Origin: a virus
Direction: 5' to 3' (one strand)
Virus record (IMG/VR): IMGVR_UViG_3300030116_001618
Location: 3,301-35,302 of that record
DNA length: 32,002 nt
Shown piece after piece: positions 1 through 32,002 of this stretch. Position numbers and translations under genes: made by a program. The notes under the pieces were generated by a model. That model was not told the origin of the DNA, searched no databases, and saw nothing but the letters and a program-made list of their open reading frames with translations. Within the stretch, counting starts at the first letter, position 1. The number at the start of each line of letters is the position of its first letter.

Positions 1-50
1 CAGGATAGATTGTTTAACAGCAAATATAGAAGTGCTACAAACTCAAATAT

Positions 51-275
51 ATGATGACTAAAAAAGGAGCTTATACAATAAATGATAAATACTATGATTT
101 GGTTATTTATTATAATTATACTTATGACCCTGGAGACTGGATGCAACCTCCATCTACTGATGTTGATGTTTATAAAGTTGAATTAAATGATGAAGACATA
201 ACTGAATTTTATTTTGACCATCTCTCAGCTTTGTTTGATGATCAAGTTTTTGAATTTGCAGTTCAAGATCATTAA
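51..275 (+). CDS. Conserved-type small acidic phage protein, function unknown
   Basis: This encodes 74 residues, acidic and rich in aromatic residues, with no membrane segment. A central YDPGDW...PPS stretch followed by a D-V-x-V pattern and NDEDITE resembles small hypothetical proteins I have seen in many phages, but no function is known to me. The start is ATG ATG; the first ATG is used here and the second is equally possible. The TAA stop lies inside the first copy of the TTAAACGCAGTRGG repeat, exactly as for terL at the other end of the window. If the ends join, this is the last gene after terL, before the terminator at 308-337. It is then flanked by repeat arrays on both sides, like an inserted cassette. 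Confidence 0.7.
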   Translation: MMTKKGAYTINDKYYDLVIYYNYTYDPGDWMQPPSTDVDVYKVELNDEDITEFYFDHLSALFDDQVFEFAVQDH

Positions 276-319
276 ACGCAGTGGGTTCTTAAACGCAGTA
301 GGTTCTTAAACGCAGTGGG
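272..319 (+). repeat. Left array of three 14-base direct repeats (TTAAACGCAGTRGG)
   Basis: Copies start at 272, 289 and 306 with a regular 17-base period and a TTC spacer. The variable base is G, A, G. The first copy contains the stop codon of the 74-aa gene and the last copy forms the left arm of the terminator hairpin. The same element is repeated four times right after terL with a 21-base period. Confidence 0.95.
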
Positions 320-337
320 GTTTCACTGCGTTTTTTT
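308..337 (+). terminator. Rho-independent terminator whose left arm is the repeat
   Basis: The arms AAACGCAGTG (308-317) and CACTGCGTTT (324-333) pair perfectly over 10 bases around a six-base loop and run into a T7 tract (331-337). Only this last repeat copy has a matching right arm. It would end transcription coming from the 74-aa gene and, if the ends join, from terS-terL. Confidence 0.9.
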
Positions 338-403
338 ATTTATAGGTATAAAAATATTTTTCATATTTTGTGTATTATTTGTGAATAATTTATTATCTTT
401 ACA
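338..403 (+). promoter_or_regulatory. AT-rich stretch with DnaA-box-like pair and possible Bacteroidota promoter
   Basis: This stretch is almost entirely A and T. TGTGAATAA at 380-388 is a perfect match, on the minus strand, to the DnaA box TTATNCACA. TGTGTATTA at 369-377 matches with one change, and the two lie 11 bases (one helical turn) apart. A TTTG at 367-370 sits 23 bases before TATCTTTA at 394-401, which is one base off the flavobacterial -7 box TAnnTTTG. The region could therefore be a promoter, a duplex-unwinding element of an origin, or both. Confidence 0.45.
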
Positions 404-530
404 TTGTTGTTAAAGTCAAGACCTATTTTAAAAGGTTGGTTGAGCGAGCAAAGGTCAAAGCAAAAAACCTAACGAGACAACAAGGGAGCTAGTCCCATAA
501 ATAGCAAAAGGGTGTAAAAAGATGGCACCT
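404..530 (+). ncRNA. Possible structured leader RNA or non-coding RNA
   Basis: Several pairings can be drawn by eye: TTGTTGT (404-410) with ACAACAA (477-483), closing the element; GACCT (420-424) with AGGTC (452-456); AGGTT (433-437) with AACCT (466-470), which would make a pseudoknot with the previous helix; GGGA/TCCC (484-487/493-496); and GGGTG/CACCT (510-514/526-530). There is no long ORF here, only a possible 13-codon peptide starting at 522. The element lies between a promoter-like sequence and the first early-type gene, so it may be a leader, a small RNA or an origin-linked transcript. I do not recognise a known family. Confidence 0.35.
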
Positions 531-572
531 ACTCATAGACAAATCAAAACATCTATAATTTAAATAAATGTT

Positions 573-887
573 ATGAAAATAAAAACATACAATTTAAGAA
601 GCCCACGAACAGGAAACAGCGTGGCGAATCAGTTCGAGATCATACACGAACACGACAATTTTAGAACTATTTTTTTTCAGTCATATAATTCAGTTATTGC
701 AAAACTCCATTTAAATAAAAAAGGAGATTGGGCGGTATATCTGGACTCTGAAGACTGGGACTATTCCAGAACAACACTCAAATACTTGAGAGTGTTTCTA
801 AATTATTATATTAATTTTGATGGCTACACAAAAGACATTAGAGACAATATAAATAAAGGTCTATATAAATTAACTAATCTTAATTAA
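573..887 (+). CDS. Conserved phage protein, RSPRTGN...ANQF family (DUF8033-like)
   Basis: This encodes 104 residues. The N-terminal pattern (YNLRSPRTGNSVANQFEI), a central FFQSYNSVIAK and a later WDYSRTT...YLRVFLN pattern match a small protein common in phages of several host groups; I believe it is the DUF8033 family. No biochemical role is known. It has no membrane segment or signal peptide. It is the first gene of a cluster of four short genes (573-1338) that ends in a terminator. That position, away from the structural modules, suggests an early or host-interaction role, which is inference only. Translation starts at ATG after an A/T-rich leader without a clear Shine-Dalgarno sequence. 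Confidence 0.75.
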   Translation: MKIKTYNLRSPRTGNSVANQFEIIHEHDNFRTIFFQSYNSVIAKLHLNKKGDWAVYLDSEDWDYSRTTLKYLRVFLNYYINFDGYTKDIRDNINKGLYKLTNLN

Positions 888-888
888 T

Positions 889-1035
889 ATGAGTAGTAAA
901 CAAAGATTTGAAAGGGCTTTAAGACTTGCCAAAGAGCAAGGCAAAGCCAACAGAAACAAAACAAGATCTGTTTTCAATGATATATTCAAAGCAGGTATAG
1001 AAACACAATTAAATAAAATAAAACAAAACAAATGA
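889..1035 (+). CDS. Small basic hypothetical protein (48 aa)
   Basis: This short reading frame starts with ATG two bases after the previous stop and ends with TGA inside an ATGA overlap with the next gene. That arrangement is typical of coupled genes in this genome. The product is strongly basic and predicted helical (RFERALRLAKEQGKANRNK near the start). Its last residues, QLNKIKQN, are identical to the C-terminus of the next gene because both are encoded by the same perfect 24-base direct repeat. No family is recognised. Confidence 0.55.
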   Translation: MSSKQRFERALRLAKEQGKANRNKTRSVFNDIFKAGIETQLNKIKQNK

Positions 1036-1234
1036 AAGATTTAACAAAAGAAGATTTAAAACTTATAATTTCAACATATCAAAACTGGGTTAATTGCAAG
1101 TATAAGGATGTACAATTTAACGTCACTTTATCAGAAAGCTGTATAAACAGCATTTATTTTGCAATAGCTAAAAATGATAATCCTAACTTAATTTATAGTG
1201 AAGCTTTAAAACAATTAAATAAAATAAAACAAAA
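1005..1234 (+). repeat. Perfect 24-base direct repeat pair at two gene junctions
   Basis: The copies are at 1005-1028 and 1211-1234, 206 bases apart. The unit is A-rich and begins ACAATTAAATAAAAT. Each copy encodes the last residues (QLNKIKQN) of the upstream gene and supplies the A-rich region just before the ATG of the downstream gene (1032 and 1234). This looks like gene-junction duplication or a recombination seam between small early genes. Confidence 0.9.
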
Positions 1235-1253
1235 TGAAAAAACTAATAATTAA
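1032..1253 (+). CDS. Hypothetical protein (73 aa)
   Basis: The predicted product is 73 residues, mostly helical, with charged ends and no membrane segment. The start ATG overlaps the stop of the 48-aa gene (ATGA). The 3' end overlaps the following small membrane-protein gene by 20 bases. The C-terminal QLNKIKQN is shared with the upstream gene through the 24-base direct repeat, while the rest of the two proteins is unrelated. I do not recognise the family. Its place in a short-gene cluster suggests an early-expressed accessory protein. Confidence 0.65.
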   Translation: MKDLTKEDLKLIISTYQNWVNCKYKDVQFNVTLSESCINSIYFAIAKNDNPNLIYSEALKQLNKIKQNEKTNN

Positions 1254-1338
1254 AACACTTGTATATTATAGCTTTTTAGCTTATACTTTTGTAGGTTTCA
1301 CGGCTCTTCTGATACTGGTTGAGCTATTATCTGCATAA
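1234..1338 (+). CDS. Very small single-span membrane protein (34 aa)
   Basis: An ATG immediately after the second copy of the 24-base repeat opens a 34-codon frame that runs to a stop 20 bases before a strong terminator. The product has a short Lys-rich start (MKKLIIK) and then a continuous hydrophobic segment over about residues 9-32, so it is likely a one-helix inner-membrane peptide. Neither a known motif nor a cleavage site stands out. It could affect the host membrane or be a minor lysis peptide, but the context does not decide. Confidence 0.5.
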   Translation: MKKLIIKTLVYYSFLAYTFVGFTALLILVELLSA

Positions 1339-1358
1339 CATAATAGAAAAGCTCTAAG

Positions 1359-1382
1359 CCCCTCTAAATGAGGGGTTTTTTT
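1359..1382 (+). terminator. Rho-independent terminator after the small-gene cluster
   Basis: The stem CCCCTC/GAGGGG (1359-1364 and 1370-1375) has a five-base loop TAAAT and is followed by T7 (1376-1382). It separates the small early-type genes from the structural module. Confidence 0.93.
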
Positions 1383-1757
1383 ATGTCTTTACTTTGCCGT
1401 CTCTCTTCTCGTTTCATTTTCTCGGCTTTTAGTTTCCTATTTTACAGAAAAAATCAATAGTTAACGTAAAACAAGCAACTGAGACCATAGGTATACACCT
1501 TTAATCAAATCAACCCAAAACGATTTACTAGGTCACAAAAAAACACAGGTATCACAAGTCCACCTATGTATTTGTCTATAAGTATTTATGAAAATATTTA
1601 ATCTGTCAGAGGATTAAGCGAGGATTGTTATGTCCAATCCTCGTCTACTTATACATAGACAATCATTTTTTTTTGACAATGTTGTATTTTTAGGGGGGTA
1701 ACTTATAAAAAGTTATTCACACTTGGTACAACAAATAATGTATTTGATTTACTATAT
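1383..1757. promoter_or_regulatory. Gene-free region with nested inverted repeats and a DnaA box, upstream of the tail operon
   Basis: No ORF with coding character is visible on either strand. A strong hairpin CGAGGATTG/CAATCCTCG (1619-1627/1635-1643) has a 7-base loop and no T-run directly after it. Around it lie TTGTCTATAAGTA (1572-1584) and its imperfect complement (1646-1662), CTATGTAT/ATACATAG (1564-1571/1651-1658), and CATAGGT/ACCTATG (1486-1492/1562-1568). TAACTT/AAGTTA forms a further small hairpin near 1699-1715. TTATTCACA at 1713-1721 is a perfect DnaA-box match. I could not find a convincing TTTG/TAnnTTTG promoter, although the late operon must start here or read through. The region could be an operator, a processing site or an origin. 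Confidence 0.6.
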
Positions 1758-2468
1758 ATGAAAAAATCATTTACAATAAAAGTACCAATGTCTCTTGACG
1801 CAATACCACTTTCTCACTACCAGAAATATGTAAAAGCAGTAGATGAAAATAAAGATAATTCAGATCAAGAATTTCTTAGCTTGAAGTTACTAAATATATT
1901 TTGCGGTATTACTATGAAACAAGCATATGAATTACCAATAGCAGAATATGAATCCATCCTTAAACATCTGTCAGAATTACTAGGTCAAAAATCAATACTA
2001 CAAAGAAGATTTTATATGACAGATCCAAAAGGTAAAAAGTTAGAATTTGGTTTTATACCAAACTTAGATAAAATGACTTTAGGTGAATATATAGATGCAG
2101 AAAAATATATGTCAAGCTGGGAAGATATGCACAAAGCTATGGCTGTTTTATATAGACCTATAGTTGCGGGTAATAAAGATTTCTATCTTATAGAAAAGTA
2201 TGAAGGTAGTGACAAATATTCTGATATAATGAAAGATGCGCCTTGCACTGTTGCTATAGGTAGTATGCTTTTTTTTTTGAGTTTAGGGATAGAATTGTCG
2301 AAAACTACTCTGGACTCTTTACTCAAACAGCAGCAGATATCGAAAGAGGATCTCTTAGCCAAGGATTTGGAAAAAAATGGGGATGGTATCAATCAATATA
2401 CTCGCTTGCAAAAGGAGATGTATTTAAAATTGACAAAGCTACAAGAACTAATTTACACAAAGCGATGA
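1758..2468 (+). CDS. Tail assembly chaperone, short (unshifted) form
   Basis: This encodes 236 residues and opens the tail operon. The N-terminal part contains PLSHYQKYV, LLNIFCGI and ELPIAEYESIL patterns seen in a protein that opens tail modules of flavobacterial phages. A hydrophobic segment (about residues 166-178) contains F172-F173-L174. I assign it as the equivalent of lambda gpG: it is a tail-module gene upstream of the tape measure, with a second open frame reached by -1 slippage at a T10 run (2269-2278). Downstream of the run, codon use differs from the rest of the gene (CTC, CTG, GGG, CAG), as expected where two frames are constrained. The function assignment is inference from organisation and is not proven by homology. 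Confidence 0.7.
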   Translation: MKKSFTIKVPMSLDAIPLSHYQKYVKAVDENKDNSDQEFLSLKLLNIFCGITMKQAYELPIAEYESILKHLSELLGQKSILQRRFYMTDPKGKKLEFGFIPNLDKMTLGEYIDAEKYMSSWEDMHKAMAVLYRPIVAGNKDFYLIEKYEGSDKYSDIMKDAPCTVAIGSMLFFLSLGIELSKTTLDSLLKQQQISKEDLLAKDLEKNGDGINQYTRLQKEMYLKLTKLQELIYTKR

Positions 2469-2536
2469 TGTGGTTAGAGTTTGAAAAAGATAAATCTGAT
2501 CTAGAAGAAAGAATGATTAAAAAAGCATATAAATAA
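1758..2536 (+). CDS. Tail assembly chaperone, probable -1 frameshift fusion (gpGT-like)
   Basis: Reading 1758-2276 and then 2276-2536 gives about 259 residues. The -1 frame is open from a stop at 2261-2263 to TAA at 2534-2536. It encodes a convincing protein tail with FGKKWGWYQSIYSLAKGD, then IDKAT...NLHKAM and LEERMIKKAY at the end. It has no ATG of its own before 2465. The slip would occur on the T10 run at 2269-2278. The fusion's stop overlaps the next gene's start (TAATG), the junction style used throughout this genome, whereas the unshifted stop leaves a 67-base gap. This matches the gpG/gpGT principle of many long-tailed phages. A homopolymer sequencing error is the alternative. Confidence 0.65.
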
Positions 2537-2997
2537 TGATAGCAGTATACGAAACATTAGAAAAAATAAAAGACAAGCTAAGAGAAAATCCGTCTATCCA
2601 AACGGTTACGTTTGGAGACTTGATGCAAGTAGATTTAGCTAAAACATCAATATTCCCTATAGCACACGTTGTAATGGGAAATGTTGCATTCAGAGATCAT
2701 ATTATAGTTATGAATTTAAGAATATTATTTTTAGATATAGTAGATGATAATAGAGTACCAAACTCATTTGATCAATTCTTTGGTAACGACAATCTTATCG
2801 ACATCTTAAACACACAACTTTCTGCAGCAAATATTTTACAAGAGAATCTTAGAAGAGGTTCTGGTTATGCAGATTTGTTTCAAGTAAAAGGAGATATAAA
2901 TTGTCAGCCTTTTTTAGATACACTAGAAAATCAATTAGCTGGTTGGGGAATGGACTTAGTATTAGAATTACCAAATAAAACTACAAGCGTTTGTTAA
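2536..2997 (+). CDS. Putative tail completion / tail terminator-like protein
   Basis: This encodes 153 residues. The N-terminus (YETLEKIKDKLRENPSIQTVTFGD) and the following alternating strands (IAHVVMGN, IVMNLRILFLDIVDD) resemble a protein commonly found between the tail chaperone and neck genes of flavobacterial phages. The length and predicted alpha-beta pattern fit tail terminator or completion proteins, which cap the tail tube and join it to the head. Its start overlaps the stop of the frameshifted upstream product (TAATG). No catalytic motif is present. The position is strong evidence for a virion assembly role; the precise joint it fills is inferred. Confidence 0.55.
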   Translation: MIAVYETLEKIKDKLRENPSIQTVTFGDLMQVDLAKTSIFPIAHVVMGNVAFRDHIIVMNLRILFLDIVDDNRVPNSFDQFFGNDNLIDILNTQLSAANILQENLRRGSGYADLFQVKGDINCQPFLDTLENQLAGWGMDLVLELPNKTTSVC

Positions 2998-2998
2998 T

Positions 2999-3136
2999 AT
3001 GCCACTAACTAAAAGAAAACCAGGAGAAAAAAGAAAAGACTTTATGATGAGGTGTATGACTGATCCTACAATGCGAAAAGAATTTAAAAATACAGATCAA
3101 AGATTAGCTGTATGTATAACACAATATAATAAATAA
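2999..3136 (+). CDS. Small protein with the DFxxRCM...QRxAVC phage motif (45 aa)
   Basis: This short frame has 45 residues. It contains RKDFMMRCM, a DP.MRKEF segment, and then DQRLAVCITQY. That spacing matches a small motif often found at the ends of phage head proteins (protease or portal), here as an independent gene. Two cysteines at comparable places are conserved in that motif, but its role is unknown to me. It starts one base after the previous stop and its TAA overlaps the next ATG (TAATG), so it is clearly an operon member. Confidence 0.7.
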   Translation: MPLTKRKPGEKRKDFMMRCMTDPTMRKEFKNTDQRLAVCITQYNK

Positions 3137-3597
3137 TGGCTTTCACAATAGAAGATGTTTTAACCGAATTAGGCAATAGGATAGTTGAAGAAATAAAATC
3201 TGAACTTAGATCTAAAGACAAAAGAGCTACAGGAACTCTAATTGACAACTTAGAAGCTAAAGCAGTTGGCAAAGAATTAATCATAAAATCTCCTGGTGCA
3301 GAAAAATATCAAAGTATAGTTGATTTAGGTAGAAGACCTGGTAAAGGTGTACCGCCAGATAATTTAAGAAAATGGATTGCTATAAAAGGTTTAAGACCTA
3401 ACAGATCAAGAAATATAAAAACCGAACGTGATCTTTATTTTGTGATACAAAGAAAAATTAAAAATGAAGGTATACAGGGTATAGGATATTCTACAGCTTC
3501 TTTACAAAAGTTTGGTCCAATTATAGGTCAGGCTGTAGGTTTAAAGTATCAAGAAGAACTAGCGAGAATAATGAAACAATTAAAAGCAATAATATAA
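3136..3597 (+). CDS. Neck / head-tail joining protein (HK97 gp10-like)
   Basis: This encodes 153 residues. The order of elements is typical of the gp10-like neck proteins: an N-terminal helix, a KRATGTLIDNL segment, a strand-rich part with YQSIVDLGRRPGKGVPP, and KWIAIKGL followed by a basic helical region (DLYFVIQRKIKNEGIQG). In that family the protein sits in the head-tail joint of long-tailed phages. The gene is coupled to both neighbours through TAATG overlaps. The GRRPGKG.PP signature makes this one of the clearer assignments in the tail module. Confidence 0.75.
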   Translation: MAFTIEDVLTELGNRIVEEIKSELRSKDKRATGTLIDNLEAKAVGKELIIKSPGAEKYQSIVDLGRRPGKGVPPDNLRKWIAIKGLRPNRSRNIKTERDLYFVIQRKIKNEGIQGIGYSTASLQKFGPIIGQAVGLKYQEELARIMKQLKAII

Positions 3598-5372
3598 TGT
3601 CAATAAATTATACACCACAATTAGTTAGAAGTCCAATATTTTACAAAGCAGCTCAAGTTTTAGGTGAAAAGTTTATATATAACATTTTTATATATACAGG
3701 ACACCTGACAACAAATAAACCAGCTACACCAACATATGTAATAACAAAAGATAAATTAGCTGACGTTGTTGAAGTTGGTACAACAACTGCAACCACGTCA
3801 AACAAACTTGTAGACTCTGTAAAACTATTTTCTGAAACAGTTGAAGTAGGAGATTTAGTATTTAACACAACTGATAATACCATAGCAGTAGTTAGTGCTG
3901 TCGATAGTGATACAACACTTTCTTTAGATACAGATATAATGGCTACAAGTGAGTCTTATAAAATATTTAGTAAAACTTCTGCTAGTATAGAGATCGCTGA
4001 ACTCATAAGGGATTATTTTAAAACTGAATATTATAATTTAGCCGTAGACGGAGTATGGGTAGAGATTACTACAGAAATACAAATTAAATCTGGTACTACT
4101 ACATCTACAACTACTAATAAGTTAGTTGATAGTAGTGCTACATTTATAAGACAGTTGTTGCCTTCTTCATTTACAATAACTGCAAAAAATACTGATGATA
4201 ATACTTCTGCTACAGTTTCTGCAGTAGATAGCGATACTACACTTTCATTAAGCGGTGATATATTTACAAGTGGTAAAGCTTACACTTTGACTGTAGTTGC
4301 TACAGCTAGTAACGATACACCTTGGATTAATTTTGATGGATATGGCTTTTTTAAAGATGGTATAAATCCTGGTAATAGTATTTTAGCAAATCAGCAAGCA
4401 CTTATAACAAACTCAAAAATATATTATAAACAAGGTAAAGATATTATTATACCTGTTTATTCTGCAAATCAATCTACACTTACTTTTACAATAGGTGGTG
4501 TATCTAATGTGTTTTGGAATAGTGTTGATGAGTTTTGGAATACATATCAAAATACTTGGGGTAATATTATAAACCCTATAAAAATTACAGATGGTGCAAT
4601 AAAAGACTCTGGTACTGCTACAGGCACAACTACTAATAAACTTGTAGATAGCAATCAAAACTTTTTGACTACTGTCAAAGTTGGTATGACAGTTTACAAT
4701 ACAACAGATAAAACGGTCACAAATGTTACTGCTGTTGACAGTGATACACAACTAACACTTGCAGATGACATAATGGTAAGCGGAGAAGCGTACCAAGTGC
4801 AAGACGGTAGAAGTTCAGACAAAATTCAATACGTTGTGATTTCGCAAACAAACGGATTTACAGGGGGTACAGTAACTATAACAGATGGCTTAAATAAATC
4901 TTTATCACAAGTTATTACTTTAGAAGAAATAGCTTGCACTAAATTTACACCGTTTAGAGTAATATTCTATAATAGGTTTGGCGCACTACAAGATATAATA
5001 TTTAGTAAAAAATCTGTAAAACAATTACAAACTAAATTTGATAAATTCAAAAGAAGCACTATTAACTTTAATCAATCTACATTTAGTTACGATAGATATA
5101 AAGCACAAAAACAAAGAATAGATATACAAGGTGAAGAATCTATTACTTTAAATACAGACTTTTTAGATGAAGACATATCTAATCCAATACAAGAACTCCT
5201 TATGAGTCAGCAGATTTGGATTGATGAAGATATGGCAAATAATCAAACATCTGTAAGTCCAGTAATTATAAAAACCTCTGATGTAGAATTTAAGACAAGC
5301 GTAAATAACAAAGTTGTCAATTATACTATAGAGTTTGAATTTGCTAATGATAAAATACAAGATATTAGATAA
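3597..5372 (+). CDS. Large tail structural protein with three internal repeat domains
   Basis: This encodes 591 residues. The outer parts (residues 1-60, 126-164, 232-337 and 402-591) form a family I associate with flavobacterial phage tails; recognisable blocks include SIEIAELIRDYF, EEIACTKFTPFRVIFYNRFG, LQDIIF and the C-terminal NYTIEFEFANDKI. Three related units of about 62-66 residues interrupt it, at about 60-124, 165-231 and 338-401. Each contains TTNKLVDS or similar, then a NTTD/NTDD-type segment and AVDSDTxLxL, ending with an (S)GxAY-like strand. The protein is probably a minor tail or tail-tip component; the repeats look like beta-rich decoration domains. It is coupled by TAATG overlaps to both neighbours. 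Confidence 0.7.
   Translation: MSINYTPQLVRSPIFYKAAQVLGEKFIYNIFIYTGHLTTNKPATPTYVITKDKLADVVEVGTTTATTSNKLVDSVKLFSETVEVGDLVFNTTDNTIAVVSAVDSDTTLSLDTDIMATSESYKIFSKTSASIEIAELIRDYFKTEYYNLAVDGVWVEITTEIQIKSGTTTSTTTNKLVDSSATFIRQLLPSSFTITAKNTDDNTSATVSAVDSDTTLSLSGDIFTSGKAYTLTVVATASNDTPWINFDGYGFFKDGINPGNSILANQQALITNSKIYYKQGKDIIIPVYSANQSTLTFTIGGVSNVFWNSVDEFWNTYQNTWGNIINPIKITDGAIKDSGTATGTTTNKLVDSNQNFLTTVKVGMTVYNTTDKTVTNVTAVDSDTQLTLADDIMVSGEAYQVQDGRSSDKIQYVVISQTNGFTGGTVTITDGLNKSLSQVITLEEIACTKFTPFRVIFYNRFGALQDIIFSKKSVKQLQTKFDKFKRSTINFNQSTFSYDRYKAQKQRIDIQGEESITLNTDFLDEDISNPIQELLMSQQIWIDEDMANNQTSVSPVIIKTSDVEFKTSVNNKVVNYTIEFEFANDKIQDIR
3774..4799 (+). repeat. Three diverged in-frame domain repeats within the tail protein
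   Basis: The units lie at about 3774-3968, 4089-4289 and 4608-4799. All three keep NKLVDS and AVDSDT. Units 1 and 3 are closest (VGDLVFNTTDNT versus VGMTVYNTTDKT); unit 2 is more diverged in its middle. The DNA itself has diverged, so this is a protein-domain repeat and not a recent tandem duplication. Confidence 0.9.
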
Positions 5373-7522
5373 TGTTTACTTTACAATTATTTATACAAGA
5401 TATTACTAAAAAAGAAATAGATGACGGTGATCCTGCTGGATTTGTAAGAATAGATTTATTTAAAGATGAGTCTGTAACACTGACTCAAGCTATACAAAAC
5501 GTTAGAGATATAGGATCTGTATTTACAGATTTCACTAGAACCTTTACCGTTCCAGCTTCACCTAATACAAATAAATTATTTAAACATTATTACAATTCAG
5601 ATATAGTTTCTAACGATAATTTACTTGCGTCTGGTTTTGATGCGGGCATTAGAAGAGATGCTGTTTTAGAATTAAATCATACTCCATTTAAAAAAGGTCA
5701 AATAAGATTAGATGGTGTAAATATGAAAGAAGGTAAACCAAGTTCTTATAAAATAACTTTTTTTGGTAATACAGTAAAACTATCTACATTGATGGGTGAT
5801 GATAATATATCTTCACTCGACTTGTCTACATTTAACACAGTATATACTGCAGGTGTTGTAAAATCTAAATTAATTGGTGTGCTAAACGATATAATTACAC
5901 CTCTTATAACACACACTAGAAGACTTGTATTTAATTCTAATGATAACGGAACTAATCCAATATACAGTGGAGTTGTCGATAATATTGCAGAGCAAAGCCC
6001 AACTAAAGTAGATGACAACAGGGGCTTATCACTTAAACAACTTAAATTTGCAATTAGAGTGCATAAGATTATAGAAGCTATACAGGCTAAATATAATCTT
6101 ACGTTTTCAAATGATTTTTTCAATACCACTAATACTCCTTACTATAATTTATATATGTGGTTACACAGAAAGTCAGGTGATGTTGGCACTGACGCACAAG
6201 TCGCAGAGCCATTTACTCAGCAAGTAACTACATTTCAAACTGGACCCTTCTTAATACCAGGCGGTAATTATGATAGTCAAATAACATCTAATGGTACTAC
6301 ATTAGAAGTTTCAGGTACAGATAATATAAACTTTACACTTGACGTTGTTCCAAATGACAATAGTATAAATTATACTATAGAAGCTTTTTTAGACGGGGAA
6401 AAAGAATATACGAAATCTGGAACTGGACAACAACAACTTGAAATGATTGGTACTTTCGTACCAAGTGTAGTAGGACCAGGTGACTATACTTTTTTTATTA
6501 GTACTACCTCTTCAACGCAGTTGGTTGTTACAGGAACTATTACAATGACTGTTATAGGTAAAGGTGGATCTCAATTACCAGAAGCATCATACACTCTTAC
6601 TTTTAGTAGTTTGACGGTAGCTCAATCACAATCATTTAATATTTCTGAAGAGATGCCTAAAATTAAATGTATAGATTTTTTATCTGGTATTTTTAAAATG
6701 TTTAACCTTACTGCTTTTGTAGAAGATGATGGCACTATAAAAATACAAACACTTGATTCTTTTTATTCTGCGGGTGTTACAAGAAATATAACGGATTTTG
6801 TAGACATAACAGAGTCTAAAATTGACACAGCTCTACCTTTTAAAGAAATAGATTTTAGATTTCAAGGTAGACAATCTTTTTTAGCAGACACACACGAAAA
6901 AATATTTAATTTAGAGTGGGGTACAGAAACATTTAATAGATCAGGAGTTACTAAAGACGGAAGTGTTTACAAAATAGAATTACCTTTCGAGCACTTTAAA
7001 TTCCAAAGATTATTAGATTTGAACGATCAAACAGGTAACACAGTAAGTAGCGTGCAATTTGGTTGGTCTGTAAATTTAGATCAAAGTCCTTTTGTTGGTA
7101 GACCGTTATTGTTTTATCCCATTAGAGTATCTGGTGGTTCAAGCATACAACTCAAAGATTTCAGTGGTGTTTCAGCAGGTACAACCACTAACTATATAAT
7201 TCCATCAAACGTGACTACATTATTGTCTTCTGGTCAATCTATACATTTTGGAACTGAAAGTCACGAATATATAATACCTAACGAAGAAACTGTAACTAAA
7301 AATTTATTTAGCCAATATTATAGAAATTATATAAGTGATGTATTTGACTCGAAGAACAGACTCACTAGGTTAACTGCATATCTTCCTGCTAAGATATTGC
7401 TTAATTTATCTCTAGCCGATAGGCTCGAGATAAATCAGAAGAGTTATAAAATAAACTCAATAAGTACCGATATGGATAATGGTAAAAGTGAATTAGAACT
7501 TTTAAATGATTTCAATGCTTAA
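5372..7522 (+). CDS. Large conserved tail protein (probable tail-tip/baseplate component)
   Basis: This encodes 716 residues. The N-terminal half has the conserved order LTQAIQNVRDIGSVFTDFTRTFTVPAS, LFKHYYN, RRDAVLELN and YKITFFGNTV, which I recognise from large proteins located just upstream of the tape measure in flavobacterial phages. The C-terminal half is beta-rich and ends with LNLSLADRLEINQKSYKIN. The family is regarded as virion structural, probably distal tail; no enzyme motif is visible. The start overlaps the upstream stop (TAATG), and the end overlaps a 50-aa gene. The exact position in the virion is inferred. Confidence 0.65.
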   Translation: MFTLQLFIQDITKKEIDDGDPAGFVRIDLFKDESVTLTQAIQNVRDIGSVFTDFTRTFTVPASPNTNKLFKHYYNSDIVSNDNLLASGFDAGIRRDAVLELNHTPFKKGQIRLDGVNMKEGKPSSYKITFFGNTVKLSTLMGDDNISSLDLSTFNTVYTAGVVKSKLIGVLNDIITPLITHTRRLVFNSNDNGTNPIYSGVVDNIAEQSPTKVDDNRGLSLKQLKFAIRVHKIIEAIQAKYNLTFSNDFFNTTNTPYYNLYMWLHRKSGDVGTDAQVAEPFTQQVTTFQTGPFLIPGGNYDSQITSNGTTLEVSGTDNINFTLDVVPNDNSINYTIEAFLDGEKEYTKSGTGQQQLEMIGTFVPSVVGPGDYTFFISTTSSTQLVVTGTITMTVIGKGGSQLPEASYTLTFSSLTVAQSQSFNISEEMPKIKCIDFLSGIFKMFNLTAFVEDDGTIKIQTLDSFYSAGVTRNITDFVDITESKIDTALPFKEIDFRFQGRQSFLADTHEKIFNLEWGTETFNRSGVTKDGSVYKIELPFEHFKFQRLLDLNDQTGNTVSSVQFGWSVNLDQSPFVGRPLLFYPIRVSGGSSIQLKDFSGVSAGTTTNYIIPSNVTTLLSSGQSIHFGTESHEYIIPNEETVTKNLFSQYYRNYISDVFDSKNRLTRLTAYLPAKILLNLSLADRLEINQKSYKINSISTDMDNGKSELELLNDFNA

Positions 7523-7658
7523 AAATATATTAGACTTATTAAAATTAGATGATTATTACGGTGTATCACCTTTAATTGATATTGCAAAGGGTAAATATGA
7601 AGCACCCAGAACTTTAAAAGAAGCAAAAAACAAAATAAAGAGATTTAGAAATGAATGA
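7506..7658 (+). CDS. Small hypothetical protein between tail genes (50 aa)
   Basis: This short frame begins with ATG 17 bases before the end of the 716-aa tail gene and ends with TGA 8 bases into the tape measure gene, so it fills what would otherwise be a gap of 128 bases. The product has LKNILDLLKLDDYYGVSPLI and a basic C-terminus rich in Lys and Arg. There is no membrane segment and no family I recognise. Overlap on both sides supports translation as an operon member. Confidence 0.6.
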   Translation: MISMLKNILDLLKLDDYYGVSPLIDIAKGKYEAPRTLKEAKNKIKRFRNE

Positions 7659-9645
7659 AGAATTTATATTAAAAATAGTCGTAGATGATGGTGAATTTAT
7701 TGTAAAATTACCAGACACAGAAAAAAGGGTAAAAAGTTTAGGTCAAGCGTTTGATGTAGCGAAAGAAAAAACTAAAGCTTACTCAAAAGAAACTGAGATT
7801 GCAGCTAAGAAAAATATTGATCTAACTTCAAATGCAGGTTTAGCTGGTGCAACATTAACAGAGCTTGGTAGAACAATATCAGATTTACCTTTTGGTATTC
7901 GAGGTGTAGCTAACAACCTTTCACAACTATCTACTTTATTTATTACACTTGTTGCTAAATCTTCAGATGGAGGTAAAAGTTTAAGAGGTGTTGGAGAAGC
8001 CTTTAAACTACTCAAAAATCAGCTATTAGGTCCACTCGGTATAATTTTAGTATTTCAGTCAGTTATTGCATTACTAGATTTCTTTTCACAGAAAAGTAAA
8101 AAAGCCGCTAATGCAGCAGATTTATTTACAGATGCTGCTGACAGACAAGCAAAAACACTAAGCGTTTTAGAGTCTAAATTAAAAGACACTAATTTGTCAC
8201 TTGAAAATAGACAAGCCTTATTAGATGCAGCTTCTGTTGCTTCTAATAGATTGTCAAAAATATTAGACGATGAAACTATATCTCTTGAAGAAAGAAATAA
8301 AAAAGCAGAAAGATTTTTAGAATTAGAAATACAAAGACTTAAAAGACAATCTTTAATTGAAAAGGCAGAAGAGAATTTAGCCGCTGCTCGTGAAGCAAGC
8401 ACAAAGGCTATTGAAAATGAAAATAAAGGTTTAGAGGGTTTTATTGCTACTGTTAATAGAGGGACTACAAGTGCTGATATTCAGGCTCAACAAACAGCTT
8501 TTCTTAATAAGAAAAAAAGAGAGTCTAAAGAAGCAACTGATGCAGTTGCAACAGCAGAAACAGCCTTAACAACACTTTTAATAGGTAATGCAGAAATTAT
8601 AAAAGAACAAAGCGATTTACTAGAAACCAACACAAAAAAGAAAAATGAGAACACTAAGGAAACAAAAGCACAAATTATTACTTTCAAAGAGTTTTTATCA
8701 TTACAACAACAAGGAACTTCTATAGAATTAGCAAACATTGAATTGTTAAGAGAAAGAGAAATATCAGCTCTAAAACAAAGAGGGTTGTCTTTCGAAGAAT
8801 TTCAAAAAGGCAAAGATTTTATTATAAGGATGTCTAAAAATGCAGAACTTAAAGTGTTGCAGGATTTAGTATCTTCCAATAGAGTTTCAGGTGTAGAAAG
8901 AATTAAAATAGAAGAAAGAATAGCGCAAATTATTGGTGAACTTTTAGATAGTACGCAAGATAAAATAAAGAAAACCACTGAAGGATCAAAAACTAACTTT
9001 CAAAAAACTCTAGAAGAAATATCATTTTTACTTGGTGAAATAGAAAATATTTCTAATATGTTTACAGACGCTGAACTTAGTAGGGAGGAAAGAAAAACAG
9101 TAATGCTAAATAATCAGCTTAGAGAAAGACTTAGAAATGAAAATTTATCAAAAGAAGAGAGAATTAGAATAAATAAACAAATTGAAGAAAACGAATTAAA
9201 ATTACAGAAAAAACGAGATGAAATAGCTGAAAGAAACTTTAGACTACAAAAAGCTTTTGCAATAGCTCAAGCTGCTATAAATACAGCTTTAGCTATCACA
9301 GATGTTTTAGCTAAGGAACCAGGTGGTTTAATTAAAAAATCACTAGCTGCAATAATTATAGGTGCACTAGGTGCTGCTCAAATAGCTGCTATTGCATCAA
9401 CAAAGTTTGTTCCTACAGCGACATCAGTTCCAGGTGGTGTAGGTTCGGTTGGTTCAGGCAGATCCACTGGTGGTGGTGCACAAGACCCTGCATTCAACAT
9501 AGTAGGTACAGGTCAACAATTTCAGTTAGCACAAGTTATTGCACAAAGAACAGGAGAGCCAATAAGAGCTTTTGTAGTAAGCGGTGATGTAAAATCAGGT
9601 CTTGCACTAGATAGAAATATTATTAGAAGTTCTAAAATAGATTAA
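7651..9645 (+). CDS. Tail tape measure protein
   Basis: This encodes 664 residues, mostly alpha-helical. Features seen: hydrophobic segments around residues 65-160 (TELGRTISDLPFGIRGVANN, then LGPLGIILVFQSVIALLDFF); long charged coiled-coil stretches in the middle (EERNKKAERFLELEIQRLKR); and a C-terminal hydrophobic Ala-rich region (KAFAIAQAAINTALAITDVL, then SLAAIIIGALGAAQIAAIAS) followed by a Gly-rich linker. This composition and size are typical of tape measure proteins, which set tail length and line the tube. Using about 0.15 nm per residue the tail would be roughly 100 nm long, a rule-of-thumb inference. The start overlaps the 50-aa gene. Confidence 0.85.
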   Translation: MNEEFILKIVVDDGEFIVKLPDTEKRVKSLGQAFDVAKEKTKAYSKETEIAAKKNIDLTSNAGLAGATLTELGRTISDLPFGIRGVANNLSQLSTLFITLVAKSSDGGKSLRGVGEAFKLLKNQLLGPLGIILVFQSVIALLDFFSQKSKKAANAADLFTDAADRQAKTLSVLESKLKDTNLSLENRQALLDAASVASNRLSKILDDETISLEERNKKAERFLELEIQRLKRQSLIEKAEENLAAAREASTKAIENENKGLEGFIATVNRGTTSADIQAQQTAFLNKKKRESKEATDAVATAETALTTLLIGNAEIIKEQSDLLETNTKKKNENTKETKAQIITFKEFLSLQQQGTSIELANIELLREREISALKQRGLSFEEFQKGKDFIIRMSKNAELKVLQDLVSSNRVSGVERIKIEERIAQIIGELLDSTQDKIKKTTEGSKTNFQKTLEEISFLLGEIENISNMFTDAELSREERKTVMLNNQLRERLRNENLSKEERIRINKQIEENELKLQKKRDEIAERNFRLQKAFAIAQAAINTALAITDVLAKEPGGLIKKSLAAIIIGALGAAQIAAIASTKFVPTATSVPGGVGSVGSGRSTGGGAQDPAFNIVGTGQQFQLAQVIAQRTGEPIRAFVVSGDVKSGLALDRNIIRSSKID

Positions 9646-9676
9646 AACAAAATACAATAAAAAAGATTTACTTATT

Positions 9677-11242
9677 ATGAAAGATTTTAAAGTCATAGAG
9701 CTTGTTTTAGATGAAGAGAATGAAATCTCTGGAATACAAGCAATATCAATAGTAGATGATCCAGCAATAGAAGAAGAATTTATTGCTCTTGCATCACAAG
9801 ATATAAAATTAGCACAAGTAGATGAAGAGAAGAAAATATTGATGGGTCCAGCTCTCATACCTAACAAAAAAATATATAGAAAGTTTGAAGAGCAAGAATA
9901 TTTTATATACTTCAGTGAAAATACAGTCAAAAAAGCAGCAGAGCTTTTTTTGACAAAAGGTAAACAAAACAACAGCACTTTAGAGCATAAAATAAACCTA
10001 AACGGTTTATCTGTTGTAGAATCTTGGATTATAGAAGATCCTAAAATGGATAAATCAAAAAAATACGGATTTGATTTACCAAAAGGTACTTGGATGGTTA
10101 CTATGAAAGTCAATAATGATGAAATTTGGGATACTTATGTGAAAACAGGTAAAGTAAAAGGTTTTTCTATTGAAGGACACTTCGTAGATGCATTAAAATA
10201 TGATGAAGAAGAAGAATTAGAAGAAAGCGAACTCGCAGCACTATCTTTAATAGAAGAATTAACTGAAGAATTAGATATAGAATTAGAAACTTACTCTGAT
10301 TATCCTGCGGGAGTTAGAAATAATGCAAAAAGAGTATTAGAATATGTTGAAAAAAATGGCTGGGGCAGTTGTGGAACACCCGTAGGCAAACGAAGAGCTG
10401 CGCAAATCGCTAAAGGTGCTAATTTGAGTGTCAACACGATAAAAAGAATGAGAAGTTTCTTACTTAGACACGCAAAAGATCTAGAAGTATCTAAATCTTA
10501 TGGTGATGGTTGTGGTAAACTTATGTATGATGCTTGGGGTGGTAAAGCTGGTCTAAGATGGGCAGAATCTAAACTAAAAGAACTAGGAGAAATAGAGCTG
10601 ACATCTAAATCTGTAGACGAGGACTATGCTATAATAGACGATAGACTAGCATACTCATCTAAAGAGAAAGCAGAAGAAATGGCTAGAAATATTGGATGTG
10701 AGGGTATACACGAACACGAATTTGAAGGTAGAACTTGGTATATGCCTTGTAAATATCATAATAAAGAAGAGTTAAAATATCATTGTCCTGAAGGTTATAA
10801 AAGAAAAGACGGTAAATGTATAAAGATGGCAGAGGTAGGACCTAGAGGTGGCATTCGAAAGAGTCCAAAAGCTCCAGGATCTAAAACACCAAATCCAAGA
10901 CCTAAAGGAAAGGGCAGTGCAAAAGGAACTGCCAAAGGTAAAAGAGGCGCAAAAGTATCTGCAAAAGATCGTGCAGCTTTACAAAAAAAAGCTGATGACT
11001 TTAACAAAAGATATAAGGAAAAATTAGGATACGGTATCACAGTAGGTATGTTGGCTTCTGTATTTCAAAGAGGTTTAGGTGCATTCAACACAAGTCATTC
11101 ACCAAGAGTAAAATCACCCTCACAATGGGCACACGCCAGGGTCAATGCCTTTATGTACTTAGTAAGAAACGGAAGACCACAAAACCCAAAGTATACAACT
11201 GACTATGATCTTTTACCATCTAAACATCCTAAAAGTAAATAA
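9677..11242 (+). CDS. Prohead protease (XkdF-like) fused to several accessory modules
   Basis: This encodes 521 residues. Residues about 56-170 match XkdF-type putative serine proteases: GPALIPNKKIYR, YFIYFSENTV, TLEH104, VESWIIEDP, PKGTWMVTMKV and GFSIEG (S164). H104 and S164 are the likely catalytic pair. Three further parts follow. About 208-303 (YPAGVRNNAKRVLEY...CGTPVGK, WGGKAGLRWAESKL) is a module seen in other phage head proteins. About 317-360 has paired cysteines (IGCEGIHEHEFEGRTWYMPC). A Lys/Gly/Pro linker (about 395-430) then leads to a terminal domain with FQRGLGAFNTSHSP and WAHARVNAFMYLV, resembling DUF5824. It is located just before the scaffold and capsid genes, as expected for capsid maturation. 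Confidence 0.75.
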   Translation: MKDFKVIELVLDEENEISGIQAISIVDDPAIEEEFIALASQDIKLAQVDEEKKILMGPALIPNKKIYRKFEEQEYFIYFSENTVKKAAELFLTKGKQNNSTLEHKINLNGLSVVESWIIEDPKMDKSKKYGFDLPKGTWMVTMKVNNDEIWDTYVKTGKVKGFSIEGHFVDALKYDEEEELEESELAALSLIEELTEELDIELETYSDYPAGVRNNAKRVLEYVEKNGWGSCGTPVGKRRAAQIAKGANLSVNTIKRMRSFLLRHAKDLEVSKSYGDGCGKLMYDAWGGKAGLRWAESKLKELGEIELTSKSVDEDYAIIDDRLAYSSKEKAEEMARNIGCEGIHEHEFEGRTWYMPCKYHNKEELKYHCPEGYKRKDGKCIKMAEVGPRGGIRKSPKAPGSKTPNPRPKGKGSAKGTAKGKRGAKVSAKDRAALQKKADDFNKRYKEKLGYGITVGMLASVFQRGLGAFNTSHSPRVKSPSQWAHARVNAFMYLVRNGRPQNPKYTTDYDLLPSKHPKSK

Positions 11243-11379
11243 TGAAAAAACCCTTTAAGACTCCAAGTAGAACAAGTCCAAAGTCAGGCAAAAGAGCCTG
11301 CCTTTGTGACGACGGTAAAACATATTCAAGAAAGTGTTGTAAAGGTTACTTAATAAATCAAGGTATAGGTAAAGTATAA
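11242..11379 (+). CDS. Small Cys-rich protein, possible metal-binding knuckle (45 aa)
   Basis: This short frame overlaps the protease stop (TAATG). After a basic start (KKPFKTPSRTSPKSGKRA) it has C20-L-C22 and C32-C33 separated by DDGKTYSRK, then KGYLINQGIGKV. The CxC...CC arrangement with GKR before it and NQGIG after it recurs in small proteins of flavobacterial phages as I remember them. The four cysteines could bind zinc. Function is unknown; placement inside the head module suggests a virion or assembly role. Confidence 0.65.
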   Translation: MKKPFKTPSRTSPKSGKRACLCDDGKTYSRKCCKGYLINQGIGKV

Positions 11380-11428
11380 AAATACAACACCCATAATAAA
11401 TAATGATTAACCTAATATATATATAGTT

Positions 11429-11956
11429 ATGAAAGCAAGTGAAATAGTAGACAAATTTAAAAATGTCCTTCTAAACACAGAAATTGAAAGTGACGATAAA
11501 ATTACTGAAGTTTCTGATATAGAAGTAAACGAAGAAATTGCTCTTAATGAGCAGAACGAAAACTCTGAAGTTCAAGAAAATGTTGAACTAAATGAGGAAG
11601 TAGAAGCTGGTTATCACGACAAAGACAAGAAAAAAATGGGAGAGCACGAAGACAAAGAAATGGAAGAACACGAAGATAAGATGTCTAAGTATGCAACCAA
11701 AGAAGATTTAGCTAGAGCAATCGCTGAAGTTAAAGGTATGATACAAAAAATGTCTAGTGATGATGAAAAAGATGTGCCAGAAGAATTAAATTCTGAAGAG
11801 AAACAAGAACTCTCTGCACAAGAACCAGTGGTTGAGCCAATAGCTCACGATCCACAAGCAGATGTAAATACTAAAAGAAAAATATTATTTGCACAAAATA
11901 GAAGAAAATCTACTCTTGACAGAGTAATGGAAACAATAATAAATAAAAATAAATAA
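11429..11956 (+). CDS. Probable capsid scaffolding protein
   Basis: This encodes 175 residues, very acidic in the N-terminal two-thirds (runs of Glu and Asp, and a KKMGEHEDKEMEEHEDKM segment), with a predicted helix around residues 90-110 (ATKEDLARAIAEVKGMIQKM) and a basic C-terminal tail (KRKILFAQNRRKSTLDRV). An acidic helical body and a basic helical end are typical of scaffolding proteins, whose basic end binds the capsid shell. It lies between the protease and capsid genes, the standard place for a scaffold. There is no sequence signature strong enough to be certain. Confidence 0.65.
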   Translation: MKASEIVDKFKNVLLNTEIESDDKITEVSDIEVNEEIALNEQNENSEVQENVELNEEVEAGYHDKDKKKMGEHEDKEMEEHEDKMSKYATKEDLARAIAEVKGMIQKMSSDDEKDVPEELNSEEKQELSAQEPVVEPIAHDPQADVNTKRKILFAQNRRKSTLDRVMETIINKNK

Positions 11957-11958
11957 TT

Positions 11959-12375
11959 ATGGCAGTTTTAGAACACGTTAGCGATGATGTAATGAGAATG
12001 TTTGATGACTATGAATTAGTTTCATCATCAAGCTCATTAAATCTATCAGACTCTGGAAAGACATTTAAGATTTCTGGAACAGGATATACAGTAACACTAC
12101 CTGCACCTAGTGCTGGGTGGAAAGCAAAATTTATTGTATCAGGTGCTTTTTCAACTGACTTCGTTGTACAATCTCCAGCTAGTAACAGAGACACTATTAA
12201 TGGTGGTGTGATTGTAAACGGAGCAATCGTTGAAGCAGATGCAGTAGATAGAGTAACATTTGAAGATGATGCAGAAAGCATCGGTGATTTTATTGAAATT
12301 CACTCAGACGGAACAAGCTATTTCTTATTTGGAAATGGTAACGCTGCTTCTTCAATAACAGTTGGTGAATTATAA
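11959..12375 (+). CDS. Putative capsid decoration / head-stabilising protein
   Basis: This encodes 138 residues, beta-rich. After MAVLEHVSDDV it has SSSSLNLSDSGKTFKISGTG, TVTLPAPSAGWKAKFIV and SIGDFIEIHSDGTSYFLFGN. The GKTF...LPAPSAGW...GDFIEIHSDG pattern occurs in small phage proteins encoded next to capsid genes and resembles trimeric beta decoration proteins. The gene starts three bases after the scaffold stop and ends 21 bases before the capsid start, so it should be expressed at a similar level to the capsid. Assignment rests on fold-like pattern and place. Confidence 0.55.
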   Translation: MAVLEHVSDDVMRMFDDYELVSSSSSLNLSDSGKTFKISGTGYTVTLPAPSAGWKAKFIVSGAFSTDFVVQSPASNRDTINGGVIVNGAIVEADAVDRVTFEDDAESIGDFIEIHSDGTSYFLFGNGNAASSITVGEL

Positions 12376-12396
12376 TAATTAAATAAATAAAAAGAT

Positions 12397-13293
12397 ATGG
12401 CGACTACAACAAGTATAACTACAAGCTACTCAGGTGAATTTGCTGGCGAATATATTGCAGCAGCTTTACTAAGTGGCGTAACGTTATCTCAAGGTGGGGT
12501 TTCAATTAAACCCAATATTAAATTTAAAGAAGTTATCAAAAAACTTTCACTAGATAGTATTTTAAAAGATGCTTCTTGTGATTTTGATCCAACTTCAAAC
12601 ATAACACTGTCAGAAAGAATTTTACAACCAGAAGAGTTTCAAGTAAACTTACAGCTTTGTAAAAAAGATTTTAGACAGGACTGGGAAGCAAACAGTATGG
12701 GCTTCAGCCAATACGATAACTTACCTAGAAACTTTTCTGATTTCTTAATCGGACAGGTATCAGCAAAAGTTGCTGAGAAAGTAGAACAAAACATTTGGCA
12801 AGGTGCTACTGCTAACAATGGTGAGTTTGATGGATTTCAAGCTTTACTAGCTGCAGACGGAGATGTTGTTGATGTTTCAGGTACTACATTGTCAGCTGCA
12901 AACATTGTTGCAGAGTTAGGTAAAGTTGTTGATGCAATTCCAGGATCAGTATATGGTAAAGAAGATGTAAAAATTTATATTCCAACAAGCGCAGCTAAAT
13001 TTTATATTCAAGCACAAGCAGCTTTAGGTTATAGAGATTTATATAATGTAGGTAAAACAGATATGAACTTTCAAGGCATTCAACTATTTACAGCTCCAGG
13101 ATTAGGAGACAACAAAATGGTTGCTGCTGAATCTTCAAACTTATTCTTCGGCACAGGTTTATTAAATGACTGGCAAGAAGTTAAGTTAATTGATATGGCA
13201 GACATTGACGGAAGTCAAAATGTAAGAGTAGTTCTTAGAGGAAGTGCAGGAGTACAGCACGGTATCGGATCTGATATTGTTTTATACTCTTAA
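12397..13293 (+). CDS. Major capsid protein (HK97-fold type)
   Basis: This encodes 298 residues, without Cys clusters or membrane segments. Features consistent with an HK97-like shell protein: an N-terminal helix (FAGEYIAAALLSGVTL); a central PEEFQVNLQLCKKDFRQDWEA block; a long helix with FLIGQVSAKVAEKVEQNIWQG; the domain around IYIPTSAAKFYIQAQAALGY; and a beta-rich end (VRVVLRGSAGVQHGIGSDIV). It follows protease, scaffold and decoration-like genes and is followed by a strong terminator, as expected for the most abundant transcript. The start has a typical A-rich leader for this genome. No cleavage site can be fixed by eye. Confidence 0.85.
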   Translation: MATTTSITTSYSGEFAGEYIAAALLSGVTLSQGGVSIKPNIKFKEVIKKLSLDSILKDASCDFDPTSNITLSERILQPEEFQVNLQLCKKDFRQDWEANSMGFSQYDNLPRNFSDFLIGQVSAKVAEKVEQNIWQGATANNGEFDGFQALLAADGDVVDVSGTTLSAANIVAELGKVVDAIPGSVYGKEDVKIYIPTSAAKFYIQAQAALGYRDLYNVGKTDMNFQGIQLFTAPGLGDNKMVAAESSNLFFGTGLLNDWQEVKLIDMADIDGSQNVRVVLRGSAGVQHGIGSDIVLYS

Positions 13294-13302
13294 TGTTTAA
13301 TC

Positions 13303-13327
13303 AAAGGGGGTCTCAAAACCCCCTTTT
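13303..13327 (+). terminator. Terminator after the major capsid gene
   Basis: The stem AAAGGGGG/CCCCCTTT (13303-13310 and 13319-13326) has loop TCTCAAAA and a short T tract. It lies 10 bases after the capsid stop. It probably reduces read-through rather than ending the operon, because tail tube and portal genes follow on the same strand with no clear promoter. Confidence 0.85.
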
Positions 13328-13339
13328 AATAATAATAAT

Positions 13340-13963
13340 ATGAGTTGTGATTTAACAAAAGGAAGACAAAGACCTTGTAAAGACTCGGTAGGTGGATTAA
13401 AAGCGGTATACTTTATTGATTATGGTATGACTGGCGTAGTTATGAATACTACTTCAGGAACTGAAGATAATATTGCTGCTATCTCAGGTAGTAATACCGC
13501 TTACAGATACGATCTTAAAGGCAACTCCAATTTAGAACAGACTATCACCTCTTCTACAGATACAGGTGGTACATTCTTTGAGCAAGTTCTAACTTTGGTT
13601 TTACCAAAACTATCACCTAAAGATCATAAAGAATTAAAATTAATATCTTTTGCAAGACCTCACATCATTATAAAAGATAACAACGATAATTATTTTATGG
13701 CTGGATTAGAGCACGGAATGGATGTAACTGGAGGAACTATTTCTTCAGGTTCAGGAATGGGAGATTTAAGTGGATATACATTAACTTTTACAGGTCAAGA
13801 AAGAGCACCTGCAAACTTCTGTGATATTTCAGCAGAAACAGACACTCAACTATCGTTTAGTAACAACGGTGGTTCTGCGTCTAACGTATCTGTTGTGCCA
13901 GGAGTTGTTGCAGATGTAGATGTTGATGATGACCAATCTGGTATACCAGGTGGAGGTAATTAG
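13340..13963 (+). CDS. Major tail tube protein
   Basis: This encodes 207 residues. The N-terminal CDLTKGRQRPCKDSVGGLKA, central IIIKDNNDNYFMAGLEHG and GGTISSGSGMGDLSGYTLTF blocks and the ERAPANF segment match the tail tube protein family I know from flavobacterial phages. This protein stacks in rings to form the tail shaft. Past about residue 165 an extension rich in Ser, Asn and Asp ends in GGGN; it may be a surface-exposed appendage. Unusually, the gene lies in the head module between capsid and portal, and is isolated by its own terminators (13303-13327 and 13987-14013). That would allow independent, high expression. Confidence 0.8.
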   Translation: MSCDLTKGRQRPCKDSVGGLKAVYFIDYGMTGVVMNTTSGTEDNIAAISGSNTAYRYDLKGNSNLEQTITSSTDTGGTFFEQVLTLVLPKLSPKDHKELKLISFARPHIIIKDNNDNYFMAGLEHGMDVTGGTISSGSGMGDLSGYTLTFTGQERAPANFCDISAETDTQLSFSNNGGSASNVSVVPGVVADVDVDDDQSGIPGGGN

Positions 13964-13986
13964 TGATTTTTCATAAGTTTTGTAAG

Positions 13987-14013
13987 AAAGCCCTGTAACC
14001 CAGGGCTTTTTTT
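13987..14013 (+). terminator. Terminator after the tail tube gene
   Basis: The stem AAAGCCCTG/CAGGGCTTT (13987-13995 and 14001-14009) has a five-base loop TAACC and a T7 tract (14007-14013). It is strong and lies 23 bases after the tail tube stop. Confidence 0.93.
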
Positions 14014-14047
14014 ATGAACAAACTTAATAGATTTTGATTATCTTATT

Positions 14048-14404
14048 ATGATACTATTACAACCTGTAACAAGTTCGCAAACAATTAAAATTGTACCTAG
14101 ATCTTATAAAGCTGATAGTAATGTTCAAGTTGTCATTACAGAAGATGGCACAAGAAAAACACAAACTTTAACAAGCTTAACATCTACATATGTAGGCAAC
14201 TTTATACAAATACCTTGTAGTTTTAATATACTATCAGAAGGTAAAATGTATTTACTTGAATTTACAAGATCAGGCAATTTATTATTTAGATCAAAAGCAT
14301 ATTGCACTGCACAAACAAACAGAACTATACCACACACACTTAACACAGGTGAGTACACGGAACATAGTGCTGATGCTGCAGGTCAAAAATATATAACAAT
14401 ATAA
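14048..14404 (+). CDS. Putative beta-rich virion protein upstream of portal
   Basis: This encodes 118 residues with alternating polar/hydrophobic strands (TSSQTIKIVPRSYKAD, VQVVITEDGTRKTQTL, KMYLLEFTRSGNLLFRSKAY) and a flexible end. There is no membrane segment or signal peptide. The gene follows the tail tube terminator and stops one base before the portal ATG, so it is translationally linked to the portal. Proteins of this size and pattern at this place are usually virion or joining components, but I do not recognise a named family. Confidence 0.5.
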   Translation: MILLQPVTSSQTIKIVPRSYKADSNVQVVITEDGTRKTQTLTSLTSTYVGNFIQIPCSFNILSEGKMYLLEFTRSGNLLFRSKAYCTAQTNRTIPHTLNTGEYTEHSADAAGQKYITI

Positions 14405-14405
14405 T

Positions 14406-15644
14406 ATGGCAAAAAATAAAAAAACATATAACAACAATATCAGAGTTGTAAATCTTCAAGGCTACACAATACCAGAAGTCAAAGAAGATTATAAAAATGA
14501 TTGGGTTAGTTATGGAGAAAACAATGACTACTTTGACAACTTAATACAGTTGTATCTAAGCAGCCCAACAAACTCTTGTTGTGTTAATGGTATAGTAGAT
14601 ATGATATATGGTAAAGGTATTGATGCTACAGACAGTGACGATAAACCTGAAATGTATGCGCAAATGAAATCTTTACTAAAACCTGAACAAGTAAGAAAAA
14701 TAGTTAATGACTATAAATTACTTGGACAAGCTGCTATACAAGTAATTTACAACAGATCAAAAACTAGAATTATGAACCTAGTACATTTCCCTATGGAAAC
14801 TTTGAGAGCAGAGAAAACTAGAGAAGGGAAAATTCAAGCATACTACTATCATCCTAAATGGTCAGAAATTAAGCCAGCAGATATACCAAAAAGAATACCT
14901 GCTTATGGTTTTGGTAGCAAAGTAGATTTAAGGGAAATCTATGTTGTGAGACCATATAGACCAGGATTTTATTACTATGCTCCAGTTGATTATCACGGTT
15001 GTTTACAGTATTGTTCACTGGAAGAAGAGGTTTCAAACTACCACATAAACAACATAAAGAATGGCTTACAGCCATCTTTACTAATTAATTTTAACAATGG
15101 TGTTCCTGATGAAGAAGCACAACAATTAATAGAAAGAAAAATCCAAGATAAATTTGGAGGGACATCTAATTCTGGTAAGTTTATTCTAGCATTTAACGAT
15201 GACCCTGATCGTAAAGCAGACATTGAACCTATACATTTACCTGATGCACACGCACAGTATCAGTTTTTAGCAGATGAAGCAAGAGAAAAAATAATGTTAG
15301 GTCACAGAATTGTTTCTCCAATATTACTTGGGATAAAAGATAACACAGGCTTTGGTAATAACGCAGAGGAGCTTAGAACGGCTTCAATCCTTATGGATAA
15401 CATAGTTATCCGACCATTTCAACAAACGCTCTTAGAAGCGTTTAAAAGCATCTTAGAATTTAATAATATCGAACTCAATTTGTACTTTGTTACTTTACAG
15501 CCAATAGAGTTTACAGAATTAGATAATATTCAGACTAAGATCAAAAGAGAAGAAGAGACTGGTGAGAAATTATCAGCTATAGATAGAATTAAGAACTTAT
15601 TTAAAACAAAAGAAGATGAAGGCACTGTTCATAACAACGAATGA
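14406..15644 (+). CDS. Portal protein
   Basis: This encodes 412 residues. The N-terminal region has YFDNLIQLYLSSPTNSCCVNGIVDMIYGKGID, continuing through QVRKIVNDYKLLGQAAIQVIY and the crown-side GKFILAFNDDP segment to the C-terminal GHRIVSPILLGIKDNTGFGNNAEELRTASILM. The last block, with a GxxxxNNAEELR-type motif, is characteristic of phage portals, the dodecameric channel for DNA entry and exit. The size is normal. The gene lies downstream of the capsid genes, not next to the terminase, which is unusual; see findings. Its end overlaps the next gene by 29 bases. Confidence 0.88.
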   Translation: MAKNKKTYNNNIRVVNLQGYTIPEVKEDYKNDWVSYGENNDYFDNLIQLYLSSPTNSCCVNGIVDMIYGKGIDATDSDDKPEMYAQMKSLLKPEQVRKIVNDYKLLGQAAIQVIYNRSKTRIMNLVHFPMETLRAEKTREGKIQAYYYHPKWSEIKPADIPKRIPAYGFGSKVDLREIYVVRPYRPGFYYYAPVDYHGCLQYCSLEEEVSNYHINNIKNGLQPSLLINFNNGVPDEEAQQLIERKIQDKFGGTSNSGKFILAFNDDPDRKADIEPIHLPDAHAQYQFLADEAREKIMLGHRIVSPILLGIKDNTGFGNNAEELRTASILMDNIVIRPFQQTLLEAFKSILEFNNIELNLYFVTLQPIEFTELDNIQTKIKREEETGEKLSAIDRIKNLFKTKEDEGTVHNNE

Positions 15645-16125
15645 TTTAAGACGTAAATCAATTATCGGTGGAGCAGTAGATGCCGATAAGTTTATACAAT
15701 TTGTAGAGGTTGCTCAAGATATACATATACAAAATTATCTTGGAACAAAACTATATGAGAAAATAGAAACATTAATTACAAATGGTCAGATTACTCAAAA
15801 TGCAAACTCTAATTATAAAAATTTACTAGATAAATATATTACACCAATGTTAATATGGTTTGCTCAAAGTGATTATTATATGTTTGCATCTTATCAAGTA
15901 TCTAATGGTGGTGTATTTAGACATCGAAGCGAGTCTTCAGAGACTCCTTCGATGCAAGAGATTAAATCACTTGTAGATAGCTCAAGAGATAAAGCTGAAT
16001 TTTATACAAGAAGGTTCTTAGACTTTATAAATCAAAATAGTAATTTGTTTCCTGAGTATACTGCGGCTAATGATGACGGTATGTATCCTGATAAAAATGA
16101 GAACTTTAATAGTTGGGTCTTGTGA
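15616..16125 (+). CDS. Head-tail connector-like protein (DUF6712-like)
   Basis: This encodes 169 residues. ALFITTNDLRRKSIIGGAVD at the start, then VEVAQDIHIQNYLGTKLYEKI, a Tyr-rich helical centre (YKNLLDKYITPMLIWFAQSDYY) and a helical C-terminal part match the DUF6712 group found beside portals in Bacteroidota phages. By position it probably forms the connector below the portal. The start codon lies 29 bases inside the portal gene and is supported by the conserved LFITTNDL right after it. Assignment to the family is from memory of motif patterns. Confidence 0.7.
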   Translation: MKALFITTNDLRRKSIIGGAVDADKFIQFVEVAQDIHIQNYLGTKLYEKIETLITNGQITQNANSNYKNLLDKYITPMLIWFAQSDYYMFASYQVSNGGVFRHRSESSETPSMQEIKSLVDSSRDKAEFYTRRFLDFINQNSNLFPEYTAANDDGMYPDKNENFNSWVL

Positions 16126-16223
16126 AAAAATTAACATATAAGCCTAAAGAAAAAAATATCATTAAACTTAAAACGTTTATAGAAAAGGTTTTACCAAAAC
16201 AAAACGTAAATAAAAAAATATAA
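16122..16223 (+). CDS. Very small basic protein (33 aa), GTG start
   Basis: GTG at 16122 overlaps the preceding stop in the form GTGA, and the frame ends two bases before the fibre gene. The peptide is highly basic (KKLTYKPKEKNIIKLKTFIEK, then PKQNVNKKI). The exact filling of the gap with coupled ends supports translation, but the length is marginal. No known function. Confidence 0.45.
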   Translation: MKKLTYKPKEKNIIKLKTFIEKVLPKQNVNKKI

Positions 16224-16225
16224 AT

Positions 16226-19200
16226 ATGGGTACTACTTTAACGGGAACTTTTATTAGCCAAACTTATGACTCCTTAATAAAGGTAACAGACAACGATAAC
16301 TTAACATCTACAGCAAAAAGACTTACTGATGGATTAGGTAACGACTCACCTTTATTTTTATCTACAACAAAATTAGGAGTTGGCGTTACACCTACAACTA
16401 CATTTCAAGTAGCAGGTAATTCACAACTAGGTGGTAACTTGACTGTAACAGGTAATCTAATTGTACAGGGGACAACTACAACTGTAGATACAGATACTTT
16501 ATCAGTTAAAGATCCTTTAATTATTGTAGGATCTGATAACACCTCTAGTGACGCAGTGGATTTAGGTTTCTATGGCGTGTATGATACATCAGGATCATTA
16601 GATCTTTATGCAGGTTTATTTAGAGATGCAAGTGACGCAAAGTTTCATTTATTTAAAGATTTACAAACAGAGCCTACAACTACTGTAAACAAAAGCGGAA
16701 CAGGGTATACCAAAGCAGGTTTAGTTATTGGTGGTTTAGAAGCAACAACAGGGAGTTTTTCAGGTAATATAGAAGCGACTTCCTACATACAATCTAATAA
16801 CAATTTTCTTACAAAAGGAACATTAAAGTTTAGCAACAATGCAGATAACAGTTTTATAAATGGCTTTAGGAGAGTTTCGGGTGCTGATACTTTAGAATTA
16901 TTAAATATTTCAAATATAAATAATAGTGAGGGTAGTGGTGTTACTTTTGGAGGTACTATTACAGTAAGTGGCGGAGACATTACGTTAGGCGGTACAGGAA
17001 GAATACAAGGTATAGATACTGTCTCAGCTAGTACAGATGCAGCTAACAAAGCTTATGTAGATGCACAAATTACAGCCCAAGATTTAGATATAGCTGGTGA
17101 TAGTGGAACAGGGTCAGTCGATTTAGATTCACAAACGTTTACTGTAGCTGGTGGTACTAATGTAACAACATCTGTAAGTGGTCAAACAGTAACAATAAAC
17201 GCAACAGGTTCTATTGATGGTAGTGGTACTGCAAATGATGTAGTAATGTGGCAAGATTCTGACACATTAACAGATGCACCTATTGCTATTTCTGGTAACA
17301 ATGCAACTTTTGCTGGTAATGTAGATTTAGGTGATAGTAAATTATTAAATATTGGAGCAGGAAGTGACTTAAATTTATCTCACGATGGTACTCATTCATA
17401 TATACAAAATAATACAGGAACACTTCATTTAATGCAAAATACTGATGACGGAGATATGTTATTTATGTGTGATGATGGTTCAGGAGGGACTACTGAATAT
17501 TTAAGATTAGATGGTGGTGATGTAGAAACTGTATTTACTAAAAGAGCAAAGTTTATTGACAATACTAATCTAAATATTGGTAGCTCAAGAGATTTGCAAA
17601 TATTTCACGATGGTACAAACTCATTTATAAAAAACAATACAGGTGGTTTATTTATTGACCAAGAGCTTGATGATGGCGATATTTCTTTTAGGTCTGATAA
17701 TGGTAGTGGTGGAAAATTAACATACTTGTTTTTAGATGGTAGTAATACAAGATTACAATTTAATACTAATTTAATAACAGGAGACAATAATAAATTAGTT
17801 TTTGGTAATAGTGGAGATTTAGAAATATATCACGATGGGGCAAATTCTTTTGTACAAGATACAGGTACGGGTGGATTATTTTTAGAAGGTAACGGAGAAG
17901 TTAGAATTAGAAAATCTGCAACAAGTGAGATAATGGCTAAGTTTATTGCAGATGGTGCAGTAGAACTTTATCACGACAATAGTAAAAAATTAGAAACTAC
18001 AAGTACAGGTATTAGTGTAACAGGAACAGCAGACATATCATCTCAAGTTTTAGTTGGTGGTAACGATTCAATTTTTGCAGAAAATAATTTAAGGTTTTTA
18101 AGTTCAGGAGAGGCATTTATTGACCACGGGACTGTTGGACAAGCAATTTCTTTTAGAGTTAGTAATTCTAGTGGACTTGATACAGTTGCTCTAACTTTAA
18201 ATTCAAGTGGTAGTTCAACCTTTGGTGGTAATATAACTACAAGTGGACATATATTTATACCTGTTGCTAAAAATTTATATTTTGGTGGAGGAAGTCATAC
18301 TTATATTGGAGAAGATATTGACGATAGATTAAGATTTTTTGTTGGTGGCGCAGAGTTTATGCGATTTACAGAAGATACTTCTGATACAATACAATTATTT
18401 CAAGATACAACTGTAACAGGAGAACTTAATGTACAAGATGCTACCCATTCAACATTTAGAGTTAAGTCAGGAAACAACGATAATATTTTATTTGCACAAG
18501 CAATACAAAGTGATAATGCAAGGGTGGGAACACAAACAAATACTCCTTTATCATTTTTTACAAATTCATCTGAAAGAGTAAGAGTTACAACAAGTGGTCT
18601 AGTAGGGATAAACTATACTTTACCTTCAGCTAAATTACATATAGAAACAGGAAGTGATGAGGGTATAAGAATACATCGAACAGGAACAAATGCTAATTTT
18701 GGTGCAATAGAATTTAGAAACAGTGATGATTCTGCGACTAATTCAAGAATTGGATATAATGCAAATGAAATGAGATTAGAAGCTACTAACCAATTTAGGT
18801 TTGTAACAAACAGCTCTGATACGATGTTTATTAATAGTTCAGGTAATGTAGGAATTGGAACCACATCACCTGCAACTGGTTCTAGATTAACATTAAGGAC
18901 AAGTGCTTCGACAGGTATGACAATATTGTCAGCATCTAATACTGGAGAATGTTTTATAAATTTCGCTGATAACGATGACCCTAACAGAGGATCAATATTT
19001 TATGGTCATCAGGAGGACAAAATGGTCTTTAGTACAAACGATGTTGCTGCGCTTACGATTAACAGCTCACAAAACGCAACTTTTGTAGGTAAAGTGAGTG
19101 TTGATGCAGGTAGTACATTTGATTCAATGCTTACAATACAAGGTAATGAATCAGGTGGGCAAACACAAACATTTTTGCATCTTAATTCTGGCAATAACAG

Positions 19201-21889
19201 TTCTGCTTTTCCTTTTTTGGCAACTTTAAATAATGCTGATATTAGCTCTGCTACATTTGGTTGGGGTTTTGTAAATAGTAATACAAATGGAAATTTAGAA
19301 TTATACAGATGGAATAATGCAGCTGGGGTCTTAAATTTAAGTTTTGAAAGGTCATCAGGTAATGCAACTTTTGTAGGTGACGTAAATATTGGTGTTGCAG
19401 ATGGTGGAGAAAGAAAACTAAAAATACACGGAGGGGCAAGTGGTTCGCCTGAAGGTGGTCAAATAGAGTTACACACAGCAGCAGACCACGATAGCACCTA
19501 TGCTTTTTATAGAATAGATGCCTATCAAGATGACTTTAGAATTGGTAGAGCAGGAACTACTGATATACTTTTAGATAGTTCAGGCAATACAACTTTTTCA
19601 GGTTTTGTAAAAGCACCATTTTTTACAAGTGATGGTGGTAGAGGATTCAAACAAGATAGTGTTGCATTTGTAAGCACATATTCAAATGGTGCTGATGCTA
19701 ATGCTGTTAATGATATTGGTTCTACATCAAACAAATGGAGAGACGCTTATTTTAGTGGTCAAGTAAATTCTGCCACAATATCAACAACAGGAAACGCAAC
19801 TTTTGCAGGTCAATTTGTAAATATTACACATAGTACAAATGCAGGTGCAGGTATGGGCTTAAATATAACCAATACAAACACATCTGGAAATAGTTTTGCT
19901 ACAATAAATATTGCAGGCGCTAATGGTACAGTAAACACACAAATATTTAGTGACGGTTCAGGAACAGGTGGTTTTGGTTCAGCAGGTTCAGTAATTAGAA
20001 CAAGCACAAATCACCCAATCTATATAGGCACAAATTCTACTACTGCTCTAACATTGGACACATCACAGAATGCAACTTTTGCAGGGGCAGTAACAGTTGG
20101 GACTGGCACTGTAGCGGCAGCTAACGCAGCAGCGGATGATTTTGTTATAAAAGGACCAGGCACTACAGCTACTGGTATGACAATATCTAACACATCAGAC
20201 TCTGGAACTGGTACAATATTTTTTGGAGATACAACAAGTAGTTCAGCAGCAGGTTTTAGATATAATCATAATACTGGTGATATGGCTATATCAGCAGAAG
20301 ATAATGTAACATTTGATTGCGACAATGTAGGTATTGGAACGACATCACCTGGAACAAAATTAGATGTAGCGGGCAGCGGTAAATTTCAACCAGGAATTGC
20401 AGATGGTGATGCTTTAGTTACAATAGCACAAACAAATTCAAATGCATATGTACACGCTGGATTAAAAATAAATGCTGGAAATACAAATCCATTTTATATA
20501 TATCAATCAGGTAGCTCAAATACTTTAAGATTTAATTACAACAGTTTATCTGACGCTGGTGGGCAAATGGTAATTACAGATGGAGGTAACGTAGGAATCG
20601 GAGCAGCATCGCCTAGTTACAAGCTACAAGTTGGTGGAACTGCTTATATTAATGACACACTTTATGTTAATGGTGCAACTACAATAGATGCTGACTTAAC
20701 AATTAGTGAAGCAAATGGAGAAATAAATTTTACATCTGGCAACGGAAATATTCAAACAACTACAGGTAGTACAAGTTTAGTATTAGGTGTAAATAGCTCA
20801 GAAAAATTTAGAATTCATAGTTCTGGTAACATAGGAATCGGAGAAACAAGTCCTGCTGAAGCATTAACTGTTGTTGGTACAATAAGAATGCAATCTGCAA
20901 GTGGAGATACAGATGGTTTGCATATATCATCAGATTCTAATGGTGATGCTTTAATAAATGCTGGATATTCAGTGTCGGATTTAAAATTTGCTACTGCTGA
21001 TTTACCAAGAATGACTATTGATAGTTCAGGTCGAGTGGGAATAGGCACAACAACACCTCAAAAAACTTTACATATAGAGGGCGAAACTGGTGCAAGTGCG
21101 TCTCAATTACTTGTTACAGGAGCAAGTGATACAACAGGACATACTGCTGGTATATTATTAAGAGCAGAAGGTGGTGAAGGAGATAGTTCATTAAGAGCAA
21201 AAGGTGGAATATTTTTTGAAAGAGAAGCAGCAAATGGATTGGGTAAATTACATTTATGTAATAACAACTCAAATAACAATGATTCGGCTGGTTTGTCAGA
21301 TGCAGCATTGACAATTGCACAAAATAAAAATATAGGAATCGGTACAACATCTCCATCAACACTTTTACACGTTGGTTTAAATCATACTGTAGGTAGTAAT
21401 TTTGCAAGTGCTTTTAGTAGCAGTAATTTCTTTGTCAACAACGGTGCTAATGGTGGCGCAGCAGTATTTCAGCAAGGTACTGCATCAGCTAATTTAGCTA
21501 TGTTTGGTAAAGATTCTAGTAATACAGCTATAAGTTTTTTCAACAGTGATTTAGCAACAAATACAAGTGCAGTTGGATCAATTACAACAAATTCAAGTGC
21601 CACTGCATTTAATACATCGTCTGACTACAGATTAAAAGAAGACCTTAAAGATTTTACTGGACTAGATTTAGTAAATCAAATACCTGTTTACGATTTTAAA
21701 TGGAAATTAGATGACACTAGAGCTTACGGTGTTTTAGCACACGAGCTACAAAATGTTTTACCACAAGCAGTATACGGAGAAAAAGATGCAAATGAAATGC
21801 AAGGTGTAGATTATTCAAAAATAGTACCACTGCTTATAAAATCAATACAAGAATTACAAAAAGAAATAGAAATACTTAAAAATAAATAA
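16226..21889 (+). CDS. Giant tail fibre with S74 self-cleaving chaperone domain
   Basis: This encodes 1,887 residues, the largest gene (about 18% of the window). The body is Gly/Ser/Thr/Asn-rich and beta-repetitive. Three units with a (H/Y)DG...N.TG pattern lie at about 17361-17900, and at least seven VGI-type turns (VGIGTTSP and variants) followed by a xLxVxG strand lie between 18600 and 21370. Many NATF(V/A)G units occur in between. The C-terminal end, from about residue 1797, is a Peptidase_S74 intramolecular chaperone: SSDYRLKEDLKDF, YGVLAHELQNVLPQAVYG, VDYSKIVPLL and a final coiled coil. By analogy with endosialidase fibres, self-cleavage would be just before S1799. It is probably the host-binding fibre. 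Confidence 0.88.
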   Translation: MGTTLTGTFISQTYDSLIKVTDNDNLTSTAKRLTDGLGNDSPLFLSTTKLGVGVTPTTTFQVAGNSQLGGNLTVTGNLIVQGTTTTVDTDTLSVKDPLIIVGSDNTSSDAVDLGFYGVYDTSGSLDLYAGLFRDASDAKFHLFKDLQTEPTTTVNKSGTGYTKAGLVIGGLEATTGSFSGNIEATSYIQSNNNFLTKGTLKFSNNADNSFINGFRRVSGADTLELLNISNINNSEGSGVTFGGTITVSGGDITLGGTGRIQGIDTVSASTDAANKAYVDAQITAQDLDIAGDSGTGSVDLDSQTFTVAGGTNVTTSVSGQTVTINATGSIDGSGTANDVVMWQDSDTLTDAPIAISGNNATFAGNVDLGDSKLLNIGAGSDLNLSHDGTHSYIQNNTGTLHLMQNTDDGDMLFMCDDGSGGTTEYLRLDGGDVETVFTKRAKFIDNTNLNIGSSRDLQIFHDGTNSFIKNNTGGLFIDQELDDGDISFRSDNGSGGKLTYLFLDGSNTRLQFNTNLITGDNNKLVFGNSGDLEIYHDGANSFVQDTGTGGLFLEGNGEVRIRKSATSEIMAKFIADGAVELYHDNSKKLETTSTGISVTGTADISSQVLVGGNDSIFAENNLRFLSSGEAFIDHGTVGQAISFRVSNSSGLDTVALTLNSSGSSTFGGNITTSGHIFIPVAKNLYFGGGSHTYIGEDIDDRLRFFVGGAEFMRFTEDTSDTIQLFQDTTVTGELNVQDATHSTFRVKSGNNDNILFAQAIQSDNARVGTQTNTPLSFFTNSSERVRVTTSGLVGINYTLPSAKLHIETGSDEGIRIHRTGTNANFGAIEFRNSDDSATNSRIGYNANEMRLEATNQFRFVTNSSDTMFINSSGNVGIGTTSPATGSRLTLRTSASTGMTILSASNTGECFINFADNDDPNRGSIFYGHQEDKMVFSTNDVAALTINSSQNATFVGKVSVDAGSTFDSMLTIQGNESGGQTQTFLHLNSGNNSSAFPFLATLNNADISSATFGWGFVNSNTNGNLELYRWNNAAGVLNLSFERSSGNATFVGDVNIGVADGGERKLKIHGGASGSPEGGQIELHTAADHDSTYAFYRIDAYQDDFRIGRAGTTDILLDSSGNTTFSGFVKAPFFTSDGGRGFKQDSVAFVSTYSNGADANAVNDIGSTSNKWRDAYFSGQVNSATISTTGNATFAGQFVNITHSTNAGAGMGLNITNTNTSGNSFATINIAGANGTVNTQIFSDGSGTGGFGSAGSVIRTSTNHPIYIGTNSTTALTLDTSQNATFAGAVTVGTGTVAAANAAADDFVIKGPGTTATGMTISNTSDSGTGTIFFGDTTSSSAAGFRYNHNTGDMAISAEDNVTFDCDNVGIGTTSPGTKLDVAGSGKFQPGIADGDALVTIAQTNSNAYVHAGLKINAGNTNPFYIYQSGSSNTLRFNYNSLSDAGGQMVITDGGNVGIGAASPSYKLQVGGTAYINDTLYVNGATTIDADLTISEANGEINFTSGNGNIQTTTGSTSLVLGVNSSEKFRIHSSGNIGIGETSPAEALTVVGTIRMQSASGDTDGLHISSDSNGDALINAGYSVSDLKFATADLPRMTIDSSGRVGIGTTTPQKTLHIEGETGASASQLLVTGASDTTGHTAGILLRAEGGEGDSSLRAKGGIFFEREAANGLGKLHLCNNNSNNNDSAGLSDAALTIAQNKNIGIGTTSPSTLLHVGLNHTVGSNFASAFSSSNFFVNNGANGGAAVFQQGTASANLAMFGKDSSNTAISFFNSDLATNTSAVGSITTNSSATAFNTSSDYRLKEDLKDFTGLDLVNQIPVYDFKWKLDDTRAYGVLAHELQNVLPQAVYGEKDANEMQGVDYSKIVPLLIKSIQELQKEIEILKNK
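17361..21370 (+). repeat. Degenerate beta-repeat tract within the fibre
   Basis: Two kinds of diverged protein repeat occur: DG(T/A)(H/N)S(Y/F) units near 17361, 17581 and 17815, and (N/R)(V/I)GIG(T/A/E)xxP turns near 18848, 20332, 20590, 20831, 21038 and 21332, with a related VGINYTLPSAKLHIETG near 18600. Repeats like these are prone to recombination and to assembly collapse. Confidence 0.8.
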
Positions 21890-21891
21890 TT

Positions 21892-22212
21892 ATGGCAAAA
21901 AGTAAAATAAACTACAAATGGGATGTTAAGGCATTAGATGCTAAAATACAAGAAGACAATAAAGACAATGTAATTTATAATATACATTGGGGTTATAGTG
22001 CAAGTAGATCTGACAACTCAGTAAGTATGATAGGCACTTATTCTGTATCATACGATAAAGATAATTTTATAGAATATGAAGAACTTAAAGAGTCTGATGT
22101 TATAGGTTGGTTAGAAGCTGGCTTAGACGTAACTGCTATGAAGCAAAATTTATCAGACCAATTATCTTTGGTCGAAAACCCAACTGACGTGGTTTTGCGA
22201 CCTAACTGGTAA
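21892..22212 (+). CDS. Fibre-associated small protein (DUF7936-like)
   Basis: This encodes 106 residues. Seen: YKWDVKALDAKI at the start, YNIHWGYSASRSDNSVSMIG in the middle, then FIEYEELKESDVIGWLEAGLDV and a conserved-looking PTDVVLRPNW end. Small proteins of this pattern usually lie directly after marine phage fibre genes, where they may aid fibre assembly or be a virion part. It is separated from the fibre by two bases and should be co-translated. No enzymatic motif or membrane segment is present. The family name is from memory. Confidence 0.65.
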   Translation: MAKSKINYKWDVKALDAKIQEDNKDNVIYNIHWGYSASRSDNSVSMIGTYSVSYDKDNFIEYEELKESDVIGWLEAGLDVTAMKQNLSDQLSLVENPTDVVLRPNW

Positions 22213-22240
22213 TTTACTATATTAGATAAAAATTATTAAT

Positions 22241-22483
22241 ATGAAAAAAATAGAAGATCAAGAATTAGAAAAAATCAAATCATTTGAACAAAAGATTATT
22301 AGCGTAAAACAAGAATTAGGTAATATAGAGATTAACAAAGACTTGCTAAAAAACGCATTTACAACAGTTATGCAAGAATATGATAATCTAAGAAAGGAGC
22401 TCGAAGAAAAATACGGTAAAGTAAATATTAATATTTCTGATGGTTCTTATGAAGAAATAAAAAAAGATGAGCAAAGTAATTAA
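22241..22483 (+). CDS. Coiled-coil small protein
   Basis: This encodes 80 residues, nearly all predicted helical coiled coil (ELEKIKSFEQKIISVKQELG, then EYDNLRKELEEKYGKV) with a short strand INISDGSY after EKYGKV. The YGKVNINISDG end is a pattern common in small phage proteins encoded downstream of fibre genes. It could be a fibre chaperone or attachment factor. It overlaps the next membrane-protein gene by 17 bases, which links the fibre and lysis regions in one transcript. Confidence 0.65.
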   Translation: MKKIEDQELEKIKSFEQKIISVKQELGNIEINKDLLKNAFTTVMQEYDNLRKELEEKYGKVNINISDGSYEEIKKDEQSN

Positions 22484-22748
22484 TGAGGAAACTCAAGTAA
22501 AACTAGATTTAAAAACTATTGGACTAATTTTAGCAGGTGCTGTTTCTATAGCAGGACTATACTTTACACTTACTGCAGAAATAGAATTAGCAAAAGAACT
22601 TCCTAAACCTGAATTGACTAGGACAGAATATGACCTTAAAGATCAATTAATAAGAGAGACAATAGAAAACACTGCAGAACAAGTCCAAGAAAACTCAGAA
22701 AAATTAGATAGAATTGATGAAAAATTATATGAAATCATACAAAAATGA
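22467..22748 (+). CDS. Single-span membrane protein with coiled-coil tail (possible holin/spanin-like)
   Basis: This encodes 93 residues: a short charged N-terminus, one hydrophobic segment about residues 17-38 (TIGLILAGAVSIAGLYFTL), then a charged coiled coil (LIRETIENTAEQVQENSEKL). It lies at the start of the lysis region and overlaps the next gene by 4 bases. Small proteins with one helix and a long soluble coil in this place are often called holins or lysis accessory proteins. The three-helix-type holin at 23693 is the better holin candidate, so this one may modulate it or act in the envelope. Confidence 0.6.
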   Translation: MSKVINEETQVKLDLKTIGLILAGAVSIAGLYFTLTAEIELAKELPKPELTRTEYDLKDQLIRETIENTAEQVQENSEKLDRIDEKLYEIIQK

Positions 22749-23083
22749 AACAGATATTTGTCCTGATTGCACTATTTGTATTTGTCACAGCTAGTAGTCA
22801 AGAATACACAGTATTGCATATAAATAGTGGGTGGAATTATAAAAATGACTATAAACACCTAGATAAAATAAAAGGCGCAAAGATTGTAACTGCTTTATTA
22901 GAAGATCAAAAATCAAGTATAAAACAGCAAATTAAGTCTGTACCTGTTATATTTTTGTATAAAGATAGAAGCTTAATTGGTAGGTGGGATGGTGGTATTT
23001 CACTTGAAATAGATGTACCTGTGGAGGAAATACAATCAGTTATAAATAAACAAGCTAGAATTAGAAGAGTAACTACAAATTAA
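22745..23083 (+). CDS. Exported thioredoxin-fold-like protein without CxxC
   Basis: This encodes 112 residues. It begins with a classical signal peptide (MKQIFVLIALFVFVTASSQE; cleavage probably after TASS or SQ). The mature part reads YTVLHINSGWNYKND, KGAKIVTALLEDQ, then SVPVIFLYKDRSLIGRWDGGIS. The cis-Pro-like VPV followed by a strand and a DG turn is the pattern of a thioredoxin fold, but there is no CxxC redox motif, so redox catalysis is unlikely. ATGA coupling to the upstream membrane protein and its place before the endolysin suggest a periplasmic role at lysis or superinfection. That role is inference. Confidence 0.65.
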   Translation: MKQIFVLIALFVFVTASSQEYTVLHINSGWNYKNDYKHLDKIKGAKIVTALLEDQKSSIKQQIKSVPVIFLYKDRSLIGRWDGGISLEIDVPVEEIQSVINKQARIRRVTTN

Positions 23084-23089
23084 TAGATA

Positions 23090-23554
23090 ATGATAAGCCC
23101 TCATATATCTGAAAAAGAAGCAACTAAAAGTGTTACTGCTTTAAGATTGGGTATTGACAATACACCTAATGGCGACTCAATAAGTAATATGAAGCTTATT
23201 GCTGAAAAAGTATTTGAGCCGCTTAGAGAATGGGTAGGCGGTCCAATAAAAATAAATTCATTTTATAGAAGCACAGCTTTAAATGAAGCTATCGGTGGCA
23301 GTGGTCGATCACAGCATTGTCAGGGTAGAGCTTTAGATCTTGACGACATCTATGGTCACAAATCAAATAAAGAAATGTTTGATTATATAAAAGACAACTT
23401 AGACTTTGATCAAATGATATGGGAATTTGGTAACGAAGATAATCCAGACTGGGTACACGTTTCTTATGTCAGCGAAGAAAAAAACAGAAATAAAATATTA
23501 AAAGCTGTAAGAGACGATGGTAAAACAAAATATATTGATATTACAAATGTCTAA
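23090..23554 (+). CDS. Endolysin, M15-type peptidoglycan peptidase
   Basis: This encodes 154 residues. HISEKEATKSVTALRLGIDN, then FEPLREWVGGPIKINSFYR and SGRSQHCQGRALDLDD, FDQMIWEF and DWVHVSY match zinc D-alanyl-D-alanine carboxypeptidase/endopeptidases of the M15A type. Ligands visible: H76, D83 and H123. These enzymes cut peptide cross-links of peptidoglycan. There is no signal peptide, so it needs the holin to reach the wall. The gene sits six bases after the thioredoxin-like gene and is coupled (TAATG) to the next small membrane protein. Confidence 0.85.
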   Translation: MISPHISEKEATKSVTALRLGIDNTPNGDSISNMKLIAEKVFEPLREWVGGPIKINSFYRSTALNEAIGGSGRSQHCQGRALDLDDIYGHKSNKEMFDYIKDNLDFDQMIWEFGNEDNPDWVHVSYVSEEKNRNKILKAVRDDGKTKYIDITNV

Positions 23555-23691
23555 TGAAAATATCTATAATTAATAGAGCTGACGTAGGCTTACTTGTAGG
23601 TTTTTCATATTTTAAGAAAGACTTTGAAACAGATTTTAATGAACTCAATATATACTTGTTTTTTATAGTAATACATATAAAATGGTGGTAA
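23554..23691 (+). CDS. Small membrane-associated protein between endolysin and holin (45 aa)
   Basis: The ATG overlaps the endolysin stop (TAATG), and the stop lies one base before the holin start. Residues about 31-42 (LNIYLFFIVIHI) form a short hydrophobic segment, ending in KWW; a Gly/Phe segment (VGLLVGFSYF) precedes it. Small proteins ending in a NIYL...IHIKW-like pattern occur in other marine phages as I remember. Its function is unknown; a lysis accessory role is plausible from position. Confidence 0.65.
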   Translation: MKISIINRADVGLLVGFSYFKKDFETDFNELNIYLFFIVIHIKWW

Positions 23692-23692
23692 T

Positions 23693-24148
23693 ATGAGTAA
23701 AAAGAAATTTGGAGAAACTACAGTTGGTAAAATGCTGCTTGGAGCAGCAGGACTTATAAATCCTACGCTAGGCAACGTTCTACAAGGGGTCACAAGTCCT
23801 AAAGAAGCTATAGCTGAAATAGGTAAATCTAAAATATCAAATGAAGATAAAATTAAACTTCAACAATTAATATACGATCAACAAAACAAAGAAATAGAAG
23901 CCATAACAAGTAGATGGCAAGCTGACGCCAATAGCGACAGCTGGCTAAGTAAAAACGTTAGACCGCTTGTACTTGTATGGTGTATAGTTATATTCTCATT
24001 TGCAGGTATACTTGATAGTGTAGAAAGCGTTCCTTTTCATATTGGAGAACTTTGGAATGATACATTTGAGAAAGTTATGATGGCAGTTGTTCTTGCATAT
24101 TTTGGTGGTCGTACAACAGAAAAAGCTACAAGTATATTTAAGAAATAG
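23693..24148 (+). CDS. Holin, three-transmembrane-helix type
   Basis: This encodes 151 residues. The soluble N-terminal half is helical (KLQQLIYDQQNKEIEAITSR). The signature EAITSRWQADANSDSWLSKNVRPLVLVW is followed by hydrophobic helices at about residues 90-108 and 126-139 and by YFGGRTTEKATS. This order is typical of the Holin_3TM family, which forms inner-membrane lesions at the end of infection so the endolysin can pass. The position two genes after the endolysin supports the role. One of the three helices is weak in hydrophobicity, so the topology is uncertain. Confidence 0.8.
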   Translation: MSKKKFGETTVGKMLLGAAGLINPTLGNVLQGVTSPKEAIAEIGKSKISNEDKIKLQQLIYDQQNKEIEAITSRWQADANSDSWLSKNVRPLVLVWCIVIFSFAGILDSVESVPFHIGELWNDTFEKVMMAVVLAYFGGRTTEKATSIFKK

Positions 24149-24276
24149 TGGCAAGAATAGGTTACGTTCATAGATATAAGAATAAGAAAAAAAGACCAGG
24201 TGTGCATTCTAAAAACGCTTCACGCAACCAAATAGGTTATAAAAAGAAATATATAGGTCAAGGTATAAAAAGATAA
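24148..24276 (+). CDS. Very basic small phage protein (42 aa), GTG start
   Basis: GTG at 24148 overlaps the holin stop by one base (TAGTG). The product is Arg/Lys-rich with KKKRPGVHSKNAS and YKKKYIGQGIKR, a pattern I know from tiny basic proteins of marine phages (RPGxHSK...YxGQG). It may bind nucleic acid, but no role is established. The recognisable motifs make the short frame credible. It is followed by an unusual start for the next gene. Confidence 0.7.
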   Translation: MARIGYVHRYKNKKKRPGVHSKNASRNQIGYKKKYIGQGIKR

Positions 24277-24680
24277 TTATCGTACTTAAATACTTAACAT
24301 TCGAGCAGTTTGATTGTCCATATTCCAGATATGAAGATACAGGATACAAGTATATGGATAGAGAGTTTTTATTTATGTTAGATCAAGCTAGACATCTATG
24401 CAAAATAAAATTTAAGATTGTAAAAGGTTATGTATCACCAGACGGTCAAACTAGGAAAAATGAACTCAATAGGTCATCACATTTGATTGGTAGAGCCTGT
24501 GAAATATTTTGTAAAAATAGTTACAAAAGATATAGAATTATGACAGCTTTACTTGAAGTTGGATTTACAAGAATAGGCTTTGCAGACGATAGAATTTATG
24601 TAGATAATGATGATTTAAAGCCTGACGCTATATGGCATTTTAGGGTAACAAATAAAAAATTCTATATAAGCCCTATATAA
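24276..24680 (+). CDS. Second M15-like protein with altered metal ligands; likely ATT start
   Basis: The clear ATG at 24354 gives 108 residues, but conserved-looking M15_3 N-terminal sequence (LKYLTFEQFDCPYSRYEDTG) lies upstream in the same frame with no ATG, GTG or TTG. ATT at 24276 overlaps the previous stop as TAATT, the position where other genes here have TAATG; it gives 134 residues. Further motifs: FMLDQARHLCKIKFKIVKGY, then SSHLIGRACEI and RIGFADDRIYVDNDDLKP. In the family, the zinc ligands come from SxHxxGxAxD and HxD. Here the Asp is Glu (CEI) and the His is Tyr (YVD). It is probably inactive or altered, perhaps a binding protein. Confidence 0.6.
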   Translation: MIVLKYLTFEQFDCPYSRYEDTGYKYMDREFLFMLDQARHLCKIKFKIVKGYVSPDGQTRKNELNRSSHLIGRACEIFCKNSYKRYRIMTALLEVGFTRIGFADDRIYVDNDDLKPDAIWHFRVTNKKFYISPI

Positions 24681-24771
24681 TATATTATATAATAAGTAAA
24701 TAAATTATATTATATATATAATATAATATATTATATTACAACGCCTTAAAAGCGTTGTAATAAAAAAATTA
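24681..24771. repeat. Almost pure A/T stretch with a 24-base palindrome and an 11-base-stem hairpin
   Basis: A perfect palindrome spans 24704-24727 (its half-site ends in TATATAT). A hairpin with arms TATTACAACGC (24734-24744) and GCGTTGTAATA (24752-24762) has loop CTTAAAA. No T-run follows the hairpin on either strand, so it is not a standard terminator. Lying between the lysis and replication genes, it may be an operator, an origin element or a transcript-end structure. Confidence 0.7.
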
Positions 24772-24779
24772 TATATTTG
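24772..24779 (+). promoter_or_regulatory. Perfect TAnnTTTG box in front of the replication genes
   Basis: TATATTTG matches the flavobacterial -7 consensus exactly and ends three bases before the ATG at 24783, so the transcript would be leaderless or nearly so. No TTTG lies at the expected distance upstream; a TTG 14 bases before the box is too close. Confidence 0.4.
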
Positions 24780-24782
24780 ATT

Positions 24783-24929
24783 ATGGAAATAAATAATCAA
24801 CAATATATGGATGATTATATTAAGGTAGCTAAATCACTAGACAAAGCCTGGTGTTTTACCGATAAAGAAATAAACGAGTTAAAGGGATGTTTAGTAAGGA
24901 TAGCATTTTATGTAGAAAAAAACTCTTAA
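24783..24929 (+). CDS. Small hypothetical protein at the head of the replication region (48 aa)
   Basis: This is an uninterrupted 48-codon frame starting just after the TATATTTG box. Its product is helical and mixed-charge (QQYMDDYIKVAKSLDKAW, then TDKEINELKGCLVRIAFYVE) with two cysteines. There is no known motif. The gene lies between two promoter-like sequences, 38 bases before the ERF gene. Codon use is like its neighbours. It may be an early regulator or simply the first gene of the operon. Confidence 0.55.
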   Translation: MEINNQQYMDDYIKVAKSLDKAWCFTDKEINELKGCLVRIAFYVEKNS

Positions 24930-24932
24930 TAG

Positions 24933-24962
24933 TTTGTTAATTAAATTTTTTTATTATATTCG
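24933..24962 (+). promoter_or_regulatory. Promoter-like TTTG-N18-TATATTCG before the ERF gene
   Basis: TTTG (24933-24936) and TATATTCG (24955-24962) are 18 bases apart, within the 17-23 range I recall for Flavobacterium promoters; the -7 box has one mismatch to TAnnTTTG. The ATG at 24968 begins five bases later, so the RNA start should fall at or next to the start codon (leaderless mRNA). This is the best promoter candidate in the window. Confidence 0.55.
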
Positions 24963-24967
24963 CCTTT

Positions 24968-25504
24968 ATGAAATCACTTATTACAAAACTGGTTGCTATA
25001 CAAACAAAACTTAAAGCACCCAAAAATCAGAAAAACAAGTTCGGTAATTACAATTATAGATCTTGTGAAGATATCTTGGAATCTGTAAAGCCACTCTTAA
25101 ACGCAGAAGGTTTAGTTGTAACTTTGACAGACAAGATAAACAATGATCCACTGTATTGTGAAGCTACTGCTACTATTACAGATGGTGACGAATCATTAAG
25201 CGTAACAGCACAAGCTGGTATCAACACACAAAAAAAAGGTATGGATGTTGCACAAACTTATGGTGCATCATCTAGCTATGCAAGAAAGTATGCCTTAAAT
25301 GGTTTGTTCTTGATCGATGATACTAAAGACGCTGATGCGACCAATGATCACGGTAAGACTCCAGCAAAAAAGGAGATGCTTACGCCTAAACATCCAAACT
25401 TTAATAAAGTAAAACAATATTTAAGTTCTGGAGGAAGTGTAGATAATGTATATGATAAATATACAGTATCTGACGCTGCTATGTCTCAATTAATTAATTC
25501 TTAA
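24968..25504 (+). CDS. erf: ERF-family single-strand annealing protein
   Basis: This encodes 178 residues. KNQKNKFGNYNYRSCEDILE, then VKPLLNAEGLVVTLTD, the strands around TATITDGDESLSVTAQAG and the hallmark AQTYGASSSYARKYALNGLF followed by IDDTKDADA match the ERF superfamily. These proteins coat single-stranded DNA and anneal complementary strands in phage recombination. A variable C-terminal tail (from about residue 128) carries a short helical end. The nearby SSB-like protein, nuclease and RusA form a coherent recombination set. The LLNAEG codons happen to contain a near-copy (one mismatch) of the terminal 14-base repeat. Confidence 0.9.
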   Translation: MKSLITKLVAIQTKLKAPKNQKNKFGNYNYRSCEDILESVKPLLNAEGLVVTLTDKINNDPLYCEATATITDGDESLSVTAQAGINTQKKGMDVAQTYGASSSYARKYALNGLFLIDDTKDADATNDHGKTPAKKEMLTPKHPNFNKVKQYLSSGGSVDNVYDKYTVSDAAMSQLINS

Positions 25505-25507
25505 CTT

Positions 25508-25771
25508 ATGGCAACAATCGCAAGTATATCACTAGATGTAAAAAAAATAGACAAATCTAAATTAAAAGATGGAAGATATTTGAATCTTGACTTATCAATT
25601 AGAGATGAGTTAAATCAATATGGTCAAAACGTTTCAGTCTATTACAACAGAACAAAAGAGGAAAGAGAAAAAGAAGTACCTAAAGATTATTTAGGTAATG
25701 GTAAAGTTGTATGGACAGATGGTAATATATCTACTGGAAAAAGCTCTCAACAAGAGCTAGTAGATTTTTAG
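25508..25771 (+). CDS. Small protein next to ERF, possibly single-strand DNA binding
   Basis: This encodes 87 residues. ATIASISLDVKKIDKSKLKDGRYLNLDLSI is a beta-strand pattern, followed by QYGQNVSVYYNRTKEEREKEVP and YLGNGKVVW. Proteins with DVxKIDKSK...GxYLNL and TKEER directly after ERF genes are common in phages and are often considered OB-fold or SSB-like, but I cannot confirm the fold. It starts three bases after ERF and ends before a strong terminator, so the two form a short transcript with their own control. Confidence 0.65.
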   Translation: MATIASISLDVKKIDKSKLKDGRYLNLDLSIRDELNQYGQNVSVYYNRTKEEREKEVPKDYLGNGKVVWTDGNISTGKSSQQELVDF

Positions 25772-25787
25772 TTTTTTGTTTTGTTTT

Positions 25788-25820
25788 AAGGGTGGGCAGA
25801 AATGTCCGCCCTTTTTTTTT
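25788..25820 (+). terminator. Strong terminator after the ERF pair, directly before the ATPase gene
   Basis: The stem AAGGGTGGGC/GTCCGCCCTT (25788-25797 and 25804-25813, with two G-T pairs) has loop AGAAAT and a T9 tract (25812-25820). The next gene's ATG is only six bases downstream, so read-through controls its expression. Confidence 0.93.
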
Positions 25821-25826
25821 ACCTAT

Positions 25827-26651
25827 ATGAATCTAGAAGACAAATTTAACAATCTAACCAAAAAAGTATACATTGATCCTAATGAAAGAGTTGAGTATCC
25901 TCCAGTTGCTATATCTTATGGCTATTATAAAAGTGGTGAAAATTACTATCCTGTCCCTATTGGCACTTATGGTAATTTTTCTTTTATACAAGCGGCTCCA
26001 AAATCCAAAAAAACCTTTTTAGTTTCTATGCTGTGTTCTTGTTATTTAGCAGGACAAACTAAATTTACAGGTGATTTATTAGGACATAAAGGAGAACTAA
26101 ACCTAGTACATTTTGATACAGAGCAGGGTAAGTTCCACGCACAAAAAGTATTTCAAAGAGTAATCAATATGGCAGAAACTGATAACTCTTATTACGATAC
26201 TTATGGGTTACGAACATTAAGTATTGAAGATAGGAACTTGTTTATAGAATTGTATTTAGAAAAAAACTACGACAAGACAGGTGTTATGATTATTGATGGT
26301 GTAGCTGATTTAGTATCTGATGTAAATGACATCAAAGAATCAAACGACATTGTACAAAAGATAATGTACTGGACAGAGAAATATAATATACATATCGTGT
26401 GTGTAATACATAGTAATTATAATTCTGACAAACCAACAGGGCATTTAGGTTCTTCATTAGAAAAAAAAACCGAAACCCAAATTAAATTACAACTCAACGA
26501 AGACGATGAAAATATTGTACAGGTATCTTGTAAAAGAAGCAGAAGCGTACCGTTTGAAGATTTTAGCTTTGAAGTATGCAGAGATGGTTACCCAAGAATA
26601 ATAGACAAAATAGACTCACTACTAAACATCAAAAATGGAAATAAAACTTAA
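25827..26651 (+). CDS. RecA-fold / RepA-like ATPase with atypical Walker A
   Basis: This encodes 274 residues from ATG 25827; an upstream in-frame ATG at 25776 would lie before the terminator hairpin and is rejected. Domain order: strand plus P-loop (FSFIQAAPKSKKTFLVSML), then LVHFDTEQG, Walker B VMIIDGVADL, and a sensor-like VCVIHSN. KTETQIKLQL and VQVSCKRSRS follow. The P-loop reads APKSKKT in place of GxxxxGKT/S: the first Gly is Ala and the Gly before KT is Lys. Similar K-S-x-K-T loops occur in this phage group as I recall, so it may still bind nucleotide. It is likely a replicative helicase-like or loader ATPase. Confidence 0.75.
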   Translation: MNLEDKFNNLTKKVYIDPNERVEYPPVAISYGYYKSGENYYPVPIGTYGNFSFIQAAPKSKKTFLVSMLCSCYLAGQTKFTGDLLGHKGELNLVHFDTEQGKFHAQKVFQRVINMAETDNSYYDTYGLRTLSIEDRNLFIELYLEKNYDKTGVMIIDGVADLVSDVNDIKESNDIVQKIMYWTEKYNIHIVCVIHSNYNSDKPTGHLGSSLEKKTETQIKLQLNEDDENIVQVSCKRSRSVPFEDFSFEVCRDGYPRIIDKIDSLLNIKNGNKT

Positions 26652-27045
26652 TTATACGATAAGACCAAAAGCACACCAATCTGTAAGGTTATCAAAAAAA
26701 GGTTACACTTATACACCAAAAAATGTAAAGCTTTATAAAAATGAGATAGCAAAACAAACTTTGTCACAACTCCCTAAAGACTTTCAGATCATTAAACATA
26801 GTACGCCAATATATGTAGATTATCTACATTACATTTATAAATATCCAGCAAGGTGGACTAAAGATCAAAAAAGTAAATTTACATATAGAGTTTCTAGTCC
26901 TGATCTTCTTGACAATATCAACAAAGCATTTATGGATGCTTTGGAAGGTATTGTTTTTGAGAACGATATGAGTATCTGTTATGTAAAAGATTTACGCAAG
27001 TATTATGGTGAAAAATATGAAATTAAAATAAAATTAGTATATTAA
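26635..27045 (+). CDS. RusA-like Holliday junction resolvase
   Basis: This encodes 136 residues. After a basic N-terminal strand region (TIRPKAHQSVRLSKKGYTY) comes the hallmark SPDLLDNINKAFMDALEGI with VFENDMS. Acidic residues D90, D93, D101 and D111 are at the places of the RusA metal-binding cluster, and the later lysine K129/K131 region (YEIKIK) closes the fold. RusA resolves four-way junctions from recombination or replication before packaging. It overlaps the ATPase gene by 17 bases. The length fits the family. Confidence 0.85.
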   Translation: MEIKLNYTIRPKAHQSVRLSKKGYTYTPKNVKLYKNEIAKQTLSQLPKDFQIIKHSTPIYVDYLHYIYKYPARWTKDQKSKFTYRVSSPDLLDNINKAFMDALEGIVFENDMSICYVKDLRKYYGEKYEIKIKLVY

Positions 27046-27049
27046 GGGT

Positions 27050-27337
27050 ATGGATAGAAAAAAAATACCAGTATACTCAGGTGTTTTAAAATATTTTCCC
27101 GACGCTATAAAAGAGGTAGCCAGATGTAGCTACCAAGGTAACCAACAACATAATCCAAATACAAAACTACATTGGGACAGATCAAAATCAGGTGATGAGC
27201 TTGACGCTTTGTTAAGACACTTACTTGACGCAGGTTCTTTTGACAGTGATGGTATTAGGCATTCAGCTAAAGTAGCTTGGAGAGCTTTAGCTAATTTGCA
27301 AAAAGAAATCGAAAATGATACTCAAAGAACTGTCTAA
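27050..27337 (+). CDS. Predicted dATP/dGTP diphosphohydrolase N-terminal-like protein (formerly DUF5664)
   Basis: This encodes 95 residues. YSGVLKYFPDAIKEVARCSYQGN, QHNPNTKLHWDRSKSGDELDALLRHLLD and DGIRHSAKVAWRALANLQKE match a family often present in phages and now described as the dATP/dGTP diphosphohydrolase N-terminal domain. The His/Asp pairs (H34, H64 with D/E neighbours) could bind metal. A role in shaping the nucleotide pool is established only for some relatives, so here it is a hint. The gene has an AAGGG sequence just before its ATG, one of the few Shine-Dalgarno-like sites seen. Confidence 0.75.
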   Translation: MDRKKIPVYSGVLKYFPDAIKEVARCSYQGNQQHNPNTKLHWDRSKSGDELDALLRHLLDAGSFDSDGIRHSAKVAWRALANLQKEIENDTQRTV

Positions 27338-27902
27338 AAGAAATGATGAATGGATTAAGATAGCATATAGTATTTGCAGGGATAGACATCTCTCAAAAGA
27401 TCTAGTACAAAAAATGTATATGAGGATAAGAAAATATATTTCTGATCCTGATAAAATAAAAAAAGATGGTAAGATAAATTCACTCTACATTTATGTTACT
27501 ATTAAGAATCTTTATTACCAACACCAAAACAAAAAAAAGAAAAACATATTCTTAACATATAAGGACTATGATGCTTATGATCAGACTATTGAGCCTTTTG
27601 AATATAATACTAATATGACAAGCTCATATGAAGAAGATATTGATGTTCTTAATATGGAAAAAGCAAATGAAATAATAATGAATAACATTGAAAAAGAAAT
27701 AAAGACTTGGCATTGGTACGATGAAAAGCTATTTAGACTATATTATTTCACTGACAAAAGTCTAAGACAAATAGCCAGTGAAACTCAAATATCTTTGACA
27801 AGCATTTATAATTCTTGTAAAAATTATAGAGAAATTATATCTACTAAATTTGGAGAAGATATAGCAGATTTTTTTAACAAAGATTACGATAAAATTAAAT
27901 AA
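27315..27902 (+). CDS. Sigma-70-like (ECF-type) transcription factor
   Basis: This encodes 195 residues. An N-terminal region-2-like part reads DEWIKIAYSICRDRHLSKDL, VQKMYMRIRKYI and LYIYVTIKNLYY with basic residues after it. A C-terminal helix-turn-helix resembles sigma region 4: YYFTDKSLRQIASETQISLTSIYNSC. The middle is acidic and linker-like (about residues 85-115). Two-domain architecture and size fit ECF sigma factors. It could redirect host RNA polymerase to late phage promoters, which would explain why the structural operon lacks a recognisable TAnnTTTG promoter. That link is inference. The start lies 23 bases inside the previous gene. Confidence 0.7.
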   Translation: MILKELSKRNDEWIKIAYSICRDRHLSKDLVQKMYMRIRKYISDPDKIKKDGKINSLYIYVTIKNLYYQHQNKKKKNIFLTYKDYDAYDQTIEPFEYNTNMTSSYEEDIDVLNMEKANEIIMNNIEKEIKTWHWYDEKLFRLYYFTDKSLRQIASETQISLTSIYNSCKNYREIISTKFGEDIADFFNKDYDKIK

Positions 27903-27903
27903 T

Positions 27904-28323
27904 ATGAAAGAACCAAAAGACAAAAGAACAAAAGCATATAAAGATTGGAAGAAAAACTTTGATGCTAAAAATCAAAACAAGTCCAAAGGACTTGGTGATG
28001 ATATAGAAAAAATAACAGAAGCAACTGGTATTAAGAAAGCTGTAAAGTGGGCATTCGGTGAAGACTGTGGATGTGAAGAAAGAAAAGCAAAACTTAATAG
28101 TTTGTTCAAGTATAGACGTCCAGAGTGTTTAACAGAAGATGAATTTAATTATTTAGATATGGTGTTCAACACAAAAGGTAGTGTTATATCTGCCGATAAA
28201 GTATCTAAATTAATAAACATTTATAACAGAGTTTTTGATGCACATCAAAGAGGTACTAGTTGTAGCTCTTGCTTTATTTCAAATGTTTACAATCCCCTTA
28301 AAATATTATATGATAACTATTAA
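27904..28323 (+). CDS. Conserved Cys-containing phage protein, function unknown
   Basis: This encodes 139 residues. A basic N-terminus (KEPKDKRTKAYKDWKKNF), then SKGLGDDIEKITEATGIKKAVKW and GEDCGCEERKAKLNSLF, a helical part, and a C-terminal CSSC pair (about residues 121-124). The KGLGDxIEKITEATGIKKxV...DCGCxxRK signature recurs in flavobacterial phages in replication-side gene clusters as I remember. The C-x-C and CxxC pairs could coordinate zinc or an iron-sulphur cluster. No enzymatic role is known to me. Confidence 0.7.
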   Translation: MKEPKDKRTKAYKDWKKNFDAKNQNKSKGLGDDIEKITEATGIKKAVKWAFGEDCGCEERKAKLNSLFKYRRPECLTEDEFNYLDMVFNTKGSVISADKVSKLINIYNRVFDAHQRGTSCSSCFISNVYNPLKILYDNY

Positions 28324-28708
28324 AAGTGAAAAAGGTTTATTTGATTACTTAAAGCTTTATCATTTTCCTGATCTTGTAAAATCAAAAGATAAGTTATCTA
28401 AATGGGATTGTTATTCTGAAATATGGGGATATCGTATAGAACTAAAATGCAGAAAGAAACATTACGATACACTGCTAATTGAAAAAAGTAAATATGATTA
28501 TTTAGTATCAGAATGTTTTGGTGCTAGTGAAACACCTCTATATATATGCAGTACACCAAAAGGTATATATTGTTATAATTTATTTTTATCTGAACCAGAG
28601 TGGGAAGTTAATTGTAAAAATCCAGCAACAACAAACTTTGAAAATACCAATAGAGTAAATAAGATTGTTGCATATATTCATATAGATAAAGCAAAAAAAT
28701 TACTATGA
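28310..28708 (+). CDS. Predicted PD-(D/E)XK-type nuclease-like protein
   Basis: This encodes 132 residues from ATG 28310; an in-frame ATG at 28235 would overlap the previous gene by 89 bases and is less likely. The central KWDCYSEIWGYRIELKC, then RKKHYDTLLIEKSKYDYL, is followed by LYICSTPKGIYCYNL. The IELK motif with a following LLIEK..Y resembles the E-x-K core and motif IV of PD-(D/E)XK folds, and I have seen this pattern in small phage proteins of replication regions. The preceding catalytic Asp is not certain. A DNA endonuclease role is therefore a suggestion. Confidence 0.55.
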   Translation: MITIKSEKGLFDYLKLYHFPDLVKSKDKLSKWDCYSEIWGYRIELKCRKKHYDTLLIEKSKYDYLVSECFGASETPLYICSTPKGIYCYNLFLSEPEWEVNCKNPATTNFENTNRVNKIVAYIHIDKAKKLL

Positions 28709-29439
28709 AAACAATAACACTACTTGATGGATCTGTTTGGAGTGTAGATGAAATTATAGATAAAATGTATGACAATGTATTTTATTATGGATATTTAGGT
28801 GTCAATGCTTTATCCTCTTCTTCTTGTAAAAAGTTATGTGAAAGCGTAGAGGATTACCTATTTGAGGATAATAAATTTAGTCCTGATATAAAACCGTTAA
28901 GAGACGGTAGACTATTTCACGTTACTATATTAGAAGCTGATAAGATGCAAGACTACTATGATTTTATAGATGTGCCAACAAGAAGAAGCGCGGACTTCAA
29001 GCAACTCAAAAGGGTCAGTAAGAAAGAGGTTATGACTGTTAAAGAAAAATTATGGGCAGAAGATTTGAAAATGCACATTCTTAAACACAGTAGGGCAAGT
29101 GATCTTATTTTAAATGGTAAGCCTGAAGTACCAAACATAAATTATATTTTTGGATTACCTTTTAGAGGTAAAGCAGATTTATTATGTTCTGATCGTGTTG
29201 TTGATATTAAAACAACTGGCGATATAGCAAATTGGGATTATAATAAATATTTTTATGGATATGATATTCAAGCTTATCTTTATATGAAACTATTTGATAA
29301 AGATACTTTTGAATTTATAGTAATAGATAAAAAAACAAAGAAGGTAATAACAGATGAAGCGTCAGATGATTTTCTTAGGTCAGGAAAACGAAAGGTTGAA
29401 ACAGCAGTTAATAACTATGTCAAATACTTTGGAATTTAA
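28705..29439 (+). CDS. PD-(D/E)XK exonuclease (RecB/Cas4-like fold)
   Basis: This encodes 244 residues. VNALSSSSCKKLCESVEDYL at the start, then DGRLFHVTILE (H72), the catalytic block FRGKADLLCSDRVVDIKTTG (D158, D167, K169) and YDIQAYLYMKLF (Q189, Y191). This H...D...DxK...QxxxY order is the RecB-nuclease signature, as in phage exonucleases that work with an annealing protein. With the ERF gene it would make an exonuclease/annealase recombination pair. It starts within the stop of the upstream gene (ATGA). The length fits. Confidence 0.85.
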   Translation: MKTITLLDGSVWSVDEIIDKMYDNVFYYGYLGVNALSSSSCKKLCESVEDYLFEDNKFSPDIKPLRDGRLFHVTILEADKMQDYYDFIDVPTRRSADFKQLKRVSKKEVMTVKEKLWAEDLKMHILKHSRASDLILNGKPEVPNINYIFGLPFRGKADLLCSDRVVDIKTTGDIANWDYNKYFYGYDIQAYLYMKLFDKDTFEFIVIDKKTKKVITDEASDDFLRSGKRKVETAVNNYVKYFGI

Positions 29440-29641
29440 ACACCCTCTGACTAAGTTGTATTTTGAATACACAATTACGGATATTACCGAAGGATCAAGT
29501 ATTGCACAATGTGAAAAATCATTAAGGTTTTTTGAGCAACTAGAATTATATGAAGAGTGTCAAGGAATTTATTTAGCTATTAAATACGCAAAATTTTTTA
29601 TAAGTTTGTCAAAAATAAATTATGACTATGAAGTTAATTGA
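29417..29641 (+). CDS. Hypothetical protein (74 aa)
   Basis: The start chosen is ATG 29417, with a 23-base overlap with the exonuclease gene; an in-frame ATG at 29354 would overlap by 86 bases. The product is predicted helical with LEFKHPLTKLYFEYTITD near the start and SLRFFEQLELYEECQGIYLA in the middle. It overlaps the DnaA-like gene by 20 bases. No motif or membrane segment is recognised. Its tight coupling suggests a role linked to replication or to the DnaA-like protein, but nothing in the sequence shows this. Confidence 0.6.
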   Translation: MSNTLEFKHPLTKLYFEYTITDITEGSSIAQCEKSLRFFEQLELYEECQGIYLAIKYAKFFISLSKINYDYEVN

Positions 29642-30104
29642 CATACAAAAGTTTATTGAAGAGTTTACCGAACTTGATATTACTAAAAAAACTAGACAAA
29701 GACCGTATGTTTATGCTAGGTCAATATATTTTCATCTAGCAAGAAAGCATACTTTTTGTGGTTTAGAAAAGATTGCAGAGTCTATGGGAGCTCATCATAC
29801 AAACGTTTTACATTGTCTTAATAAAGTTGTACCGCATATTTTAAAACACGATAAAAAACTTGCAAACCTATGTACTAACTTTGAACAGATATATAGTGAC
29901 TCATTAAAAAACTCTACAACAAGAAGACAAGATCTAATAGCAGAAAACTCAAAACTAAAATCTGAACTACTTAAATATAAACAAAACAGATTAATAAACT
30001 TAATAGGGTCAATCCCAGAAAGTGAAGAACAATACGCTTATGACAAAATAGAATTTATGATAAAAATTATGAATGCAAGGAAGAGCGTCAAACAAGACTG
30101 TTGA
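29622..30104 (+). CDS. DnaA domain IV-like DNA-binding protein without ATPase domain
   Basis: This encodes 160 residues. Residues about 22-70 (KKTRQRPYVYARSIYFHLAR, GLEKIAESMGAHHTNVLHCL) match the C-terminal DNA-binding domain of the initiator DnaA: a basic R-x-x-x-VYARSIY helix and a helix-turn-helix ending in the HHTNVLH motif that corresponds to DHSTVLH in DnaA. The AAA+ and domain I parts of DnaA are absent. The C-terminal half is a coiled coil (QDLIAENSKLKSELLKY) that may dimerise. It could bind DnaA-box-like sites such as those at 380-388, 1713-1721 and the window ends, as an initiator or as a competitor of host DnaA. Both are inference. Confidence 0.75.
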   Translation: MTMKLIDIQKFIEEFTELDITKKTRQRPYVYARSIYFHLARKHTFCGLEKIAESMGAHHTNVLHCLNKVVPHILKHDKKLANLCTNFEQIYSDSLKNSTTRRQDLIAENSKLKSELLKYKQNRLINLIGSIPESEEQYAYDKIEFMIKIMNARKSVKQDC

Positions 30105-30333
30105 AAAGAAAAAGATTGCTCCTGAATATAATTTAGATGCTATCTCCTGGTGTATAAATAATGGTTATAAATTATATCCTAAACCTATTGGTAAAAACTT
30201 TGTAATAATATTAGAGTATAAAGGTACAAAAGCAGAAAGCGAAAAGATGTATACAAAAACTAATTGGAGTGATAAGATCTGGCAAACATATGAACATATA
30301 TACAAAACTAAATGCCTAGAAAGAAAACAGTAA
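30073..30333 (+). CDS. Conserved-type small protein before terminase (86 aa)
   Basis: This encodes 86 residues. NLDAISWCINNGYKLYPKPI is followed by VIILEYKGTKAESEKMYTKT and WSDKIWQTYEHIYKT. The WCINNGYK...WSDKIWxxYxxIY pattern occurs in small genes of flavobacterial phages as I recall, but no role is known. It overlaps the DnaA-like gene by 32 bases and the small terminase gene by 22 bases, so it is co-translated with both. No membrane segment is present. Confidence 0.65.
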   Translation: MQGRASNKTVEKKKIAPEYNLDAISWCINNGYKLYPKPIGKNFVIILEYKGTKAESEKMYTKTNWSDKIWQTYEHIYKTKCLERKQ

Positions 30334-30701
30334 GAAAGTATATGAAATCTACAGATGGTAGAAAGAATAATGGTCAGAAGCCAGGAGACGCCATTTTAAG
30401 GCGTTCTCTGGCGACTTCTAGTAAAATGAATGTCGCTAAACGCAATAGGTCAAAAGTATTAGCCACAGACGCTATAAGACAGGTCTATGGGTCTGAACAA
30501 GAGTTTTGGAAACTAATAGCTGAAAATGCAAGGGAATCACAGTTTGACCGTAAGATGATAGTAGAGTATGTTTATGGGAAGCCAAAAGATTATGTAGATC
30601 TAGGTGGTAATGCAGAAAAGGTAGATATATCCATAATGAATTTCTTTGAGGGTAGTAAAGAGAAAACAATAGATATAGATGAAACCACCGAAGCTGAATA
30701 G
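30312..30701 (+). CDS. terS: Small terminase subunit-like protein
   Basis: This encodes 129 residues. A basic N-terminal arm (PRKKTVRKYMKSTDGRKNNG) is followed by a helical core with VLATDAIRQVYGSEQEFWKLIAENARES and RKMIVEYVYGKPKDYVD, then an acidic tail. The FWKxIAExA...MIxEYVYGKP pattern is typical of small proteins directly before terL in this phage group and is consistent with a DNA-recognition subunit. It overlaps terL by 23 bases. A near-copy of the terminal repeat (two mismatches) lies inside the gene at 30436-30449. Small terminase recognition sites are often in or near terS, which gives that copy some interest. Confidence 0.7.
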   Translation: MPRKKTVRKYMKSTDGRKNNGQKPGDAILRRSLATSSKMNVAKRNRSKVLATDAIRQVYGSEQEFWKLIAENARESQFDRKMIVEYVYGKPKDYVDLGGNAEKVDISIMNFFEGSKEKTIDIDETTEAE

Positions 30702-31890
30702 CAAGTACCAAGCATTTGGAAATCAATCAAGATATTTTTTAGTTACTGGTGGTCGTGGTAGCGGTAAGTCATTTGCAGTAAATGTATTTCTTTTATTGCT
30801 CACTTATGAAAGAGGTCACAAGATATTGTTTACGAGATACACAATGGTATCTGCCGCATCTTCCATTATACCAGAATTTATAGAAAAGTTAGAACTAATG
30901 GGTGTGGTCGAAGACTTTAGAATAACTAAAGACGAAATCACAAATATAAAAACAAAGTCAAGTATATTATTTAAAGGCATAAGAACTGCATCAGGAAACC
31001 AGACTGCAGCACTCAAATCATTAAACGCAATAACCACGTTTGTATTAGACGAAGCTGAGGAGCTTACAAATGAAGACGACTTTGATAAAATAGATCAATC
31101 TGTAAGGGTGAAGAATAAACTCAATAGGGTAATTCTAATTCTAAATCCAACAACAAAAGAGCATTGGATTTATGGTAGGTTCTTTCAAAACAGAGATATA
31201 CCTGAAGGATTCAATGGCATCAGGCAAAGCATCACCTACATACACACAACTTACATAGACAACAAAGATCATTTGTCTATATCATTTCTAAATCAAATAC
31301 AAGATATTAGAAGGAGAAGACCAGAGAAATATACACATCAAATTATGGGAGCCTGGTTGGAGAAGCAAGAAGGTGTAATATTTAGAAACTGGAGGATAGG
31401 TGACTTTAATGAAAACTACGATATTTATTATGGTCAAGACTTTGGATTTAGTATTGATCCGACTGTTCTAACTAAACTCAGTATAGATAAAAAGGGTAGG
31501 CGTATCTTCTGTAAAGTTATGTATTGTAAGGCAGGACTTTCTACATCGCAGATAGCAGACTTTAATATAAGATATGCAGGACCACAATTAATAATATCAG
31601 ACAACTCTGAGCCGAGACTTATAAAAGAAGTCAAGGCGAAGGGAGTGAACATAAGACCGACCATTAAACGCAGTGGGTCTATTCTATCTGGTATTGCATT
31701 ACTTCAGGACTTTGATTTGATAATAGATCCTGACTCCACGGATCTTGTCAAAGAATTAAATAATTATGTTTGGGCAACCAAAGGTCAAACAAAACCTGTT
31801 GATAAATTCAACCACTGCATCGACTCAATCCGCTACGCAGCTCAATACGCTTTAGAAGGATTTAACAAAGGCACTTACTCTATTCGTTAA
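30679..31890 (+). CDS. terL: Large terminase subunit (ATPase and nuclease)
   Basis: This encodes 403 residues. Walker A GGRGSGKS (24-31), Walker B FVLDEAEEL (D124, E125) and an LILNPTT coupling segment (about 153-159) form the ATPase. The nuclease part has YYGQDFGFSIDP (D254), IISDNSEP (D308) and CIDSIRYA (D382), the three acidic residues expected for terminase_3-type RNase H-fold nucleases. It packages DNA into the prohead and cuts concatemers. Codons 329-333 (IKRSG) are encoded by a perfect copy of the 14-base repeat at 31664-31677, and the TAA stop lies in the first copy of the repeat array after the gene. Confidence 0.95.
   Translation: MKPPKLNSKYQAFGNQSRYFLVTGGRGSGKSFAVNVFLLLLTYERGHKILFTRYTMVSAASSIIPEFIEKLELMGVVEDFRITKDEITNIKTKSSILFKGIRTASGNQTAALKSLNAITTFVLDEAEELTNEDDFDKIDQSVRVKNKLNRVILILNPTTKEHWIYGRFFQNRDIPEGFNGIRQSITYIHTTYIDNKDHLSISFLNQIQDIRRRRPEKYTHQIMGAWLEKQEGVIFRNWRIGDFNENYDIYYGQDFGFSIDPTVLTKLSIDKKGRRIFCKVMYCKAGLSTSQIADFNIRYAGPQLIISDNSEPRLIKEVKAKGVNIRPTIKRSGSILSGIALLQDFDLIIDPDSTDLVKELNNYVWATKGQTKPVDKFNHCIDSIRYAAQYALEGFNKGTYSIR
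31664..31677 (+). repeat. Single perfect copy of the terminal repeat inside terL
   Basis: TTAAACGCAGTGGG is identical to left-array copies 1 and 3. It lies in frame so that AAA CGC AGT GGG encodes KRSG of the nuclease domain. It is 223 bases upstream of the right array. Confidence 0.95.
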
Positions 31891-31963
31891 ACGCAGTAGG
31901 GTAATCATTAAACGCAGTAGGTTTATCGTTAAACGCAGTAGGTTTATCGTTAAACGCAGTAGG
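31887..31963 (+). repeat. Right array of four 14-base direct repeats (TTAAACGCAGTAGG)
   Basis: Copies start at 31887, 31908, 31929 and 31950, an exact 21-base period (two helical turns). The last two spacers are identical (TTTATCG). The terL stop codon is inside the first copy. No right arm able to form the terminator hairpin is present here. The regular phasing resembles protein-binding iterons or a packaging-site array. Confidence 0.97.
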
Positions 31964-31984
31964 TCAAGCAGATACACAAAAAAA

Positions 31985-32002
31985 TAATTCACATTTTATA
32001 CA
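31985..32002 (+). promoter_or_regulatory. DnaA-box-like sites at the right end, one completed by joining the ends
   Basis: TAATTCACA (31985-31993) is one base off TTATNCACA. Eleven bases on, TTATACA (31996-32002) becomes a perfect TTATACACA if followed by the first two bases of the window (CA). The second claim holds only if the molecule is circular or permuted. Confidence 0.4.

Follow-up and report, generated by a model that had tools for sequence, protein, structure and literature searches.

Does a run of ten T residues inside a gene of a tailed phage direct the synthesis of two proteins with different C-termini and, if so, is it the ribosome or the RNA polymerase that slips? We analysed a window of 32,002 nucleotides (positions 3,301 to 35,302 of IMG/VR record IMGVR_UViG_3300030116_001618), which is part of a 35.3-kb viral record. 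A plus-strand ORF at 1758-2468 of this window encodes a product of 236 aa, and the T run that it contains is read in the 0-frame as CTT TTT TTT TTG (Table 1). The -1 frame is open from 2264 and ends at a TAA at 2534-2536. Its first ATG is at 2465, no ATG, GTG or TTG occurs earlier in the open stretch, and its stop overlaps the ATG (2536) of the next ORF in a TAATG junction. A preliminary description, made from the DNA letters alone, had reported these ORF ends, the late first start and the junction, and all of its coordinates are right. Because a stop closes the -1 frame directly upstream and no -1 start precedes 2465, a slip is confined to the interval between 2264 and the 0-frame stop; homology to relatives places it at the T run.

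Gene layout and conservation of the frame relation

The gene at 1758-2536 very probably contains a programmed two-product switch at the T run. Standard decoding would give the 236-aa protein, composed of 173 shared residues and a 63-aa 0-frame tail. In a fraction of expression events, a slip of -1 on the U9-U10 run, equivalent to the gain of one U, would instead give a 259-aa protein with the same 173 residues followed by 86 C-terminal residues that include a WGWY motif. The layout of the gene, its invariance and the selection on both C-termini are computational results; the production of both proteins, their ratio and the slipping step are inferred. The gene is apparently a deeply conserved, programmed variant of the gpG/gpGT-type arrangement. 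Its N-terminal part matches phrog_32199 (E=2e-13) and its shifted C-terminal part matches phrog_38404, both families of unknown function. Synonymous shuffling predicts 0.1 T runs of at least 9 in the coding sequence of the window, and the single one observed is the slip run. Two further T9 runs, at 1666-1674 and 25812-25820, both apparently lie outside coding sequence.

Table 1. Features of the predicted two-product gene and of its downstream neighbours in the window
Feature	Position	Strand	Basis
N-terminal part shared by both products, 173 aa	1758..2276	+	0-frame ORF; N-terminal part conserved at about 500 loci
TAG, final upstream stop of the -1 frame	2261..2263	+	sequence
T10 run, predicted slip site	2269..2278	+	T9 or T10 in all relatives
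In-phase heptamer T_TTT_TTT (U_UUU_UUU) within the run	2270..2276	+	sequence
0-frame C-terminal tail (unshifted product), 63 aa and stop, overlapping the -1 frame	2277..2468	+	open longer than simulated; excess conservation
Shifted C-terminal part, 86 aa and stop, with WGWY motif; predicted 259-aa fusion	2276..2536	+	relatives
TGA in the third (+1) frame directly after the run	2278..2280	+	sequence
TAG, second third-frame stop	2284-2286	+	sequence
Next gene, start overlapping the fusion stop (TAATG)	2536..2997	+	homologue of P12024L gp42
Possible tail-completion/Neck1-like protein	3136..3597	+	phrog_5, weak (E=0.023); homologue of P12024L gp43
Probable tape-measure protein	7651..9645	+	phrog_1506 (E=3.4e-6); homologue of P12024L gp50

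To gather relatives, we scanned viral contigs, bacterial genomes and phage records at the protein level. With the N-terminal part as reference, the C-terminal part was in the -1 frame at 383 of 383 loci in a first set and at 112 of 112 further loci (some contigs recur), and no fused or third-frame arrangement was found among these 495 loci, which are related by descent and hence not independent. The run length was T9 or T10 at every junction and never T8 or T11: the first set comprised 278 distinct junctions, 234 with T9 and 44 with T10, and the second comprised 103, with 97 and 6, respectively. No other T run of at least 7 occurred in the N-terminal part of the gene in 177 kb of sequence from relatives. 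These counts bear out the -1 switch at the T run that the preliminary description had proposed. The loci include a bacterial chromosome contig of 3.9 Mb, MAG contigs and the isolate phages P12024L and P12024S, and the gene was carried by 3 of 397 genomes of one bacterial family. The viruses concerned form a widespread family that infects marine and freshwater Bacteroidota.

The Nonlabens (Persicivirga) phages P12024L and P12024S encode members of the same family (gp40/gp41), with a T9 site, the -1 relation and collinear downstream genes, but identity is 26-32% and the 0-frame tail has only 25 codons. Their annotation lists two hypothetical proteins, with no frameshift noted. In P12024L, gp40 and gp41 (JQ823123 23946-24640) look like one frameshifted gene that was annotated as two CDS. 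The analysis thus brings to light, across hundreds of environmental phages, a predicted two-product gene for which the annotation of the only named isolates found gives a pair of unrelated hypothetical proteins.

A profile scan and single-protein scans for fused, single-frame relatives retrieved only -1 loci. Separately, the BFVD single chains A0A516L611 (258 aa), A0A516L5A8, A0A6J5SVK3, A0A6J7WDG4 and A0A6J5N0W0, which range in size from 226 to 267 aa, appear to match the models of both the N-terminal and the C-terminal part. These chains may be true in-frame fusions or may reflect homopolymer errors in the source assemblies, and fused forms may occur elsewhere in phages. A distant fold relative occurs in Flavobacterium phage 6H (AGN89393, 10352-10927). 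It has only a T6 near its end and a different C-terminal part; a long -1 frame follows the T6, but a TAG immediately behind the T6 closes it.

Selection on both C-termini

To evaluate the overlap, the -1 protein was held fixed in a simulation in which codons were drawn from observed usage, for 75 representatives. The 0-frame tail is open for a median of 62 codons, compared with 14 in the simulation, and is longer than simulated at p<0.05 in 63 of the 75. Residue identity by column in the 0-frame is 0.34, versus 0.26 simulated, and the excess is concentrated in columns 1-62 and largely fades where 0-frame stops begin. The z-scores of this conservation are inflated by kinship, and the contrast before and after the 0-frame stop serves as an internal control. 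A Leu in column 7 of the 0-frame tail is kept in 74 of the 75 representatives while the overlapping -1 residue varies, and W35, G36 and W37 of the -1 C-terminal part are invariant. Judged from these patterns of conservation, both C-termini are under selection, with about 60 downstream codons coding for two proteins. The preliminary description had considered both overlapping frames after the T10 to be coding, which agrees with these figures, and had raised the case that homologues might conserve only one of them; when examined, both frames proved to be conserved. The Nonlabens phages and one MAG prophage (about 45 codons, by inspection) have short 0-frame tails, so the function of this tail is not shared by the whole family. 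With its length and the selection acting on it, the overlap offers a clean case of dual coding in phages.

These observations bear on two readings that dispense with a switch. Errors are common in homopolymers, and a single additional T would join the two frames, as expected if a single intact gene were disrupted by a sequencing or assembly error or by genomic phase variation. We regard this as extremely improbable: all 495 loci, drawn from many assemblies and from isolates, are unfused, a variable tract would be expected to yield some fused copies, and the 0-frame tail is selected in its own right. The invariance of the -1 relation and of the T9/T10 length, together with selection on both C-termini, makes error, phase variation and gene decay unlikely. 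Alternatively, the -1 C-terminal part might be an independent gene that is initiated downstream, as the two CDS in JQ823123 imply for P12024L gp40 and gp41. This, too, seems very unlikely, given that conservation starts right at the T run and that a start at 2465, the earliest available in the window, would omit the WGWY core.

Run length, codon register and the slipping step

Among relatives, the run occurs in each of the three codon phases. It spans site positions 2-10 in most lineages and 1-9 in a sister group (TTT TTT TTT, then G, A or C); other lineages have it at positions 3-11 (GGT TTT TTT TTG). The best tree has 13 register changes; independent-pair tests of register compensation included only 2-4 events and had no power. 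None of 160 representatives (<85% identity) has a run shorter than 9. With TTA or TTG as the -1 codon, a T to C change at site position 9 alters neither protein, and among 91 such representatives C was found in none, with about 11% expected; the p values are about 3e-5, 0.009 and 0.14 at thresholds of 80%, 60% and 50%, respectively, so that the test weakens as lineages are thinned. A third-frame stop falls within two codons after the run in 71 of 76 representatives, versus a background of 21%. The in-phase heptamer is present at every locus, and any run of nine T residues contains T_TTT_TTT. The preliminary description had taken the site for a simple homopolymer that substitutes for the usual heptamer, a contrast that has to be given up, as the T10 holds an in-phase U_UUU_UUU that is frameshift-prone in E. 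coli (PMC4066793).

Its remark that downstream structure is missing extends to the family. Folding of 35-90 nt downstream of the run in 76 representatives gave z-scores around zero (means of about -0.2 to +0.2), and RNAalifold identified no consensus pair in the downstream alignment. A hairpin at about 2279-2317 can be folded in the window alone and was rejected as a candidate stimulator, as it is not kept even in close relatives. An upstream Shine-Dalgarno-like sequence is present in only 9 of the 76 representatives. We consider it most likely that the run itself causes the slip and that no conserved RNA stimulator takes part. In this respect the gene differs from stimulated -1 frameshifting of the dnaX or IS type, whose conserved downstream structure or Shine-Dalgarno-like stimulator was not found in these 76 representatives.

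Given a real switch, RNA polymerase slippage on the 9-10 nt run would be slightly favoured, because a length of at least 9 is conserved, beyond the seven bases of the heptamer; -1 ribosomal slippage on U_UUU_UUU would be almost as good a candidate, and both may contribute. Slippage of the bacterial RNA polymerase has been documented at stretches of 9 A or T, and the RNA-DNA hybrid within the enzyme measures 9-10 bp (PMC5009743). If the polymerase acted alone, some mRNAs would carry an additional U (or lack two) and be translated normally into the long form, and third-frame mRNAs would stop at once. We give this version nearly an even chance. It would account for a run of 9-10 at all loci whatever the codon register and for the invariance of the silent site 9, and the frequent third-frame stop is reminiscent of those reported close to the run in Thermus dnaX (PMC5009743). 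That stop, however, can be imposed by the two coding frames themselves (TTA in one frame, an A-initial Arg or Lys codon in the other), and our literature search found no phage tail gene that uses polymerase slippage. A purely ribosomal -1 shift, in which two tRNA-Phe would slip together on U_UUU_UUU and the flanking T residues would reflect hydrophobic or aromatic amino acids instead of a need for a certain run length, is a credible alternative that we hold to be rather less than evenly likely. It is consistent with the in-phase heptamer at all loci and with the listing of U_UU.U_UU.U among E. coli frameshift-prone motifs (PMC4066793), and the named phage G/GT tail-chaperone systems are described as ribosomal in the literature examined. 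Seven T residues would be enough for such a shift, yet every one of the 160 representatives carries at least 9 while the register moves. Likewise, C is absent from position 9, where it would be silent and would leave U_UUU_UUC, which also slips in E. coli (PMC4066793). The lack of a conserved stimulator also argues against it, as stimulator-free heptamers in E. coli are weak, reaching at most about 10-fold above a background of about 0.05% (PMC4066793).

We tentatively propose, with somewhat under even confidence, that in a large family of Bacteroidota phages the ratio of two tail-morphogenesis proteins could be set by slippage of the polymerase rather than the ribosome, at an invariant T run whose 9-10 nt correspond to the hybrid length, and that about 60 codons behind it serve two proteins. 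Because evolution keeps the run length and not the heptamer, the family provides a natural test of whether phages use polymerase rather than ribosomal slippage to fix a protein ratio. Transcriptional slippage is recognised by run lengths that vary in mRNA but not in DNA. Known bacterial cases (Thermus dnaX, IS transposases and Shigella mxiE) have a 9-10 A/T run as the only conserved element, and they combine two products with a nearby third-frame stop, as is predicted for the phage gene. The slip run described here sits in a gene of a phage structural module, for which no such slippage case was found in the literature examined.

Neighbourhood and possible role in tail assembly

The window genes starting at 2536, 3136, 3597, 5372, 7506 and 7651 are collinear with P12024L gp42, 43, 45, 46, 49 and 50. 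Five ORFs separate the slip gene from the probable tape-measure gene (7651), and the same order occurs in P12024L; in lambda, in contrast, G/T and the tape-measure gene are neighbours (order U-V-G-T-H). Searches of Pfam, PDB sequences and the PDB with Foldseek found no usable relative of the slip-gene product, and a profile comparison with lambda G/T detected no homology. One weak BFVD match is named tail assembly chaperone (E=0.12). Structural models of the 0-frame product (pLDDT 82) and of the C-terminal part (pLDDT 72) have good matches only to uncharacterised phage proteins. VIA-align matches were discarded as a clue to identity, as they are generic and cover only C-terminal helices, and the model of the C-terminal part had no VIA-align match.

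The location in the tail region and the two-product architecture suggest that the slip gene, which the preliminary description had named a tail chaperone, may work like gpG/gpGT. As in the gpG/gpGT systems of lambda and TP901-1, a short product and a longer, -1-shifted product with a common N-terminus are encoded in the tail region, here as predicted from the reading frames. The slippery X_XXY_YYZ that is usual for such systems is also present in phase (T_TTT_TTT, in all relatives). The gene differs from them in its slip site, which is T9 or T10 rather than the GGGAAAG of TP901-1, and in its overlap of about 63 dual-coded codons, compared with an annotated G/T ORF overlap of 19 nt in lambda. 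Chaperones of the gpG/gpGT kind are made as two products in a fixed ratio, are absent from virions and bind the tape measure and the tube protein. By analogy with gpG/gpGT, the short form would bind the tape-measure protein and the rarer long form would recruit tail-tube subunits via its extra C-terminus, a division of roles that we consider fairly probable.

Two other genes in the window have unusual features. The region at 16226-21889 encodes a repetitive protein of 1887 aa, the C-terminus of which resembles, by eye, the self-cleaving intramolecular chaperone of tail fibres. The product of 9677-11242 is similar to head maturation proteases; a PHROG labelled DNA methyltransferase is a further match of its N-terminal half, and its C-terminal half looks like an extra fused domain.
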